From Prevotella histicola JCM 15637 = DNF00424 (lineage in GTDB: Bacteria; Bacteroidota; Bacteroidia; Bacteroidales; Bacteroidaceae), in assembly GCF_000613925.1 (NCBI RefSeq), contig NZ_BAJX01000002.1:186001-250000 (forward strand): a stretch of 64,000 nucleotides of DNA, written 5' to 3'. Position 1 is the stretch's first letter. Each line of letters starts with the position of its first letter. A program made the translations under genes and the position numbers. This document shows positions 1-64,000 of this stretch, in pieces. A model generated the notes under the pieces. That model did no database searches. It saw only the letters and a list, made by a program, of their open reading frames with translations, and was not told where the DNA came from.

Positions 1-34
1 AATTGATGTTCTGGGAGGTCAATGACCGTCTCCA

Positions 35-187
35 AGAAAATTACAAAGGCTTTGTAGAAGAATTACAAGGCGTCTGTAGAAGAATTACAAAGGGCTTGTA
101 GAACTTCTACAAGGCGTCTGTAATTTTCTGGAATGCCGTCTTCTGCTTTCTGAAAGGGCATCGCGAAGGATGTAAAAGGATATGAAA
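35..187 (+). repeat. 22-bp tandem array, diverged relative of the composite elements
   Basis: Six consecutive 22-bp units run from 35 to 166. The first four carry TTACAA or CTACAA followed by AGGCGTCTGTA or a near variant; the last two are degenerate. A TGTAAAAGGATAT box follows at 171, similar to the TGTAAG boxes that border the eight composite elements. The units share the AAGG-CGTCT-TA theme of the main AAAAGGGCGTCTTTT family but have different arms. No gene is visible in 1-230. The left part may continue outside the window. Confidence 0.7.
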
Positions 188-209
188 AATAAAACGGAAG
201 ATTATCCCT

Positions 210-238
210 TGTAAGGCTATTATATTCCAATAATTTTG
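210..238 (+). promoter_or_regulatory. Bacteroidota-type promoter for the S8 peptidase
   Basis: TTG at 210-212 and TAATTTTG at 231-238 are 18 bp apart, close to the Bacteroidota -33/-7 pattern. A second -7-like TAAGTTTG lies at 241-248. Either leaves a leader of about ten bases or fewer before ATG 254. Confidence 0.5.
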
Positions 239-253
239 TGTAAGTTTGCACTT

Positions 254-1669
254 ATGAATCAAAACCACCTTAAATTATATCTCGCTCTCCTTCTGGCAGC
301 TGTCACAATGACTGCTATGAGCAACAGAATGGGCGGTCCTGGACGTATTCCTTACCCTGGTGGGAAGTACTATATGTTCCGTGTTACACTGCGAGATAAG
401 GCCAATACGCCGTATTCTGTGGGCAAACCCGAACAGTTTTTGTCGAAGAAGGCGATTGAAAGACGGCAGAGACAAGGGTTAAAGGTCGACTCTACCGACC
501 TTCCTGTCACTCCTTCTTATCTCCAACGTATGCAAAAAGAGGGCGCACAGGTGGTGGCTGTGAGCAAATGGAACAACACTGTACTCGTAAAAAGCGACAA
601 TCGGCAGACTCTGGAAGACCTTACTGTGTTGCCATTTGTGAAGAGTAGCGAGTTCGTCTTTGTCTCTCCCGATTCAATACGTCCTCTTTCACGCCGTGTT
701 CGTAACCATTCTGAACTCATCATGCTTGACTCTACAATCCATGATGCCTATGGAATGGGTAAGGCACAGATAGAAAGCATCAACGGAAGGAGGCTTCATG
801 ACTTCGGATTCATGGGTGAAGGAATGACCATTGCAGTGTTGGATGCAGGCTTCATGAACGTCGACAGGATCCCAGCCTTTAAGAAAGTGAAGATCCTTGG
901 AACGCGAAATTTCGTGGCAGGATATGACAATGACGTATATAAAGAGATGGATCATGGTACGAAAACACTCTCTGTCATTGCCATGGACCAGCCGAAGTTG
1001 TTCGTAGGTACAGCCCCAAAGGCTGCTTTCTGGTTGCTTCGTTGTGAGGATTATCTTACGGAGAGCCCTGCGGAAGAGGACTATTGGATAGCTGCAGCAG
1101 AGTTTGCTGACTCCGTGGGAGTGGATGTTATCAGTTCATCTCTGGGCTATCACTCCTTTGATGATGCGTCGTTGAGTTATCATTATGCCGATCTTAATGG
1201 TCGTACAGCTCCCATTTCGCGCACTGCAGCCATGCTGGCTCACAAGGGAATGATACTTGTCAACAGTGCTGGTAACGATGGTATGGGAACCTGGAAGAAG
1301 ATAAACGTACCGGCAGATGCACCTGATATCCTCACTGTAGGAGCCGTTTCACCCGATGGTATCAATGCTCCGTTCTCCTCAATCGGCCCAACTGCTGACG
1401 GAAGGACCAAGCCTGACGTGATGGCATACGGTTGTCCGACAAACGTTGTGACGGGAAGAGGATACATAACTCCCGATACTGGAACCTCATTTGCTTGTCC
1501 ATTGGTTGCCGGAATGGTTGCTTGTCTGTGGCAAAGTATGCCCAACAAGACGGCATTGGAGATGATTGACATCGTCAGAAGGAGCAGTAGCAATGTCAAA
1601 ACACCTGATAATATCATGGGATATGGCATCCCAGACTTCTGGAAAGCCTATCAACCGCAGAAGCAATGA
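254..1669 (+). CDS. Subtilisin-like serine peptidase (S8 family), exported
   Basis: A 471-residue serine endopeptidase. The triad is visible: Asp197 in VLDAGF, His234 in DHGTKT and Ser412 in GTSFACP; the oxyanion Asn lies in NSAGNDG. A hydrophobic N-terminus (about residues 6-22) reads as a signal peptide. The roughly 150 residues between it and the catalytic domain are long enough to be a propeptide, which is inference. No T9SS C-terminal domain is seen, so a periplasmic or outer-membrane location is likely but unproven. An in-frame TTG at 236 lies inside the promoter, so ATG 254 is preferred. xseA follows 68 bp downstream on the same strand. The substrate cannot be deduced. Confidence 0.9.
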   Translation: MNQNHLKLYLALLLAAVTMTAMSNRMGGPGRIPYPGGKYYMFRVTLRDKANTPYSVGKPEQFLSKKAIERRQRQGLKVDSTDLPVTPSYLQRMQKEGAQVVAVSKWNNTVLVKSDNRQTLEDLTVLPFVKSSEFVFVSPDSIRPLSRRVRNHSELIMLDSTIHDAYGMGKAQIESINGRRLHDFGFMGEGMTIAVLDAGFMNVDRIPAFKKVKILGTRNFVAGYDNDVYKEMDHGTKTLSVIAMDQPKLFVGTAPKAAFWLLRCEDYLTESPAEEDYWIAAAEFADSVGVDVISSSLGYHSFDDASLSYHYADLNGRTAPISRTAAMLAHKGMILVNSAGNDGMGTWKKINVPADAPDILTVGAVSPDGINAPFSSIGPTADGRTKPDVMAYGCPTNVVTGRGYITPDTGTSFACPLVAGMVACLWQSMPNKTALEMIDIVRRSSSNVKTPDNIMGYGIPDFWKAYQPQKQ

Positions 1670-1737
1670 TACCAAGGAAAAAGACAGTTCATCGTAATTA
1701 GCATTACACCTTATTATATATAGGGAGAAAAAGAAGC

Positions 1738-2967
1738 ATGACAAAAGCACTTTCACTTTATCAACTGAACACGCTTGTGGCTGATGTTATCAGCAACACG
1801 ATGGCACATGCCTACTGGGTAGAGGCTGAATTGTCCGAAGCAAGGGAAAGTAATGGCCATTGTTACATGGAGTTGATAGAGAAGGAAGAGGGTGGAAATG
1901 TCCCCATAGCACGTGCATCAGCAAAGTGTTGGCGCAATGTATGGTCGATGATAAAGCCTTATTTCATGCGCATAACAGGGCAAACGATACATGCAGGGAT
2001 GAAGGTTATGCTACAGGTTCATGCCCAATTTCACCCACAATATGGATTTTCGTGGATTGTAGACGATATCAATCCTGAGTTTACGATGGGTGACATGATG
2101 CGCAAACGACAGGAGATCATCCGCCAGTTGAAGGCAGAAGGGGTGTTCGACCTGCAACATGAGCTGCGCTTACCGATGTTTACCCAGCGTATAGCGGTCA
2201 TCTCTTCAGAGACAGCAGCAGGCTATGGAGACTTCTGTAACCAACTGATGAACAATGAATACGGACTCTTCTTTCATGTAAAACTATTCCCTGCGGTGAT
2301 GCAAGGAGAGCAAGTTGAACAGAGTATCATCAGTGCTTTGGATGCCATTAACCAACAAGTGGAGGATTATGACTGTGTTGTTATCATCCGAGGAGGCGGT
2401 GCAACGGCTGATTTAAGCGGTTTTGACACGCTCCTTCTGGCTGAGAATGTTGCGAACTTTCCGCTCCCTGTCATCACAGGTATTGGTCATGAACGGGATG
2501 AAAGTGTGCTGGATATGGTGTCATTCCAACGCGTTAAGACGCCAACTGCCGCTGCTGCCTTCCTCATTGACAGTCTTGCAGCCACACTTTCACGTGTGGA
2601 GAATGCACAGACAGCTATCATTGACGGTGTGAAAAGGAAGATTGAACGTGAGAATATGCGTCTTCAGCACCTTAGTTCACACATACCTGTGCTCTTCTCA
2701 GTGGTCCGTACGAAGCAGGAAGCACGTTTGGAACGCATGATTCAGCAACTTATCAGTGGCATAAAGGAGAACATCAACAGGTCGAACCACCACATAGAAC
2801 TGCTCAGTCAGCGCATGGAACTACTCGACCCAACGCTCCTTCTGAAGCGAGGATACAGCATTACGCTTCACAATGGTAAGGCTATCAAGAGTCAGGAGGA
2901 ACTGAAAAAGGGTGACATCATCGTCACTCGGCTGGCAAACGGCGAGGTTGAGAGTGTCATTAAGTAG
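1738..2967 (+). CDS. xseA: Exodeoxyribonuclease VII large subunit
   Basis: The 409-residue large, catalytic subunit of exonuclease VII, a cytoplasmic nuclease that degrades single-stranded DNA to short oligonucleotides in mismatch and damage repair. The first ~100 residues fit the OB-fold nucleic-acid-binding domain. The core carries the family signatures RGGGATADLSGFD (about residues 219-231) and GIGHERDESVLD (about 247-258), followed by a long helical region and a C-terminal LKRGYSI segment typical of XseA. Length is slightly below the usual ~440-450. The small subunit gene xseB follows after 34 bp, so the pair forms an operon. Confidence 0.96.
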   Translation: MTKALSLYQLNTLVADVISNTMAHAYWVEAELSEARESNGHCYMELIEKEEGGNVPIARASAKCWRNVWSMIKPYFMRITGQTIHAGMKVMLQVHAQFHPQYGFSWIVDDINPEFTMGDMMRKRQEIIRQLKAEGVFDLQHELRLPMFTQRIAVISSETAAGYGDFCNQLMNNEYGLFFHVKLFPAVMQGEQVEQSIISALDAINQQVEDYDCVVIIRGGGATADLSGFDTLLLAENVANFPLPVITGIGHERDESVLDMVSFQRVKTPTAAAAFLIDSLAATLSRVENAQTAIIDGVKRKIERENMRLQHLSSHIPVLFSVVRTKQEARLERMIQQLISGIKENINRSNHHIELLSQRMELLDPTLLLKRGYSITLHNGKAIKSQEELKKGDIIVTRLANGEVESVIK

Positions 2968-3001
2968 TATTAAACCTATTAAAAAAGCAAGGAAAAAGTA
3001 A

Positions 3002-3190
3002 ATGGAAACAATGAAATACGAAGAAGCAGTACACCAACTTGAAGCCATTGTAGCAAAGATGGAGCAAGGAGAGTTGGACGTTGACACCATGGCAGAGCAA
3101 CTAAAGAAGGCGCAAGAGCTTATCAAACTCTGCAAAAAGAAGCTGAAACATACGGATGATGAGATACAAAAGCTACTGACTGAACAGTAA
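3002..3190 (+). CDS. xseB: Exodeoxyribonuclease VII small subunit
   Basis: A 62-residue helical protein matching the XseB family. It has the N-terminal YEEAVHQLEAIVAKMEQGEL signature, then a second amphipathic helix with KKAQELIKLCKKKL. Several XseB copies bind the C-terminal helices of XseA. ATG 3002 and an internal ATG at 3011 are both possible starts; the difference is three residues. It lies directly downstream of xseA, as in most bacteria. The Asp/Glu-rich first helix and Lys-rich second helix are typical. Confidence 0.93.
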   Translation: METMKYEEAVHQLEAIVAKMEQGELDVDTMAEQLKKAQELIKLCKKKLKHTDDEIQKLLTEQ

Positions 3191-3253
3191 ACAGTCTGGC
3201 GTTCTGTATCCTCTTAAGCCGGAAAAGCATACAACAAATTACTTAATTATCGG

Positions 3254-3284
3254 TTGCAAGTAAGAAGAATTTTGCTTACTTTTG
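3254..3284 (+). promoter_or_regulatory. Promoter of the branched-chain aminotransferase gene
   Basis: TTG at 3254-3256 and TACTTTTG at 3277-3284 are 20 bp apart. This overlaps a possible TTG start codon at 3254, which argues that translation begins at ATG 3326. Confidence 0.7.
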
Positions 3285-3325
3285 CATCTGAGTCGTATAG
3301 ATTATCTTTTAAACTGATATGTAAT

Positions 3326-4342
3326 ATGAAAAATTTAGATTGGGCGAGTTTATCATTTGGTTATATACCAACTGATTACAACGTACGTTGTTATTACCGT
3401 GATGGCAAGTGGGGCGAGGTAGAAGTGTGCTCCGACGAATACTTAAAGCTGCATATGGCAGCCACATGTCTGCACTATGGACAGGAAGCTTTCGAAGGTT
3501 TGAAGGCTTTTAGATGCCCTGATGGCAAGGTAAGGGTGTTCCGTCCAGAGGAAAACGCAGCCCGTTTGCAGAACACATGTCGTGGTATTGTGATGCCAGA
3601 GGTGCCTACTGAGCTCTTCTTAGAGATGGTTAAGAAGGTTGTTCGCCTCAATCAAGAGTATATTCCTACCTATGAAAGCGGTGCATCATTGTACCTTCGT
3701 CCGCTACTTATTGGTACATCAGCACAAGTAGGGGTACATCCTGCAGCGGAATATTGCTTCCTTATCTTCGTTACTCCTGTTGGTCCTTACTTCAAAGGAG
3801 GCTTCTCAAGCAATCCATATGTCATTGTGCGCGACTTCGACCGTGCTGCTCCGTTGGGTACAGGTATGTATAAGGTGGGTGGAAACTACGCAGCTTCCAT
3901 GCGTGCCAACAAGCTTGCACATGAGAAAGGCTATGCTTCTGAGTTCTATCTTGATGCAAAAGAGAAGAAATATGTTGATGAATGCGGTGCTGCAAACTTC
4001 TTTGGTATCAAGAACAACACCTACGTTACGCCGAAATCAACCTCTATATTGCCTTCTATAACCAACAAGAGTCTGATGCAGATAGCTGAAGATTTGGGCA
4101 TGAAAGTGGAACGTCGACCTATCTCTGAGGATGAGTTAGACAGCTTCGAGGAGGCTGGTGCATGCGGAACAGCAGCTGTTATCTCGCCAATTTCACATCT
4201 TGATGACATGGAAACAGGTAAGGTTTATAACTTCGGAGACAAGCCCGGACCATGGTCAACCAAGCTTTATGAGACGCTTCGTGGTATCCAGTACGGAACA
4301 GTTGAGGATAAACACGGATGGACAATGGTTGTGATTGAATAG
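3326..4342 (+). CDS. ilvE: Branched-chain amino acid aminotransferase
   Basis: A fold type IV PLP enzyme of 338 residues that transfers the amino group between glutamate and the keto acids of Leu, Ile and Val in the cytoplasm. The catalytic Lys is in MYKVGGNYAAS. YGQEAFEGLKAFR near the N-terminus and DECGAANFFGI further on are class IV signatures, and GTAAVISPI lies near the C-terminus. The size fits the group II (eukaryote-like) BCAT family. Start ATG 3326 is chosen because the upstream extension runs through the promoter. The gene is monocistronic, ending at a strong terminator (4375-4447). Confidence 0.95.
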   Translation: MKNLDWASLSFGYIPTDYNVRCYYRDGKWGEVEVCSDEYLKLHMAATCLHYGQEAFEGLKAFRCPDGKVRVFRPEENAARLQNTCRGIVMPEVPTELFLEMVKKVVRLNQEYIPTYESGASLYLRPLLIGTSAQVGVHPAAEYCFLIFVTPVGPYFKGGFSSNPYVIVRDFDRAAPLGTGMYKVGGNYAASMRANKLAHEKGYASEFYLDAKEKKYVDECGAANFFGIKNNTYVTPKSTSILPSITNKSLMQIAEDLGMKVERRPISEDELDSFEEAGACGTAAVISPISHLDDMETGKVYNFGDKPGPWSTKLYETLRGIQYGTVEDKHGWTMVVIE

Positions 4343-4374
4343 TCAACCAGCTGTTCCAGGCATATAAGTGATCA

Positions 4375-4447
4375 TTGCATAAAGCCTCATTTTCCTATTT
4401 TTCATGACGAAAAAGATAGGTAAATGAGGCTTTATGCAATTTTTTTA
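4375..4447 (+). terminator. Intrinsic terminator after ilvE
   Basis: A perfect 18-bp inverted repeat (4375-4392 with 4422-4439) encloses a smaller CCTATTTTTC/GAAAAAGATAGG hairpin and is followed by seven T residues from 4440. Confidence 0.9.
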
Positions 4448-4478
4448 TTTCTAAATAGCGCTGTTATCTTTTCAGATA

Positions 4479-4510
4479 TTTGGTAGAATAAGGGGAAAAA
4501 GCTAACTTTG
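4479..4510 (+). promoter_or_regulatory. Ferritin promoter
   Basis: TTTG at 4479-4482, a 20-bp spacer and TAACTTTG at 4503-4510 form a consensus Bacteroidota promoter, about 60 bp upstream of the ferritin start. Confidence 0.8.
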
Positions 4511-4573
4511 CAGTCCGTAAACTTGTAATGTTTACATATAAAACATAAATTACCGTACAAGAAAAAAGCAATT

Positions 4574-5059
4574 ATGAACATTTCACAGAGAATGCAAGAC
4601 GCATTCAACAAGCAGATTGTAGCAGAGTTATGGTCATCAAACATTTATCTACAGATGGCATTCTGGTTCCGCAAAGAGGGCTGGAAGGGTTTCGCAAACT
4701 GGATGTATAAGCAGGCAGAAGAGGAAAAACAGCACGCAATGGACATCTCAAACTTCGTACTTATGCGTGGTGGTGAGGTTAAACTGACTGCTATTGATGC
4801 CGTTAAGACCAACTGGAAGGATGCAAAAGAGATCTTTATAGACACTTTGGCACACGAACAGAATGTTACAGAGATGATCAATGTACTTGCTGACGTAGCT
4901 GACGAGGAGAAGGATCGTGCTTCTCAGAACTTCATTGATAAGTATATCGACGAGCAAGTAGAGGAAGAAAGAAACGTCCAGGATATCCTCGACTCATTCG
5001 AACATCAGTCAAACCACGCTGTCGCACACATTGATAAAGAGTTGTCTAAGCGTCAGTAA
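4574..5059 (+). CDS. ftnA: Non-haem ferritin
   Basis: A 161-residue ferritin subunit; 24 of these normally form an iron-storage shell with a diiron ferroxidase centre that oxidises Fe(II). The four-helix bundle residues are visible: Glu in AELWSSNIYLQMA, EEEKQHA for the second metal-ligand pair, HEQNVTEMI on helix C and a conserved VEEERNVQDIL on helix D. Length matches bacterial ferritins of the FtnA type rather than the haem-containing bacterioferritins. It has its own promoter. No regulator binding site was recognised. The coding sequence ends just before composite repeat element A. Confidence 0.95.
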   Translation: MNISQRMQDAFNKQIVAELWSSNIYLQMAFWFRKEGWKGFANWMYKQAEEEKQHAMDISNFVLMRGGEVKLTAIDAVKTNWKDAKEIFIDTLAHEQNVTEMINVLADVADEEKDRASQNFIDKYIDEQVEEERNVQDILDSFEHQSNHAVAHIDKELSKRQ

Positions 5060-5081
5060 TTACGGAAACACATACAGTACG

Positions 5082-5324
5082 TGTAATATAATTTCGTAGT
5101 ACTGATTCCAATAGATGCTCTTTTGCATCCTAAAAGACGCCCTTTTGCAATTCAAAAGGGCGTCTTTTACTGTTCAAAAGGTGCCCTTTTACAATGCAAA
5201 AGGGCACCTTTTACTTTGCTGTTTGTAACCAATTGAATTTCTGATGATTACAAACTCAGTTTTTATCTGTTTTCTTTTGCTTTTCGGTCTTTTGTCTTTC
5301 GAAAAATGTAAGAGTATTTCCTTA
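5082..5324 (+). repeat. Composite 22-bp element, copy A
   Basis: Parts in order: left box TGTAATATAATTTCGTA (5082-5098); five 22-bp units (5110-5131, 5132-5153, 5154-5175, 5176-5197, 5198-5219); 2 bp; palindrome of 33 bp (5222-5254) with TTTGTAACC and GATTACAAA arms; 52-bp linker; right box TGTAAGAGTATTTCCTTA (5307-5324). The boxes are 225 bp apart in direct orientation. Neighbouring units form long hairpins, for example AAAAGACGCCCTTTTG with CAAAAGGGCGTCTTTT. It lies between the converging ferritin and uvrA genes, and the right box overlaps the uvrA stop codon. Confidence 0.9.
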
Positions 5325-8165
5325 TTTCCGTTTAGCACCCTTCAGTACCTTATCAAGGAAGCGTGAGGTATAGCTCTCTTTGTTCTTTGCAACCTCTTCG
5401 GGCGTTCCACATGCCAGCACACGGCCTCCTCCGCGTCCTCCTTCGGGTCCCATGTCGATGATATAGTCGGCAAGTTTGATAACATCCAGGTTGTGTTCTA
5501 TGATGAGAACAGTGTTACCACGGTCTACAAGCTTCTGTAATACATCCATCAAGATACGTATATCCTCGAAGTGAAGGCCCGTTGTAGGTTCATCAAGGAT
5601 GTAGAGTGTCTTACCTGTGTCGCGCTTTGAGAGTTCTGTTGCAAGCTTCACACGCTGGCTTTCACCACCAGAAAGGGTAGTAGAGCTTTGTCCGAGCTTG
5701 ATATAACCTAATCCTACATCCTGTAAAGCTTTTATCTTTGGAAGAATCTGGGGGACATTCTCGAAGAATTCTACAGCCATATTAACCGTCATATCCAGCA
5801 CGTCAGCAATGGATTTTCCCTTAAAACGAACCTCTAATGTCTCACGGTTATATCGCTTACCATGACATACTTCACATGGAACCATGACATCGGGTAGGAA
5901 ATTCATCTCTATTGTCTTGTATCCATTACCACCACATGTCTCACAACGGCCGCCCTTCACGTTGAAGGAGAAGCGTCCCGGCTTGTATCCACGTATCTTA
6001 GCTTCGGGCAGATTGACGAAGAGTTGACGGATATCAGAGAACACTCCCGTGTACGTTGCAGGGTTACTGCGTGGCGTTCTACCGATAGGACTCTGGTCAA
6101 CATTGACCACTTTGTCTATGTTATCAATACCTTTTATTTCCTTATAAGGCATTGGTCGCTTCAAAGAACGATAGAAATGTTGCGACAAGATAGGCTGAAG
6201 TGTCTCATTGATGAGCGTACTCTTACCTGAACCTGACACGCCTGTGACGACGATTAGGTCGCCAAGTGGGAAGCTGACATCCACGTTTTTGAGATTATTA
6301 CCCGTACATCCTATCAGCTTGATATCCTTACCGTTACCTTTTCTTCGTTCCTTTGGCACTTCAATGACACGTTCTCCGTTCAGATATTGGGCTGTAAGTG
6401 TGTGTGTCTTCAGCATGTCTGAGGGTTTACCCTGGAACACAACTTCGCCTCCTTTACGCCCAGCCTTAGGACCAATGTCCACAATCCAGTCGGCAGCACG
6501 CATCATATCTTCATCGTGTTCAACGACAATGACTGTGTTACCCATGTCTCTTAGCTCCTTCAAGGAGTTGATGAGCCGTTCATTGTCACGCTGATGCAAA
6601 CCTATTGAAGGCTCATCAAGAATGTAAAGGACGTTGACAAGCTGCGAACCAATCTGTGTTGCAAGACGTATACGTTGGCTCTCACCACCCGAAAGGGTTG
6701 CACTCTGTCGGTTCAGTGACAGATAATCAAGTCCCACTTCCAGAAGAAAGTTGATGCGCTTGCGTATCTCTTTCACAATCTCCGATGCTATACGCTTCTG
6801 CTTTTCGTCCATGTGTTCCTCCACATGGTCGGTCCATTCCTTCAGTTCTGTTATGTCCATGCTTGCCAATTCAGCAATGTTCTTGTCCCAAATCTTATAA
6901 GACAGTGCCTCACGATTCAGTCTCTGACCATGACATTCAGGGCATGGAGCCTCAGCAATGAACTGATCTGCCCACTTCTTTCCTGCACTTGAATCATCGT
7001 TTTCCATCACTGTTGAAAGATACTTGATAATACCATCGAAGGAAACAAAGTAATCGGATGTGGTGTGAACAAGCTCCTTTGAAATCTTCAACTTGTCCAA
7101 TGAACCATATAAAACCTCGTCCATTGCCTCCTTAGGGATGTCCTTTACGGGGGTCTTCAGTGTACAATCATACTTCTTTAGTATTGCTTCTATCTGCCAG
7201 AATATCATCTGGTTCTTGTATTTTCCTAAAGGAATGATTGCACCAGAATAGATATTTTGCTTCGTATCTGGTATGACTTTCTTCAAATCTATCTCATCAA
7301 TGACACCCAAACCCTTGCAATGTGGGCACGCTCCTTCAGGAGAATTGAATGAGAAAATGTTCGGTGCAGGGTCCTTATAGGCTATTCCCGTTATAGGATC
7401 CATGAGTCTTTTTGAGAAATACTTGGCTTCTCCACTCTCATTATCAAGTATCATGATGAGTCCATCACCCTGCTTCATTGCAGTAGAGACGGTCTTTGAG
7501 AGTCGTTCCCGCAGTGTTTCAGCATCCTGTCCACCGAGTTTCATCTTGTCAATGACCACCTCAATGTTGTGATTCTTGTATCTGTCAACCTTCATACCAC
7601 GTGTCAGCTCCTGCACTTCGCCGTCAACACGGATGTAAAGGTAGCCCTTTCGGCGCATTTGTTCGAACAGTTCACGGTAATGACCCTTACGATTTCTGAC
7701 CAAAGGAGCAAGGATATAGATCTTATGTTCCTGATAATCGCTCATGATCATGTCCACTACTTTCTCTTCAGTGTACCTTACCATCTTCTCACCACTCATG
7801 TATGAGTAGGCTTCCCCAGCCCTTGCGAAGAGCAAACGCAGGTAATCATAAATCTCAGTGGTGGTTCCGACGGTTGAACGTGGGTTCTTATTAGTGGTCT
7901 TTTGTTCGATAGAAATAACTGGAGAAAGCCCCGTTATCTTGTCAACATCAGGTCTTTCCATTCCTCCAAGGAAGTTACGTGCATAGGCAGAGAACGTCTC
8001 TATATAGCGACGTTGCCCCTCTGCAAAGATCGTATCAAAAGCAAGTGAACTCTTACCAGAGCCCGATAGCCCTGTAAAAACAGTGAGAGAATTGCGTGGA
8101 ATGGTTATATCTACATTCTTCAGGTTGTGTACTCTTGCGCCGAAGACTTCTATTTTATCGTTCAT
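5322..8165 (-). CDS. uvrA: Excinuclease ABC subunit A
   Basis: A 947-residue UvrA, the DNA damage sensor of nucleotide excision repair and an ABC-type ATPase dimer that loads UvrB. Both ATPase modules are present: Walker A GLSGSGKSS near residues 33-41 and GVSGSGKST in the C-terminal half, signatures LSGGESQRIRLA and LSGGESQRVKLA, and ILDEPSIGLH and ILDEPTTGLH Walker B motifs. Zinc-binding cysteines are in CPHCKG, CPECHG and CETCGG...CEVCHG. Compared with the other UvrA in this window it is the closer match to the canonical enzyme, for example DQSPIGRTPRSNPATYTGVF. It is a single gene and needs UvrB and UvrC from elsewhere. Confidence 0.96.
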   Translation of the reverse strand: MNDKIEVFGARVHNLKNVDITIPRNSLTVFTGLSGSGKSSLAFDTIFAEGQRRYIETFSAYARNFLGGMERPDVDKITGLSPVISIEQKTTNKNPRSTVGTTTEIYDYLRLLFARAGEAYSYMSGEKMVRYTEEKVVDMIMSDYQEHKIYILAPLVRNRKGHYRELFEQMRRKGYLYIRVDGEVQELTRGMKVDRYKNHNIEVVIDKMKLGGQDAETLRERLSKTVSTAMKQGDGLIMILDNESGEAKYFSKRLMDPITGIAYKDPAPNIFSFNSPEGACPHCKGLGVIDEIDLKKVIPDTKQNIYSGAIIPLGKYKNQMIFWQIEAILKKYDCTLKTPVKDIPKEAMDEVLYGSLDKLKISKELVHTTSDYFVSFDGIIKYLSTVMENDDSSAGKKWADQFIAEAPCPECHGQRLNREALSYKIWDKNIAELASMDITELKEWTDHVEEHMDEKQKRIASEIVKEIRKRINFLLEVGLDYLSLNRQSATLSGGESQRIRLATQIGSQLVNVLYILDEPSIGLHQRDNERLINSLKELRDMGNTVIVVEHDEDMMRAADWIVDIGPKAGRKGGEVVFQGKPSDMLKTHTLTAQYLNGERVIEVPKERRKGNGKDIKLIGCTGNNLKNVDVSFPLGDLIVVTGVSGSGKSTLINETLQPILSQHFYRSLKRPMPYKEIKGIDNIDKVVNVDQSPIGRTPRSNPATYTGVFSDIRQLFVNLPEAKIRGYKPGRFSFNVKGGRCETCGGNGYKTIEMNFLPDVMVPCEVCHGKRYNRETLEVRFKGKSIADVLDMTVNMAVEFFENVPQILPKIKALQDVGLGYIKLGQSSTTLSGGESQRVKLATELSKRDTGKTLYILDEPTTGLHFEDIRILMDVLQKLVDRGNTVLIIEHNLDVIKLADYIIDMGPEGGRGGGRVLACGTPEEVAKNKESYTSRFLDKVLKGAKRK

Positions 8166-8282
8166 TATCTGCTGAAAAATAATATAATGTATCTGTTTAT
8201 TTGGGAATAAGAACTACAAACTAAGTGCCAAAAGAGCCTCTAACATGCTGTAAGCACAAGGTTTTTGAGTTCTTATTTTATG

Positions 8283-8504
8283 TTTCTTGAATGCCTATCT
8301 ATTGGATCTTGAATATCCATTTATTGGATTTTAAATGCCAGTCTATTGATTTTTGATTATCCACGAATTGGTATTCAGAATGTCTATCTGTTGGATTTTA
8401 AATATCCATTTATTGTTTTCTAAATACCTGTCTATTGTCTTTTAACTACCTATCTATTGGTATTTAAATACCGATATGTTGTTTTCTGAATGTCTAATTA
8501 TTTG
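8283..8504. repeat. 22-bp tandem array (TATTGG type)
   Basis: Ten units of 22 bp (two are 23) with the loose pattern TTTTAAATATCCATCTATTG fill almost the whole gap between the uvrA start and the next - strand gene. The last unit runs over the stop codon at 8494-8496. Units differ at many positions but keep the period. Bases 8166-8282 hold nothing I recognise. Confidence 0.85.
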
Positions 8505-9185
8505 GTGTTGTTTGCGAATATCCCCTTAACAGGTTCACATCCCGCTTGATATTGAACACCTTTCCATCAGCTCCTTTTGCCGTAACATTCACGAAATAAG
8601 TGCCTTGTGCCACGTCTTTACCTTTGTATTTACCATCCATCCACCTGCCGGGTCGGTCCATTCGTAGAGCTTCTGTCCCCATCGGTTGAAGATAATAGCC
8701 CTAAATTCCACGATACTCTTGTACCCTGGCTTCGCTCTATACACATCATTGATGCCGTCACCATTAGGAGTAAAGGCGTTAGGCATCTGTAAACTGCTCT
8801 CACTTATGGATATATTGATGGCATCATAGCGTGTTGTGTCACCGTCAAGGATCTCATATAGATAGACAAGTGTCGTCCCTGCCTTCGTAAAAGTATAGTC
8901 TGTATTCTCTTCATAGCGCACAAGTAAGGCGTTACGGGGGTTATCCTGTGCAAAAAAATGCCACTCATAGCGTGTGTTAGGATTGATTCCTGCTACAGGA
9001 TTGGCAGCAAATGACACACTGAGAGGGGCTGAAGCAGCATAAGTATCACCTGCTGCTATCGTGTTTTTTTCGCCCGATGCGTCAGTATATGTGCCTGATG
9101 GCTGACAGTTCTGTGCATGTATTGGCATGAAAAAGAGAACCGATAGCAATGCTAAAGTTATTATTCTATAGTTTATTTCCTTCAT
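8494..9185 (-). pseudogene. Frameshifted secreted protein with T9SS type B sorting domain
   Basis: Two overlapping reading frames together give one protein of about 230 residues. A signal peptide (start taken at 9185, MKEINYR) is followed by a PKD-like segment with NTRYEWHFFAQD, then the gliding-motility type B sorting domain: NAFTPNGDGINDVY, FNRWGQKLYEWTDPAGGW, and in the other frame DGKYKGKDVAQGTYFVNV. The shift lies near 8637, where the + strand reads TACCATCCATCC and one extra C (GGG on the coding strand) would restore the domain. Such proteins are exported by T9SS and retained at the cell surface. The shift may be real decay or a sequencing error. An alternative start at 9209 would fall almost on the expected transcription start. 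Confidence 0.8.
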
Positions 9186-9214
9186 TTTTCTATCCTCCAA
9201 ATTGTACATTCGTG

Positions 9215-9222
9215 CAAATATA
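9215..9222 (-). promoter_or_regulatory. -7 element for the T9SS type B gene
   Basis: Read on the - strand this is TATATTTG followed by CACG, about 30 bases upstream of ATG 9185. No clear -33 box was found. Confidence 0.5.
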
Positions 9223-9337
9223 CGTATTTTTTTTCACATCAACAAGAGATTGAAGAACAGGCACTTTATTCTTTATTATGTCATACTTTATTTAGCTTTT
9301 TTTTGATTTTACACCTTTTCTTTCCAGATTTCTTTTG

Positions 9338-9345
9338 TATATTTG
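9338..9345 (+). promoter_or_regulatory. -7 element for the LysM protein gene
   Basis: TATATTTG followed by CACTTG, 29 bp before ATG 9375. The expected -33 position has only a T-rich stretch. Confidence 0.5.
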
Positions 9346-9374
9346 CACTTGTATAAAACCAAAAATACATTTGA

Positions 9375-10763
9375 ATGAGAAGTTATTTGAAATATCTTTT
9401 GCTGATTTTCGCTGTTACTTTCAGCTTTACTGTGATGGCACAGAGCGTTCAATGGCGTGATCAACATAAGGTAAAACGTCGTGAAACAGTGTTCGGAATA
9501 GCTAAAGAATACGGAATTAGCATCCAACAGCTCATCGATGCGAACCCAGTAATGAAGCAAACAGGATATGAACTGAAGAAAGGTGATTTGATTTTTGTAC
9601 CTTTTGCAAAGGAAGGAGACTTCAATCCTGATGGTACAGTGGCTACGAAAGACAGCCGAAAGGTAACGGCGAAGGCTACTGATAACAACAAAGTGAAGCC
9701 TGTTAATGCTATTCGTGTCGGTGTAATGTTACCCCTTCACAATCAAGATGGCGATGGTAAACGTATGATTGAATACTATCGTGGTATCTTATTGGCACTG
9801 AACCAATTGAAAAGTGAGGGCATAACGACTGAAGTTCATGCGTGGAATGTACCGAAAGGGGCTGATATTCGTGTGACACTTACCGATAAAAACGCACCCA
9901 ATCTGGACATAATCTTTGGTCCATTGTACTCTGATCAGGTGAAACCATTGGCTGATTTCTGCCGGAACAACAATATTAAATTAGTTATTCCATTCTCTAT
10001 TACAGGCAATGAGGTCGAGACAAACCCTAACATTTTCCAGGTTTATCAGACTGAAGAGACGCTGAACAATAAGGCGATAGCATGTTTCTTGGAGCGTTTC
10101 CAGAAGTCACATCACCCTGTTTTCATCAACTGTAACGATGCAAACAGTCAGGTTGGGGCCTTCACATCATCATTGCGTAAGCAGTTAGACCTGCAGAAAA
10201 TCAAGTATGATCTTACCAGTACGAGCTCTTCTTCGGCTGACTTTGCAAAGCATTTCGATGCTTCCCGACCGAATGTAGTGGTTGTTAACTCTGAGAAAAG
10301 CCCACAACTCAATGAGGTTTTTGCTAAGTTGGCACAGCTAAAGAAGGCACGTCCAGGTATTGCCATCAGTCTTTACGGCTATAGTCAGTGGTTTGTTTAT
10401 CAGGATTATGACCTCGATTACTTCTTCAAATACAACACTTACATCCCTACAACCTATTATTATAATAAGGCAGCGGACAAGACTAAGGAGTTGGAAGCAC
10501 TGTATCAAGAACAGTATAATGAGCCAATGGCAAAGCAATATATCCCCCGTATGGCTATAACTGGCTATGATCAGGCTGAGTTTTTCGTACGTGGTTTGAA
10601 GCAACATGGCAAGAATTTCAAGGGAACAGCCTCTGAAGTGAAGTATAAACCTTTGCAGACTCGTTACAACTTCGTACGTGTTGGACAGGGCGGATATGTC
10701 AATGACAACTTCCAGTTGGTTCATTTCAAGACCGATCAGACGATGGAGAACCTCGTCTATTAA
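9375..10763 (+). CDS. LysM domain plus periplasmic-binding-fold protein
   Basis: A 462-residue exported protein. Residues 1-22 form a signal peptide ending FTVMAQS. Residues ~28-75 are a LysM peptidoglycan-binding domain (KRRETVFGIAKEYGISIQQLIDAN is characteristic, split here only by length limits of the text). From residue ~112 a type 1 periplasmic-binding fold begins (AIRVGVMLPLHNQDGDGKRM) with TPLY-like segment DIIFGPLYSDQV. The architecture suggests anchoring to the cell wall and binding of a ligand or partner, not a classical ABC transporter, since no permease is nearby. It is followed after 39 bp by an outer-membrane barrel gene, so the two may act together. The precise role is unknown. 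Confidence 0.85.
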   Translation: MRSYLKYLLLIFAVTFSFTVMAQSVQWRDQHKVKRRETVFGIAKEYGISIQQLIDANPVMKQTGYELKKGDLIFVPFAKEGDFNPDGTVATKDSRKVTAKATDNNKVKPVNAIRVGVMLPLHNQDGDGKRMIEYYRGILLALNQLKSEGITTEVHAWNVPKGADIRVTLTDKNAPNLDIIFGPLYSDQVKPLADFCRNNNIKLVIPFSITGNEVETNPNIFQVYQTEETLNNKAIACFLERFQKSHHPVFINCNDANSQVGAFTSSLRKQLDLQKIKYDLTSTSSSSADFAKHFDASRPNVVVVNSEKSPQLNEVFAKLAQLKKARPGIAISLYGYSQWFVYQDYDLDYFFKYNTYIPTTYYYNKAADKTKELEALYQEQYNEPMAKQYIPRMAITGYDQAEFFVRGLKQHGKNFKGTASEVKYKPLQTRYNFVRVGQGGYVNDNFQLVHFKTDQTMENLVY

Positions 10764-10802
10764 GCCTAAGGAGAACCAAACAGGATATGTTTTAATAAAA
10801 GA

Positions 10803-11549
10803 ATGAGAATCTTAAAGCTATTCATTGTCCTCATCTTGGCTGCTCCACTGTCAGCAAATGCGCAGATAGGGCAGCACCGTAACGACCTTTCAGTAGGTGT
10901 TAACGCTGGTTATGTACTGTCAAACGTGGGCTTCGACCCGAAGGTTTCGCAGTCGTTACACGGTGGATTGACAGGAGGATTGAGCTTCCGATACGTGTGT
11001 GAGAAGTACTTCAACACCGTCTGTTCCGTCTATGGAGAGGTCAATTATGCCTCTATTGGATGGAAAGAGAAGATCCTTACGGGTACAGATCAGAAGGTAA
11101 TCAACAGCAACGGACTTGCTGAAGAGTACTCTCGTACCATCAATTATATTCAGATACCAGTCTTTGCACACCTCGCATGGGGCAAGGAACAAACCGGATT
11201 CAACTTCTTTTTCCAAGCAGGACCACAACTCGGACTCTATCTGAGTGAGTCAACAAAGAAGAATTACGTCACTCCGAACCTTGCAACAAACGGCACTGGG
11301 CGTAGCAATCCGAACATAGAACAGGAGACAAAGCCCGTAGAAAAGAAGTTTGATTACGGCATTGCAGCCGGTATTGGAGCTGAATGGAGCAACCAACACA
11401 TAGGACATTTCCTTCTTGAAGCCCGTTATTACTATGGTTTAGGTAACATTTACGGCAGTTCAAAAAGGGACTATTTCGGTAAATCTAACTTTGGAAACGT
11501 TGTCATAAAGGCTGCTTATCTCTTTGATATAACGAAAACAAAATATTAA
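10803..11549 (+). CDS. Outer-membrane beta-barrel protein, PorT-like
   Basis: A 248-residue protein with a signal peptide (residues 1-20, ending SANAQ) and alternating hydrophobic/polar strands with aromatic ends, as in outer-membrane barrels of the PorT/OMP_b-brl family of Bacteroidota. Segments such as FNFFFQAGPQLGLYL and FLLEARYYYGLGNIY are typical membrane strands. PorT itself is a component of the type IX secretion system; this protein may be PorT or a paralogue, and the sequence alone does not decide. It sits 39 bp after the LysM protein and 22 bp before the transporter gene, suggesting one transcript. Confidence 0.75.
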   Translation: MRILKLFIVLILAAPLSANAQIGQHRNDLSVGVNAGYVLSNVGFDPKVSQSLHGGLTGGLSFRYVCEKYFNTVCSVYGEVNYASIGWKEKILTGTDQKVINSNGLAEEYSRTINYIQIPVFAHLAWGKEQTGFNFFFQAGPQLGLYLSESTKKNYVTPNLATNGTGRSNPNIEQETKPVEKKFDYGIAAGIGAEWSNQHIGHFLLEARYYYGLGNIYGSSKRDYFGKSNFGNVVIKAAYLFDITKTKY

Positions 11550-11571
11550 TATTAGCCTAAAATTTTAAATT

Positions 11572-13097
11572 ATGTTTGAAAACCAACCTAAAGCTTTGTA
11601 TGCATTGGCATTGGCCAACACAGGCGAGCGATTCGGCTATTACACCATGATAGCTGTCTTTGCGTTGTTTTTGAGAGCGAATTTTGGATTGGAACCGGGT
11701 ACTGCCGGGCTGATCTACAGTATCTTTCTTGGTCTTGTTTACTTCCTTCCGTTGATAGGTGGTATCATGGCAGATAAGTTTGGATATGGCAAAATGGTAA
11801 CGATTGGTATCATTGTCATGTTCGCTGGCTATCTGTTCTTGTCCGTTCCGTTGGGTGGAGGTACGGTTGCTTTCGGTGCAATGCTGGCAGCTTTGCTCCT
11901 TATCAGCTTCGGTACAGGACTCTTTAAGGGTAACTTGCAGGTGATGGTGGGTAACCTTTACGATACACCAGAGCTGGCAAGCAAGCGCGATTCGGCGTTC
12001 TCTATCTTCTACATGGCTATCAATATCGGTGCACTCTTTGCTCCTACAGCTGCCGTAAAGATTAAAGAATGGGCTGAGACATCGCTTGGTTATGCAGGAA
12101 ATGATGCTTATCACTTCTCATTTGCCGTAGCTTGCGTATCGCTGATTGTGTCAATGGGTATCTATTACGCTTTCCGCAGTACCTTCAAACACGTGGAAGG
12201 CGGTACGAAGAAGACTGAAAAAGCAGCTGCAGCTGCCGTTGAAGAGCTTACTCCTCAGCAGACTAAGGAGCGCATTGTGGCTCTATGTCTTGTCTTTGCA
12301 GTCGTTATCTTCTTCTGGATGGCATTCCATCAGAATGGTCTGACACTGACTTATTTCGCTGATGAGTTCGTCAGTCCGACATCAACTGGTGTACAGAGCA
12401 TGGCGTTTGATGTGGTCAACCTCGTGATGATTGTCTTCATTGTATATTCTATCATGGCATTGTTCCAGAGCAAGACAACCAAGGCGAAGGGTATTGCATG
12501 TGCTGTCATCCTTGCTGCAATAGCTGTGTTGGCTTATAAATACATGAATATTGGTGGTCAGGTTGAGGTTAGTGCACCTATCTTCCAGCAGTTTAATCCG
12601 TTCTATGTAGTAGCCCTCACACCAATCAGTATGGCTATTTTCGGTTCTCTTGCAGCCAAAGGTAAGGAGCCATCTGCGCCTCGTAAGATTGCTTACGGTA
12701 TGATTGTGGCTGGTTGTGCATACCTTTTGATGGTTCTTGCATCGCAGGGATTGCTCACACCACACGAGCAAAAGCTGGCTAAAGCAGCAGGTGAGACCGT
12801 TCCTTTTGCATCAGCTAACTGGCTGATTGGTACTTACCTCGTCCTCACTTTCGGTGAGTTACTGCTCAGCCAATGGGTATCAGCTTCGTAAGTAAGGTTG
12901 CTCCTCCTAAGTATAAGGGTGCTATGATGGGCGGATGGTTCGTTGCCACAGCCATTGGTAACCTCCTTGTGAGTGTCGGTGGTTATCTTTGGGGCGATCT
13001 CTCTCTGACCGTTGTTTGGACAGTATTTATTGTTCTCTGCCTTGTTTCAGCCTCTTTCATGTTCCTCATGATGAAGCGTTTGGAGAAGGTAGCATAA
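11572..13097 (+). pseudogene. Proton-dependent oligopeptide transporter (POT/PTR), frameshifted
   Basis: A major-facilitator peptide:proton symporter split by one missing base. The first frame (11572-12891) encodes the N-terminal ~433 residues, with the PTR family segment LANTGERFGYYTMIAVFALF (the E-R-F-Y motif for proton coupling) and multiple membrane helices, then reads into a stop after ELLLSQWVSAS. The second frame (from 12873) continues with MGISFVSKVAPPKYKGAMMG, the usual sequence after ELLLSP. Inserting one C at 12870-12871 (AGCCAATG to AGCCCAATG) restores a normal protein of about 508 residues. The N-terminal part alone lacks the last helices, so the gene is inactive if the shift is genuine. 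Confidence 0.88.
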
Positions 13098-13110
13098 GAA
13101 ATAACAATTT

Positions 13111-13155
13111 AAAAAGCAGGACTGTGCAAAGCTTTTTGCAGCAGTCCTGCTTTTT
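13111..13155 (+). terminator. Terminator of the peptide transporter operon
   Basis: AAAAAGCAGGACTG at 13111-13124 pairs perfectly with 13142-13155, which ends in five T residues. Confidence 0.9.
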
Positions 13156-13276
13156 GTGCAGTATTTAAGTGCGTTTCCTGAACGAAGCGGAGTGTGAGTA
13201 TCTTGTGTTTCGGGTCGTCATTGTAATGTCTGACTGACGAAACGATGAAACATTACGTTTCTTTTACGATTCATGA

Positions 13277-13355
13277 GTAGGGACAGATGCTGCTATTCGT
13301 CCGCAATATCAAGTGATTATCGGATGGAACAGCAGCATCTGTCCTTACTGTTTTT
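13277..13355. other. Long imperfect inverted repeat
   Basis: Bases 13277-13303 pair with 13321-13348 (shared core GGACAGATGCTGCT), with about three mismatches and one bulge around a 17-base loop, followed by TGTTTTTCC. It could be a second terminator, a structured RNA or a remnant of a mobile element. It is clearly separate from the transporter terminator and from composite element B. Confidence 0.65.
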
Positions 13356-13430
13356 CCTTTGTTCGTAGGCTTAAGTCCTACTAACACTTCTTGTTTCATA
13401 ACCATCAGAAATCCTGTTAACAACAGACGA

Positions 13431-13673
13431 TGTAAGGATTATTCATAGTCTAAAAACCAATAGGTGCCCTTTTGCATAGTGAAAGGTGCCCTTTTACAAT
13501 GTAAAAGAGCACCTTTTGATGTGTAAAAGGGCATCTTTTGCAATGCAAAAGGGCGTCTTTTACAAGCCTATCTGTAACCTATTGATAATCTATAGGTTAC
13601 AAAGTCGGTTTTTATCGTAAATACCTTGAAATGCAGTCAATGGTGAAGTGTTATTTTGTAAATACTTTTTCAG
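13431..13673 (+). repeat. Composite 22-bp element, copy B
   Basis: Left box TGTAAGGATTATTCATA (13431-13447), five 22-bp units (13459-13568), 2 bp, palindrome 13571-13603 (CTGTAACC and GGTTACAAA arms), 53-bp linker and right box from 13657, which is poorly conserved (TGTAAATACTTTTTC). Boxes are 226 bp apart. Unit centres in order: GTGCC, GTGCC, AGCAC, GGCAT, GGCGT. It lies between the converging transporter and second uvrA gene, overlapping the end of the latter. Confidence 0.9.
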
Positions 13674-16528
13674 AGTTTATCTTTCAGATATTTACCCGTC
13701 AGACTCTCCTTACATTTCGCCACATCTTCTGGTGTTCCTGCCACAACAAGGCGTCCTCCCTTGTCTCCACCATCAGGTCCCAGGTCGATAACATGGTCAG
13801 CACACTTGATAACATCAAGGTTATGTTCAATGACAAGCACGGTGTGTCCGCGTTCAATCAGGGCATTGAAAGCCTGAAGCAATCGTTGAATATCATGGAA
13901 ATGTAGACCCGTTGTTGGTTCATCAAAGATGAAGAGCGTGGGTTGTTGCTGCTCCTGACCAATGAAATAAGCCAGTTTGACGCGCTGATTCTCACCACCT
14001 GAGAGGGTTGAAGAGCTCTGTCCGAGTTTGATATAACCCAGTCCAACATCCTCAAGTGGCTTCAGTCGGTTGACAATCGCCTTGCGTTTGTGCTCTCCAA
14101 AGAACTGTATAGCTTCCGAAACAGTCATGTTCAGCACGTCATTGATGTTCTTTCCGTGGAACTGAACATCAAGAATCTCACGTTTGAAGCGCTGCCCGTG
14201 GCACTCTTCACACTCCAGTACAAGGTCTGCCATGAACTGCATCTCCACCGTGATGACGCCTGCTCCCTTACATTCCTCACATCTTCCGCCCTCTGCATTG
14301 AAGGAGAAGAACTGCGGTGTGAAGCCCATCTGCTTTGAAAGAGGCTGCTCGGCAAAGAGCTTTCTTATCTCATCATACGCCTTAACATAGGTAGCTGGAT
14401 TCGAACGAGTACTCTTTCCGATAGGGTTCTGGTCAACAAATTCCACATGTTTTATCTGTTTCCAGTCGCCACCAAGGGATGAATATTCACCTGGGAAGTC
14501 GGCAACTTCATCCAAATGACGCTTCATAGCAGGGTAGAGGATACCCTTTACGAGCGAGGATTTACCACTTCCGCTGACGCCAGTGACCACTGTCAGCACG
14601 TTCAAGGGGAACTTCACGTCAACACCTTTGAGGTTATTCATGCGTGCACCCTTGAGTTCTATTGCCATATTCCATGGTCTTCGGCTCTTCGGAACATCTA
14701 TAACTTCAGTCCCGGTGAGGTATTTTATGGTGTAAGAACGTGGATATTTCTCCAGTAACTGCTGTGTTTCAGCATCATTCTTACCATCAGTTCGCTTTAT
14801 ATCACTTACTTTTCCTTCGAAAACAATCTCTCCTCCGAGTCTTCCTGCATCTGGTCCGACGTCTATAAGATAGTCTGCAGCACGCATAATCTCCTCATCA
14901 TGCTCCACAACAATGACCGTATTGCCCAGTGCCTGTAGTTCTTTCAGGACGTGAATGAGGCGGTCGGTGTCACGACTGTGCAGTCCTATTGACGGTTCAT
15001 CAAGGATGTAAAGAGAGCCAACGAGCGAAGAACCAAGTGAAGTAGTGAGGTTTATACGCTGACTTTCACCACCACTGAGGGAGTTAGACTGGCGGTTGAG
15101 TGTCAGATAACCTAATCCAACATCCAGCAAGAACTGCAGTCTGTTCTTTATTTCTGTCATCAATCGCTTACTAACTTCCTGTTCATGGTCAGACAGTTTG
15201 AGCTTATCAAACCATTCTTTGAGGTTGATTATTGGCATATCCACAAGGTCTGTGATGGCTTTGCCACCAATCTTCACCCATGAAGCTTCCTTCTTTAGCT
15301 TCGTACCATGGCAGTCTGGACACACCGTTTTACCCCTGTATCGACTCAGCATGACCCGATATTGAATCTTATACTGGTTCTCTTTGACCATCTGAAAGAA
15401 GGAATCTATGCACACTCTGTCGTGTATATCCATCTTTCTTTCACTTGGTAGACCCTTCCAAAGACTCTCTTTTTCGTCTTTCGTCAGTTCATAATACGGT
15501 TTGAAAATGGGGAAATTGTCCTTTGCAGCACGTCTGCAGAACTCGTCTTTCCACCATATCATCTTGTCGCCATGCCAACATTGCACACATCCATCATATA
15601 CAGATAGAGACGAATCGGTGATAACCAGCTTCTCATCTATCCCTATAATACGCCCGAAACCCTCACATGTGGGACAGGCACCAAGGGGAGAATTGAAGGA
15701 GAACATATTGTCATTGGGTTCCTCAAAGCGTAAGCCGTCAGCCTCAAAGCGCGTTGAAAAGTTGTAAGTCAGCTTAGCTGGCAGTATCATCAGCTGCATA
15801 TTGCCGTCGCCTTCATAGAAAGCTGTCTCGCAAGAGTCCGTTAAACGGGATCGCATGTCTTTGGAATCTTCCACCGACATACGGTCAATCACGAGGTAAA
15901 TCCCTTCTCCTTCCTTCTTTGAAGGCTTCTTTTCCTTTTCAACAGGGTGCTGAGCGAGCCAGTCTTCAATACGGATGAAGTCGCCATCTACGTAAATTCG
16001 TGCATAACCTTCCTGCATTTCCATCTCGAGTTGAGCCTCTGCAGTACGTCCTTCCACAACATGTAACGGTGCAAGGATGCAGAATTTCGTTCCTTCAGAG
16101 TAGGTCATGACCTTCTCAATGACGTCATCTACGGAGTGATGTTTCACCTCTTCGCCTGAAATAGGGCTGAAAGTACGCCCAATACGTGCATAAAGTAAAC
16201 GCAAGTATTCGTATATTTCAGTCGAAGTGCCCACTGTTGAACGTGGATTACGTGATATAACCTTCTGCTCAATGGCTATTGCTGGGGGCAATCCCTTGAT
16301 GAAATCGACCTCAGGTTTCGACATTCTGCCCAGGAACTGGCGTGCATAAGCCGACAAACTCTCTACATATCGGCGCTGTCCCTCGGCATATAACGTGTCA
16401 AAAGCAAGTGAAGACTTCCCCGAACCAGATACTCCCGTGATGGCAATGAACTGTCCTTGAGGTATCTTTACATCAATGTTCTTGAGGTTGTTTACCCTTG
16501 CTCCTTTAACTTCTATATATTTATTCAT
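13670..16528 (-). CDS. UvrA paralogue (excinuclease ABC subunit A family)
   Basis: A second UvrA-family protein of 952 residues. It keeps both ATPase modules (GVSGSGKSSLAFDTLYAEG and GVSGSGKSSLVKG Walker A motifs, signatures LSGGESQRINL and LSGGENQRVKL, Walker B ILDEPSIGLH and IFDEPTTGLH) and zinc cysteines (CPTCEG, CPDCHG, CEECKG, CEECHG). The C-terminal half departs from canonical UvrA: IGKSTRSNPATYVKAY replaces the IGRTPRSNPATYTG stretch seen in the 5.3-8.2 kb copy. Bacteroidota often encode more than one UvrA; the extra ones may handle special lesions or resistance. Start ATG 16528 is preferred over an upstream one at 16597 because the family alignment begins at MNKYIEVKGARVNNLKN. Confidence 0.92.
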   Translation of the reverse strand: MNKYIEVKGARVNNLKNIDVKIPQGQFIAITGVSGSGKSSLAFDTLYAEGQRRYVESLSAYARQFLGRMSKPEVDFIKGLPPAIAIEQKVISRNPRSTVGTSTEIYEYLRLLYARIGRTFSPISGEEVKHHSVDDVIEKVMTYSEGTKFCILAPLHVVEGRTAEAQLEMEMQEGYARIYVDGDFIRIEDWLAQHPVEKEKKPSKKEGEGIYLVIDRMSVEDSKDMRSRLTDSCETAFYEGDGNMQLMILPAKLTYNFSTRFEADGLRFEEPNDNMFSFNSPLGACPTCEGFGRIIGIDEKLVITDSSLSVYDGCVQCWHGDKMIWWKDEFCRRAAKDNFPIFKPYYELTKDEKESLWKGLPSERKMDIHDRVCIDSFFQMVKENQYKIQYRVMLSRYRGKTVCPDCHGTKLKKEASWVKIGGKAITDLVDMPIINLKEWFDKLKLSDHEQEVSKRLMTEIKNRLQFLLDVGLGYLTLNRQSNSLSGGESQRINLTTSLGSSLVGSLYILDEPSIGLHSRDTDRLIHVLKELQALGNTVIVVEHDEEIMRAADYLIDVGPDAGRLGGEIVFEGKVSDIKRTDGKNDAETQQLLEKYPRSYTIKYLTGTEVIDVPKSRRPWNMAIELKGARMNNLKGVDVKFPLNVLTVVTGVSGSGKSSLVKGILYPAMKRHLDEVADFPGEYSSLGGDWKQIKHVEFVDQNPIGKSTRSNPATYVKAYDEIRKLFAEQPLSKQMGFTPQFFSFNAEGGRCEECKGAGVITVEMQFMADLVLECEECHGQRFKREILDVQFHGKNINDVLNMTVSEAIQFFGEHKRKAIVNRLKPLEDVGLGYIKLGQSSSTLSGGENQRVKLAYFIGQEQQQPTLFIFDEPTTGLHFHDIQRLLQAFNALIERGHTVLVIEHNLDVIKCADHVIDLGPDGGDKGGRLVVAGTPEDVAKCKESLTGKYLKDKL

Positions 16529-16580
16529 ATGTATTTCTTCCTTTTCTATCTGGTTATCCAGCCTCTTTTTGTACAAAAAT

Positions 16581-16757
16581 AGTGCCAGCAAGAACAAACG
16601 AAAGCTTGCTTTCAGTTTGTCGAGTGCCGCCTATTTTATTAAAAAATAGTGCCATTGGGCACCTTCGATGCTTGCTTTCAGTTTGTCGAGTGCCGCCTAT
16701 TTTATTTAAAAATAGTGTCAGAGGACACCTTCGATGCTTGCTTTCAGCACTTCAATC
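16581..16757. repeat. 66-bp (3 x 22) tandem array
   Basis: A 66-bp block made of three different 22-bp parts (beginning GCTTGCTTTCAG, GCCGCCTATTTT and AGTGCCATTGGG) occurs at 16604-16669 and again at 16670-16735, with partial copies on both sides. Inside are small hairpins (CTATTTT/AAAAATAG, GTGCC/GGCAC). It occupies the divergent gap between the second uvrA and the small exported protein gene, so it may lie in the uvrA leader. Confidence 0.85.
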
Positions 16758-16791
16758 ATACCCTTATTAATATGCAAAAATACAAAAAAAC

Positions 16792-16823
16792 TTTGGTTCT
16801 TTCTGGTATTTAATTTATATTTG
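16792..16823 (+). promoter_or_regulatory. Promoter of the small exported protein gene
   Basis: TTTG at 16792-16795, 20-bp spacer, TATATTTG at 16816-16823; transcription should begin about 25 bp before ATG 16855. Confidence 0.8.
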
Positions 16824-16854
16824 CAGCCGATATAAACATTAAACACTAAAAATT

Positions 16855-17259
16855 ATGAGAGTAAAAAGATTGTTATTCGTAGCTTTAATAGCGTTCCCAA
16901 TGATGGGTATGGCACAAAGTAGATATGAAGAGGTTAACGATTCAACACCAAAAGCTAAGCTTGAGAACATGAAAGTCAATGCTGCTTATCAGCAGTGGTT
17001 GGGTCAATACGAGGAAGTTGGACGTAAAATCAATGATATTTCAGAGCAATATCAACGCGAAGTGGACAAGCGTGGATATCCAAAGAAGAAGACTGTACAG
17101 CGCAAGATAGAACTTGTTAGCCAGTACATTGACCTCCTTAAGCAGCAACGTGATACTCCAGACTTGAATCAAAACCTTGATACTGAGAAGATAAACAGTA
17201 AGATTTCAATGTGGCAAAGCCAACTTGACGGTCTCACAGCATTGCTGAAGAAGATTTAA
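16855..17259 (+). CDS. Small exported helical protein
   Basis: A 134-residue protein of unknown function. Residues 1-20 form a signal peptide (positive start, hydrophobic core, ending GMAQS). The mature part is almost wholly helical and charged, with coiled-coil-like spacing around YQQWLGQYEEVGRKINDISE and the later KIELVSQYIDLLKQQRD and KISMWQSQLDGLTALLKKI. There are no cysteines or obvious catalytic residues. It is monocistronic, with its own strong promoter and terminator, which suggests an expressed periplasmic protein. A chaperone or structural role is possible but not shown. Confidence 0.75.
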   Translation: MRVKRLLFVALIAFPMMGMAQSRYEEVNDSTPKAKLENMKVNAAYQQWLGQYEEVGRKINDISEQYQREVDKRGYPKKKTVQRKIELVSQYIDLLKQQRDTPDLNQNLDTEKINSKISMWQSQLDGLTALLKKI

Positions 17260-17278
17260 ATAACAACAACACAATAAC

Positions 17279-17317
17279 AAAAAGGTGCATTTTGCTCACA
17301 GCGAAGTGCACCTTTTT
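17279..17317 (+). terminator. Terminator after the small exported protein
   Basis: AAAAAGGTGCA (17279-17289) pairs with TGCACCTTTTT (17307-17317); 17-base loop. It can also serve the converging - strand gene. Confidence 0.88.
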
Positions 17318-17370
17318 CATATTCATAAACGCCATCTTAAAGCGTTAATGACAACCTATTCAGTATTAAT

Positions 17371-18042
17371 CTATGCCGTATATTCTTTCCCATCAGTATC
17401 TAAGAGAATCTTCTTTCTTCCCTTTTTCGCCTCGAAATAGGGTGGTTCATCCCTCAAAGTGATGCTACTATAGATGAAAGGAGCAACGATTGTGCCCTTA
17501 CCATCAGGCAGAATAAGTCCTAACTTACCATCAAGCTGTGCGATGACAGGCATGGTTCGCAAGTCATCAACATACACATAACATGTCCGCAGGAACTCAT
17601 ATTGAGGTTCAACAAGCGTCTTTCCATTGCAATCGAGCATGCCGAACTTGCCATTTTGCTCTATTACCTCATGGTATTGGATGTAGATTTTGTTGATAAG
17701 GTTCAAGTAATGCACCATCTTTCGCTTATCATTGACCAGCGTAACAAGGTAAGAGAAGGTGTCAGAGTAGTTCGCCATGGCACGAGCAAGGACTATTTTC
17801 ATGTCCAATCCCTTGATAACCTTACGGTTCAAGTCAATGTATCGTGCGATAGCAGTCTCCTTTTCATGTAACGGTAAGTCCTTCAGTTGCTCCTCAAAGC
17901 GTAACATCTGCAACTTACTTCCTCGCATTGCTTTAATGTATCTATGTATTCTTCTGCCCATTTCGAGGCATACGAAATGGCGAATCTGCTGTTCCTCGAT
18001 GGGATCAGAGTACTCTTGGTTAAAGTTATCTGGCGTAATCAT
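17371..18042 (-). CDS. WG-repeat protein
   Basis: A 223-residue cytoplasmic protein with no signal peptide. The N-terminal ~120 residues are helical and charged. The C-terminal half contains WG-type (KWGL) repeats: NGKFGMLDCNGKTLVEPQYE, then GKLGLILPDGKGTIVAPFIY, each with the Gly-hydrophobic-Asp-Gly-Lys pattern followed by an aromatic residue. WG repeats form beta-propeller-like folds of unknown role that are common in Bacteroidota. ATG 18042 is taken as start because the upstream ATG at 18069 lies within the promoter. No partner is evident. Confidence 0.72.
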   Translation of the reverse strand: MITPDNFNQEYSDPIEEQQIRHFVCLEMGRRIHRYIKAMRGSKLQMLRFEEQLKDLPLHEKETAIARYIDLNRKVIKGLDMKIVLARAMANYSDTFSYLVTLVNDKRKMVHYLNLINKIYIQYHEVIEQNGKFGMLDCNGKTLVEPQYEFLRTCYVYVDDLRTMPVIAQLDGKLGLILPDGKGTIVAPFIYSSITLRDEPPYFEAKKGRKKILLDTDGKEYTA

Positions 18043-18066
18043 GGGCTTAATCTCCTTTGTTTTGCC

Positions 18067-18098
18067 CAAAGTTACAGACTTTATTCTATTCTGCCAAA
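18067..18098 (-). promoter_or_regulatory. Promoter of the WG-repeat gene
   Basis: On the - strand: TTTG (18098-18095), 20 bp, TAACTTTG (18074-18067). It fixes the start at 18042. Confidence 0.8.
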
Positions 18099-18133
18099 TA
18101 ATATATTAACTTTTTAATATACCTTATCACGAC

Positions 18134-18511
18134 TTATAAGTCAAGTGTTACGTCCTTCCCGAAAGGGGCTAATGAGAGGCCAGCCATCTTGAAATGCTGT
18201 TTCGCGAAGGGCAAACCAATGATCGTTATAGCAAGGAGTACGCCGAAGAAGATGTGCATCAGACATGCCCATAACCCTCCAAAGATGATCCAAATGATGT
18301 TAAGTGGGACGGTAATGCAGCCTGACAGCGTCTCGGTATCCCTTACTTCAGCACCGAAAGGCCACAGACAGAGCAGTCCAAGTTTGAAGGTTTGCATTGC
18401 AACGGGTATGCCTACGATGGTCAAAGCCAGTGCTAAACTACCTGAGAAATAGCCTATTGCAGCCTCTAATCCTCCGAATAACCACCAAATAAGGTTTCCT
18501 ATAATTCTCAT
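18134..18511 (-). CDS. yccF: YccF-family inner membrane protein
   Basis: A 125-residue membrane protein with two copies of the YccF (DUF307) domain. The first is NLIWWLFGGLEAAIGYFSGS...TIVGIPVAMQTFKLGLLCLWPFG and the second NIIWIIFGGLWACLMHIFFG...TIIGLPFAKQHFKMAGLSLAPFG (stretches interrupted here). The repeated layout is hydrophobic helix, GIP/GLP turn, then AxxxFK and PFG. The family function is unknown. ATG 18511 is chosen over an upstream ATG at 18541 because MRIIGNLIWW is the usual beginning. It precedes the WG-repeat gene by about 90 bp in the reverse reading direction, but that gene has its own promoter. Confidence 0.9.
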   Translation of the reverse strand: MRIIGNLIWWLFGGLEAAIGYFSGSLALALTIVGIPVAMQTFKLGLLCLWPFGAEVRDTETLSGCITVPLNIIWIIFGGLWACLMHIFFGVLLAITIIGLPFAKQHFKMAGLSLAPFGKDVTLDL

Positions 18512-18618
18512 TTTGTTGTTGATAAGATAATAGTATTGCAAGTCTTACGGTGCATTCCCTCTTCTTTTAAGTATCAGAACAGGGATTGTAACAACTTGAA
18601 ATACTGTTTTTTAATGGT

Positions 18619-19128
18619 TTATATCGTTTCTGTTATCTCTTCTAAAGCCTTCCTTTTCTTCTCGTTCACAGGACAATCAGGGGCTATATGTCCGATAGGA
18701 ACGATGACAATGGGCTCGAAACCAGGGTAGGGGAAGGCTTCTTTCAACTTCGAAACATTGAAGTTGCACACCCAACAACTGCCCAGTCCACGTTCTGCAG
18801 CAGCCAGACAGAGATGCTCTGTGGCTATGGCTACATCAATTTCTCCATGCTTTTTCCCGTCCTCCTGCCGTGTCCAGCAATGTTCAGTATCGCAAAGACA
18901 GATGATATATAGCGGTGCTGACTTTATCCACTCACGGTCATAACACTCCTGTAAACGCTTGCGTGCGGCGTCAGACTTCACTATGACGAACTTCCATGGC
19001 TGTTTGTTGACAGCTGAAGGAGCCATGCGTACCACCTCAAGGATATAGTTCAGATCGTCATCCGACACTGCTTCGTCTGTGAATTTACGTGCTGAAAAGC
19101 GCTTTTTAGATAGTTCTAAGATGTTCAT
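18619..19128 (-). CDS. Nitroreductase-family protein
   Basis: A 169-residue flavoprotein of the nitroreductase fold that normally binds FMN and uses NAD(P)H. Visible family features: the N-terminal SKKRFSARKFTDEAVSDDDL region with the Arg that contacts the FMN phosphate, MAPSAVNKQPWKFVIV, ATEHLCLAAAERGLGSCWV, and the C-terminal IVPIGHIAPDCPVNEKKRK. The short length fits the small BluB/FMN-dependent subgroup found in Bacteroidota. The substrate is unknown; reduction of nitro compounds or quinones is possible. It lies 27 bp downstream of the NrnA-like gene and is probably co-transcribed. Confidence 0.9.
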   Translation of the reverse strand: MNILELSKKRFSARKFTDEAVSDDDLNYILEVVRMAPSAVNKQPWKFVIVKSDAARKRLQECYDREWIKSAPLYIICLCDTEHCWTRQEDGKKHGEIDVAIATEHLCLAAAERGLGSCWVCNFNVSKLKEAFPYPGFEPIVIVPIGHIAPDCPVNEKKRKALEEITETI

Positions 19129-19155
19129 ACGTTTGTGTTTAGATGAGAAAAAAAA

Positions 19156-20193
19156 CTATTTCAACTCCTCTTTATAATACAGAATGGCTTTGATACACAG
19201 CTGTTCTGCCTCCTCCATGGTGCAGTTCAGCTTACCACCAGAGGCGTCAGCATGCCCGCCACCATTGAAGAATCGGGTTGCCATGGGCTGACAATGGAAA
19301 CCGTTACATGACCGAAGACTAACGAGAACAGTGTTCGGTTTCTCCGTATCTTCACGTAGAGAGATGCTTAGTTTCAATCCTTTTATCTGCTGAGGGATGT
19401 TTACCAAGCCCTCCATGTCGCCCTTAATGAAGTGGAAACGACTCATCTCTTCCTTCGTAACAGTGAAGTAAGCGGCATGTAACTCCTCTATAACGTTCAT
19501 CTTGTTGAGGATGATATATGACCGAAGACGCAGTGCATTGGTGGAGTAATTATGGAAAACACGATTGTAAATCTCATCCTTATTGATGCCTTTTGCCAGC
19601 AACTGACTGATGATATAGTATATCTCAGGACGTGTAGAGTTATAGGTGAAGCCTCCTGTATCCGTCATCATACCGCAGTAAATGCACTCGGCACACTGCT
19701 CCGTCATGGTGTCATAGCCCCCTAACTGGTGAATAAGGCGGAAGATAATCTCACATGTACTCGACATATCAGGCCGTGAAATCGTCATCTTACACCCACT
19801 TTCAGGTTCCAGATGATGGTCAATGAGGAGTCGGGAGCCCTCTGATGACTCCAAAACGTCCTGCATAGCGTCGACACGTGAGCTCTGATTGAAGTCCAGA
19901 CAGCACACAAGGTCGGCTTCTTTGAACGCCTGTGCCACTTCCCTTGGCTTCCGATCATAACGTAAAATGGAATTTTGTCCGGGCAACCAGTGCAGGAAAT
20001 CGGGTGCAGCATCAGGCATACAGACTTTCACATTGCTCTTTCCGATATGGTGAAGATAATGCATCCATGCCAATGATGAGCCTATTGCATCACCGTCTGG
20101 CGACCTGTGTCCACAGATAACGATGTTTGTTGCCTCTGCAATCATACTGCGTAGCAACTCTGTTTCGGCATCGTTCAGTAAGTTTAATTCCAT
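19156..20193 (-). CDS. DHH-family phosphoesterase (NrnA-like oligoribonuclease / pAp phosphatase)
   Basis: A 345-residue DHH/DHHA1 protein. The metal-binding residues are visible: GHRSPDGDAIGSSLA near residues 29-43 (motif I), DFNQS (motif II), LIDHHLEPE (DHH motif) and the C-terminal DHHA1 signature FNGGGHADASGGKL. The family comprises NrnA enzymes that degrade 2-5 nt RNA and remove the 3' phosphate from pAp; cyclic-di-AMP-linked phosphodiesterases are relatives. The absence of membrane helices or a PAS domain argues for NrnA rather than GdpP. It is the first gene of a likely two-gene unit with the nitroreductase. Confidence 0.9.
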   Translation of the reverse strand: MELNLLNDAETELLRSMIAEATNIVICGHRSPDGDAIGSSLAWMHYLHHIGKSNVKVCMPDAAPDFLHWLPGQNSILRYDRKPREVAQAFKEADLVCCLDFNQSSRVDAMQDVLESSEGSRLLIDHHLEPESGCKMTISRPDMSSTCEIIFRLIHQLGGYDTMTEQCAECIYCGMMTDTGGFTYNSTRPEIYYIISQLLAKGINKDEIYNRVFHNYSTNALRLRSYIILNKMNVIEELHAAYFTVTKEEMSRFHFIKGDMEGLVNIPQQIKGLKLSISLREDTEKPNTVLVSLRSCNGFHCQPMATRFFNGGGHADASGGKLNCTMEEAEQLCIKAILYYKEELK

Positions 20194-20227
20194 TTTTTTT
20201 ATAGCTTATAGGATAAGGGATGAGTAG

Positions 20228-20311
20228 AAAAAAACTACCCAGACATCCGCTGTTTCTTTGAATTGAAGTCCCACCTTATTATATATAGGACTCTTGAGGA
20301 TGTCTGGGTAG
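20228..20311 (-). terminator. Terminator of the nucleotidyltransferase gene
   Basis: A perfect 14-bp inverted repeat (20235-20248 with 20298-20311) around a 49-base loop; on the - strand it is followed by seven T residues (20234-20228). Confidence 0.8.
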
Positions 20312-20321
20312 GATGAAATGA

Positions 20322-21233
20322 TCAGAATAATTTGGCTGGATAAACGCCCTCGTCAACGAGTGACTGTATCCTGTCAACCACACCTTGGCGGTCTGCAGCA
20401 TACGTAACACCGAACCATTTGCTCGTCGTATCCAGTACTTTCACTGTTGCCGTACCGTCATTGATGAGTTTGTTCACCATCAATGGGATGAAGTATTCAG
20501 ACTTCTTGTTCTCCATGTTCTTCGGATCAGAGAGGAAATCCTTGAAGTATGCCTCGCTGTAGTCGAAGTAATCAGGAGTGAAACCCCATACATTCATGGA
20601 TACAGGGGTGTTATCGTCCACCGTAACCCACTGGTCGTTCTCGTCAAGATACTGTACCTTACCGTCATGACGCTCAATCTTTGTGCGCTCAACAACGGTG
20701 GTCAGATGGCCCTGAGCATCTGTTGAACAGATACCACGTGCAACAGTTCCGTTCTCACTCAGCGTGTTACCGATGCGGAAACCAACCATTGCATACTTGT
20801 TCTTAGCATCGTCAGGAAGGTCAGAAAGGAACTTCCCAATCACTTTGAAGCTGTCACGATTGTAGAAATCATCACAGTTGATAACGCAGAAAGGCTCTTT
20901 GATGACATCCTTAGCCATAAGAACGGCATGGTTGGTACCCCATGGTTTCTCTCTTCCTTCTGGCACTTTGAAACCCTCAGGAAGTGCATCAATAGACTGG
21001 AAGACAAGCTCTGCAGGGATATGTCCCTCATATTTAGAGAGCACTTGCTTGCGGAACTGATCCTCAAAGTCCTTACGGATAACGAAAACTATCTTGCCAA
21101 AACCTGCCTGGATGGCGTCATAGATGGAGTAATCCATGATGGTTTCACCATTCGGACCTAATTCGTCGAGCTGCTTAAGCCCACCGTAGCGGCTTCCCAT
21201 TCCTGCCGCAAGAAGCAATAATGTTGGTTTCAT
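20322..21233 (-). CDS. Sugar-phosphate nucleotidyltransferase
   Basis: A 303-residue GT-A-fold NTP transferase. It starts MKPTLLLLAAGMGSRYGGLK, containing the nucleotide-binding G-x-G-x-R-x-G motif, and has VINCDDFYNRDSF (metal-binding Asp region) and a C-terminal KWFGVTYAADR segment. Such enzymes join a nucleoside triphosphate to a sugar phosphate (UDP-, dTDP- or CDP-sugars) in the cytoplasm for envelope polysaccharide synthesis. The exact sugar cannot be assigned; it is not an obvious GalU or RfbA. ATG 21233 is preferred over the upstream ATG 21284, which lies at the promoter. It is monocistronic. Confidence 0.85.
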   Translation of the reverse strand: MKPTLLLLAAGMGSRYGGLKQLDELGPNGETIMDYSIYDAIQAGFGKIVFVIRKDFEDQFRKQVLSKYEGHIPAELVFQSIDALPEGFKVPEGREKPWGTNHAVLMAKDVIKEPFCVINCDDFYNRDSFKVIGKFLSDLPDDAKNKYAMVGFRIGNTLSENGTVARGICSTDAQGHLTTVVERTKIERHDGKVQYLDENDQWVTVDDNTPVSMNVWGFTPDYFDYSEAYFKDFLSDPKNMENKKSEYFIPLMVNKLINDGTATVKVLDTTSKWFGVTYAADRQGVVDRIQSLVDEGVYPAKLF

Positions 21234-21272
21234 TCTATATCGTGTTTTGTTAAGTAAACAATGTTCTGCATG

Positions 21273-21280
21273 CAAAGGTA
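21273..21280 (-). promoter_or_regulatory. -7 element of the nucleotidyltransferase gene
   Basis: TACCTTTG on the - strand, 40 bp upstream of ATG 21233. No clear -33 box. Confidence 0.5.
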
Positions 21281-21565
21281 ACAAAAAGATATGGAAAAAA
21301 CATCTTTAAGGAGTTAGAAATAAAGGGCTTTTTCTTATCGCTTGTGGGAGATTATATCGGGCATTCTTCTGTTGAAAGGATGTCTTTAATAGGGATTGTG
21401 TGGAGAAGTAGCAGGTAATTACCTCTTCATGAAGCTCTAATCCCTTGTTCCGACAGGATGTTTTTCCGCCCGTCTTCTCTTTGATCTACGTGTCTAAGGA
21501 GGTTTCGAGATAGGGTTGTGAAAGAGAGTAGATGATGACTTTAAATCGGGCAGACAAGATTCTTT

Positions 21566-21806
21566 TGTAAGATTATTTCTCTTTCGGTTTTCAATACATG
21601 CCCTTTTGCATAGTGAAAGATGCCCTTTTGCAATGTAAAAGGGCATCTTTTGACGTGTAAAAGGGCGTCTTTTACAACGCAAAAGGGCACCTTTTACAAA
21701 CCTCTTTGCAATCTTTTGATTTCCAGTTGGTTACAAACCCGATTTTAAGAGGTCTACAACTGATTTGCAGAACATCATAGGGGAGAATGTGTAAGGATAT
21801 TTCTTA
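21566..21806 (+). repeat. Composite 22-bp element, copy C
   Basis: Left box TGTAAGATTATTTC (from 21566), five units (21593-21702), 2 bp, palindrome 21705-21737 (TTTGCAATC and GGTTACAAA arms), 52-bp linker, right box TGTAAGGATATTTCTTA (21790-21806). Box spacing 224 bp. Unit centres: ATGCC, ATGCC, GGCAT, GGCGT, GGCAC. This copy sits in a divergent gap (nucleotidyltransferase and tRNA-Lys), so it cannot serve only as a terminator of converging genes. The rest of 21281-22004 holds nothing else I recognise. Confidence 0.9.
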
Positions 21807-22004
21807 ATGCGTGATGGTTCACAGGTGGAAAACAGATTTGTGGTAGGTAAGTAGGGGAGAGGAAGCCTCACGGGAATCTTTTTTATGTTTTTGCAATGTT
21901 CAGCGTACGTGATGTAAATGACATTCAATCATTGAGTTAACGTCAGGAAACGCCATGATAAAAGATTAAAACCAGTAGATCATATTCAAAAAGTGAACGA
22001 AAAG

Positions 22005-22036
22005 TTTGGTCAATTCATTGGAAATTGATACCTTTG
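22005..22036 (+). promoter_or_regulatory. tRNA-Lys promoter
   Basis: TTTG at 22005-22008, 20 bp, TACCTTTG at 22029-22036, followed by CACTCGCAAAA, the same bases that follow the tRNA-Asp promoter. Confidence 0.85.
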
Positions 22037-22056
22037 CACTCGCAAAAACGAAATGA

Positions 22057-22129
22057 GCGCCCTTAGCTCAGCTGGTAGAGCAACTGACTCTTAATCAGTG
22101 GGTCTAGGGTTCGAGTCCCTAAGGGCGCA
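22057..22129 (+). tRNA. tRNA-Lys (anticodon CTT), copy 1
   Basis: 73 bases without encoded CCA. Acceptor stem GCGCCCT/AGGGCGC, discriminator A, anticodon arm ACTGA-CTCTTAA-TCAGT giving CTT, T arm with GGTTCGAGTCC. It reads codon AAG. The second copy is identical, 38 bp downstream. Confidence 0.97.
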
Positions 22130-22167
22130 CAAAATAGATTTCTGACCCAAATCTTTCGTTTTAGCAA

Positions 22168-22240
22168 GCGCCCTTAGCTCAGCTGGTAGAGCAACTGACT
22201 CTTAATCAGTGGGTCTAGGGTTCGAGTCCCTAAGGGCGCA
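22168..22240 (+). tRNA. tRNA-Lys (anticodon CTT), copy 2
   Basis: Identical to copy 1 over all 73 bases. Only 38 bp separate them and no promoter lies between, so both probably come from one precursor ended by the hairpin at 22242-22274. Confidence 0.97.
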
Positions 22241-22241
22241 C

Positions 22242-22274
22242 AAAAAGGATTCCTTTTACGGGGAATCCTTTTTT
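22242..22274 (+). terminator. tRNA-Lys terminator
   Basis: AAAAAGGATTCC pairs with GGAATCCTTTTTT across a short TTTTACGG loop. Confidence 0.9.
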
Positions 22275-22338
22275 CATTCTTATACAAACCATAGTTATTT
22301 CATAGAAAACAAAAACATTATAGAAAGGAAATCAATTC

Positions 22339-22545
22339 ATGTTAGCACCACAAATAGAATATTCAGAACGCGAGGAACGACTTGAATTTGTGCAGGAACG
22401 CTTCGTCTGTAAGTATCCGTCATGTGGCGGATGTGGCTCATGTAACCTGCCTGATGGCGTCCCCGCAGTGGAGTTTTTCGCTGATTACATTGACGGAAAA
22501 ACAGAGTTTTCTACGCTTGCAGCGAAAATCTGGGAGAACAGATGA
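22339..22545 (+). CDS. Small Cys-rich protein, possible metal-binding
   Basis: A 68-residue cytoplasmic protein that I do not recognise. The centre carries four cysteines in CKYPSCGGCGSCNLPDG, a spacing (C-x4-C-x2-C-x2-C) that could bind zinc or an iron-sulfur cluster. The flanks are acidic and helical (EYSEREERLEFVQERFV and AVEFFADYID). A purine-rich GAAAGGAAATC precedes ATG 22339. It lies between the tRNA-Lys terminator and the penicillin-binding protein, in the same direction. Codon use is unremarkable and the protein looks real rather than a chance frame. Confidence 0.7.
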   Translation: MLAPQIEYSEREERLEFVQERFVCKYPSCGGCGSCNLPDGVPAVEFFADYIDGKTEFSTLAAKIWENR

Positions 22546-22600
22546 TGCAAATAAAACATAATTCGACAGGTGAATGACACGAAAAACACCGAATTATTAG

Positions 22601-22608
22601 TACTTTTG
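22601..22608 (+). promoter_or_regulatory. -7 element of the penicillin-binding protein gene
   Basis: TACTTTTG followed by CGCC, 38 bp before ATG 22646. The -33 region is weak. Confidence 0.5.
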
Positions 22609-22645
22609 CGCCACTAAATTGAAAACGAGAAATTAAGAACTAAGA

Positions 22646-23788
22646 ATGAGAAAGATTGTTTTTGCCATTGCATGTCTTGCACTGACGGTGCTTGGTACGG
22701 GTAATATTCAGGCGCAGGATTACATGGATGAGGCTCCGAATACGTATCGTCCGCTGCTACAGAAGTTAGGAAAAAAACTGATGAAAGACAAGCAGGGGAG
22801 CATCGTTGCGGTTGATCCTGCAACGGGTGAGGTGCTTTGTCTGGTGACAAACTCACCTGACGGGAGCAACGATGCACTTGCCATCGGTACGGCTTATCCA
22901 CCGGGTTCAACCATCAAACCAGCCCAGGCATTGACGTTTTTGTCGGAAGGTATCGTCACACCAGCCACAAAAGTAGTTTGTAAAGGTAGTTACAGAGATG
23001 GTAATATCAAGGTGGGATGTCATAAACATTACTCTCCTGAACCATTGGAAGGGGCTTTGGCAGTGTCATGTAACACGTGGTTTCTGAAGTCATACCTCTC
23101 CATGTTGGGCAATACTCGTAAATATGAAACGAAGGAAAAGGCTGTGAATGTATGGCATGATTACCTCACAAGCATGGGATTAGGTGGTCCCGTGGGTATT
23201 GATATGCCCGATGAGAAAGGCGGATTGGTTGCCAATGTCAACTATCTCTCACGTCGTTACAAGGACGGATGGATACCATCTACCATCATGTGGAATGGTA
23301 TTGGACAGGGAGATATCACTGTTACGCCGCTTCAACTGTGCAATCTCGCTGCCACAATAGCAAATCGTGGGTTCTATTATATCCCTCATGTACATAAGAA
23401 CAGTAAATCAACGCCGCTTCCTGAACGCTATCTGACACCTCGTAGGACTAAGGTTGCTGCTTCAGCCTATGGTCCTGTGATAGCTGGTATGCGCATGGCA
23501 GTGACGAAAGGTACGGCTACTGTCGTAAATAACCCTGATTATCCGGTGTGTGGAAAGACGGGTACGGCGGAGAATCCGGGCAAGGATCATTCGGCATTCA
23601 TTGGTTTTGCACCTATGGATAGACCGAAGATTGCCATTGCTGTGTACATTGAACACGGTGGTTTCGGTGCTGATATGGCTGCGCCAATAGGGGGGTTAAT
23701 CATGGAAGAGTATCTCAAAGGAAAACTCTCTAAGCCTTCATCGGAGCTTGCAAAGCGCATCGAAAAGACCAAAACGATTGAAGAATAA
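22646..23788 (+). CDS. Penicillin-binding transpeptidase
   Basis: A 380-residue exported transpeptidase that cross-links peptidoglycan peptides in the periplasm. All three active-site motifs are present: SxxK as Ser88-Thr-Ile-Lys91 in PPGSTIKP, SxN as Ser141-Cys-Asn143, and KTG at Lys304-Gly306 in VCGKTGTAENP. The N-terminus (MRKIVFAIACLALTVLG, ending IQAQ) looks like a cleaved signal peptide instead of the usual membrane anchor, and the N-terminal dimerisation/pedestal domain of class B PBPs is missing. It is therefore a minimal transpeptidase, shorter than PBP2 or FtsI (about 600 residues). It could be a beta-lactam sensor-like or accessory enzyme. Confidence 0.88.
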   Translation: MRKIVFAIACLALTVLGTGNIQAQDYMDEAPNTYRPLLQKLGKKLMKDKQGSIVAVDPATGEVLCLVTNSPDGSNDALAIGTAYPPGSTIKPAQALTFLSEGIVTPATKVVCKGSYRDGNIKVGCHKHYSPEPLEGALAVSCNTWFLKSYLSMLGNTRKYETKEKAVNVWHDYLTSMGLGGPVGIDMPDEKGGLVANVNYLSRRYKDGWIPSTIMWNGIGQGDITVTPLQLCNLAATIANRGFYYIPHVHKNSKSTPLPERYLTPRRTKVAASAYGPVIAGMRMAVTKGTATVVNNPDYPVCGKTGTAENPGKDHSAFIGFAPMDRPKIAIAVYIEHGGFGADMAAPIGGLIMEEYLKGKLSKPSSELAKRIEKTKTIEE

Positions 23789-24662
23789 TTTCTGAAATAC
23801 GCAATATCAACTCCTGAACGGCTTGATATTAGCTTTTAAACAATACAAGGTATTTTCTGAACAGCTGCATATCAGCTTCAGAAATGCCTTGCGTTTTCTT
23901 TCTAAAATACCTTCTTTTGATTTTAAAAACACTTCCGTTTGATTTCTGGATAATAACATATCACCTTTATAAATATCATGCTATTGGTTCCTAAAACACT
24001 TCCTTTTGATTTCATAAACACTTCCGTTTGATTTCTGGATAACTGTATATCACCTTTATAAATGCCATGCTCTTAGTTCTAAAATATTTCCTTTTGATTT
24101 CATAAACACTTCCGTTTGATTTCTGGATAACTGTATATCACCTTTATAAATGCCATGTTCTTAGTTCCTAAAATACTTCCTTTTAATTTTAGAAACACTC
24201 TCGTTTATTCCCTGAGCCACTTGAGATTATTCTCAGAATTACTTTCTATTGATTTAAGAAATACCATGATTTAAATTGTAAAACTACTGTTATTTGTTTC
24301 TGAAACACCACATATTTATTTTGGAAACACCACATATTTATTCTGGATACACCGCAAATTAATTTTAGAAACACCACAAATTCATTTTAGAAACACCACA
24401 AATTCATTTTGTAAACACTGCAAATTTATTTTAGAAGCACCACAAATTAATTTTAGAAACACTACAAATTAATTTTAGAAACACTGCAAATTAATTTTGA
24501 AAACACCGCAAATTCATTTTAGAAACACTGCAAATTAATTTTAGAAACACTGCAAATTAATTTTAGAAACACCGCAAATTAATTTTGGAAACACCGCAAA
24601 TTAATTTTAGAAACGCTGCAAATTAATTTTGGAAATACGTAGGAATAGTTTCAGAACAACTG
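23789..24662. repeat. Long 22-bp tandem array (about 39 units)
   Basis: Starting at the PBP stop codon, sequence of about 22-bp period runs for ~870 bp. The first half is degenerate and has a higher-order repeat near 110 bp (motifs CTTCCTTTTGATTTC, ACTTCCGTTTGATTTC, TTTATAAATGCC; visible at about 23925, 24010 and 24110). The second half (from about 24290) is homogeneous: TTTTAGAAACACCACAAATT with few changes. Nothing here is plausibly coding. Confidence 0.88.
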
Positions 24663-24794
24663 ATAACAGCCTCCCGGACGATTGCTTTTTATTTATCATA
24701 AATTCCTTATTTGCACACCAAAAAAGCACCTATCGACTTGCAATACATCAATGTTTTATAATAGGAATTATGATAAATAAGAATCTTAAAGAGG

Positions 24795-25036
24795 GTGTTT
24801 TGAGGTTGAAACGGATGTGAGTTGAATTATATAAGTATGTCTTCAGAAATAGAAAAGGATGTCTTCAGAAATAGAAAAGGATTCTGCTTAAACTGGATAA
24901 GGATGTTTTTTGAAGTATATAAGATTTTAGTTTGAAAAGGAAATGGATATGGTTTGAAATAAAAATGGACGTGAATTGAGGTGGAAAAGAATTCTGTTTA
25001 AGATGGATAAGGAGATGTTTTGAAGCGTATAAGAGC
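24795..25036. repeat. 22-bp tandem array, 11 units without indels
   Basis: Eleven consecutive units of exactly 22 bp, purine-rich on the + strand (for example CTTCAGAAATAGAAAAGGAT). Two units are identical (24839-24860 and 24861-24882); others differ at many sites. The array ends 10 bp before the terminator of the GHL10 gene. Its sequence is unrelated to the array at 23.8-24.7 kb, although the two are separated by only ~130 bp (24663-24794) in which I see nothing. Confidence 0.88.
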
Positions 25037-25045
25037 AATGAAAAA

Positions 25046-25078
25046 GAAAAAGGTGGAGCTTAAAGCTTCACCTTTTTC
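25046..25078 (-). terminator. Terminator overlapping the end of the GHL10 gene
   Basis: GAAAAAGGTGGAGCTT pairs with AAGCTTCACCTTTTTC with a single loop base. The stop codon (25060-25062) and the last Lys/Val/Leu codons lie inside the hairpin, so coding and termination share the same bases. Confidence 0.85.
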
Positions 25079-26577
25079 TTCTTTCCTGTACTCTCATTGC
25101 TCATTCTGTCTAATGCAGTAACAACAAAAACGTACTTTGTTTCACCGTCTTTGTAATCGAGTTTCAGTCTGTTGTCATACGGAATACCAATGATTTTGGC
25201 TGGATTATCCGTATCTATATCTTCACCTTTTTCGAACTTATAGACTACATAACGATGTGCTTCGTCATCCCAATGTTTTGCTTTTGGGGCTTTCCATGTG
25301 AGATAATACCCATCAGGTTCCCACTTTGCTTTCACCTTTTTAGGCTTTGATGGTGCCTTATCATCAATGAATGGCATCAAAGGTTGCAGTGCTGGATAAC
25401 GCCAATAGTCTGTTCTGAGTAGCGTTCCATAGTTTCCTGGATTGTCAACTACAGCCTTTGCGTACCAAAGAACAGTGCCACTGATGTTCGGAGACTGCTG
25501 ATGTAGTTTGCGTTTGGCAGGAAGTTGATGTGAATTAGGGTTCTGTGGATCAGCGTATTTCACTGTTCTCAACACGTCTTCTCCTATGTAAAGCGGTCTG
25601 TTTGATGCACTTTTGTTCCACCAACCAATAAGTTCTTTATAGTCAGCTGCCCTGTTTCCAATCTCCCAATATAGCTGAGGTACACAGTAATCTACCCATC
25701 CGTTGTTCACCCACTTCAGTACATCAGCATAGAGATCATCGTAGTTCTGCAAGCCATTAGTCCTACTTCCGTTCCTTGGGTCACTCTTTTGATTGCGATA
25801 AATGCCGAAAGGTGAAACGCCAAACTTCACCCATGGCTTCACTTTATGTATGGATTCGCCCAGCTGTTTGATGAAAACATCAACGTTATCACGGCGCCAG
25901 TCTCTTATATTTGTGAACCCTCTGCCATACTGTTGGAACTCTTTTTGATCGGGAATGGCAAGTCCTGCGACGGGATAAGGATAGAAATAATCGTCTATAT
26001 GCAGCCCATCTATGTCGTAACGGCTCACAATATCGTTCACAACCTGGCAGATATAATCACGATTTTCGGGCAAACCGGGATTTAATATGTACTGTCCGTC
26101 ATAAGAAAAGACACGCTCTGGATGTGTAACAGCAATATGATTAGATGCTAACTGAGTGGTATTCTTCGTCTTAGCACGGTACGGATTGATCCATGCATGC
26201 AGCTCCATTCCACGTTTATGGCACTCATCTACCATCCATTGCAGTGGGTCCCAATAAGGTGAAGGGGCTACTCCTTGCCTACCAGTAAGGAACTTACTCC
26301 ATGGTTCCAGCTTACTTTGATAGAGTGCATCACACTCTGGTCGCACCTGAAAGATGATGGCATTGACCCCATCTTTCTGTAGTTCATCCAGCTGATAAGC
26401 CAGTGTGCGTTGCATTTCACGTGTTCCCATTCCTTGGAACTGCCCGTTTACGCACTGAATCCACGCTCCTCTGAACTCACGTTTCCTTGGTTTGCTTTTG
26501 CCATTTGCCACATTGCTGACTCCTGTAAATAGTAATGTTACAAGCAAAAGTCTCAAGATGAAATGATAATGTCTCAT
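25060..26577 (-). CDS. GHL10-type glycosyl hydrolase-like protein (DUF187)
   Basis: A 505-residue exported protein of the GHL10 (formerly DUF187) family, a (beta/alpha)8-barrel group related to glycoside hydrolases. Signal peptide at residues 1-26. Family segments: REFRGAWIQCVNG, DGVNAIIFQVRPECDALY, GMELHAWINPYRAK, DIDGLHIDDYFYPYP (acidic residues likely catalytic), WVKFGVSPFGIYRNQ, and WVDYCVPQLYWEIGN. The C-terminal ~100 residues form a fibronectin III-like domain (LTWKAPKA...YVVYKF). The substrate is not established; cell-wall glycan is plausible. A paralogue lies at 33.4-35.1 kb. Confidence 0.9.
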   Translation of the reverse strand: MRHYHFILRLLLVTLLFTGVSNVANGKSKPRKREFRGAWIQCVNGQFQGMGTREMQRTLAYQLDELQKDGVNAIIFQVRPECDALYQSKLEPWSKFLTGRQGVAPSPYWDPLQWMVDECHKRGMELHAWINPYRAKTKNTTQLASNHIAVTHPERVFSYDGQYILNPGLPENRDYICQVVNDIVSRYDIDGLHIDDYFYPYPVAGLAIPDQKEFQQYGRGFTNIRDWRRDNVDVFIKQLGESIHKVKPWVKFGVSPFGIYRNQKSDPRNGSRTNGLQNYDDLYADVLKWVNNGWVDYCVPQLYWEIGNRAADYKELIGWWNKSASNRPLYIGEDVLRTVKYADPQNPNSHQLPAKRKLHQQSPNISGTVLWYAKAVVDNPGNYGTLLRTDYWRYPALQPLMPFIDDKAPSKPKKVKAKWEPDGYYLTWKAPKAKHWDDEAHRYVVYKFEKGEDIDTDNPAKIIGIPYDNRLKLDYKDGETKYVFVVTALDRMSNESTGKKKKVKL

Positions 26578-26624
26578 GTACTTGGTCTGTATAACTTATT
26601 GTTTTTTCTCGTAATAATGTTCTT

Positions 26625-27050
26625 TTATTGGTCTTTTCCTGCCATTCGGCGGAACGTAAGACGATGAAAACGACGTTCAGCCTTCAATACTTGGCTCAGT
26701 TTGATGGCTGATATGACGCGAAGCATGCGTGCATGATAAGCCTTTTCGGTCTCTTTCAGTTGTATTTCTAATTGGTCTGCCTTTGTAATCAGCCCACGTG
26801 CCTGTGCTTCATTCGTTGGTTTCGTGTGATGAATAGCGCGCAACTGGTCAAAGCTTGTGCGTTGTTTCTCAAGCATTTCATCATAGATAGGGAACAGACG
26901 GGCTGCTTCCTGTGTAGAAAGTCCGGCTTCTCTCATGACGTATTGATGCAGTTCGGTTATAAATCTCTTTGGGTCGAACTTCCCTTGTGCCATTGCTGAT
27001 GTTGTGCAAAGCACTGCTATCAGCATCAAAATGATCTTTTTATATTTCAT
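26625..27050 (-). CDS. Exported helical protein of the ECF sigma operon
   Basis: A 141-residue protein with a signal peptide (residues 1-21, ending SAMAQ). The mature part is helical and rich in Arg, Lys and Glu, with RFITELHQYVMREAGLSTQEAARLFP, then a long helix with QLEIQLKETEKAYHARM. The style resembles the Spy/CpxP class of periplasmic stress chaperones or metal-sensor proteins, but I see no exact LTxxQ pair, so this is only an analogy. It is third in a - strand unit after a sigma factor and a single-span membrane protein (31-bp gap), suggesting it is a target or modulator of that signalling system. Confidence 0.75.
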   Translation of the reverse strand: MKYKKIILMLIAVLCTTSAMAQGKFDPKRFITELHQYVMREAGLSTQEAARLFPIYDEMLEKQRTSFDQLRAIHHTKPTNEAQARGLITKADQLEIQLKETEKAYHARMLRVISAIKLSQVLKAERRFHRLTFRRMAGKDQ

Positions 27051-27081
27051 ATCTTTGGTAATCTAAGTGTTCTGAAGGGTG

Positions 27082-27483
27082 TTATTGGTCGGCAACATAG
27101 GCATACATATCGTCTTCATCCATCATTATATAATCTGCTGCTTCATCGAAACTGTCGGATGAAGTGGCTTTACTGAGCGACTCCCCTACTCCTTTTTCCG
27201 GTGCATCAGCTGCACTTTTCTGATTCGATGTATAATCAGCAAACGACCAGAAAGCAATCATGACAATACCGATCATGGCTGCTGCGATTGCCAACGGACG
27301 CACCCGACGAATGAGAACAAAGTGCGATTTCTTTGTTTTTAGCGTATTATCTGGAGTCTTGACTGGCTCTTCCACAGGGATATTAGCCATGATCTGCGAT
27401 GACAAATCAGAGAAATAATGATCCGGAACAGTGAAAGGTCGCTTGTTTCCGTAGGTTGAATGTAAATGATGTTCTACTTCCAT
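27082..27483 (-). CDS. Single-span membrane protein, candidate anti-sigma factor
   Basis: A 133-residue protein with a cytoplasmic N-terminal half (about residues 1-65), one membrane helix (PLAIAAAMIGIVMIAFWSFA, about residues 67-86) and an acidic outer tail ending in MMDEDDMYAYVADQ. It lies 69 bp downstream of an ECF sigma factor gene, the usual place for an anti-sigma factor, and its topology fits. It lacks a recognisable zinc-binding (ZAS) HxxxCxxC motif or a FecR domain, so the assignment is from context and topology only. Confidence 0.7.
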   Translation of the reverse strand: MEVEHHLHSTYGNKRPFTVPDHYFSDLSSQIMANIPVEEPVKTPDNTLKTKKSHFVLIRRVRPLAIAAAMIGIVMIAFWSFADYTSNQKSAADAPEKGVGESLSKATSSDSFDEAADYIMMDEDDMYAYVADQ

Positions 27484-27552
27484 AAGAGCTATTCTTTGAT
27501 ATCTATTAGACCGAAAAGGTGCTTAAAGGTTTAAACAATACGAAGGATTTTA

Positions 27553-28101
27553 TTACTCATGTTGCTTAACATAGTCGGTAATCTTCTGTACTGCAATGTG
27601 ATAAGAGGCTTTCAGTGCTCCTTCACTTGTTCCTAACACCTCACTCATCTCGGAATATTTCATCTCATCATAGTACCGAAGCGTGAATACTGTACGCTGA
27701 ACTTCGGGCAGAGTGGCTATCGCTTCCTGCAGAATAGCCTGACTTCTGTCGCCGTCAAAGTACTCATCTGCAAGCAAACGATTGGCAACAGACAAGTCGG
27801 CATCAGCACTTGCGAGTGCCAATGTCTTCTTATGACGGAGGAAATCAAGTGCTTCGTTGATGGCAATACGGTAAAGCCACGTGGAGAATTTCGACTTTCC
27901 TTGGAAGGAATCCAAGCTTTTCCAAGCCTTGAGGAATGTGTTTTGCAAGACATCATCACTGTCATCATGTGACAGAACGATACTACGAATCTTCCAATAC
28001 AGCGCTTTACTGTATTGGTCAACAATCATTGGAAATATCTTTTGTCGTCCTTCAGGACTCGCTGACAAGCGAATCACTTCCGACTCATCGAAGTGAGGCA
28101 C
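27553..28101 (-). CDS. ECF-type RNA polymerase sigma factor
   Basis: A 182-residue sigma-70 family protein of the extracytoplasmic-function class. Region 2 is visible at about residues 20-90 (LYWKIRSIVLSHDDSDDVLQ, then FLKAWKSLDSFQGKSKFSTW and LYRIAINEALDFLR), region 4 at about 120-180 (LPEVQRTVFTLRYYDEMKYS followed by EMSEVLGTSEGALKASYH). Region 3 is absent, as usual for ECF sigmas. It heads a three-gene - strand unit with a putative anti-sigma membrane protein and an exported helical protein, which implies response to an envelope signal. Autoregulation is likely in this family but no promoter could be defined. Confidence 0.92.
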   Translation of the reverse strand: MPHFDESEVIRLSASPEGRQKIFPMIVDQYSKALYWKIRSIVLSHDDSDDVLQNTFLKAWKSLDSFQGKSKFSTWLYRIAINEALDFLRHKKTLALASADADLSVANRLLADEYFDGDRSQAILQEAIATLPEVQRTVFTLRYYDEMKYSEMSEVLGTSEGALKASYHIAVQKITDYVKQHE

Positions 28102-28142
28102 GATAATGGATAACTGTTTTTAGTGGTCAAGAGGCTATACTC

Positions 28143-28454
28143 CTAACAAATAGAAATCTTACGAACAAGCTTGCCCACCTTAATAATATAGCATCCTCGT
28201 GGCATGCTGAGTGTGTAACGTTTGTCACTGCCATCCACTTTGACTGCCAATACGCGGACACCAGTCACGTTATAGACGAATAACATTTCGTTCTCTGCAC
28301 CTGTAACATGCAGCACATTGCCCGTAACAGAGATGTTTATCGACTGGAAATCCTGGTCGATTAAGTCGACAGATGTGCTCGCCTGGATAGTAGTTGCACT
28401 GCCCAGCAGGAGGATTAACGTAAAAATAATATGCGTGAGTATCTTTTTCATCAT
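28143..28454 (-). CDS. Small exported protein consisting of a T9SS type A-like sorting domain
   Basis: About 103 residues: signal peptide (residues 1-23, ending TIQAS), a ~25-residue linker, and a domain resembling the T9SS type A C-terminal sorting signal: ENEMLFVYNVTGVRVLAV, then YTLSMPRGCYIIKVGKLVRK and ISIC at the end. Normally this domain follows a large cargo protein; here it stands almost alone. An in-frame TTG at 28460 would add two residues, ATG 28454 is preferred. Similar tiny proteins occur in Prevotella. It might be a leftover, a surface peptide or a competitor for the secretion machinery; none of these is shown. Confidence 0.7.
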   Translation of the reverse strand: MMKKILTHIIFTLILLLGSATTIQASTSVDLIDQDFQSINISVTGNVLHVTGAENEMLFVYNVTGVRVLAVKVDGSDKRYTLSMPRGCYIIKVGKLVRKISIC

Positions 28455-28479
28455 AGACAATACTTTTAGATTGTTGCTA

Positions 28480-28487
28480 CAAAGATA
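28480..28487 (-). promoter_or_regulatory. -7 element of the small T9SS-type gene
   Basis: TATCTTTG on the - strand, 26 bp upstream of ATG 28454. Confidence 0.5.
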
Positions 28488-28782
28488 GTAATTTTTGGAG
28501 TACCTATGGTTGATATGATACCATTCCCTGCCCTATTTTAGCATTAATTAACCCGTTTCGTACAATTTAAAATAGTTTTTTCAAATAAAGGAATACATCA
28601 TTATAATGTGTATACAAAAACATTTAGGAACGAAGACAGTACATGGGAGTGCAAGATAAGTGCACATTGGGGATGTGAAAGGGCGTCACCGGCATACTAT
28701 ACTCTGGAACGATTACGATTGAAAGGAAGATGGGTTGGAGGGTATTAGTTGGTTACTCTATTACCGATAGGAAATCATCTTC

Positions 28783-29023
28783 TGTAAAGTTTATTCACTA
28801 TTACAAAACAGAAGACGCCCTTTTGCATTGTAAAAGGGCATGTTTTACACTTCAAAAGGGCATCTTTTACCATGCAAAAGGGCGTCTTTTACAACGCAAA
28901 AGGGCATCTTTTACAATGCGTTTTGTAATCATCAGATACTCTGTTAGTTACAAACCCACTAACAGGACGTTTTCATTCAAAAAACAAAAGAATAGAGAAA
29001 GAAATATGTAAGACTATTTCATA
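28783..29023 (+). repeat. Composite 22-bp element, copy D
   Basis: Left box TGTAAAGTTTATTCACTA (from 28783), five units (28810-28919), 2 bp, palindrome 28922-28954 (TTTGTAATC and AGTTACAAA arms), 52-bp linker, right box TGTAAGACTATTTCATA (29007-29023). Box spacing 224 bp. Unit centres: ACGCC, GGCAT (followed by G instead of C), GGCAT, GGCGT, GGCAT. It lies between two genes on the same (-) strand; a different 22-bp array begins 14 bp after its right box. Bases 28500-28780 hold nothing else recognisable. Confidence 0.9.
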
Positions 29024-29036
29024 CACAGTAATAGCC

Positions 29037-29277
29037 CCTACTTGGAACGCTAATAAATTACATCCTATGTTGCAATACCCCCTACTTGGAATGCTAATAG
29101 ATTACATCATACGTTGCAATAGTCCCGCTTGGAACGCTAATAGATTACATCATACGTTGCAATAATTCCTACTTGGAACGCTAATAAATTACATCCTACG
29201 CTGCAATAGTTCCTACTTGTGGTTCTAATAGTTTACACTGTACGTTGCAATAGTCTGTATTGGGGATTCTAATAAAG
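29037..29277. repeat. 22/44-bp alternating tandem array
   Basis: Eleven 22-bp units (one of 21) of two alternating kinds: CTACTTGGAACGCTAATA and ACATCCTATGTTGCAATA. The two kinds align weakly with each other around CxAATAG, so the 44-bp repeat looks like a doubled 22-bp one. The array lies between composite element D and the tRNA-Asp terminator. Confidence 0.87.
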
Positions 29278-29282
29278 TACAG

Positions 29283-29318
29283 AAAACAAAAAAGACCTTA
29301 GCACTTTGCTAAGGTCTT
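29283..29318 (-). terminator. tRNA-Asp terminator
   Basis: AAGACCTTAGC (29292-29302) pairs with GCTAAGGTCTT (29308-29318). On the - strand the stem is followed by a T-rich run (TTTTGTTTTC). Confidence 0.88.
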
Positions 29319-29321
29319 CTG

Positions 29322-29395
29322 CGGTGTGTACGAGACTCGAACTCGTGACCTCCTGCGTGACAGGCAGGCATTCTAACCAACTGAACTAACACACC
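29322..29395 (-). tRNA. tRNA-Asp (anticodon GTC), copy 2
   Basis: 74 bases. Acceptor GGTGTGT/ACACACC, discriminator G, anticodon loop CTGTCAC giving GTC, T arm with GAGTTCGAGTCTC. It differs from the upstream copy by a compensated pair in the acceptor stem (T-A instead of C-G), keeping the stem intact. Confidence 0.97.
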
Positions 29396-29417
29396 ATGCT
29401 CTACGGGGAGGCTTCAG

Positions 29418-29491
29418 CGGTGCGTACGAGACTCGAACTCGTGACCTCCTGCGTGACAGGCAGGCATTCTAACCAACTGAACTAACGCACC
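29418..29491 (-). tRNA. tRNA-Asp (anticodon GTC), copy 1
   Basis: 74 bases, acceptor GGTGCGT/ACGCACC, otherwise the same as the copy 22 bp downstream. It is the promoter-proximal gene of the pair. Confidence 0.97.
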
Positions 29492-29532
29492 AAAGACTAT
29501 GAATTTAGTACCTCATTCCCGTTTTGCGAGTG

Positions 29533-29564
29533 CAAAGATAGCAATAAAAAACTATTCCACCAAA
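29533..29564 (-). promoter_or_regulatory. tRNA-Asp promoter
   Basis: On the - strand: TTTG (29564-29561), 20 bp, TATCTTTG (29540-29533), then CACTCGCAAAA as at the tRNA-Lys promoter. It starts only 7 bp after the acetyltransferase stop codon. Confidence 0.85.
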
Positions 29565-29570
29565 ATATAT

Positions 29571-30098
29571 TTACTGTTTTTCAATAAAAAATTGCAAAAC
29601 GATAGCATCATGATAGGAACCGTCACAGTATAGCCAATCGTGCAAAATGCTATCTCCTGCGAAGCCAAGGGATGTCAAACACTGATAGCATACCTTGTTC
29701 TCTACGTCTACAATGGCGTATATCTGACTCAGTTGCAGCATGTTGTGTGCATAGGATATGAGCTTCGTGATCGCTGCATGGGCATATCCCCGTCTGCGAA
29801 ACTTATCCATAATGATGATTCCAAGCTCTGCCCGATGATGTTTAGGGTCGAAGTTTACGAGGTCGATAACGCCTACCACTACCCCATTCTCATTCTCTAT
29901 CATCAGTCGAACCTGCCCATCTACATAGATATCGTTCTTTGCATCAGCTATGTAATTATGCAAAGCGTAACGGCTGTAAGGTACGTTTGACGTACTGATA
30001 TTCCACATGCTATTATCATTTTCCACGTGGTAGAGCACGTCAAGATCCTCGGGTTCCATTGCCCTTAATGTCACTTCAGGCCTTTTGTCTTTATCCAT
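29571..30098 (-). CDS. GNAT-family N-acetyltransferase
   Basis: A 175-residue acetyl-CoA-dependent N-acetyltransferase of the RimJ/SpeG-like branch. Visible: N-terminal VTLRAMEPEDLDVLYHVEND, IGVIDLVN-like segment GVVVGVIDLVNFDPKHHRAE, the acetyl-CoA loop MDKFRRRGYAHAAI (R-R-G-Y-A) and the C-terminal NKVCYQCLTSLGFAGDSILH. Spermidine acetyltransferases have this layout but the substrate cannot be fixed. Its start overlaps the end of the glycosyltransferase gene by 8 bp, showing translational coupling. Confidence 0.9.
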   Translation of the reverse strand: MDKDKRPEVTLRAMEPEDLDVLYHVENDNSMWNISTSNVPYSRYALHNYIADAKNDIYVDGQVRLMIENENGVVVGVIDLVNFDPKHHRAELGIIIMDKFRRRGYAHAAITKLISYAHNMLQLSQIYAIVDVENKVCYQCLTSLGFAGDSILHDWLYCDGSYHDAIVLQFFIEKQ

Positions 30099-31299
30099 TA
30101 CCTTCTATTATTTCGTTTGTTGTGATGATAACATTCGGTTTTTTATGATAGAATCCTATGTGGATATTCGCCATAGGATGCGCTGAGAACTTGTCGAATA
30201 TCTCTTGATAGGTGAACATTTCGGTATCAAAAACAATGCATATCTGCTTGTTTGCATCATCATTTTGCCCCACGATGTCAGCTTCTTTATGCCAAAGACT
30301 CTCCTTATCTCCTGTGTAATACTCAGCAGAAAGGCCTTTCTCCATAGCAATATGCCTACATTGATCTGTCATTTCCTGCCCACCAAGGAACACATAGTGG
30401 GGAAATGATGTCGTATAGAAGCTATTAAAGCCAAGATATTTGCGTATAGAATAACATAATGTACGCACTAATGAGCAAGAAGCTTTGATGAAAATGGCTG
30501 TTTTAATGGGTAATCTGAGTAGTAAACTCATCCCTCCGTAGTGTTTACGGAAGAAGATAAACATTGCATCATAGAACACATGAACATATCGGAAACTTGA
30601 TTTCTGTGTGCTTTCTCCTTTGTAATGCAGGATTCGAGTGGGTAGATACCAGTTCTCATAGTTACCTTTTAACAGTCGATAGCTTAGGTCTATGTCCTCA
30701 CCATACATGAAAAAGTCCTCATCAAGTAGTCCTATACGGTCTAATGCAGCCTTGCGAAGGAAGCAATATGCACCACTTATGACTTCAATCTGTCCCGGTT
30801 TATCCCATGATAGTCCCCCCATATAATAATGTGCAAGCCTTTTGCTGGTTGGGAAACGCTTGCAAAGTCCCGTCATTTTATAGAAAGCTGTCAATGGAGA
30901 GGGCAATCCTCGTCGGCTTTCTAAGGCTTTTTCACCACAGTCATTGAGCATCTGAACACCGTGACCACCCGCCTTTGGATGGCTATCCATGAAGGAAATG
31001 GAAGTCATGATGACGTCTTCTCCCACCACAGTGTCGGGGTTTAGCAGAAGGACATACTCCCCTTTACACTGTTGAATGGCTAAGTTGTTGGCGCGTGCAA
31101 AGCCCAAATTATGTGAACTGGCTATGAAATGTGTATCTGGGAAACGCTCCTTCAGGTAGCTGACGGAGCCATCATGCGAGTGATTATCTACTACAAAAAC
31201 CTCTGCATCAATGTCTTTTAAAGCTTTATACAGACTCTCAAGACATTGCTCAAGGTAGTATTTTACGTTATAACTGACAATGATAACACTTAATTTCAT
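30091..31299 (-). CDS. Family 2 glycosyltransferase
   Basis: A 402-residue GT-A glycosyltransferase. The N-terminal domain (residues 1-240) has LSVIIVSYNVKYYLEQCLES, VVDNHSHDGS, NLGFARANNLAI and LLLNPDTVV (the DxD-like metal site), then GGAY-like ISGAYCFLRKAALDRIG and EDIDLSYRLL. This is the rhamnosyltransferase-like subfamily of inverting enzymes for cell-surface polysaccharide. A C-terminal ~100-residue extension with a hydrophobic patch (LLRLPIKTAIFIKASCSLV) may associate with the membrane. The start codon abuts a 22-bp tandem array that replaces a normal leader. It overlaps the acetyltransferase gene downstream. Confidence 0.9.
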   Translation of the reverse strand: MKLSVIIVSYNVKYYLEQCLESLYKALKDIDAEVFVVDNHSHDGSVSYLKERFPDTHFIASSHNLGFARANNLAIQQCKGEYVLLLNPDTVVGEDVIMTSISFMDSHPKAGGHGVQMLNDCGEKALESRRGLPSPLTAFYKMTGLCKRFPTSKRLAHYYMGGLSWDKPGQIEVISGAYCFLRKAALDRIGLLDEDFFMYGEDIDLSYRLLKGNYENWYLPTRILHYKGESTQKSSFRYVHVFYDAMFIFFRKHYGGMSLLLRLPIKTAIFIKASCSLVRTLCYSIRKYLGFNSFYTTSFPHYVFLGGQEMTDQCRHIAMEKGLSAEYYTGDKESLWHKEADIVGQNDDANKQICIVFDTEMFTYQEIFDKFSAHPMANIHIGFYHKKPNVIITTNEIIEGNG

Positions 31300-31300
31300 T

Positions 31301-31628
31301 CGCTTTGGTTCACTGATTTATTTCCTTTGGTCTTCTGGTTCATCCACTTTTGCCCACAGATTTATAACCTTTGGTCTAGAGATTTATCTTCTTAGGGTCA
31401 TTGATTTATAAACTTTTGTCCACTGATGTATAATCTTTGGTTTACAGGTTTATCTTCTTAGGATCACTAATTCATAACCTTTGGTCTCCAGAAATATCCT
31501 TTTAGGACTTCTGATTTATAACCTTTGCTCTGCAGATATATCCACTTTTGTCAACAGATTTATAATCATCTGCCCACAGATTTATCCTCTTTGGTCTACT
31601 GATTTATTCCTTTTGTCTTCTGGTTTAT
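31301..31628. repeat. 22-bp tandem array invading a coding end
   Basis: About fifteen units of 22 bp with the pattern CTTTGGTCTACTGATTTAT fill the gap between the glycosyltransferase start codon (31299) and the upstream gene, and continue about 45 bp into that gene, where they encode its last residues. The units on the non-coding side are the same in kind as those inside the gene, so the array is probably transcribed with the operon. Confidence 0.88.
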
Positions 31629-32088
31629 CCACAGAGTCATTTGCTTCATTGGTCAAATGGCATTCATGTTCACAACGTTTCTTTGTCGGAAAGACGAAGA
31701 ATAAACTCAAAGCGAGTATGATTGCAAGGTAATAAAACCCCGCAACGTCGCCGAAAGCATAATAAAAGAACACGTTAAGTACCATTGGTAGGCACAACAT
31801 CATCATCCTTACGCTGCCCCAGAAGCATAACTGACGGTCTACATGGCTCTCATCAGCCTGCAGAGAGTCGGCTACATAGCGAATCTTAAAGAGGAAAAGT
31901 GCCAGCGGAATGGCGATAAGTGTTGTTAATTGCATGCAGAATTGCAACAGAACTAACAACTGACTGTTATCTTCAGTAGCCCAGAATCCGGGTAATAACA
32001 GCCCTGTTTCATAACTTCCAACGAGCAATAACGCCAGACAACAGGACGCTATGAGTTCCGTAAGGAGTATCTTTCTTGTTTTATCCAT
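31582..32088 (-). CDS. Four-helix membrane protein
   Basis: A 168-residue inner membrane protein of unknown function. Hydrophobic helices lie at about residues 11-32, 45-67, 92-113 and 116-134, followed by a charged cytoplasmic tail. The tail (SVDKPEDKRNKSVDQRG) is encoded by two units of the adjoining 22-bp array, so the C-terminus has probably been replaced or lengthened by the repeat. It starts 5 bp after the recR stop codon and so is in the recR transcript. No catalytic motif is visible. Confidence 0.78.
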   Translation of the reverse strand: MDKTRKILLTELIASCCLALLLVGSYETGLLLPGFWATEDNSQLLVLLQFCMQLTTLIAIPLALFLFKIRYVADSLQADESHVDRQLCFWGSVRMMMLCLPMVLNVFFYYAFGDVAGFYYLAIILALSLFFVFPTKKRCEHECHLTNEANDSVDKPEDKRNKSVDQRG

Positions 32089-32093
32089 GAGTA

Positions 32094-32702
32094 TTAAGCA
32101 TCAAAAGGGGTACGGTTCAGAATACTTCTGCCCAACGTTACCTCGTCTGTATATTCCAATTCGTCACCAACAGATATACCTCTTGCTATCACAGAGAGCT
32201 TCACTTGCTTGTCTTTTAGCTTACGTGAGATATAGAAATTGGTGGTATCTCCTTCCATAGTACTGGCAAGTGCCAGGATAATCTCTTTCACTTCACCCTC
32301 CTCAACACGCTTAACAAGCGACTCAATCTCAAGATCATTCGGTCCAATTCCGTCCATTGGAGAGATGATTCCACCCAAAACGTGGTACAAACCATGGAAC
32401 TGTTGTGTGTTTTCTATCGCCATTACGTCTTGAATATTCTCCACTACACACACCACAGAGGCGTCTCTGCGCGGATCGGAGCAGATGGAACAGACGTCAG
32501 TATCAGAGATATTGTGGCATACCTTACAATATTTCACGTCATGTTTCACCCTCGTTATGGCATCAGCAAAGCTGTCTACATCCTCCGTTGATTGGCGAAG
32601 AAGATGCAGAACCAGGCGTAAAGCGGTCTTACGCCCTACGCCTGGCAACTGTGAAAACGACTCAACAGCTCGCTCTAAGAGCTGAGATGGATATTGTTGC
32701 AT
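32094..32702 (-). CDS. recR: Recombination protein RecR
   Basis: A 202-residue RecR, which with RecO (and RecF) loads RecA at DNA gaps. Domains in order: helix-hairpin-helix near residues 10-30 ([19 protein letters not shown]), C4 zinc finger ([18 protein letters not shown], residues about 57-74), Toprim domain with [15 protein letters not shown], then the C-terminal Walker B-like region ending [14 protein letters not shown]. Length is normal. The dnaX gene that often precedes recR is absent here; instead recR heads a unit with a membrane protein and, beyond an array, a glycosyltransferase. Confidence 0.96.
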
Positions 32703-32749
32703 CTATGTTTTACGTGGTTACAAGTGAAGAAAGAGCTATCCTTTCTTTA

Positions 32750-33244
32750 TCAATCATCAAAGAGATAAACACCAACACCAAGCTTAAAGCCCACTGTTGA
32801 ATATCTAGAACTCTTGAAAGATTGATCGTAATAGATAGCTGGTTCAATCGTAACGGAGCGATTCAGGAAGAAAGCATAGCCCACTTCAAGACCCGGCATC
32901 ATGTCATTGTAACTGTGATTGGCATGCAAAAACTTCACACCAGCACCAAGATACAAGCCATTCTGTGTGATGTAATATCTTCCACCAGCACCAATAGAGA
33001 TGTGATCGGCAACTGCCTCTGAACCATTATGTACTGCGCTGACATTGCCAAGTATCATAAGATTATCCCAAGGGAAGAAACCGGCCTTTGCTTCTAAGCC
33101 GACATTTAAGCCGTCTTGAGCATTGTAATGCAGGTCAAGTCCTGTCAGAGAGGCACCAATATAGCCTTTACCTTCTTGAAACTGAGCTGATGCACAAATG
33201 CTTACCATCATTGTTGCAACGAGCAACAGACACTTCTTAATCAT
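32750..33244 (-). CDS. Small outer-membrane beta-barrel-like protein
   Basis: A 164-residue exported protein: signal peptide residues 1-20 (ending CASAQ), then regular amphipathic strands with Gly and aromatic residues (GYIGASLTGLDLHYN, GLYLGAGVKFLHANHS, MPGLEVGYAFFLNRS, VGFKLGVGVYLF). This fits an eight-strand OmpX/OmpW-like barrel. Function unknown. It is not clearly linked to its neighbours: recR starts 47 bp downstream and could be read from the same transcript. Confidence 0.75.
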   Translation of the reverse strand: MIKKCLLLVATMMVSICASAQFQEGKGYIGASLTGLDLHYNAQDGLNVGLEAKAGFFPWDNLMILGNVSAVHNGSEAVADHISIGAGGRYYITQNGLYLGAGVKFLHANHSYNDMMPGLEVGYAFFLNRSVTIEPAIYYDQSFKSSRYSTVGFKLGVGVYLFDD

Positions 33245-33315
33245 AAATACTTTTCGTTAAGTGAATACTTTGATTGACAAATCACACCATTTAGGTTATG
33301 TCAATAAATCTTAGA

Positions 33316-33323
33316 CAAAGGTA
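33316..33323 (-). promoter_or_regulatory. -7 element of the small barrel gene
   Basis: TACCTTTG on the - strand, 72 bp upstream of ATG 33244, interleaved with the opposite promoter at 33333-33363. Confidence 0.5.
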
Positions 33324-33332
33324 AACAGAATA

Positions 33333-33363
33333 TTTGGATTAAAGAAATAAATGACTATCTTTG
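33333..33363 (+). promoter_or_regulatory. Promoter of the second GHL10 gene
   Basis: TTTG at 33333-33336, 19 bp, TATCTTTG at 33356-33363. Confidence 0.75.
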
Positions 33364-33399
33364 TAACTTATTTCAACGGATAATAGGATATTAAAAGAT

Positions 33400-35088
33400 A
33401 TGAAGAAATCGTTTTTTCTGGCACTTTGTTGTGTTTTCGTCTGTACAATACAAGCACAAACAATACTTAGCGACTACTTGACGCAGCCAATCCCTAAGCG
33501 TGAGACACGTGCGGTATGGCTTACTACATTGGCAAACTTGGACTGGCCGAAGACATATGCAACCTCTCCGGAAACCATTGAACAGCAGAAGAAGGAGCTG
33601 ACGGATATCCTTGACAGTTATCAAAAGGCAAATATAAACACTGTTTTACTACAGGCACGTGTGCGAGCTGCCACTATTTACCCTTCAGACATCGAACCTT
33701 GGGATCGTTGTATTACTGGTGTGGAAGGTAAAGCACCAGGCTTTGGCTATGACCCGTTGGCTTTTGCCATTGCAGAATGCCATAAAAGGGGAATGGAACT
33801 GCATGCATGGATTGCCACAATACCTGTCGGTGCAAAGAGTTCATTGGGTTGTCAGACTCTGACTAGAAAGGGTTTCCGTATCAGAAACTTCTCTACTGGA
33901 TCTTATCTCGACCCTTCTGACCCACGTGTTCCTGACTATCTGGCAAATATCTGTGCGGAGATTGTAAGGAAGTATGACGTTGATGGTATCAACTTAGACT
34001 ATATCCGATATCCTGATGGATGGCCTCGTCCAACGTATCAGGACGGTGACACACCTGATGACAGACGCTATAATATCACACAGATTGTACGTGCCATACA
34101 CGACCAAGTGAAGGCTTTGAAACCCTGGGTGAAGATGTCTTGTTCTCCAATCGGTAAGTATTCTGACCTCAGTAGGTACAGTTCGAAGAACTTCAATGCG
34201 CGTGACCGTGTTGCACAGGAGGCACAGGAGTGGTTGCGTACAGGACTGATGGACCAGCTTTATCCTATGCAGTACTTCCGTGGAGAGAACTATTACCCGT
34301 TCATTGCAGACTGGATGGAGAATAATTATGACCGGGAAATCGTCACGGGGCTGGGTACTTACTTCCTTGATCCACGTGAGGGTAACTGGCGATTAGACGA
34401 TATTACCCGACAAATGTATGTCAGTAGGGCTATCGGAATGGGACATGCTCACTTCCGTTCATGGTTCCTTACTTCCAACAAACAGGGTGTTTACGATTTT
34501 GAAAAGCAGTTTAATGCCACGCTTGCTCTGCCACAAGTGACGAAAGGAAGCAAATCTGTAGCAGCTCCAATGCCTGCTTCTGCTGCTTCATTCGTACAGC
34601 ATCGGGATGACAACAGTGTGACAATTAGTTGGAAAGGGGTCTCACCTTATTATAATATATATGCGAGCAGGACGTATCCTGTAGACATTAAGAACCCTCA
34701 CAACCTGCTTTTCGCTCGTTACAGTGGTACTTTCCTACAGTTCAGAAATGCCAATCCTTCTCTTCATTACGCTGTTACGGCAATGAACAGATATGGTATG
34801 GAGAGTGCAGCACTGCAAGAACAGAACGTACAAGCTGCTTCTTTGCCTTCTTCACTGTTGCAGAATGACGGTAACACACTGCTGTTACCTGCCAAAGCAA
34901 AGCTGGCTGACTTTGATCATTATGAACTGCTCGACGTGCAGGGAAGAACCATACGCAGTGTCAATAGCCGACTTGTAAGACAGAATCAGCTTAATATTGC
35001 AGCACTTCCAGACGGTATGTATCAACTCAAAGGGTATACAAAGAAGAAGGCACATCACGCTTTGGGCTACTTCCTTATCCGTAGATAG
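33400..35088 (+). CDS. GHL10-type glycosyl hydrolase-like protein with C-terminal beta domains
   Basis: A 562-residue exported paralogue of the 25.1-26.6 kb protein. Signal peptide residues 1-20 (ending TIQAQ). GHL10 core: RETRAVWLTTLANLDWPKTY, ANINTVLLQARVRAATIYPS, GMELHAWIATIPVG, DVDGINLDYIRYPDG (likely catalytic acids), WVKMSCSPIGKYSDLS, MDQLYPMQYFRGENYYPF. After residue ~390 come a fibronectin III-like domain and a last ~75 residues that resemble a T9SS type A sorting signal (DHYELLDVQGRTIRSVN, then LPDGMYQLKGYTKKK). If so, this enzyme goes to the cell surface, unlike its paralogue. Substrate unknown. Confidence 0.9.
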   Translation: MKKSFFLALCCVFVCTIQAQTILSDYLTQPIPKRETRAVWLTTLANLDWPKTYATSPETIEQQKKELTDILDSYQKANINTVLLQARVRAATIYPSDIEPWDRCITGVEGKAPGFGYDPLAFAIAECHKRGMELHAWIATIPVGAKSSLGCQTLTRKGFRIRNFSTGSYLDPSDPRVPDYLANICAEIVRKYDVDGINLDYIRYPDGWPRPTYQDGDTPDDRRYNITQIVRAIHDQVKALKPWVKMSCSPIGKYSDLSRYSSKNFNARDRVAQEAQEWLRTGLMDQLYPMQYFRGENYYPFIADWMENNYDREIVTGLGTYFLDPREGNWRLDDITRQMYVSRAIGMGHAHFRSWFLTSNKQGVYDFEKQFNATLALPQVTKGSKSVAAPMPASAASFVQHRDDNSVTISWKGVSPYYNIYASRTYPVDIKNPHNLLFARYSGTFLQFRNANPSLHYAVTAMNRYGMESAALQEQNVQAASLPSSLLQNDGNTLLLPAKAKLADFDHYELLDVQGRTIRSVNSRLVRQNQLNIAALPDGMYQLKGYTKKKAHHALGYFLIRR

Positions 35089-35115
35089 AGACAGTGTTGA
35101 CGGTATTTCGGATGT

Positions 35116-35357
35116 AACGAAATAACCTTACAAAAAAAGGAAAGGCTATGAACGCTGATTTAGAAGAAAACCGTTTAAAACCAGCTTTGTAACCCATAGA
35201 GAATCAAATAGTTACAAACAGGCTTCTAAAAGACGCCCTTTTGCATTGCAAAAGGGCGTCTTTTACATGGCAAAAGGGCATGTTTTACACTGCAAAAGGG
35301 CACCTTTTACACCTCAAAAGGGCGTCTTTTAAAAATCAATAGGGAAATGTTTTTACA
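35116..35357 (-). repeat. Composite 22-bp element, copy E (reversed)
   Basis: Same plan on the - strand: left box begins at 35357 (TGTAAAAACATTTCCCTA), five units 35330-35221, 2 bp, palindrome 35218-35186 (arms read on + as TTTGTAACC and AGTTACAAA), 53-bp linker, right box from 35132 (TGTAAGGTTATTTCGTTA). Box spacing 225 bp. Centres read on the - strand: ACGCC, GTGCC, ATGCC (preceded by C instead of G), ACGCC, GGCGT. It lies between the converging GHL10 gene and the ABC efflux operon. Confidence 0.9.
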
Positions 35358-35439
35358 TTGAAGGGGCTTTGACCGTCATTTAAGGGATCAAGCATTGATG
35401 TCGTTATCCATAAAGAAAACAGTATTCCCCCACCCCTTT

Positions 35440-36525
35440 TTATTTATTCTTCTTATAGCTGATGACAGCCCAAACACCCATTGTCAGTCCTATTACAGAC
35501 AGTGCAAGGAGCTGATGACCAATACTGTTCAGACCGCCACCACGGATGAATACGGTTCGCATTGCATCTATAAAGTAACTCATCGGGTTGACGTATGTAG
35601 ACAGATAAGCCACCGGTGGCATGGAACGCGTTGGTGTGAAGAGTCCTGAAAGCAGCATGAGTATCATCACGAAGAACCACATCACGAAGATAGCTTGCTG
35701 CATAGTGTCAGAGTAATTGGACACTATTAATCCAAAAGAAGAGAAGAACAGTGCCAACAACATGGCTAACAGATAGATAAAAGCTACGTTACCAACGGGT
35801 GTTATACCGTAAATGAGCCACGAAAGGAGTAGACATACCGTGATAACAAAGAAGGCTATAAGCCAATAAGGGATGAGTTTAGCCAGGATAAAAGTCCATT
35901 TGCTCACGGGAGTAACGTTGATTTGCTCAATAGTCCCAGCCTCTTTCTCCCCCACAATGTTCAGTGTTGGCAAGTAACCGGTCAGCAACATCATCACAAT
36001 AGCAAAGAGTGCAGGTATCATGAAGAGCTTGAAATTCAAGTGACGGTTGTACAGATAGAGTGTTGAAGCTTGCTTCTGCAGGGCTGCAACAGCAGGTTGA
36101 GCATGGGCAGTAACCACCTGTGAGAGATAGATGGAGCCCAAAGCACCTTTCGTTCCATTGACAGCATTGGCTGCAATCAATACCTGTGGCATCCGTCCAA
36201 GCGTACGGTCACGACTGTAATTCTGTGGGATGACCAGAATGATATCAGCCTTTGAGTGTTCAATATCCTCAAGTGCTGCCTGATAAGTGGGCTGCTGTCC
36301 GTGGAAAATAAAGTATCTGTTGGCTTCTATCTCATGTACCAATCGATGTGACTCCGTTGACCTATCGTTGTCTACAACATCCACAACAATGTTCTTCACC
36401 TCCATGTTCATCACCCAAGGCATTACACACATCACCATGATTGGGAACATGATGATGAGGCGGGGGATGAACGAATTGTGACGAATCTGTATGAATTCCT
36501 TCTGTAAAAGATATTTGAGTGTCAT
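35440..36525 (-). CDS. ABC-2 type efflux permease (distal)
   Basis: A 361-residue ABC-2 permease. One helix lies near the N-terminus (about residues 24-40), then a large periplasmic region (about residues 45-170), then five helices in the C-terminal half (FMIPALFAIVMMLLTGYLP, LIAFFVITVCLLLSWLIYGI, FIYLLAMLLALFFSSFGLIV, AIFVMWFFVMILMLLSGLFTP, LLALSVIGLTMGVWAVISY). PYWLIAFF with the preceding GEKEAGTIEQINVTPVS is the ABC-2 signature region that meets the ATPase. It pairs with the neighbouring permease as in YbhFSR/YhhJ-RbbA systems. The gap to that gene is 6 bp. Substrate probably a toxic lipophilic compound, by analogy only. Confidence 0.9.
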   Translation of the reverse strand: MTLKYLLQKEFIQIRHNSFIPRLIIMFPIMVMCVMPWVMNMEVKNIVVDVVDNDRSTESHRLVHEIEANRYFIFHGQQPTYQAALEDIEHSKADIILVIPQNYSRDRTLGRMPQVLIAANAVNGTKGALGSIYLSQVVTAHAQPAVAALQKQASTLYLYNRHLNFKLFMIPALFAIVMMLLTGYLPTLNIVGEKEAGTIEQINVTPVSKWTFILAKLIPYWLIAFFVITVCLLLSWLIYGITPVGNVAFIYLLAMLLALFFSSFGLIVSNYSDTMQQAIFVMWFFVMILMLLSGLFTPTRSMPPVAYLSTYVNPMSYFIDAMRTVFIRGGGLNSIGHQLLALSVIGLTMGVWAVISYKKNK

Positions 36526-36531
36526 GCGTTT

Positions 36532-37590
36532 CTATTCTAATCGTTTCTTAAACATTGCCAGTGAGAGGGACAGCAGGACGATGAGCATACCTGCAAGAAT
36601 GAGTGTTTCGTTGAGTACCTGTTCAATGCCTACACCCATAATCATAAGCTTTCGCATGGCTATGATGTAGTAACGGGTGGGGATAACGGCTGACACATAC
36701 TGCAGAATCTGTGGCATTGACTCCACTGGGAAGACCATTCCTGAGAGCATAATGATGGGCATGAGCAACACCATTGCCGACATCAGGAGTGCCACGAGTT
36801 GTGTCTTTGCAATGTTGGAGATAAGCAATCCCAACGAGAGTGCAAGGAGAATATAGAGTGTTGAGATACTGAATATCCAGAACAAGGAGCCTTGCACGGG
36901 GACACCGAATAGGAAAACTGACATTAGAAGGATGATTATCAGGATGAGAAATGCCAGTATTAAGTAAGGAATCACCTTGGCAATGATGATCATCAGGGGC
37001 TGAGTTGGTGAGACAAGGAGCACCTCCATCGTTCCTTTTTCCTTCTCTCTGACAATGGAAATAGAGGTCATCATGGCACAGATAAGCATCAACAGCATGC
37101 CCATGATGGCTGGAACGAAGTTGTAAGTCGACTTCATCTGTGGGTTATAGAGCAGTTTCGTGTTGGTAACTCCGCCCTTTGGGTTCGTAATCACCGCATT
37201 GGCGTAGGTCGACCACTGCTGTGCCATGTTCGGATCGGCACCATCTACAATGAATTGCAAGCCCGTCCTACGACTCGCAAAGTCGTGTGGAAAGACGATA
37301 GCCATGTCTGCTTGCTGGTTCTGGATAGCCTTTTCAGCCTCTGAAGGAGTGGCAACCATCTTGCTGATGGTGAAGTATTCCGATGCACCCAAACGGTCGA
37401 CAACCTCTTGTGTGGCGTAGTCGGCATTGCTCATGACGATGATGGTCCGCACATTTCGTACATCATTCGTGATGGCAAAGCCAAAGAGTAACATCATGGC
37501 AGTGGGCATACCGAAGAGCATTAGCATGGTTCGCTTATCGCGAATGATGTGCTTTGCCTCCTTAATGACAAATGAAATAAACTGCTTCAT
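36532..37590 (-). CDS. ABC-2 type efflux permease (proximal)
   Basis: A 352-residue ABC-2 permease with the same topology as its partner: N-terminal helix (MLMLFGMPTAMMLLFGFAIT), large outer domain, then five helices (NFVPAIMGMLLMLICAMMTS, VIPYLILAFLILIIILLMS, FWIFSISTLYILLALSLGLL, LVALLMSAMVLLMPIIMLSG, LNETLILAGMLIVLLSLSLA). REKEKGTMEVLLVSPTQP is the cytoplasmic coupling segment. ATG 37590 is preferred to 37623 because MKQFISFVIKEAKHIIRDKR is the usual family start. It lies 74 bp after the ATPase gene. Confidence 0.9.
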   Translation of the reverse strand: MKQFISFVIKEAKHIIRDKRTMLMLFGMPTAMMLLFGFAITNDVRNVRTIIVMSNADYATQEVVDRLGASEYFTISKMVATPSEAEKAIQNQQADMAIVFPHDFASRRTGLQFIVDGADPNMAQQWSTYANAVITNPKGGVTNTKLLYNPQMKSTYNFVPAIMGMLLMLICAMMTSISIVREKEKGTMEVLLVSPTQPLMIIIAKVIPYLILAFLILIIILLMSVFLFGVPVQGSLFWIFSISTLYILLALSLGLLISNIAKTQLVALLMSAMVLLMPIIMLSGMVFPVESMPQILQYVSAVIPTRYYIIAMRKLMIMGVGIEQVLNETLILAGMLIVLLSLSLAMFKKRLE

Positions 37591-37664
37591 TGTATGTTTG
37601 GCGTTATGAACAGGTGTCTGCAAGGGACAGTCTGTTCATCTTTTTGTTACATTATCTATACTTT

Positions 37665-39131
37665 TCAGTCGGAACTGCGCACCGCCTGGCGCGCCAGATA
37701 GGTGAAGACGTGGTCCATATCGGGCTGCTTCAACTTGCGTTTCAGCTCATCAGGCGTTCCCAAAGCTTTTATTTTACCATCCACCATGATGGATATTCGG
37801 TCGCAATACTCCGCTTCGTCCATGTAATGCGTGGTGACAAAAACCGTTATTCCACGCTCTGCAGCATCGTAAATCAGTTCCCAGAACTGTCGGCGAGTGG
37901 CTGGATCAACACCTCCAGTAGGCTCATCGAGGAACACAATGCCTGGGTTATGGAAGATACTTACAGAGAAAGCCAGCTTCTGTTTCCATCCTAATGGCAG
38001 CTCAGATACCAAGCTGTTGCGGTGTTCAGAGAACTTCAGACGCTGCAGAAGGTCGTCTGTCTTGTGCCGAATGTCATCATCCTGCATACCATAAATGCCT
38101 GCAAAGAGGCGTATATTCTCTGCTACTGTGAGGTCTTCGTACAATGAAAACTTCTGACTCATGTATCCAATGTGCTGCTTTATCTGCTCATATTGGGTGC
38201 GAATGTCGAACCCTACCACCCTTCCCGTCCCACTTGTGGGTTGGTTAAGACCCGTAAGCATGTGCATAGCAGTGGTCTTTCCGGCTCCGTTAGCACCGAG
38301 AAAGCCGAATATTTCACCCTTCTTTACCGTGAAAGAGATGTCGTCTACAGCATGAAAACTGCCGAAAGCTTTGACCAGATGTTCCACTTCGATGACGTTT
38401 TCAGTCTCTTTTTCCGTGTCATCTCTCTGCTTATGCTCTATAGGAGGTGGATTAAAGATATCCTTAAAGGTGTCAAGAATAGCGTCGGGAGTACCTACTC
38501 CTTTCAAGATACCATCTGAAAGAAAGCCCACACGTTCGCATTTCTGCACCTCATCGATATAGGGTGTTGAGGCTATAATGGTGATGTTACGCTCCTTCAA
38601 GTGGGCTAATATCTCCCAAAACTCCTTACGACTGACGGGGTCGACACCTGTTGTTGGTTCGTCAAGGAACAACACTTGAGGCTTATGAACAAGTGCACAA
38701 CAGAGTGCGAGCTTCTGTTTCATTCCGCCAGAGAGTGCTCCTGCCCTTCTGGTTTTGAACCTTTCAATCTGTGAATAGATGGCTTTTATGGAGTCATAGT
38801 TCTCCTCTACGGTCGTATTAAACAGTGTTGCGAAGAACTTAAGGTTCTCTTCTACCGTCAGATCTTGGTAGAGTGAGAACCTACCGGGCATGTATCCAAC
38901 ACGCTTGCGCACCTCTTTCATACCGCTTACCACGTCATATCCGCACACGGAAGCACTACCTTCATTGGGCAGAAGCAGAGAACAGAGGATGCGATACATC
39001 GACGTTTTCCCTGCACCATCAGGTCCGATGAGTCCGAAAATCTCACCTTCCCCCACAGAGAAGCTGACATTCTGCAAGGCTTTTACCTTACCATAGTGTT
39101 TCGATATGTTGTTTACCTCTATTGCATTCAT
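37665..39131 (-). CDS. ABC transporter ATPase with two fused nucleotide-binding domains
   Basis: A 488-residue fusion of two ABC ATPase domains. First domain: Walker A GPDGAGKTS, signature LSGGMKQKLAL, Walker B VLFLDEPTTGVDP. Second domain (from about residue 245): Walker A GANGAGKTT, a degenerate signature ELPLGWKQKLAF in place of LSGGxKQ, Walker B IVFLDEPTGGVDP. Such double ATPases (YbhF/RbbA type) drive two ABC-2 permeases. The unusual second signature suggests that the two sites are not equivalent. ATG 39131 is preferred; two further ATGs lie just upstream. The gene follows the membrane-fusion protein gene after 15 bp. Confidence 0.93.
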   Translation of the reverse strand: MNAIEVNNISKHYGKVKALQNVSFSVGEGEIFGLIGPDGAGKTSMYRILCSLLLPNEGSASVCGYDVVSGMKEVRKRVGYMPGRFSLYQDLTVEENLKFFATLFNTTVEENYDSIKAIYSQIERFKTRRAGALSGGMKQKLALCCALVHKPQVLFLDEPTTGVDPVSRKEFWEILAHLKERNITIIASTPYIDEVQKCERVGFLSDGILKGVGTPDAILDTFKDIFNPPPIEHKQRDDTEKETENVIEVEHLVKAFGSFHAVDDISFTVKKGEIFGFLGANGAGKTTAMHMLTGLNQPTSGTGRVVGFDIRTQYEQIKQHIGYMSQKFSLYEDLTVAENIRLFAGIYGMQDDDIRHKTDDLLQRLKFSEHRNSLVSELPLGWKQKLAFSVSIFHNPGIVFLDEPTGGVDPATRRQFWELIYDAAERGITVFVTTHYMDEAEYCDRISIMVDGKIKALGTPDELKRKLKQPDMDHVFTYLARQAVRSSD

Positions 39132-39146
39132 CGTCATGTGCACCGT

Positions 39147-40163
39147 TTAGAACTTTACTTCACCATACATTCCAATCTTAATATAACCGTCATTGATGAA
39201 CTTTACCTTGATAGCATAGACCAGATCGGCACGTTCATCATCGGTAACAATGGTCTTAGGGGTGAACTCTGACTGGTTTGATATCCATGTTATGACACCC
39301 GAATAACGCTTTTTCTCACCCTTACCATAGTCTGCCATGACCGTAACATGCTGTCCTATCCTGACGTTTTTCAGCTGTTCAGAGGTGACATATGCCCTTA
39401 TAAACATCGTTTTTGTGTCTGCAATCTTGAACAAAGGCTTGCCAATCGCAACGAATTCTCCCTGCTCTGCATACTTCTCCAACACTGTTCCGGTGATCGG
39501 ACTCTTCACAAACGTGTGTGAAATCTGGTCATCTATCTGTGCCTGTTGGCTCCGAACACCAGCCTGTTGGGCGTTTATTCCAGCCTGTTGGGAGCTGATT
39601 CCCTCTATCTGAGCAGCTATTCCTTTGTTCTGATCAGCCAATGCTGCGTTCTGACTGGCTATCTGTTCTTCTGTAGCAGTAAGTTGTTTGCGTAGCACTT
39701 CTATCTGATATTCAATGTCATCTACCTGCTTTCGGGGTACAGCACCATCACTTAACAGCTCTGAAAAACGTTGATGTTCACGCTGAAGGTTGACTATTTG
39801 CTGGTGAAGGGCAGCCACTTGCTTCCGTAAGTCAAGCTGTTTGCTTGTCGTTGCCTGCTTGTTTGCGTTTAATTGACGCTTGTTTGCATCCAACTGACCG
39901 TGCGTTGCTGCCAGTTGTTCATTGCTTGTAGAGAGCTGTTCACGCTTGAGTACCAACTGACGGGAGTCTATCTGTCCCACGGAAAGCCCACCTTTGAGCA
40001 CTTGTCCTTCACTGACATTAAAGTGAAGAAGCTGCCCTGACAATTCTGCCGACACTGTTACCTCCGTTGCTTCGAACGTTCCTGTAGCGTCATAGTCCTT
40101 CTTATCACCCCCACAGGATGCCATTATAAGGGCAAAACCAGCCAATAAAACTATCTTTTTCAT
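39147..40163 (-). CDS. HlyD-family membrane-fusion lipoprotein
   Basis: A 338-residue periplasmic adaptor linking the inner-membrane ABC pump to TolC. Lipobox LIMASC with Cys17, then a biotinyl-lipoyl half-domain (TVSAELSGQLLHFNVSEGQ), a long coiled coil, the second lipoyl half (SPITGTVLEKYAEQGEFVAI) and beta-barrel domain. The coiled coil is unusual: residues ~165-215 contain tandem seven-residue runs with the theme QQAGINA, QQAGVRS, QQAQIDD, which is a 21-bp DNA repeat. Such heptads can lengthen or shorten by slippage and change the hairpin length. It is the second gene of the operon, 18 bp after TolC. Confidence 0.92.
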   Translation of the reverse strand: MKKIVLLAGFALIMASCGGDKKDYDATGTFEATEVTVSAELSGQLLHFNVSEGQVLKGGLSVGQIDSRQLVLKREQLSTSNEQLAATHGQLDANKRQLNANKQATTSKQLDLRKQVAALHQQIVNLQREHQRFSELLSDGAVPRKQVDDIEYQIEVLRKQLTATEEQIASQNAALADQNKGIAAQIEGISSQQAGINAQQAGVRSQQAQIDDQISHTFVKSPITGTVLEKYAEQGEFVAIGKPLFKIADTKTMFIRAYVTSEQLKNVRIGQHVTVMADYGKGEKKRYSGVITWISNQSEFTPKTIVTDDERADLVYAIKVKFINDGYIKIGMYGEVKF

Positions 40164-40181
40164 ATCTGTTGCTTGTTGTTT

Positions 40182-41453
40182 TTATTCGTTATTGGTGTAT
40201 TTAAGATTGTACATCTCCTTGAGCATGTCTATCTCATGGATGGCTTGTTGCGCCTTTGCAGCATTCTCGTTGTTGATTTCTCTGAGCAAACTATTGACAT
40301 CAATGATGCCATGTGCCAACTTTGACTCTGCAGCCTTGCGTACATTGGTGCGTAAAGTGATGATTTCTTCATCTGCTTGTACCATCTTCTGATACCGATC
40401 AACGTCCTCTGTGTGTTGTATCTCGTCTAATCTGCTGTTGAAAAGGAATACTTCACGGGCGTTCTCTGCCATCTTTCGTTCCATATTCAGCCGTTCTCTG
40501 TCATTCTTATGGGTATAGAATGCTGACAAATCCCATGACATCTTGATGCCTACAATGCCATTAAGTGTCCACTTACGGTCCATCATGTCTTCGAAGATAT
40601 TGTATCCCGGATAGCCGTAATAGCCCTGTGCAAAGAGTCCTAACTTCGGCATTAACCGTGCGTTTAATGCTTTTTCCTTTGCTTCAACAAGCTTTATCTG
40701 ACTGTCGAACATGCTTAGTTCGGGACGATTGTTGGTCGTTGTGCTTACTTCAGCAGGCTTTGGCTTCTGCAAATGGTTCACTTCCATACCACAGAACACA
40801 CTCAACAGACGTTGTAACATCTGTTGTTGGGCTTTCAAACTACTGTTCTGCTGCTCTGCAGCAAGGCGTTCTGCCATGACATTTTCATAGTCACTTGTGG
40901 CTGCCGTGCCCCCTTTCACCATGGCAGCAAGCTTCTTTTCGCTTGAGAGCAACAGTGCTTTGACATCGTCATTGAGCCGAATCTGCTCGTTGAGGAGCAA
41001 CAATGAGAAGTACATCTCATTGACACGCTGCCGCAGTTGATACTGATTTACGTCGTTCTGAGCCTCCTGCAGCTTGCCTTCTTGGCGTGCGATACGTTTC
41101 TGACTACTGATAACTCCACCGTCATAGAGCGTCTGTTGAACGTCAATGCCCACTTTGTACTGATCTTTCTTCAGTCCTTTCATGTCCAATCCCATGCGTT
41201 GGTAAACGCTTTTTATGCTCTCTGGCCATGCAGCAACGGCATTCTGATAGGTGGCTTGTGCTGAAGCCGTTATCCGAGGCAGCCATTCTTTCTGCAAATT
41301 GCTAACCGTCAGCTCCGTAGTTCGCCCTATAAGGTCGTACCGTTTGATAACTGGATAGTTCTTTTCTGCAGCCTGTTGACACTCCTCCAGCGTTTGTGCA
41401 TGGGCTGAAACAGCAAGGATTATAATGATAAATGTCAGGATTCTTTTTCCCAT
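40182..41453 (-). CDS. TolC-family outer membrane efflux protein
   Basis: A 423-residue outer-membrane channel of the TolC (OEP) family. Signal peptide residues 1-19 (ending SAHAQT). Two OEP repeats of long helices follow: TLEECQQAAEKNYPVIKRYD ..., YQLRQRVNEMYFSLLLLNEQ, and in the second half LSMFDSQIKLVEAKEKALNA and LGLFAQGYYGYPGY. It is the promoter-proximal gene of the five-gene efflux operon (TolC, HlyD, ATPase, two permeases) and is divergently oriented to an AraC regulator 184 bp away, a common arrangement for inducible drug or toxin efflux. Confidence 0.92.
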   Translation of the reverse strand: MGKRILTFIIIILAVSAHAQTLEECQQAAEKNYPVIKRYDLIGRTTELTVSNLQKEWLPRITASAQATYQNAVAAWPESIKSVYQRMGLDMKGLKKDQYKVGIDVQQTLYDGGVISSQKRIARQEGKLQEAQNDVNQYQLRQRVNEMYFSLLLLNEQIRLNDDVKALLLSSEKKLAAMVKGGTAATSDYENVMAERLAAEQQNSSLKAQQQMLQRLLSVFCGMEVNHLQKPKPAEVSTTTNNRPELSMFDSQIKLVEAKEKALNARLMPKLGLFAQGYYGYPGYNIFEDMMDRKWTLNGIVGIKMSWDLSAFYTHKNDRERLNMERKMAENAREVFLFNSRLDEIQHTEDVDRYQKMVQADEEIITLRTNVRKAAESKLAHGIIDVNSLLREINNENAAKAQQAIHEIDMLKEMYNLKYTNNE

Positions 41454-41495
41454 CTTTTATATATTAATGTCTGATATGTATCTGTTTCTTTTGTG

Positions 41496-41503
41496 CAAAG
41501 GTA
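41496..41503 (-). promoter_or_regulatory. -7 element of the efflux operon
   Basis: TACCTTTG on the - strand, 42 bp before ATG 41453. The expected -33 position shows no TTTG, which suits a promoter that needs an activator. Confidence 0.5.
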
Positions 41504-41579
41504 ATGTTATAATTATGTTATGTGCTTATCCGATACACAGAACGAATTGTCTTATTGTACGATTCTCGTAAAAATGAAC

Positions 41580-41609
41580 TTGAAATATAAGAGAATAATG
41601 TTATATTTG
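41580..41609 (+). promoter_or_regulatory. Promoter of the AraC regulator gene
   Basis: TTG at 41580-41582, 19 bp, TATATTTG at 41602-41609, 28 bp before ATG 41638. Confidence 0.7.
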
Positions 41610-41637
41610 CAATCGAATCATACAAAAAGGAAAGCCA

Positions 41638-42507
41638 ATGGACAAGGTGAAGACAATCAATCTGCTGTCATTAGACCGTCTGAATCTGGAGGAACAAGCA
41701 TCAAAGCAGGATTACTTCCGCATGAGTGATGACGCAATTGTCATTATTAATGGCGATATTCATAAGGCTCAGCTCTTCAATAAAGAGGAGATCTATCAGT
41801 TAATGGAGCCTCGTTTCCTTCTGGCGATGCAGGGTTGGGGCGATGTTTGTATCAATCTGCAGAACTATCACATAGAGAAAGGAAACATAATCATCACTGG
41901 TCCCGACACAATCATTGAGGTAAATGAAATTTCTGACGATGCTCGGATAGCTGGAATAGTGTTCCGTGAGAGCATTGAAGTACCAGAAGAGATTGTACTG
42001 AAGACTTCTCCGACAGAAAGTACATGGGTACTTCGACTGATATACCTGCTCTGGGATGTCATCCAACTTAAGCCTTATCGCTGTAAAACAGTGCAGAACC
42101 TTCTGCAGACTGTGATCTCTGGCGTTCAGGAGATAAAGGGTGCGGAGGACGATACCATCCAAAGTGGAGGACTGACACGTGCCGAAGAGCTTTTTATTCG
42201 GTTCAAACGACTCGTTCATCAGCACTGTAAGGCGCAACGGTCTATACCTTTCTATGCTGGCGAACTCCATGTCACGCCACATCATCTGTCGGCATTGATT
42301 AAGAAAATAAGCAACCAAAGTGTGATGTATTGGATCAATCGGGCTACGATTCAGGAAGCAAAAATCCTGCTGAAGACCAACGAACTGATGGCGTATGAGG
42401 TGGCTGACCGACTCAATTTCCCCACTGCTTCTGCCTTCTCTAAGTTCTTTAAGCGTGAGACGGGTATTACTCCGCGCATGTATCAAGAGCATTTAAGAAA
42501 TGATTAA
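41638..42507 (+). CDS. AraC-family transcriptional regulator
   Basis: A 289-residue regulator. The N-terminal ~180 residues form a cupin-like sensing domain (FLLAMQGWGDVCINLQNYHIEKG). The C-terminal ~100 residues are the AraC double helix-turn-helix: FYAGELHVTPHHLSALIKKI is the first, followed by YWINRATIQEAKILLKTNEL and the second with ADRLNFPTASAFSKFFKRET, ending GITPRMYQEHL. It is transcribed away from the TolC-HlyD-ABC operon and probably controls it; the ligand is unknown. Beyond its stop lies a 1.4-kb repeat-rich gap. Confidence 0.93.
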   Translation: MDKVKTINLLSLDRLNLEEQASKQDYFRMSDDAIVIINGDIHKAQLFNKEEIYQLMEPRFLLAMQGWGDVCINLQNYHIEKGNIIITGPDTIIEVNEISDDARIAGIVFRESIEVPEEIVLKTSPTESTWVLRLIYLLWDVIQLKPYRCKTVQNLLQTVISGVQEIKGAEDDTIQSGGLTRAEELFIRFKRLVHQHCKAQRSIPFYAGELHVTPHHLSALIKKISNQSVMYWINRATIQEAKILLKTNELMAYEVADRLNFPTASAFSKFFKRETGITPRMYQEHLRND

Positions 42508-42729
42508 GACATCATTTATTAAACAACTGATATACAGTCATTAACCTGTTTGTATGGAAGTGTTAGATATATAAGCTGATAATACTAAAGAAAGCAGCCC
42601 AAAGTGGCTATTGATACATTCTTGTTTTGAATCCATAAGAGTCTTCTGCTGGTTGATAATGGCTGAAGAATGACAGACGATGCGCCCCTTTCTATTGCTA
42701 AACAAGACCATATTTCTACAATTACATCT

Positions 42730-42995
42730 TGCTTATTGCCGCTTTATTCTTTTGTCTTTTTACCTTTCAAATTGCGTTCTTAGCGTTTTACTCTTTGAGC
42801 TTTTCATCTTTCAAAGTGCGCTCTTAGCGCTTTACTCTTTCATCTTTTTACCTTTCAAATTGCGTTTTTAGCGTTTTACTCTTTGAGCTTTTCATCTTTC
42901 AAAGTACACTCTTAGCGCTTTACTCTTTCATCTTTTTACCTTTCAAATTGCGTTCTTAGCGCTTTATTCTTTTGTCTTTCTACCTTTCAAATCAT
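42730..42995. repeat. 88-bp (4 x 22) tandem array
   Basis: The block TTACCTTTCAAATTGCG recurs at 42761, 42849 and 42937 (steps of exactly 88 bp) and in part at 42981 (44 bp). Within each 88-bp unit two 44-bp halves are alike (TACCTTTCAAATTGCG and CATCTTTCAAAGTGCG). The + strand is pyrimidine-rich. Bases 42508-42729 show nothing recognisable. Confidence 0.87.
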
Positions 42996-43084
42996 TGAAC
43001 TTTGAAGATTAAATTCTATTCTTTTATTCTCCTATTTCTTTAATATTAACCCGTTGGCTCGACTCCTTTAGCTCTCTAATTGCT

Positions 43085-43410
43085 ATAACCCCTAATAAGA
43101 AATGCCGTGTTCCGTCATGTACATTTGCTCCTTTGCTTGCTTCATCAGTTGCTTTTCATTAATCTTTATACTTAATAATAAGTTTCGCCACACTGTATTT
43201 CGTCATGCACATTCGCCCATTTGCCTGCTTCATCAGTCGCTTTTCATTAGTCTTTGTACTTATAAAATAACTTTCTCCACACGGTATTCCGTCATGCACA
43301 TTCGCCCCTCTGCCCAATTCATTGTTCGCTTTTCATTAGTCTTTGTACTTATAGAATAAGTTTCCCTACACGGTATTCCGTCATGCACATTCGCCCCGTT
43401 GGCGGTATTT
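43085..43410. repeat. 88/89-bp (4 x 22) tandem array
   Basis: CCGTCATGCACATTCGCCC recurs at steps of 88, 89 and 89 bp (CGTCATG at 43113, 43201, 43290, 43379). In between are TTTTCATTAGTCTTTGTACTT and GGTATTCCG segments (first one split by units). Sequence unrelated to the array just upstream, yet almost the same higher-order length. Confidence 0.87.
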
Positions 43411-43452
43411 GGGAGGGCTTTTTAACAAACTATTACCCCACTTTTATCTGAA

Positions 43453-43483
43453 CATCCCCTCCTTCGGAGGGGCTTGGGGAGGC
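43453..43483. repeat. REP-like palindromic sequence
   Basis: CATCCCCTCCTTCGGAGGGG followed by CTTGGGGAGG: an 8-bp perfect hairpin CCCCTCC-TTC-GGAGGGG plus GGGGAGG. Similar CCTCCCC...GGGGAGG sequences are scattered through many Bacteroidota genomes; a degenerate relative lies at 63468-63497. Confidence 0.6.
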
Positions 43484-43492
43484 CACCTCTTT

Positions 43493-43733
43493 TGTCAATT
43501 TATTTCCCTTCTTCCTTTTAATCTACGCCCTTTTGGATAGTAAAAGATGCCCTTTTGCAATGTAAAAGGGCATCTTTTGATGTGTAAAAGGGCCTGTTTT
43601 ACAACGCAAAAGGGCACCTTTTACAAGCCTCTTTATAACCTTTTGTTTATCAATAGGTTACAAAGTATGAAAAACTTGATTTCCCTTTAAAACTCACTTT
43701 CCCATAGTCTTCTTTTCGTAATATATTTTCTTA
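43493..43733 (+). repeat. Composite 22-bp element, copy F
   Basis: Left box TGTCAATTTATTTC (from 43493), five units (43520-43629), 2 bp, palindrome 43632-43664 (TTTATAACC and GGTTACAAA arms), 52-bp linker, right box CGTAATATATTTTCTTA (43717-43733). Box spacing 224 bp. Unit centres: ACGCC, ATGCC, GGCAT, GGCCT, GGCAC. It lies between the converging AraC and enolase genes. Confidence 0.9.
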
Positions 43734-43825
43734 ATGCAGAGAATACAATCTTTTTCCTTCCTCTATCTCTTCATTTGCATGTCAAACACAATCCTTATAC
43801 AAATCAACACACGCCATAGTGCACG

Positions 43826-43857
43826 AAAAAAGGGATTACCCATTAGGATAATCCCTT
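43826..43857 (-). terminator. Enolase terminator
   Basis: AAGGGATTA (43830-43838) pairs with TAATCCCTT (43849-43857); on the - strand six T residues follow the stem. Confidence 0.85.
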
Positions 43858-43908
43858 CTTATTTGAATGCTAATCCTCAACAGATGAGGACCAAAGCAAT
43901 ATGCTTTC

Positions 43909-45219
<1,311 letters not shown>

Positions 45220-45269
45220 TTATAGTTTGTTTAAAAATAGTTGTTTTTTAAATATTCCTTTATACCCTG

Positions 45270-45277
45270 CAAAGGTA
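45270..45277 (-). promoter_or_regulatory. -7 element of eno
   Basis: TACCTTTG followed by GCAGGG on the - strand, 53 bp upstream of ATG 45216. Confidence 0.55.
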
Positions 45278-45341
45278 ATAAAAAATATGGAAAAGGGATT
45301 GTGTGAGTATCTTATATTTCTCTTTTTGCCAAAATTAACGT

Positions 45342-45917
45342 TTAACCGATCAGTATAATCGTTACACCACGGGCTGCCTGTGCACCCATAACAAGTGCCT
45401 GTTCAATGTCAGCAGTCTTACTTGGACCTGATATAAAACACCCATAGCCATATTCAGGCATGGTGATACGTTCGTAAGCTTCGTGCATATTGTTGACAAT
45501 TTTGTCACGATGTACGAGGATTACCAGCTCTTCTGAAATAAAACAGATGACCTTTTCCTTCATGGTTTGTGGTATCCAGACACATCCATTCTCTGCAACT
45601 GCGACGTCACCTTCGATGATTCCGACGTCAGTACCATTGAGTTCCTGTGCGGATCCGACCGTATCCGGGTTTCGATCAGCCTTGATTCCTTTTACATTCG
45701 ATGCAAACACCTTCGCATTAGGGTAAGCTTTACGGATGATAGCATTGAAATCGTCATTCTTTTTGGCTTCTATTACCTTGCAACCGACGGTCTCACACAT
45801 ATTTATATATTGCTTAACAACGTCTGGATAGGTTATCCCTTTAACGGTTGTCTTGGGCATATCGAACTGCAGAGTAGTGTTTTTACGCAGTTTCTTTAGT
45901 AAATCTTCTTTGTACAT
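45342..45917 (-). CDS. lutC: Lactate utilisation protein C (LUD domain)
   Basis: A 191-residue LUD-domain protein, the smallest partner of the LutABC complex that oxidises L-lactate to pyruvate. Visible: GAQELNGTDVGIIEGDVAVAENGC with the family AENG-x-V(W) stretch, VILVHRDKIVNNMHEAYERI and SGPSKTADIEQALVMGAQAARGVTIILI at the C-terminus (motifs shown in parts). It has no cysteine cluster, as expected. Gene order in the direction of transcription is lutA, lutB, lutC, with 23- and 38-bp gaps. Many Bacteroidota use this complex in lactate-driven respiration. Confidence 0.92.
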   Translation of the reverse strand: MYKEDLLKKLRKNTTLQFDMPKTTVKGITYPDVVKQYINMCETVGCKVIEAKKNDDFNAIIRKAYPNAKVFASNVKGIKADRNPDTVGSAQELNGTDVGIIEGDVAVAENGCVWIPQTMKEKVICFISEELVILVHRDKIVNNMHEAYERITMPEYGYGCFISGPSKTADIEQALVMGAQAARGVTIILIG

Positions 45918-45955
45918 TGCCGTGTTATAATGCGTTTATAAGTAATTATAAATGA

Positions 45956-47344
45956 TTACTTCTTACCCTTTTTGAGTTCATCCATAGCTTGTTTGAAGAT
46001 GGCATGGAATGATTTCTGTGCGAAATGAGGCATGGTGTGCCCGATACTCCATGGGTTCAGCTTGATGTCAGCCAATGATTCTGGGATGTGATTGGCTATT
46101 GGTGAGTTCCGAAGGAGGGCATCATAGACATGATAATTCTCATAAACGGCTTTCATTCCTTCCGCCATTACCATCTTTTCCTTGTTCTCTGTGCCGTATT
46201 TCTCAAGACTTTGACGCCACCGATATATCTGACTGCCTGGTTCAACCTTAGCAGGACAGACACAATCACAACTCAAACAGAGTGAACATGCAGACACATT
46301 GCCACTGTATTTCTTAGGATCATGTATCATTCCGAGATCGACTCCGATAGGACCTGGGATGAAATAGCTATATGAATAACCACCAGAACGCCGATAAACG
46401 GGACACGTATTCATGCAAGCACCACAACGAATACACTTCAATGTCTGCCAATGTTCTGGGTTAGCTATCATGTTACTTCTTCCGTTATCAACCAAAATGA
46501 CATGCATTTCACCACCTGGGCGAGGCTTACGGAAGTGAGATGTGAAGGCAGTAGAGGGTTGTCCGGTACCACTTCGGCTGAGAAGACGGTGGAAAACGGC
46601 TAAGGATGCATAGTCAGGGATGACCTTTTCTATGCCCATAGCTACTATATGCAGCTTAGGAAGTGATGTTGACATATCTGCGTTGCCCTCATTGGTGCAT
46701 ACAACACAGTCACCTGTGGCTGCAATACCAAAGTTACAACCTGTCATTCCAGCATCAGCATCCATGAAATCATTCCTTAAATTCTCACGTCCACAGCGTG
46801 TAAGATAAGTCGGATCATAGTTACCAATCTCCTTTGAGATACCCTTTTCTTCAAACATCTTACCTATTTCTTCACGTGTAAGATGGATGGCTGGCATAAC
46901 AATGTGGGCTGGTCTTAAGTGCATTAACTGTAGAATACGCTCACCGAGATCGGTCTCCACGACATTAATACCTCTTTTAATAAGGTATGGATTGAGCTGA
47001 CATTCCTCCGTAAGCATGGACTTCGACTTTACAAGTTTCCTCACATTGTGGTCCTCAAGTATGCCATAAGCAATCTCATTGAACTCCTGTGCGTCCTTAG
47101 CAAAGTGCACTATGACTCCGTTTTTCTTAAGATTTTCAGTAAACTGGTCAATATAATCAGCTAAATGTGTGGCTGTATGCGCTTTAATCTGGCTGGAATG
47201 TTCGCGTAAGTCCTCCCATTCTGGCAGTTCATGTGCCCTGTCATCACGTTTCTGACGCAATGACCAGAACGTCTGATCATGTCGTGTTACCTTCTCAGGG
47301 TCCTTTAAGAACTCCGCAGCTCGCTTTGAATGATATGTTGACAT
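45956..47344 (-). CDS. lutB: Lactate utilisation iron-sulfur protein B
   Basis: A 462-residue LutB. The N-terminal LUD domain (about residues 60-290) is followed by a ferredoxin-like region with two [4Fe-4S] motifs: CIRCGACMNTCPVYRR (C-x2-C-x2-C-x3-CP) and CSLCLSCDCVCPAKVE. Electrons from lactate oxidation pass through these clusters. The sequence SMLTEECQLNPYL and HLRPAHIVMPAIHLTREEIG belong to the usual LutB core. It is the middle gene of the operon. Confidence 0.95.
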   Translation of the reverse strand: MSTYHSKRAAEFLKDPEKVTRHDQTFWSLRQKRDDRAHELPEWEDLREHSSQIKAHTATHLADYIDQFTENLKKNGVIVHFAKDAQEFNEIAYGILEDHNVRKLVKSKSMLTEECQLNPYLIKRGINVVETDLGERILQLMHLRPAHIVMPAIHLTREEIGKMFEEKGISKEIGNYDPTYLTRCGRENLRNDFMDADAGMTGCNFGIAATGDCVVCTNEGNADMSTSLPKLHIVAMGIEKVIPDYASLAVFHRLLSRSGTGQPSTAFTSHFRKPRPGGEMHVILVDNGRSNMIANPEHWQTLKCIRCGACMNTCPVYRRSGGYSYSYFIPGPIGVDLGMIHDPKKYSGNVSACSLCLSCDCVCPAKVEPGSQIYRWRQSLEKYGTENKEKMVMAEGMKAVYENYHVYDALLRNSPIANHIPESLADIKLNPWSIGHTMPHFAQKSFHAIFKQAMDELKKGKK

Positions 47345-47367
47345 ATTATCTTTTTTCTTCTTCCTTA

Positions 47368-48120
47368 TTATATATCACCTTTTAATATATTACAGTCAGC
47401 AGCCAAGATCTCTGCTACATGCATGAATTTAATAGGATATTTCTTTTTATTAGCTATCCCTTGCATGTGCATAAGACATGAACTATCAGAACCCGTGATG
47501 ACCTCTGCGCCTGTAGCCATGTGTCTTTGAACCTTGTCAGTACCCATTCTGGTGCTTACTTGTGGCTCTTCTACAGCGAACATACCGCCGAAACCACAGC
47601 ATTCATCCTTGCGTTCGGGTTCCTTAACGGTTATTCCTTCCTTAAGATTCAGTAGGTCTAAAATCTTATTATAAGGTGGAATATTCTCTTCTGAAGGTGC
47701 ACTAAGGAGTAATTCTCGTACTCCGTGGCAGGAATTATGTACTGATACGACATGTGGGAAACTACCTGGTAGTTCCTTAACCTTTAAGACATCATGCAAG
47801 AATTCAACCAATTCTATTGCTTTCTTAGGCGTCTTACATTCGTGATCGAGTATCTGTGGGTAGTTAACACGTACAAAAGCAGCACATGATACACTTGGTA
47901 TTACCACATAATCAAATTCTTTAAAGTTCTTCTCAAAGCGTTCTGCTAAATGTCCTGACATACGTTGGAAACCGCCGTTTGCCATTGGTTGCCCGCAACA
48001 AGTCTGGTGTTCGGGATATACAACATCTACCTTTAGTTTCTTTAGAAGCCTATAAGTTGCTACGCCAACCTGTGGAAACAGGGCGTCGACGTAGCAAGGA
48101 ATAAAGAGTCCAACTCTCAT
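47368..48120 (-). CDS. lutA: Lactate utilisation protein A (CCG-domain oxidoreductase)
   Basis: A 250-residue LutA with two cysteine-rich CCG domains that bind iron-sulfur clusters or act with LutB: PEHQTCCGQPMANGG (first) and ERKDECCGFGGMFAVEEPQV (second), with FIPCYVDALFPQVG at the N-terminus and GADVITGSDSSC-like AEVITGSDSSCLMHMQG. A frame extending up to 48324 exists but the family begins at MRVGLFIPCYVD (ATG 48120), and the promoter at 48153-48160 supports this. First gene of lutABC. Confidence 0.94.
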   Translation of the reverse strand: MRVGLFIPCYVDALFPQVGVATYRLLKKLKVDVVYPEHQTCCGQPMANGGFQRMSGHLAERFEKNFKEFDYVVIPSVSCAAFVRVNYPQILDHECKTPKKAIELVEFLHDVLKVKELPGSFPHVVSVHNSCHGVRELLLSAPSEENIPPYNKILDLLNLKEGITVKEPERKDECCGFGGMFAVEEPQVSTRMGTDKVQRHMATGAEVITGSDSSCLMHMQGIANKKKYPIKFMHVAEILAADCNILKGDI

Positions 48121-48152
48121 AATGATATATTTTCTTGTTCGTTTGCGTGCTA

Positions 48153-48160
48153 CAAATTTA
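48153..48160 (-). promoter_or_regulatory. -7 element of lutABC
   Basis: TAAATTTG on the - strand, 33 bp upstream of ATG 48120. No clear -33 box. Confidence 0.5.
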
Positions 48161-48245
48161 CGAAATAAAACCATTATATGAAAGGAATTACAGAAAAAAT
48201 AGCCCCTAAAATTTTCCATGTAACGCACCTGTGAAATATTTTTCT

Positions 48246-48253
48246 TATCTTTG
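48246..48253 (+). promoter_or_regulatory. -7 element of topB
   Basis: TATCTTTG followed by CACAGG, 35 bp before ATG 48288. Confidence 0.55.
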
Positions 48254-48287
48254 CACAGGTGAAAAGAGGACCGAATAAGAAGAAACA

Positions 48288-50192
48288 ATGAAAGTTTGTA
48301 TAGCAGAGAAACCAAGTGTTGCAAGGGATATTGCCCGTATTCTCGGTGCCAATAAGTCTTGTGACGGATATATGGAAGGCAATGGTTACCAGGTAACCTG
48401 GACCTTTGGCCACCTTTGTGAGCTGAAGGAACCCAATGATTATTCCGAGAATTGGAAGCATTGGAGCCTTGCTGCCCTCCCGATGATTCCTCCTCGGTTT
48501 GGCATAAAGCTAATAGAAGATGAAGGAATCAAGAAACAATTCGCTGTAATAGAGAAGCTTTACCATGCCGCAGATGAGATTATTAACTGCGGAGATGCTG
48601 GACAAGAGGGTGAACTTATCCAACGTTGGGTGATGCAAAAGGCTGGAGTGAAGTGCCCCGTGAAGCGATTGTGGATCTCATCTATGACAGATGAGGCTAT
48701 ACGTGAGGGCTTTGCAAGTCTGAAAGAGCAGGATGTGTATCAGCCTCTGTACCTTGCCGGACTCTCACGTGCCATTGGTGACTGGCTGTTAGGTATGAAT
48801 GCCACACGCCTTTATACGCTTAAATATGGCAATAATAACTATGGTAAGGGACAGGTTCTGTCCATCGGACGTGTGCAAACACCAACGCTTGCGCTTATTG
48901 TACAGCGACAAAAGGAGATAAATAACTTCAAACCCGAACCTTATTGGGTGCTTGCTACGGTGTATAGGGATACACAGTTCACGGCAACAAAGGGTAAATT
49001 CACTTCTAAAGAGGAAGGAGAGAAGGCTTTCTCCACCATTGAAGGGAAGCCTTTTACCATCACTAATGTTACGAAGAAGAAGGGAACGGAACAGCCTAAG
49101 CAGCTTTATGACCTTACTTCATTGCAGGTTGACTGTAACCGGAAGTATGGGTACTCTGCCGAAATGACGCTGAACACGATTCAAAGTCTCTATGAGAAGA
49201 AGCTTACTACCTATCCACGTGTGGATACACAGTACCTTCCTGATGATGTTTACCCCAAGTGTCCACAGACAATGAACGGACTTTTCCAGACTGCTTTTGC
49301 TGGGAAACGCCCTTATGCAGAGCTTGTGAAGGCACTGGGAGGTAAGCCTTTACCAAAGTCGAAGCGTGTTTTTGATGGCTCAAAGGTGACCGATCACCAT
49401 GCAATCATCCCTACTGGCATACCGCCACAGGGGCTTACTGATGCGGAAAAGAACGTCTATGACCTCATAGCACGGCGTTTCATTGCAGCCTTCTATCCTG
49501 ATTGTAAGTTCTCAACGACCACTGTCATCGGCGAAGTGGACGGGATTGAGTTTAAGGTTACGGGCAAAGAGATCCTCGATCAGGGCTGGCGTGTGGTGTT
49601 TGCTACTCCAAACGCTACAAAGGAAACGGGTATAACGGAGGAACAATCAGCAGGAAACGGTGATGCATCTGCCAAGGATTCCTCTGCTGTAGAGCCTGTG
49701 AGCGAAGTCACCCTACCCTCTTTCACCAAAGGAGAGACGGGTCCTCACACCCCAACACTCACTGAAAAGCAAACCACACCACCCAAACATTACACTGAAG
49801 CATCCTTGTTGCGTGCCATGGAGACGGCTGGTAAGCTGGTAGATGATGACACTTTGCGTGCAGCACTGAAGGAAAACGGTATCGGTCGACCCTCTTCCCG
49901 TGCGGGAATCATTGAGACTTTGTTCAAGAGACATTATATATGTAGGAAGAGAAAGAACCTTGAAGCAACAGAAACAGGCATCGCTCTCATTGATACCATA
50001 CGTGAGAAACTACTCATTTCGGCTGAGTTGACAGGTATATGGGAGAAGAAACTACGTGATATAGAGCATAAGAAATATGATGCCGGACAGTTTATCAACG
50101 AGTTAAAAGAGCAGATTAACAATATTGTCAATGATGTCCTCGCTGATAACTCCAACCGAAAGATAGGTCAGGGGGACGTAAATAAGAAATAG
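48288..50192 (+). CDS. topB: DNA topoisomerase III
   Basis: A 634-residue type IA topoisomerase. Toprim domain with Glu7 ([20 protein letters not shown]) and Asp103/Glu107/Glu109 in [15 protein letters not shown]; active-site Tyr309 in [11 protein letters not shown]; then [18 protein letters not shown] and [13 protein letters not shown] typical of the family. The enzyme relaxes and decatenates DNA. A low-complexity insert rich in Ser/Thr/Pro (about residues 455-500) precedes the [16 protein letters not shown] motif. No zinc fingers follow, as in TopB. Many chromosomal copies in Bacteroidota are housekeeping; nothing around it points to an integrative element. Confidence 0.94.
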
Positions 50193-50231
50193 AAAGCATA
50201 TGGATGAAAAAAATCATCCATATGCTTTTTT
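50193..50231 (+). terminator. topB terminator
   Basis: AAAGCATATGGATGA (50193-50207) pairs with TCATCCATATGCTTT (50214-50228) and ends in a T run. It begins directly after the topB stop codon. Confidence 0.92.
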
Positions 50232-50247
50232 TATGTAAAATATTACC

Positions 50248-50255
50248 TATCTTTG
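50248..50255 (+). promoter_or_regulatory. -7 element of fhs
   Basis: TATCTTTG followed by TCGC, 27 bp before ATG 50282; it lies inside an upstream reading-frame extension and so supports the later start. Confidence 0.55.
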
Positions 50256-50281
50256 TCGCATCATCAATATATTATGTAACT

Positions 50282-51949
50282 ATGAAATCTGATATTGAAA
50301 TTGCACGCTCATGTAAAATGAAGCGGATCGAGGACGTTGCTAAGTCAGTTGGCATAGCATCGGATGAGTTAGAACACTATGGTAAATACATGGCAAAGGT
50401 CCCTCTCTCTTTGATTGACGAAGACCAGGTATCCCGTAACAAGCTTATTCTTGTTACTTCTATTTCCCCTACTCGTGCCGGTATTGGTAAAACAACGGTT
50501 AGTATAGGCCTTTCTATGGCGCTGAACCGTATCGGTAAGCGCTCAGTGTTGGCTCTTCGTGAGCCAAGTCTTGGTCCTTGCTTCGGAATGAAGGGTGGTG
50601 CAGCTGGTGGAGGATATGCCCAGGTGGTACCAATGGAGAAGATCAACCTGCATTTCACGGGTGATTTCCATGCCATTACCAGTGCTCACGACATGATAGC
50701 AGCGCTACTTGACAATTACATCTACCAGCATCGGAGCGAAGGATTCACACTGAAAGAAGTGCTTTGGAGGCGTGTTCTGGATGTCAATGACCGTAGTTTG
50801 CGTAATATTGTTACTGGTTTAGGGGCTGCAACGGATGGTTTACCAAGTCAATCGGGCTTTGATATCACACCAGCAAGTGAGATTATGGCTGCATTATGCC
50901 TTGCTGACAGTGAAGCCGACCTACGTCGTCGTATCGAAAACATGGTGTTGGGCATCAAGTTCAATGATGAACCGTTTACCGTTAAGGACCTTGGTGTGGC
51001 TGGGGCTATCACCGTTCTGTTAATGGATGCACTGAAACCAAACCTTGTACAGACGCTTGAAGGGACGGCAGCGTTCGTACATGGCGGTCCGTTTGCTAAC
51101 ATTGCGCATGGCTGTAACAGTCTTGTTGCAACGAAGATGGCAATGTCTTTGAGCGATTATGCCGTCACTGAAGCTGGCTTCGGAGCCGATTTAGGTGCAG
51201 AGAAGTTCCTTGATATCAAGTGTCGTAAGGCTGAGATATATCCTCGTGTGACTGTTCTTGTCACCACATTGCGTGGCTTGAAGATGCACGGAGGGCTCAC
51301 TGAAGGCAACACACGTGAGCAGGAACGCGAAGCATTGGTGCAAGGTTTTGCCAATCTTGACCGTCATGTAGAGAACATGCAACGCTTTGGTCAGCCTGTA
51401 GTAGTGACCCTTAACCGCTATGGAGACGATACTGACGAGGAAATCTCTCTCCTTGCAGAGCATTGTAAGCTGTTAGGTGTTGGCTTTGCAGAGAACAATG
51501 TCTTCATGAAAGGTGGTGAAGGAGCTGAGGACCTGGCACGTCTTGTTGTTGAAACGATTGATAAGCGCGGTGCAAAGGCTATCAACATGAGCTATGCTGA
51601 TGATGAGACAATTGAGGAGAAGGTGACGAAGATTGCCCAGAATGTCTATGGTGCACGTTCGGTTATCCTGAAGAAAGCAGCGCAGAAGAAGCTCGCTCGT
51701 ATTCGTGCCTGGGGCATGGAGCGTTTCCCAGTATGTATTGCTAAGACGCAATTCTCCTTCAGTGAGGACCCAACACAGATTGGTGTAGCTAAGAATTTCG
51801 ACATAACTATTCGTGACTTTGTCATCAATGGCGGTTCAGAGATGATTGTTGCCATTGCTGGAGACATGATGCGTATGCCTGGATTGCCTAAGATTCCGCA
51901 GGCAGAAAAGATTGATATTGTGCGTGGACAGATAGAAGGTCTGGCATAA
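50282..51949 (+). CDS. fhs: Formate-tetrahydrofolate ligase
   Basis: A 555-residue enzyme that makes 10-formyl-tetrahydrofolate from formate, THF and ATP in one-carbon metabolism. P-loop [18 protein letters not shown] (about residues 63-80), both PROSITE-type signatures [14 protein letters not shown] and [16 protein letters not shown], and the THF-site region further on. The length matches the family (about 556). ATG 50282 is used because the preceding 26 codons run through the promoter. It has its own terminator-bounded transcript. Confidence 0.97.
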
Positions 51950-52040
51950 TAGACGGTTGTAAATGATTTAAAACTATTGATAATTAGATTTTAATTAAAG
52001 TATTTCTTTAATCAAAAGATTATAGATTACTGCAAATCCG

Positions 52041-52077
52041 ACGGCTGATAACATGGTTATCAGCCGTTGTTGTTGTT
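52041..52077 (+). terminator. Possible fhs terminator
   Basis: ACGGCTGATAAC (52041-52052) pairs with GTTATCAGCCGT (52056-52067) around a 3-base loop; the following TGTTGTTGTT is T-rich but not a clean run. Confidence 0.6.
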
Positions 52078-52123
52078 ATGAAGTGTGGTTTTTCGACAGA
52101 TAAATCATAACACTGTTTGATGC

Positions 52124-52364
52124 TACGAAATAATCTTACAGAAAAAGAAACATGCTTACGTGAAAATAAGGGGAAATCCTTTTATTTTCGTCTTTGTAAC
52201 CTTCAGTGTTTCAAACGATTACAAAAGGCAAAGTAAAAGGGCGTCTTTTACGTTGCAAAAGGGCACCTTTTGAAGTGTAAAAGGGCATCTTTTACTTTAC
52301 AAAAGGGCGTCTTTTAGAAGTCAAAAGAGCCTCTTTTGTTTTCCCAATGTGAATATATTTTACA
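52124..52364 (-). repeat. Composite 22-bp element, copy G (reversed)
   Basis: On the - strand: left box from 52364 (TGTAAAATATATTCACA), five units 52337-52228, 2 bp, palindrome 52225-52193 (+ strand arms TTTGTAACC and GATTACAAA), 52-bp linker, right box from 52140 (TGTAAGATTATTTCGTA). Box spacing 224 bp. Centres on the - strand: AGGCT, ACGCC, ATGCC, GTGCC, ACGCC. It lies between the converging fhs and muramidase genes. Confidence 0.9.
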
Positions 52365-52410
52365 GTGATGTGTTCTTCTTGTATTGATGAGACTATGCTG
52401 ATAGCCATGT

Positions 52411-53199
52411 CTATGGTTGTTTAATATCCTCCAATGTCACCCCTTCGCGTAGCTGATTGATGTCTACATAGTTCCAGATACCACGTACCCTGCCCCGCTT
52501 ACTCGACTGCCAGATGTCATACTTTGCTGTCCCCAGTTCGGGAGGAAGGTTGTAATTGGCAATGAAAAGATGATAATGATTGAATTCAGGGTACAGGTTT
52601 AGATGGTAATATGCCTCATTGGTATAGATCATTGGTGATACTCCCGTGCGTTCTTTTACCAAACGAATGAATTCAGCGAGGTTCTTTTGAATGATGGAAC
52701 GGCTCCAACCGCGTGTCCCATCCTCCTCAATATCCACCAATAAGAGCAGGTCCTGTGCCTGAAGGTCAATGTTTGAGAGGAAGTTATCCACCTGTTTTGC
52801 CATGGAAGTACGCCGAGACAGGAAGTGATAAGAGCCCACGAGGAGGTCATGTTTCTTGGCTTCATCAAAGTTTCGTTTGTAGAATGGGTCAACAATCGAG
52901 CTGCCTTCCGTTGCTTTTATGTAGACAAACTGCAGCTGAGGGTTCTCATCAACCAGCTCATCCCAGTGGATTTTACCTTGATGACGCGATATGTCAAGTC
53001 CTTCAAAGTCCTTTGAGTAGGGTCCTTTCGTCAGGTCATGAAAAGGCCACTGGTCACTTATGGTCTCGTGATGCTTGTGCCATGGCTTGAGATCGATGAT
53101 GAGAATAGTGGCAAGAGCCAGTATTGCTATACCAACCCATACCCATCTGTTCTTGTTGTTACGCCCTTTCCTGCTGCGTCTGCGTCTCTTTCTTGCCAT
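52411..53199 (-). CDS. GH25 muramidase (lysozyme), membrane-anchored
   Basis: A 262-residue glycoside hydrolase family 25 protein that cleaves the MurNAc-GlcNAc bond of peptidoglycan. A very basic start (MARKRRRRSRKGRNNKNRW) is followed by one membrane helix (VGIAILALATILIIDL, about residues 20-36), so the catalytic domain sits in the periplasm attached to the inner membrane. Active-site residues: FEGLDISRHQGKIHW (Asp), FVYIKATEGSS (Glu), LLLVDIEEDGTRG (Asp-x-Glu). C-terminal IWQSSKRGRVRGI and DINQLREG are typical. ATG 53199 is preferred over 53241. Peptidoglycan remodelling is the likely role. Confidence 0.93.
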   Translation of the reverse strand: MARKRRRRSRKGRNNKNRWVWVGIAILALATILIIDLKPWHKHHETISDQWPFHDLTKGPYSKDFEGLDISRHQGKIHWDELVDENPQLQFVYIKATEGSSIVDPFYKRNFDEAKKHDLLVGSYHFLSRRTSMAKQVDNFLSNIDLQAQDLLLLVDIEEDGTRGWSRSIIQKNLAEFIRLVKERTGVSPMIYTNEAYYHLNLYPEFNHYHLFIANYNLPPELGTAKYDIWQSSKRGRVRGIWNYVDINQLREGVTLEDIKQP

Positions 53200-53261
53200 A
53201 GCTGATTCGTGTGTAGATAGACAATGACGCCTTCTGAGCATCCGTTTGTCCTAAACTTGCG

Positions 53262-53269
53262 CAAAGGTA
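53262..53269 (-). promoter_or_regulatory. -7 element of the muramidase gene
   Basis: TACCTTTG on the - strand, 62 bp before ATG 53199. Confidence 0.5.
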
Positions 53270-53320
53270 GATAAAGTTTTCGGAAATGGCAAGTGCCGTT
53301 GTGGACATTCTGTTATAGCC

Positions 53321-53368
53321 AAAGAAAAAGGCTTTGACTTCTTATTAAACAAGAAAGTCAAAGCCTTT
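53321..53368 (-). terminator. Terminator of the poly-Asp protein gene
   Basis: The stem AAAGGCTTTGACTT (53327-53340) pairs with AAGTCAAAGCCTTT (53355-53368); on the - strand it is followed by TTCTTTGG. Confidence 0.88.
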
Positions 53369-53387
53369 GCTAATCAGCTATATATAT

Positions 53388-53822
53388 TTAGTCGTCGTCA
53401 TCATCATCGTCGTCATCGTATCTTTTGTACTTATAGCAGCGTTTGTCATAACGTTTCCGCATTCTTTTCTCCCATTTCTTAGCGTCATCCTTGCGTATAC
53501 CGCATATATAGCAGCGTCCGTCATCGAATCTGTGTTGGTGAGCTGGAACGCTGGAGCCGTAAGGATTTTGCTGTCTTGATGATGGAACCCATACCCATCT
53601 GCCGCCGTCCCACACCCATTGTCCTCTGTTCCAAGCCGTAGAACTCCGTTTTCTATCGTATCTTCGGTCATATCTTCTTTGTTGCATAGCCCTACGTGCT
53701 TCTGCATCAATCTGTCTCATTCGTGCCTGATCACGCTCAAAAGTTGTGTTTTCTTGAGCAAACCCCGCTGTCACACTTGCCATCATGATAGCAAAAAGTG
53801 CTAATCTAATTAATCTTTGCAT
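53388..53822 (-). CDS. Exported protein with Cys/His site and nine-Asp tail
   Basis: A 144-residue protein of unknown function. Signal peptide residues 1-22 (ending VTAGFAQ). Next comes an Arg/Gln-rich helix (RDQARMRQIDAEARRAMQQR), a Trp-rich segment with repeated WVWDGGRWVWVP, and a possible metal site HQHRFDDGRCYICG. The C-terminus alternates Lys/Arg/Tyr and ends in nine consecutive Asp (residues 136-144), coded by mixed GAC/GAT triplets, which suggests selection at protein level rather than simple slippage. The tail could bind calcium, iron or mineral. It has its own terminator and a -7 box TATTTTTG at 53878-53885. Confidence 0.8.
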   Translation of the reverse strand: MQRLIRLALFAIMMASVTAGFAQENTTFERDQARMRQIDAEARRAMQQRRYDRRYDRKRSSTAWNRGQWVWDGGRWVWVPSSRQQNPYGSSVPAHQHRFDDGRCYICGIRKDDAKKWEKRMRKRYDKRCYKYKRYDDDDDDDDD

Positions 53823-54019
53823 AGTTTGTTCTTTCTTTTATCATCCTTTCGGATGTGGTTAAACATTGTTTGACGCAGCAAAAATAAGGTTTAAATGACA
53901 GCTTCCTCACGGTGGAATCCATAAATATGTATAGGATTTTCCCCATGTTATGGAGGGAAAAACACTACCCGTCTGTACGCCTTGTTCTTGTATTACTTTG
54001 TAATTTTTATGCTAAAGAG

Positions 54020-54050
54020 TTGGTTTTCAGGAATATTTTTCTTATCTTTG
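54020..54050 (+). promoter_or_regulatory. Promoter of the lysozyme-like protein gene
   Basis: TTG at 54020-54022, 20 bp, TATCTTTG at 54043-54050. The leader to ATG 54160 would be about 100 bases; nothing structured stands out in it. Bases 53886-54019 hold nothing recognisable. Confidence 0.7.
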
Positions 54051-54159
54051 TCGCCGTTAACATGGAACTCAGGCGTGGTGGTAACTCATTCTCACATAGG
54101 AACACGCCGTAGAGAGTACCTCACTTGAAGTACTTTTCCAAGGTTCCGGAAAGCTTTTT

Positions 54160-54588
54160 ATGATGAGAATAATTAAAGTAGTAAGTATTTGTTTCTTAAT
54201 GATTCTGGCATCAACTACGGTTCATGCCAACGTATTCGTGAAAGGTGACGGATTTAATTGGGGCCCAGTAATGGACGCAATTATCCAGCTTGAGAGTAAA
54301 GGAAATGCTATGGCAGTCAACGGTTCATACGTTGGTGTGCTGCAAATCTCCCCTGTCATCGTAAAAGAGTGTAACAATATCCTGAAGAGTAAAGGCAGTA
54401 AGAAGCGCTTTTCACTCTCTGATCGTTACAACGCAACGAAGTCAAGAGAGATGTTTGTCATCATTCAGTCGTTCCATAATCCACTGAATAGTGTTGAAAA
54501 GGCCATTCGCCTTTGGAGCGGAGGTATACGATATAACATTGCAAAGACTCAGGCTTATCTTCGGAAAGTAATGCAAATCATGCGTTAA
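54160..54588 (+). CDS. Exported lysozyme/transglycosylase-like protein
   Basis: A 142-residue protein with a signal peptide (residues 1-23, ending TVHAN). The mature domain begins FNWGPVMDAIIQLESKGNAM, where the Glu of LESKGN is the expected catalytic acid of lytic transglycosylase-like folds, followed by GSYVGVLQISPVIVKECN (the GxxQIxP pattern) and LSDRYNATKSREMF. A C-terminal AIRLWSGGIRYNIAKTQAYL completes the fold. It probably cuts peptidoglycan in the periplasm, but it is smaller than Slt enzymes. ATG 54163 is an equal alternative. Confidence 0.83.
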   Translation: MMRIIKVVSICFLMILASTTVHANVFVKGDGFNWGPVMDAIIQLESKGNAMAVNGSYVGVLQISPVIVKECNNILKSKGSKKRFSLSDRYNATKSREMFVIIQSFHNPLNSVEKAIRLWSGGIRYNIAKTQAYLRKVMQIMR

Positions 54589-54622
54589 TACACGCCAGAA
54601 TATTAAGAAAGAACCTCTTATT

Positions 54623-54665
54623 AAAAGCCCGGCTATCTTCCTTGTGAGTAGATAACCGGGCTTTT
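54623..54665 (+). terminator. Terminator after the lysozyme-like gene
   Basis: AAAAGCCCGGCTATCT (54623-54638) pairs with AGATAACCGGGCTTTT (54650-54665, one mismatch), followed by CTTTT. Confidence 0.9.
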
Positions 54666-54690
54666 CTTTTATTATCTGTCGCTTTTTTGT

Positions 54691-54698
54691 TAATTTTG
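54691..54698 (+). promoter_or_regulatory. -7 element of the SGNH hydrolase gene
   Basis: TAATTTTG followed by CAGTG, 21 bp before ATG 54719. Confidence 0.5.
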
Positions 54699-54718
54699 CA
54701 GTGTAAATTGATGGTTAT

Positions 54719-55402
54719 ATGAGTAAGTCTTTCCTTTTGACAACTATTCTTTTATGTGTTGTAGGTATTATGACTCATGCCCAACAAGTCCCTTATCGTG
54801 GCTCAAAACATTATAACACGCGTATGAAACAGTTTGAACAGGAGGGCGTTTTGCCTGATAATGCCATTATAATGTTGGGAGATAGTCATTCTGAATACGG
54901 TGGAGACTGGAACAGACACTTCCCTGATGCACCGATGATCTTCAATCGTGGGATCATAGGTGATGATAGTAGAGGGATTCAAAACCGCTTAAATCAAGTG
55001 CTGACATGCAACCCTAGCAAGATATTCTTTGAATGTGGGACGAATGATCTGAGCCATGGATGGAGTGTGGAACGCTCTTTTCAAGGTATTATCAAGGTGA
55101 TTGAGACCATTCGAAGCCATTGTCCACAAACTAAACTCTATGTCCAGAGTCTGCTCCCGTTGAATGATAAGGTTGGAGTTTGGAAGCTTTTGAAGGGCAA
55201 AGAGGAAATGATTGTACAGTTGAATGGTAAGTTGAAAGAATATTGTGACCATCATTCGCTTCCTTTTATCGACCTCTATACACCGCTATTGAATGTAAAT
55301 ACCAATCGGATGCAGCCTGAATATTGTAGAGATGGGCTCCATCTGACGGATAAAGGATACGCTATCTGGGCGAATATTATAAGACATTTTATGGATGAAT
55401 AA
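54719..55402 (+). CDS. SGNH/GDSL-family hydrolase, exported
   Basis: A 227-residue esterase-type enzyme. Signal peptide residues 1-22 (ending MTHAQ). The four SGNH blocks are present: Ser in IIMLGDSHSEYGG, Gly in NRGIIGDDSRG, Asn in FECGTNDLSHG, and Asp/His in CRDGLHLTDKGY near the C-terminus. The family deacetylates or de-esterifies sugars, lipids or peptidoglycan; the closest type is the acetylhydrolase-like group that removes O-acetyl groups from glycans. The periplasmic location is inferred from the signal peptide. Monocistronic. Confidence 0.92.
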   Translation: MSKSFLLTTILLCVVGIMTHAQQVPYRGSKHYNTRMKQFEQEGVLPDNAIIMLGDSHSEYGGDWNRHFPDAPMIFNRGIIGDDSRGIQNRLNQVLTCNPSKIFFECGTNDLSHGWSVERSFQGIIKVIETIRSHCPQTKLYVQSLLPLNDKVGVWKLLKGKEEMIVQLNGKLKEYCDHHSLPFIDLYTPLLNVNTNRMQPEYCRDGLHLTDKGYAIWANIIRHFMDE

Positions 55403-55482
55403 CATGCTTATATACAGTGCATAACGTTATTTTGTTCAATAAATAGTATATAACTGTCTCTCACATAATAGTATAGTAAAAC

Positions 55483-55519
55483 AATAAAGGCATATTTCCT
55501 GAAAGAAATATGCTTTATT
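55483..55519 (-). terminator. radA terminator
   Basis: AATAAAGGCATATTTC pairs with GAAATATGCTTTATT (one bulged base); on the - strand a T-rich run follows. It may act on both strands. Confidence 0.75.
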
Positions 55520-55527
55520 GATTGGTC

Positions 55528-56928
55528 TTATCCAAATAAATCACGTAGTGCTTCTTCTACTTTCCTGACCGGATGGAGCTGAATTGAATACTTACCAGTA
55601 AGACCTTGGAGGTTATACTTTGGTATAATGATGTGGCTAAAGCCCAATTTCTCAGCTTCAGCAATGCGTTGTTCTATCCTACTGACAGGACGAACCTCAC
55701 CACTTAAGCCTACTTCACCGCACATACACCATCCTTGTTCTATCGGAGTGTCCACGTTTGATGACAAAACAGCAGCAATAACACTGAGATCCATAGCCAT
55801 ATCCGTCACACGAAGGCCTCCTGCAATGTTCAGAAAGACGTCTTTCTGCATGAGTTTAAAGCCAACTCGCTTCTCAAGAACGGCAAGTAGCATGTTCAAT
55901 CGGCGCTGATCGAAACCTGTAGCAGAACGTTGTGGAGTGCCATAAGCGGCAGATGACACAAGCGCCTGTGTCTCAACGAGGAACGGACGTACGCCTTCAA
56001 TAGTACTTGAGATGGCTACTCCCGACAAACCTTCGTGGTCTTCGGTGAGTAAAAGCTCTGAAGGATTGCTCACTTGACGCAGTCCTTGCTGCTCCATCTC
56101 GTATATTCCGAGTTCGGAAGTGGACCCAAAGCGGTTCTTAATGCTACGAAGTATGCGGTACATATAGTGCTGATCGCCTTCAAACTGTATGACTGTATCA
56201 ACGATATGTTCGAGAATCTTTGGTCCTGCTATGCTCCCTTCCTTATTAATATGGCCTATGAGGATGACAGGAACACCACTTGTTTTGGCAAAACGGAGCA
56301 ATGCTGACGCACATTCACGTACCTGACTGATGCTTCCAGGACTACTGTCTACATCTTCAGTGGATATCGTTTGTATCGAATCTACCACTACTAAGTCTGG
56401 CTGAACATCCCTTATGTGTTCGAATATATGCTCTAATGAGGTCTCAGAGAGGATAACTATGTTCTCAGCAATGTCCTTTGTGATGCGTTCAGCACGCATT
56501 TTGATCTGGTGAGGACTCTCTTCTCCACTCACATAAAGCACCTTTTGTGTCATGTGAAGGATTGTCTGGAGCGTCAAAGTACTCTTTCCGATACCCGGTT
56601 CACCACCTAACAGGACAATACTTCCTGGTACTAAGCCACCGCCAAGCACCCTATTGAGTTCCCCATCATGCATGTCTATGCGTGGTTCATCATGAGATGA
56701 GATGTCGCGCAGGCGTTGTGGCTTATTGTTTAACGCCGAAACAGAGCTTCCAGAAGCAGCATTTCGGAGTGTCGTAGCAGCATTTCGGGCAGCTTGAGAC
56801 CCCGTATCACCAGCGATACGAATCTCTTTGAAGGTGTTCCATTGCCCACAATTCGGGCATTTACCAATCCATTTAGTACTCTCTTGTCCACAGTTGCTGC
56901 AGACATAAGCTATCTTGTCCTTTGCCAT
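55528..56928 (-). CDS. radA: DNA repair protein RadA
   Basis: A 466-residue RadA (Sms), a RecA-like helicase that promotes branch migration. N-terminal C4 zinc finger CSNCGQESTKWIGKCPNCGQ (residues 10-29), Walker A GGEPGIGKST (near residue 103), the RadA-specific KNRFG motif (KNRFGSTSELGIYEM) and a C-terminal Lon-protease-like domain (from about residue 290; FLNIAGGLRVTDMAMDLSVI and GEVGLSGEVRPVS). The length is normal. It is divergent from a lipoprotein gene and has a short leader. Confidence 0.96.
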   Translation of the reverse strand: MAKDKIAYVCSNCGQESTKWIGKCPNCGQWNTFKEIRIAGDTGSQAARNAATTLRNAASGSSVSALNNKPQRLRDISSHDEPRIDMHDGELNRVLGGGLVPGSIVLLGGEPGIGKSTLTLQTILHMTQKVLYVSGEESPHQIKMRAERITKDIAENIVILSETSLEHIFEHIRDVQPDLVVVDSIQTISTEDVDSSPGSISQVRECASALLRFAKTSGVPVILIGHINKEGSIAGPKILEHIVDTVIQFEGDQHYMYRILRSIKNRFGSTSELGIYEMEQQGLRQVSNPSELLLTEDHEGLSGVAISSTIEGVRPFLVETQALVSSAAYGTPQRSATGFDQRRLNMLLAVLEKRVGFKLMQKDVFLNIAGGLRVTDMAMDLSVIAAVLSSNVDTPIEQGWCMCGEVGLSGEVRPVSRIEQRIAEAEKLGFSHIIIPKYNLQGLTGKYSIQLHPVRKVEEALRDLFG

Positions 56929-56936
56929 ATATGGGA

Positions 56937-56967
56937 CAAAAGTAATGAGTTTTTTCTTAGTTACAAA
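56937..56967 (-). promoter_or_regulatory. radA promoter
   Basis: On the - strand: TTTG (56967-56964), 19 bp, TACTTTTG (56944-56937); transcription would start almost at ATG 56928. It faces the promoter at 56977-56984. Confidence 0.65.
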
Positions 56968-56976
56968 ATTTATTCT

Positions 56977-56984
56977 TACTTTTG
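56977..56984 (+). promoter_or_regulatory. -7 element of the solute-binding lipoprotein gene
   Basis: TACTTTTG followed by CAAC, only 7 bp before ATG 56992, implying a leaderless or nearly leaderless mRNA. Confidence 0.55.
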
Positions 56985-56991
56985 CAACTAT

Positions 56992-57903
56992 ATGAAACGT
57001 ATTAATTACATCCTAATAGTTGTCGTTTTGATGCTTGTAGGCTGTGGTAAGTCTGACAAAGAACTACAGGCTGAGCAACAAGCACGCAAGAAAGCTGAAC
57101 AGATTGCCTATCAAAAGGCTTTCAAGATAGCTGTTATGCCTACGATGGATTGCCTTCCTGCCTATCTGTTGACAGACAGTTTGCTGTATGATACAACCAA
57201 AGTAGACTTACGTGTACGGGAGTTTAATGCGCAGATGGACTGTGATACAGCCATGGCAGGCGGTAGTGTGCAGGCTGGATTCACTGATCTTGTACGTGCT
57301 GAACGCTTGAAACACAGACAAAAGGTGCTGATGCATTATCTGACAGATACCAATCTGGGTTGGCAACTCATTGCTGACAGACAGTCAAAGCTTAAGAAAC
57401 TGTCTGATTTAAGTGATAAGATCATAGCTATGACACGCTTCTCTGGTACGGATTTGCTGAGTGATTTGGTTGTCAAGAAGGGTAAACCAAAGTATCAAGT
57501 GTTCCGTGTTCAGGTCAATGACGTACTGATTCGCTTGAAAATGTTGCAGAATCACGAGATTGACGCATACTGGTTTTCAGAGCCACAAGCCACCCAAGCA
57601 TTGCAAGGTGATAATAACGTGATATTCAATTCGGCTGATGCTGGTGTGCATCTGGGTGTGTTGGCGATAATGGATAAGCACCGTTTGCCTGCAGAAGAAG
57701 AGGCTCTTGCCAAAGCATATGATAAGGCTGTCGACCTGATTAACAAGAATGGCGTGAAGTATTATGCTGCTTTGATAAAGAAATATATGAAGGTTGACGA
57801 TGCAACAGTACGTGCTTTACCTGATATAAAATACACGAAAGTGGGGCCACCTCGCAAGTCTGACATTCAGATGGCGCGTGATTTTCTTATGAAAAGAAGA
57901 TGA
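56992..57903 (+). CDS. Solute-binding-protein-like lipoprotein
   Basis: A 303-residue lipoprotein with lipobox LVGC (Cys18). After a Lys/Gln-rich helical linker (DKELQAEQQARKKAEQI) comes a fold like NMT1/THI5- or phosphonate-type periplasmic binding proteins: FKIAVMPTMDCLPAYLLTDS, VDLRVREFNAQMDCDTAMAG, AGFTDLVRAERL, KIIAMTRFSGTDLL-like and DAYWFSEPQATQAL. No ABC permease or ATPase is nearby, so it may be a stand-alone sensor or surface protein. A frame extending upstream into radA is ignored because the lipobox start is at ATG 56992. Confidence 0.82.
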   Translation: MKRINYILIVVVLMLVGCGKSDKELQAEQQARKKAEQIAYQKAFKIAVMPTMDCLPAYLLTDSLLYDTTKVDLRVREFNAQMDCDTAMAGGSVQAGFTDLVRAERLKHRQKVLMHYLTDTNLGWQLIADRQSKLKKLSDLSDKIIAMTRFSGTDLLSDLVVKKGKPKYQVFRVQVNDVLIRLKMLQNHEIDAYWFSEPQATQALQGDNNVIFNSADAGVHLGVLAIMDKHRLPAEEEALAKAYDKAVDLINKNGVKYYAALIKKYMKVDDATVRALPDIKYTKVGPPRKSDIQMARDFLMKRR

Positions 57904-57943
57904 TTTGAAAGTATAATTAGAAACTAAACATAGACAAAAGACT

Positions 57944-60118
57944 GTGAACGTAGACGAAATCCTTAGTAGTGCGATAAACAATTTGATGGATAAACGATTG
58001 GATGTTGCCATCGAATTGTTAGAACAACTTTATGTCCAGCGCCCTACTTTGATAGGACATAGTGAGCTGGAGGCAGTGAAAAACGACTATCAGTTGATGG
58101 TTGACTATATGGAACGTGGTTTTACAGATGACAAAAGGGCCTTTCTTTATCTCTCACTCCTCCAACGTCTCTATCGCGTTGCAGCCGATTTGGAGATCAG
58201 TTGGCGTTGTAAGAATGTCATAGTCTATGTTGATGCCTTCCGGATCAGTGACCATCTGAACACAAGTCATGACTTTATACGCTCTGTTTTGGAGTCTTTT
58301 GTCTCTGATGTAGCCATGCTTTCGTTGCTACCAGAGGCTGAAAGGACTGAGAAAGCAAAGGATTTATATGACAGACATCAGGTTTTTATCAACCGACTCT
58401 TCAATACTTTGTGGACATCTTGCCAATGGTCGGATGATGATTGTGCGTTTTATACAGGACTGATGTTGTCCCCTATGGTTGACGTTGTTGACCAACAGCT
58501 ACTCGTAAGTGCGGTAACGCTGGGCGCAATGAACCAGTTTGATATCAATAAGTTTAAGGCATTAACCACTGTTTATCAGCAATCTACGGATGAAAGGGTG
58601 CGCCAACGTGCACTTGTCGGCTGGGTTTTGTCTGTCTTTGAAGGGATGGATATCTTCCCAGAGCAGGATGAAATCATTCGGAAACTGTGTGAAAACAAGG
58701 ATACTATACGGGAGTTATATACCTTGCAGATACAGTTTTTCTATAGTCAAGACACTGAAAAGGACAACGAGAAGCTACAAAGAGACATCATGCCCTACCT
58801 TGTTGACGGTTCAAACATTACCATTGGACGACTCGGAATCGTTGAAAAGGAAGAGGATTCACTTGAGAATATCCTGAATCAGGATGCTGAAGACAAGCGA
58901 ATGGAGCAGATGGAAGAGAAGGTTCGTAAGATGATGGAGATGCAAAAGCAGGGCTCTGACATCTATTTCGGTGGCTTCCGACAGATGAAACGCTTTCCTT
59001 TCTTCAATGATTTAGCCAATTGGTTCACTCCTTTCTATATTGATCACCCTGCACTTCGTACTACTATAGAACGGATTGGGCAACCTAATATCTTGGAAAC
59101 TATTACCAATCAGGGCAACTTCTGTGAGTCGGATAAGTATTCTTTGGCGTTTGCTATGGAGAGTATCATCAACCAAATACCTGGGAATATCAAGGAGATG
59201 ATGGGCTCAGAGGGTGCCTTTGCCCCTATGGGAACAACTTTAGACAAGAGCAATCCCACCTATATTTGTAGGGCTTACATACAGGATCTCTATCGTTTCT
59301 TCAGACTTTATCGTTCATCCAACGAACTTATCAATCCTTTTATAGACAATCATAAGAGCAGTTTCGTGGCAGATACGTTCTTCTTTGTCTATAAATCATT
59401 CATCGGAACAGGACTGGATGAATATAAAATGCGCCTTGCACTTTATCTGTACAAGCACAAAAATATGGATAAACTCGTGGAGTTGATGTCTACTTTCCAC
59501 GTGGAAGACGCCAATTATAACATCTTAATGGGCTACATAAACCTGTATTTTGGCAAGCCTGATGTGGCTTATCAGATCTTTAATATGGTCTTGCAGGAGG
59601 ATACAGAGAACCAATGGGCACTGAAAGGGATGGCGCGTGCTGCCATGGATTGCGAAGATTACGACACGGCAGAGCATACTTATTCGCAGTTATTGCGCTT
59701 GGAACCTGACAATATCAACTATGCTGTAAAACGATGTGTAACACTTCTGAAGACAGAACGTTATGCTGAAGCACGTGAAGAACTGTTCCGTCTCGACTAT
59801 CAGTACCCTGATAATATGAATGTGAAGCGTGTCTTTGCATGGACGATGCTCTTGGATAAGAGTCTTGACAAGGCTTCACAGCTCTATGATCGTATCCTTG
59901 CAGATGCTCCTATGGCAGAAGATTATCTTAATTCTGGCTATTGTTGGTGGGCAAAAGGTAACATTGGACAAGCCAAAAATAGCTTTCAGGCATGGATAAC
60001 AATGACGAAAGGCAATAAAGACCGACTGCTTGAAGAGATTCGTAACGACCAGAAAGTTCTTGATTTGTATGGTATTACGGAGATAGATTGCCTGCTTATG
60101 GTCAATTTAATAAAGTAA
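57944..60118 (+). CDS. Large TPR-repeat protein
   Basis: A 724-residue cytoplasmic protein, almost wholly helical. The first ~480 residues have no recognised domain. From about residue 520 there are tetratricopeptide-like repeats, e.g. AYQIFNMVLQEDTENQWALK, AEHTYSQLLRLEPDNINYAV, ARE-ELFRLDYQYPDNMNVK and ASQLYDRILADAPMAEDYLN. Such repeats bind partner proteins. The start is GTG 57944 (MNVDEILSSAINNLMDKRLD), 40 bp after the lipoprotein gene, with which it is probably co-transcribed. Function unknown. Confidence 0.82.
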   Translation: MNVDEILSSAINNLMDKRLDVAIELLEQLYVQRPTLIGHSELEAVKNDYQLMVDYMERGFTDDKRAFLYLSLLQRLYRVAADLEISWRCKNVIVYVDAFRISDHLNTSHDFIRSVLESFVSDVAMLSLLPEAERTEKAKDLYDRHQVFINRLFNTLWTSCQWSDDDCAFYTGLMLSPMVDVVDQQLLVSAVTLGAMNQFDINKFKALTTVYQQSTDERVRQRALVGWVLSVFEGMDIFPEQDEIIRKLCENKDTIRELYTLQIQFFYSQDTEKDNEKLQRDIMPYLVDGSNITIGRLGIVEKEEDSLENILNQDAEDKRMEQMEEKVRKMMEMQKQGSDIYFGGFRQMKRFPFFNDLANWFTPFYIDHPALRTTIERIGQPNILETITNQGNFCESDKYSLAFAMESIINQIPGNIKEMMGSEGAFAPMGTTLDKSNPTYICRAYIQDLYRFFRLYRSSNELINPFIDNHKSSFVADTFFFVYKSFIGTGLDEYKMRLALYLYKHKNMDKLVELMSTFHVEDANYNILMGYINLYFGKPDVAYQIFNMVLQEDTENQWALKGMARAAMDCEDYDTAEHTYSQLLRLEPDNINYAVKRCVTLLKTERYAEAREELFRLDYQYPDNMNVKRVFAWTMLLDKSLDKASQLYDRILADAPMAEDYLNSGYCWWAKGNIGQAKNSFQAWITMTKGNKDRLLEEIRNDQKVLDLYGITEIDCLLMVNLIK

Positions 60119-60137
60119 AACAGGACTTAAAAACAAG

Positions 60138-60177
60138 GAGTGTATCAACGCTTTAGGCATTGATACACTCTTTTTTT
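60138..60177 (+). terminator. Terminator of the TPR gene
   Basis: GAGTGTATCAA (60138-60148) pairs perfectly with TTGATACACTC (60160-60170), then seven T residues. Confidence 0.92.
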
Positions 60178-60347
60178 ATGCTCCGTCTGACGGTAATACT
60201 GTAGATAGTATGTGGTCTGCTTCAGTCTTTGATTGGATAAAAGCTGCTGATTGTTATCAGGTATGACCGTTGGTGGTGAGGAGATACAACGCTGTTTCTT
60301 TTTTGTTTATATATCCCTTCCCGTGCTATCTGCCCATTACTGTCTAA

Positions 60348-60588
60348 TTGGAAATATGTTTACAATAAATGGAAGCAGTACATCTATAAATCTATCTCAT
60401 ACTGTTAAAACCCGACTTTGTATCCTATTGTTTATCAACGAGTTATAGATGGCATTCTAAAAGACGCCCTTTTGCGTTGTAAAAGGGCGTCTTTTACACT
60501 TCAAAAGGGCATCTTTTACCATGCAAAAGGGCATCTTTTACAAACTAAAAGATGCCCTTTTGAAAATCAATAAGTAATTTCTTTTACA
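60348..60588 (-). repeat. Composite 22-bp element, copy H (reversed)
   Basis: On the - strand: left box from 60588 (TGTAAAAGAAATTACTTA), five units 60561-60452, 2 bp, palindrome 60449-60417 (degenerate, + arms TTTGTATCC and AGTTATAGA), 52-bp linker, right box from 60364 (TGTAAACATATTTCC). Box spacing 224 bp. Centres on the - strand: GGCAT, ATGCC, ATGCC, ACGCC, GGCGT. It lies between the converging TPR and barrel genes. The remainder of 60178-60706 shows nothing else. Confidence 0.88.
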
Positions 60589-60706
60589 AGAGTACGTCTT
60601 TAACCTTGATGCGACGGTATGCGTATTGAGTCATTTTCTTCCATGGAACAGTCCACAACGCACATACATCTGCCAGATGGTTGACGCTCACCCCCACTCT
60701 TTTCCT

Positions 60707-61479
60707 TTAGAATCTGTAACCGAAACCAAGGTTAAGATAGATGGGATACAGTCCGAAACTGATGGTCTTAAAGTCGCTTTCAAAGATGTTATTGAATGCC
60801 CATGTGAGGTCAGCATTCACAGTGAAATGGTTGAAAGCACGCCATGTAGCTCCTACTTGTGCACCCCATTGGAAGTGGCGGAGTGCAGATGAGAAGTTGT
60901 AAGAGGCACTGTTGCCATTCTCAAAGACCAGTTTCTCACCCACGGGAGTACCTTCACGCAGGTAACCATCACTCACCTGACCCGTGAATTCACCTTCAAG
61001 TTTGAAGGAAGAGTACATTCCTGCACGCACCTTCCACTGTTCATTAAAGCGATAATTAGCCATAACAGGATGGTAAGGAACGTAGAGTTATAGTTGGTCT
61101 GCACATAACCCGTCCAGTAACCAGCCACTTTACTTCCGTCTCTGACAATCTCTGTACTGTAATTCTTCACCGTTGCACCCGTCTTCATGCCCTTTACCTC
61201 GAACTTCAGACCGGTAGATACGCCCCAAGGACCGTCCTTTTCAATCCATTTTGTCACTGTTCCTTCCAATGAAGCATTCATCTTTGGACTGTAACTGCTT
61301 ATTTTTCTTATTTCAGCAGGTAATGGAAGCGGAGTAGCACCACCGATGTTTACACCTGCTTTCACCTCATATTCCCATCCATTATGGTCGGATGAAACGA
61401 GTGCTGGAGTACGGTCTGTCTGTGCGGAAGCCGTCATTATACTTGAAAGTGCTGCTATAGCGATGATTATTCGTCTCAT
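60707..61479 (-). pseudogene. Outer-membrane beta-barrel protein, frameshifted
   Basis: Two - strand frames join into one protein of about 256 residues. The first (61479 to about 61069) has a signal peptide (residues 1-19, ending MTASAQ) and barrel strands such as EYEVKAGVNIGG and WGVSTGLKFEVKGMK; after YNSTFLTI it goes out of frame. The second (ending 60707) continues MANYRFNEQWKVRAGMYSSF to YLNLGFGYRF, a typical barrel C-terminus ending in Phe. Inserting one C in ACCATCCTG (coding strand, near 61068) restores the frame. The family resembles PorT/OMP_b-brl_2 barrels. It follows a PCMD lipoprotein gene and is probably co-transcribed. Confidence 0.83.
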
Positions 61480-61522
61480 TGTTTCTTTGCTTTAGATTAT
61501 AAAAGATGAATTGTTCGTCCAA

Positions 61523-62632
61523 TTATTCACAGAACAACTGCAGTTCATCAACATACAGTGTACTTCCTACTGCACCGTTGAAGGTTGCTCCATCCTTACT
61601 TGAAGACATGATAATAGCCAGACTATACTTCCCTTCTCTGAGCTTTTGCTTATCTATTGGCTTTAATTTCTTGAACGGAATGGAGAAACGTGTCCACTTA
61701 TCGGTCTCCTTACGGTCGTTGAGTTCAGCCTTCATGACGATGTTCTCACTTGTCTGTGAGTTCGTTCCGTCAAGATAATCAGCCCCTTTATCCGTCGTAA
61801 AGAATACGGCATAGATGGTGAAGTCGTCCTTTTTTCCAGCAACTTCCTTACTGTTTTTGTCCGTAAACTTCTCTCCTGCCTTGTATTTGTAGTATCCTGT
61901 CAACTCTTTTGGTACCTTTCTGAAAGGTATACCGAAGTGGGTTGACTTGGCAGCATTGGCAATATCCAGCTTGAACTGGCCGAAAAAGAGGTTACCAGCA
62001 GCTATTGGCGACTTCATCATAGCCCCTAATGAACCCGTACTGACAGTCTGTAACTTAGCACATTTACCTTTATAACCATCAGGAGACTGGCTGGTTGGAT
62101 AGCTTTCAGCAGGCTGTCCGCTGGCAGTTATCATATATCCGGCGTTTCCACTGCCCCATTCAAAGGTGTCACCATTAGGTGTTTTCTCCGTAAAGATGTG
62201 GAAAAGCTTCTGTGGTTGTGCGTTGACATCCCACTCATCCTTGTACTCGTACCATTTAATATCATCGAAATGATAACTTGTTACAACGTCATCTGATGTG
62301 AAAGAGACCGTGTAAGTCTTCTTCCATTTACCATCCTGTGAGGTGACAGTGTAGACCTGTGGCTGCGTGAAATCACGTTCCGTGCCACTTGCAGGTTCGA
62401 TGGTTGCACCCTCAGTGAGTGTGAATTTCGGTGCCAGATGCGTCACATCTTCCCATCCATTCACGTAGAAATGCACTTCATTGTTCGTTATTACCGGTTG
62501 TCGAATAAGCTCTGGACCATCTACAGTGATGCCTGTAATGTCAGCTTCAGCGTTAAGTGGTTCGTCTTTGATGCAAGAAGAGAACATAAATCCTGCCATC
62601 AGACAGAAGAAAAGCATTTTTCTTATATTCAT
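61523..62632 (-). CDS. PCMD-domain lipoprotein (putative carbohydrate-binding)
   Basis: A 369-residue lipoprotein: lipobox FSSC with Cys20, then a DUF5018/Ig-like region (ITGITVDGPELIRQPVITNN, residues ~33-110) and a PCMD (putative carbohydrate metabolism domain) of about 230 residues, with FDDIKWYEYKDEWDV, GYKGKCAKLQTVSTGSLGAM, IPFRKVPKELTGYYKYKAGE and a C-terminal STLYVDELQLFCE. PCMD lipoproteins are frequent in Bacteroidetes polysaccharide or surface-protein loci and are thought to bind carbohydrate at the outer membrane. No SusC/SusD pair is present. Its partner is probably the barrel gene 43 bp downstream. Confidence 0.88.
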   Translation of the reverse strand: MNIRKMLFFCLMAGFMFSSCIKDEPLNAEADITGITVDGPELIRQPVITNNEVHFYVNGWEDVTHLAPKFTLTEGATIEPASGTERDFTQPQVYTVTSQDGKWKKTYTVSFTSDDVVTSYHFDDIKWYEYKDEWDVNAQPQKLFHIFTEKTPNGDTFEWGSGNAGYMITASGQPAESYPTSQSPDGYKGKCAKLQTVSTGSLGAMMKSPIAAGNLFFGQFKLDIANAAKSTHFGIPFRKVPKELTGYYKYKAGEKFTDKNSKEVAGKKDDFTIYAVFFTTDKGADYLDGTNSQTSENIVMKAELNDRKETDKWTRFSIPFKKLKPIDKQKLREGKYSLAIIMSSSKDGATFNGAVGSTLYVDELQLFCE

Positions 62633-62675
62633 AGAGATACTATATTAAATAATCTTTGTTCGTGAAATGTGCCGA

Positions 62676-62683
62676 CAAAGATA
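62676..62683 (-). promoter_or_regulatory. -7 element of the PCMD lipoprotein gene
   Basis: TATCTTTG on the - strand, 43 bp upstream of ATG 62632. Confidence 0.55.
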
Positions 62684-62785
62684 ATGAAAAAAAATGAAAA
62701 GGCACATATTATAAGTCTGATAAAGAAAGCCTTTAGCAGAAAAGGAAGCGTTTTTAAGATGGTATTAAGGTTATACAATACGGCT

Positions 62786-63457
62786 TTAGATATTACCTAT
62801 TGCCTGCCAAAGATTGTCCTTTGGCAATGGAGACTCTACACGAATGGTCTCTTTAGATACTGGGTGTACGAACTCAACGCGGTGACTTAACAGACTGATT
62901 CCCCCATCAGGATTGGAGCGAGGAGCACCATATTTCAAGTCACCTTTGATAGGACAGTCCATGTTTGACAGCTGACAGCGTATCTGATGATGGCGACCTG
63001 TCATGAGGTTTACCTCCAAAAGTGTGTAATGGTCCGTCTGATTGATGACCTTATAATGCAGGATTGACTTCTTCGACGTGGGCACCTGATGGTTATAAGC
63101 ATAACTCTTGTTCTGTCGTTCGTTGCGTACAAGCCAGTCGGTCAGCGTTGCTTCAGGTTCAAAAGGCGGCCGAGTAACGATTGCCCAATAGGTCTTATGG
63201 ATCTCACCATTGCGGAACATGTTGTTCAAACGGGTAAGAGCCTTTGATGTTTTAGCGAAGATAACGAGTCCAGACACTGGACGATCAAGGCGGTGAACGA
63301 CACCCAGAAAGACGTTACCGGGCTTATTATACTTCGCCTTCAGCCATTGTTTGACGATTTCTGACAATGGAATATCACCCGACTTATCAGCCTGGACAAT
63401 CTCACCTGCCTCCTTGTAAACAATGATTAAGTGATTATCTTCGTAAAGTACTTGCAT
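62786..63457 (-). CDS. RluA-family pseudouridine synthase
   Basis: A 223-residue pseudouridine synthase that isomerises uridines in rRNA or tRNA. The catalytic motif HRLDRPVSGLVIFAKTSKA carries the Asp in HRLD. Further family parts: LYEDNHLIIVYKEAGEIVQA near the N-terminus and MTGRHHQIRCQLSNMDCPI with GDLKYGA later. An N-terminal S4 RNA-binding domain is missing, so this is the short RluA/TruC-like type; the target uridine cannot be assigned. fabG starts upstream on the same strand. Confidence 0.93.
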   Translation of the reverse strand: MQVLYEDNHLIIVYKEAGEIVQADKSGDIPLSEIVKQWLKAKYNKPGNVFLGVVHRLDRPVSGLVIFAKTSKALTRLNNMFRNGEIHKTYWAIVTRPPFEPEATLTDWLVRNERQNKSYAYNHQVPTSKKSILHYKVINQTDHYTLLEVNLMTGRHHQIRCQLSNMDCPIKGDLKYGAPRSNPDGGISLLSHRVEFVHPVSKETIRVESPLPKDNLWQAIGNI

Positions 63458-63467
63458 AATTAAAGCA

Positions 63468-63497
63468 CCTCCACCCCTTTTCAGGGCGTTGGGGAGG
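63468..63497. repeat. REP-like palindrome, degenerate
   Basis: CCTCCACCCC...GGGGAGG, related to the sequence at 43453-43483. It sits in the short gap between fabG and the pseudouridine synthase gene. Confidence 0.4.
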
Positions 63498-63506
63498 TTT
63501 TCTTTC

Positions 63507-64000
63507 TTACATATTCATACCGCCATCAACCTGGATAACCTGACCTGACACGTAACTTGACAAGTCTGAACCAAGATAAACAGCTGTGTTTGCGATGTCT
63601 TCTACTGTACCGCCACGACGAAGAGGAATCTTTGAGATCCATTCTTTGCGTACTTTATCAGGCAAGTTCTGAGTCATTGCGGTGTCAATAAAGCCCGGAG
63701 CAATGGCATTAGCACGTATACCCTTAGGTCCCATCTCCTGTCCTACACTCTTAGCGAGGGCAATAAGACCAGCCTTTGATGCTGCATAGTTAGCCTGACC
63801 AGCGTTACCATGAACACCAACGACGCTTGCCATGTTGATAATACTACCACAACGCTGGCGTAACATAACTGGAATACAAGCGTGGATGAAGTTGAATGCA
63901 CTCTTAAGGTTTACTGTAATGACAGCATCCCACTGCTGTTCGGTCATGCGGAGCATAAGTCCGTCCTTCGTAATACCAGCATTATTAACAAGGATATCTA
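63507..64000 (-). CDS. fabG: 3-oxoacyl-ACP reductase, partial
   Basis: The C-terminal ~164 residues of FabG, a short-chain dehydrogenase that reduces 3-oxoacyl-ACP with NADPH in fatty-acid synthesis. The frame is open to the window edge (DILVNNAGITKDGLMLRM, with NNAG of the cofactor site). Catalytic Ser in IINMASVVGVHG, Tyr-x3-Lys in NYAASKAGLIALAKS, then IRANAIAPGFIDTAMT and the C-terminal SGQVIQVDGGMNM. The missing N-terminus (Rossmann TGxxxGIG motif) lies outside the window. It probably starts an operon with the pseudouridine synthase gene. Confidence 0.95.
   Translation of the reverse strand, partial: DILVNNAGITKDGLMLRMTEQQWDAVITVNLKSAFNFIHACIPVMLRQRCGSIINMASVVGVHGNAGQANYAASKAGLIALAKSVGQEMGPKGIRANAIAPGFIDTAMTQNLPDKVRKEWISKIPLRRGGTVEDIANTAVYLGSDLSSYVSGQVIQVDGGMNM

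Follow-up and report, generated by a model that had tools for sequence, protein, structure and literature searches.

Two adjacent 22-bp tandem arrays of unrelated sequence between converging genes of a Prevotella genome

Introduction

What keeps the length of a repeat unit the same when its sequence differs from one array to the next? The question is raised by a 1.25-kb stretch between two converging genes of a Prevotella genome, where two tandem arrays of unlike sequence share a unit of 22 bp. The window, i.e. the whole stretch of DNA analysed here (64,000 nucleotides), corresponds to 186001-250000 of a 265-kb contig. The genome has 2.95 Mb and its assembly consists of 55 contigs.

Subirana and Messeguer described bacterial non-coding tandem repeats whose unit size is constant, at 20-23 nt in individual species from many groups, and whose sequence varies (PMC8161180; here and below, as far as the accessible part of that text goes). 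The accessible part notes 20-21 nt as two helical turns and describes several families of different sequence per species, which are species-specific. Its authors proposed a polymerising protein with a role in the nucleoid, or small RNAs. Since constant-size satellites of variable sequence have been described in this way (PMC8161180), the present arrays are of an already known kind.

Structure of the two arrays

The extent of the repeats, 23789-25036, had been given in an earlier note made from the sequence alone, and it was correct within a few bases (Table 1). The lag-22 identity was 0.631 in array 1 (23789-24640; 500 dinucleotide shuffles gave a mean of 0.298 and a maximum of 0.342) and 0.593 in array 2 (24789-25036; mean 0.306 and maximum 0.385 in 500 such shuffles). 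Writing the sequence in rows of 22 bases bore out the unit numbers of about 39 and 11. The short break that had been claimed between the arrays was also found, the lag-22 identity of 24641-24788 being 0.365 (z 2.1). Array 2 is indeed of a quite different style: the unit profiles of the two arrays are unrelated (column-permutation p 0.66), and a relation as inverted kin was rejected (p 0.66). On the + strand, G greatly exceeds C in array 2 (67 G versus 12 C).

Table 1. Positions of the arrays, their neighbours and other repeats in the window
Feature	Positions	Strand	Description
Flanking transpeptidase gene	22646-23788	+	Penicillin-binding transpeptidase domain PF00905
Array 1	23789-24646	+	About 39 units of 22 bp; homogeneous consensus AATTTTAGAAACACCRCAAATT; from rows, lag spectrum and shuffles
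Array 1, higher-order part	23854-24206	+	89-bp blocks (four units + 1 bp); TRF: 4.0 copies, 84% matches
Array 1, homogeneous block	24295-24646	+	16 units; neighbour identity 0.70-0.95 for 15 scored
Break between arrays	24647-24788		142 bp, not clearly periodic; imperfect inverted repeat 24686-24701 / 24768-24783
Array 2	24789-25036	+	About 11 units of 22 bp, purine-rich; 110-bp higher-order signal
Terminator-like hairpin	25044-25080	+	21-nt inverted repeat, overlaps the end of the GHL10 gene
Flanking GHL10 gene	25060-26577	-	Glycosyl hydrolase-like PF02638
Other locus-specific array	8260-8502		22-bp period, same kind
Other locus-specific array	29030-29281		44-bp period
Other locus-specific array	31295-31615		22-bp period
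Other locus-specific array	42733-42992		44/88-bp period
Copies of the dispersed palindromic element	5105-5262, 13462-13565, 21598-21699, 28798-28919, 35228-35367, 43506-43626, 52233-52347, 60452-60566		

From left to right, array 1 consists of a degenerate part, the 89-bp zone, more degenerate units and a homogeneous run up to the break. A higher-order repeat of about 110 bp had been ascribed to this array. This was wrong: TRF gave 89 bp, which is also the top lag of 23789-24100, and it is in array 2 that 110 bp comes out as the leading lag (0.64). The homogeneous inner part described by the earlier note exists, but it occupies the right end of array 1, next to the break, and is "inner" only relative to the whole 1.25-kb stretch. 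Its degenerate outer part was recognised on the left of this block, where 14 units (23987-24294) showed neighbour identities of 0.30-0.77. Within array 1, the unit profile of the higher-order part is related to that of the homogeneous part (p 0.002). A weak candidate inverted repeat, 24 nt long and 71% complementary, flanks the homogeneous block (24298-24321 / 24633-24656).

The stretch is overlapped by 15 ORFs on both strands, 26-63 aa in length and none longer (minimum 25 aa), and 22 is no multiple of 3: the arrays are non-coding. When the whole stretch was searched against its own genome at E 0.001, it matched itself only, so that it is single copy. No palindrome was found in the units of arrays 1 and 2 (z -0.94 and -0.34). 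In array 2, a strong 5.5-bp harmonic was seen in A-tract-like triplets (share 0.63, without control).

Intrinsic curvature was not supported. With the wedge angles used, and with one track undefined for some arrays, the end-to-end ratios of arrays 1 and 2 lay within 1.4 SD of 60 shuffled controls and within one SD of 60 column-permuted controls. In addition, an 11-bp harmonic is not prominent in the locus-specific arrays. A CRISPR was also rejected: the units are contiguous at a period of 22 and there are no unique spacers.

The draft assembly itself might have produced the arrays, and among 55 contigs the unit number may be compressed. The units, however, differ by substitutions throughout, they lie in one contig between intact genes, and like arrays occur in other assemblies. 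An assembly artefact is therefore hardly credible.

Flanking genes and transcription

The arrays lie between converging genes, as had been noted. When terminator-like hairpins were scored on the + strand only, one was found (shuffles gave a mean of 0.5). Being on the + strand, this hairpin would stop read-through coming from arrays 1 and 2, and it possibly acts in the direction of the GHL10 gene as well. Rfam at gathering scores gave only tRNAs within the window and no family at the array stretch. Two tandem tRNA gene pairs are located at 22057-22240 and 29322-29491, with repeat distances of 111 and 96 bp.

A conserved neighbourhood of the arrays was rejected: the transpeptidase and GHL10 genes are adjacent in none of the 80 related loci (58 with at least 4.9 kb downstream, 68 with at least 2 kb). 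The nearest named relative returned by GHL10 was P. denticola (83% protein identity; own or very near records were perhaps omitted), and no second genome of the species was among the relatives searched, in a search from which the records closest to this genome may be missing. Among the relatives, P. jejuni has a 22-bp array downstream of GHL10, at 32-267 bp after the stop, with a sequence that seems different by eye, and P. veroralis has one at 183-260. No array was called at this place in P. denticola, P. vespertina and P. ihumii, nor in P. pallens, where masked bases are present. The position of the arrays is thus not conserved among the related loci.

One explanation is that the arrays act in RNA: they could be Rho-utilisation-like elements of the converging transcripts or part of their 3' untranslated regions. 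Both could sit in the 3' end of the transpeptidase transcript, because the only + strand terminator-like hairpin scored follows both. Seen in the direction of GHL10, array 2 is rich in C (67) and poor in G (12), and it is unstructured (fold z 0.11); array 1 read from the transpeptidase gene has more C than G (157 versus 88). However, the homogeneous block of array 1 is mildly structured (fold z -2.7), and between genes of the same direction the strand bias of the arrays was the reverse of that of a Rho site (15 arrays, p 0.022). This reverse bias, in turn, did not recur among 7 arrays of the second sample (one-sided p 0.28). A Rho-dependent terminator was not supported: the excess of C over G holds for arrays 1 and 2, but no consistent bias was found across the other arrays. 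A role in RNA seems very improbable.

The 22-bp period across the genome

Self-matches were collected in a 985-kb sample (585 kb and a second 400 kb) of the 2.95-Mb genome. On the 265-kb contig, nearly all ungapped self-matches with lags of 8-129 were within 1 bp of 22 or its multiples. The numbers of ungapped self-match segments in the 585 kb were 78 at lag 22, 77 at lag 44, 41 at lag 66, 12 at lag 88, 6 at lag 110 and 12 at lag 132. Every other lag between 9 and 132 had at most 9 segments, and the larger of these were 1 bp off a multiple of 22. The second 400 kb gave 34, 33 and 10 segments at lags 22, 44 and 66, with 2 or fewer at each of the other lags. Long arrays (at least 150 bp) outside the dispersed family A described below numbered 13 in this 265-kb contig versus 6 in the other 720 kb sampled. 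Some arrays comprise no more than two to three copies. Even outside the called arrays, non-coding DNA showed a weak lag-22 peak (z 3.9), the highest of lags 10-132; lags 10-12 and 21 were raised too in this remaining DNA, which counts against the explanation preferred below.

No clear motif common to the arrays was found when ten well-defined arrays were compared: 7 of the 45 pairs reached p 0.05, where about 2 were expected. As a separate observation, the 120 kb of contig C53 at 120001-240000 contain one family A array and no other called array; this part is possibly recently acquired DNA.

Arrays with longer periods follow the same length without the corresponding sequence likeness. Those with a period of 44, 66 or 88 are internally not much alike at a step of 22 bp (mean z 0.39 over 14 arrays, three of which exceed 1). 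Among the non-coding repeats with a period of 24-199 and no shorter periodicity, 13 of 15 were within 1 bp of a multiple of 22; the 15 are not independent, as C53 56313, 56442 and 56549 belong to one place and C54 107123 and 107495 to a second; two of the 15 overlap coding sequence by 44-49%, and 6 coding repeats were excluded. Without the two tRNA pairs (periods 96 and 111), the count was 12 of 13 (binomial 5e-10 if independent). Repeats with a period of 44-88 bp could, however, be remnants of old 22-bp arrays that have lost their inner likeness through decay.

In the relatives, the longer-period repeats near multiples of 22 were 12 of 22, and the other 10 do not fit; three loci of other families (L049-L051) were excluded from this count, and two of the repeats lie side by side in L037. 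The ratio was 11 of 21 (3e-5) when a doubled P. veroralis stretch was counted once. Repeats of lag 7 are common there as well (26 segments versus 37 at lag 22). The trend towards multiples of 22 recurs in the relatives, more weakly.

These lengths could also come from an enzyme or repair process with a 22-bp step, which duplicates any sequence and whose stagger is the period. Such a process is in keeping with periods that are multiples of 22 even without much internal 22-bp likeness, and with the arrays of two to three copies. It would, however, be expected to leave mainly fresh 22-bp duplications, not blocks of 44, 66 and 88 bp. We know of no enzyme that duplicates DNA with a 22-bp step, and this explanation is considered improbable.

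Dispersed palindromic families and related genomes

The 22-bp repeats of the genome fall into two classes, dispersed palindromic and locus-specific, and arrays 1 and 2 belong to the latter. The main dispersed family (family A) has the palindromic unit AAAAG-5-CTTTT plus a 7-bp linker. In the 585 kb, 56 of its elements were scored, and 40 of these have exactly five units. A self-complementary three-unit pattern with at most one mismatch matched the own genome 452 times, and the reversed control pattern never. Family A matched this genome 83 times on one strand and 95 times on the other; 4 of 298 other genomes of the genus had 1-3 matches and the rest none. Among the 37 non-A arrays, 8 have palindromic units at p<0.05, and two other dispersed families account for five of these; most locus-specific arrays are not significantly palindromic.

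Several side observations concern these elements. The dispersed palindromic element consists mostly of five 22-bp units with cores in either orientation, and in several copies its ends are like TTACAAACAGGCTTGTAAAAG. Its spacing on this contig is about 8 kb and more regular than expected by chance, with a CV of 0.37 versus about 1 (0 of 5000 controls of either kind); the CV was 0.53 over 585 kb, and 0.65 versus 0.89 over 985 kb (5 of 3000 controls were as even). Family A arrays show a 5.5-bp harmonic in AA/TT/AT steps (share 0.45, without control). A second dispersed palindromic family of 22-bp units, with a core like ATTACAAGGCGTCTGTAAT, is found at 27-122 of the window and at C53 8814, C52 48 and C50 17832. 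A third dispersed family, whose 22-bp units have GTGCT...AGCAC arms, is found at C54 69354, C53 34107 and 82031, and C52 16576 and 51608.

Lags of the 22-bp family occur in all six other genomes of the genus that were sampled (20-60 kb each), alongside some other lags, and in none of 60 kb from two genomes of other families in the order. Some relatives are less exclusive, with lags of 97, 90 and 81 (G026), 12 and 101 (G006) and 51 (G016). The 80 related loci comprise 31 with a 22-family segment and 49 with some other lag, coding repeats counted. With five candidates scored per genome, at least two partial matches to array 1 were obtained in 60 relatives; the two lie in G006, with 69-73% over lengths of 122 and 78 bp. 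These matches are 22-bp arrays of another unit, which occurs at two loci. The array 1 unit resembles this family weakly, in 14 and 15 of 22 bases, which 144 and 21 of 3000 shuffles reach. It should be mentioned that P. veroralis and P. vespertina share a 9.5-kb block of 95% identity (L062 4205-13728 and L063 9443-18967), compared with 84% in the GHL10 region. In P. veroralis, its ends lie 235 and 302 bp away from 22-bp arrays; the block is possibly a recent exchange.

These data bear on a neutral origin, in which the arrays descend from older 22-bp arrays, e.g. those of dispersed families; the sequence would have drifted beyond recognition and the unit length been copied by unequal exchange or slippage, with no function. 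Possible sources exist, as dispersed families with 22-bp palindromic units are present in the own genome, and with other sequences in relatives. The weak likeness of the array 1 unit to the two-locus family of G006 points in the same direction. Turnover is fast, family A being nearly private to this genome, and the position of the arrays is not conserved. The 89-bp blocks, which are made of already diverged units, show a route to longer periods. On the other side, the units of arrays 1 and 2 retain no residual palindrome, one period is common to families of different sequence, and gap events are depleted, as described below. Neutral descent is nearly as probable as the explanation preferred below.

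Gap events and substitutions

The register of the units was judged from gap events relative to substitutions. Between neighbouring units of 16 arrays of at least 140 bp, there were 951 mismatches and 33 lag changes, i.e. about 16.5 gap events; this count excludes two repeats judged coding (C53 20260 and C51 35229), arrays below 140 bp and the second 400-kb sample. Array 1 alone contributed 7 lag changes and 190 mismatches. Eleven non-coding alignments of related Prevotella-group loci gave 35 gap events and 411 substitutions; one of these alignments was entered twice (28 and 283 without the double entry), three are among L141, L145 and L150, and some are same-species pairs. Gap events per substitution are therefore about five times rarer between array units than in the alignments of related loci. 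The p value of this deficit is about 1e-7, or 1.6e-4 if all 33 lag changes are taken as separate events, in a comparison that covers the first 585 kb only and is partly biased, since the arrays were found by ungapped matching, which favours a deficit. In family A, 198 of 200 neighbouring cores are exactly at 22 bp, although the cores point either way.

Comparison with known repeats

The closest counterparts are the constant-size satellites (PMC8161180). As in the accessible part of that description, the 22-bp length is strict in both arrays and is the dominant period of the sampled genome, equal length goes with different sequence (p 0.66 for arrays 1 and 2, and many other arrays), and arrays 1 and 2 are non-coding with species-specific sequence. 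The Bacillus repeats described there have a characteristic short sequence; here none was clearly found, with 7 of 45 array pairs at p 0.05. The present arrays differ by their 22-bp unit in Prevotella, and the quantisation of periods past internal likeness and the gap deficit were measured here.

Two further systems are also to be compared. PINSR is a 188-bp dispersed intergenic repeat of P. intermedia; one strain has 177 copies and another 184, roughly three-quarters of the sites are common to both, and none was detected outside the clade by PCR; the accessible text does not describe a 22-bp period, and "22-bp" occurs in it 0 times (PMC4755523). PINSR may correspond to family A rather than to arrays 1 and 2, which differ from it in being single-copy. 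P. falsenii, a PINSR carrier, has palindromic 22-bp units in L087. BrickBuilt of Porphyromonas gingivalis is a MITE minisatellite with intergenic tandem 23-nt repeats without spacers; according to the accessible text, it is one dispersed family with a leader, a tail and inverted-repeat ends, present 19 times in one genome (PMC4596501). The present arrays are likewise intergenic and similar in unit size, but their unit is of 22 bp and they are single-copy. A BrickBuilt-like MITE was rejected, as many copies per genome would be expected.

A REP/RAYT system was rejected too: the units are not palindromic, and no Y1 transposase match was found in the genome. REP/BIME elements have palindromic units and are associated with RAYT (Y1) transposases. 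A likeness to them is confined to the palindromic dispersed family of the genome; arrays 1 and 2 are not palindromic. The Y1 transposase (PF01797) is found in 22 of 40 genomes of the genus, and there was no match in the own genome, G003 or G026. In a J Bacteriol 2020 article (e00229-20), Subirana and Messeguer reportedly name 22/44-nt and 52-nt classes in the abstract. No paper on 22-bp arrays in Prevotella was found in the one library of literature searched, and Prevotella is not named in the accessible parts of PMC6749651 and PMC8625621.

Possible origin and maintenance

The earlier note had explained the pattern of the arrays by units that are added or homogenised locally and decay at the edges. 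This stands in so far as a near-identical run lies beside degenerate units in the same register and 89-bp blocks were amplified. Local amplification of whole units thus appears well supported by the pattern. A purely local account, however, leaves the constant 22 bp unexplained; it is insufficient because this is one of many arrays of the same period across the genome and the genus.

The explanation that we tentatively prefer is that the arrays are locus-specific non-coding satellites, amplified locally, in which the 22-bp register is held by selection through the footprint of a protein. Units would be gained and homogenised locally by duplication of whole units or of several units, through slippage or unequal exchange. 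Such duplication could give rise to the 16-unit homogeneous run and to the 89-bp and 110-bp blocks, and older units would decay through substitution. Each 22-bp step, two turns of the helix, would be the footprint of a putative DNA-binding protein, which might line up along the DNA with little sequence specificity, as a nucleoid or insulator-like filament. Units that fall out of register would then be eliminated, and meanwhile the sequence would drift.

The period, the local homogeneity, the period common to differing sequences in the genome and the genus, and the scarcity of gaps come directly from computation; from them we infer that the register is kept by selection as the footprint of a putative protein. 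This filament is ranked first, with neutral inheritance almost level, because different sequences keep their length and gaps are rare. Counting against it are the arrays' want of a clear shared motif and of a curvature signal, the additional lags in the relatives, the array positions that are not conserved and the partial bias of the gap comparison.

Stepping by 22 bp whatever the sequence hints at a molecular ruler. In the widest form of this idea, the length of non-coding repeats is quantised by 22 regardless of likeness, a sequence-indifferent ruler shapes intergenic DNA throughout the genus, and the arrays are its sites of action. This seems rather unlikely; a protein filament with a 22-bp step and a duplication machine with that stagger both stay among the candidates for such a ruler.

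Bacterial satellites of fixed size and free sequence have already been described and are still unexplained. The present genome holds a dense set of them, long and short, palindromic and not, in which a test could separate amplification driven by homology from amplification driven by length. Should a protein be the ruler, the nucleoid of Bacteroidota would have a component that has gone unrecognised. If the arrays are inherited neutrally, they would be candidates for fast strain markers.
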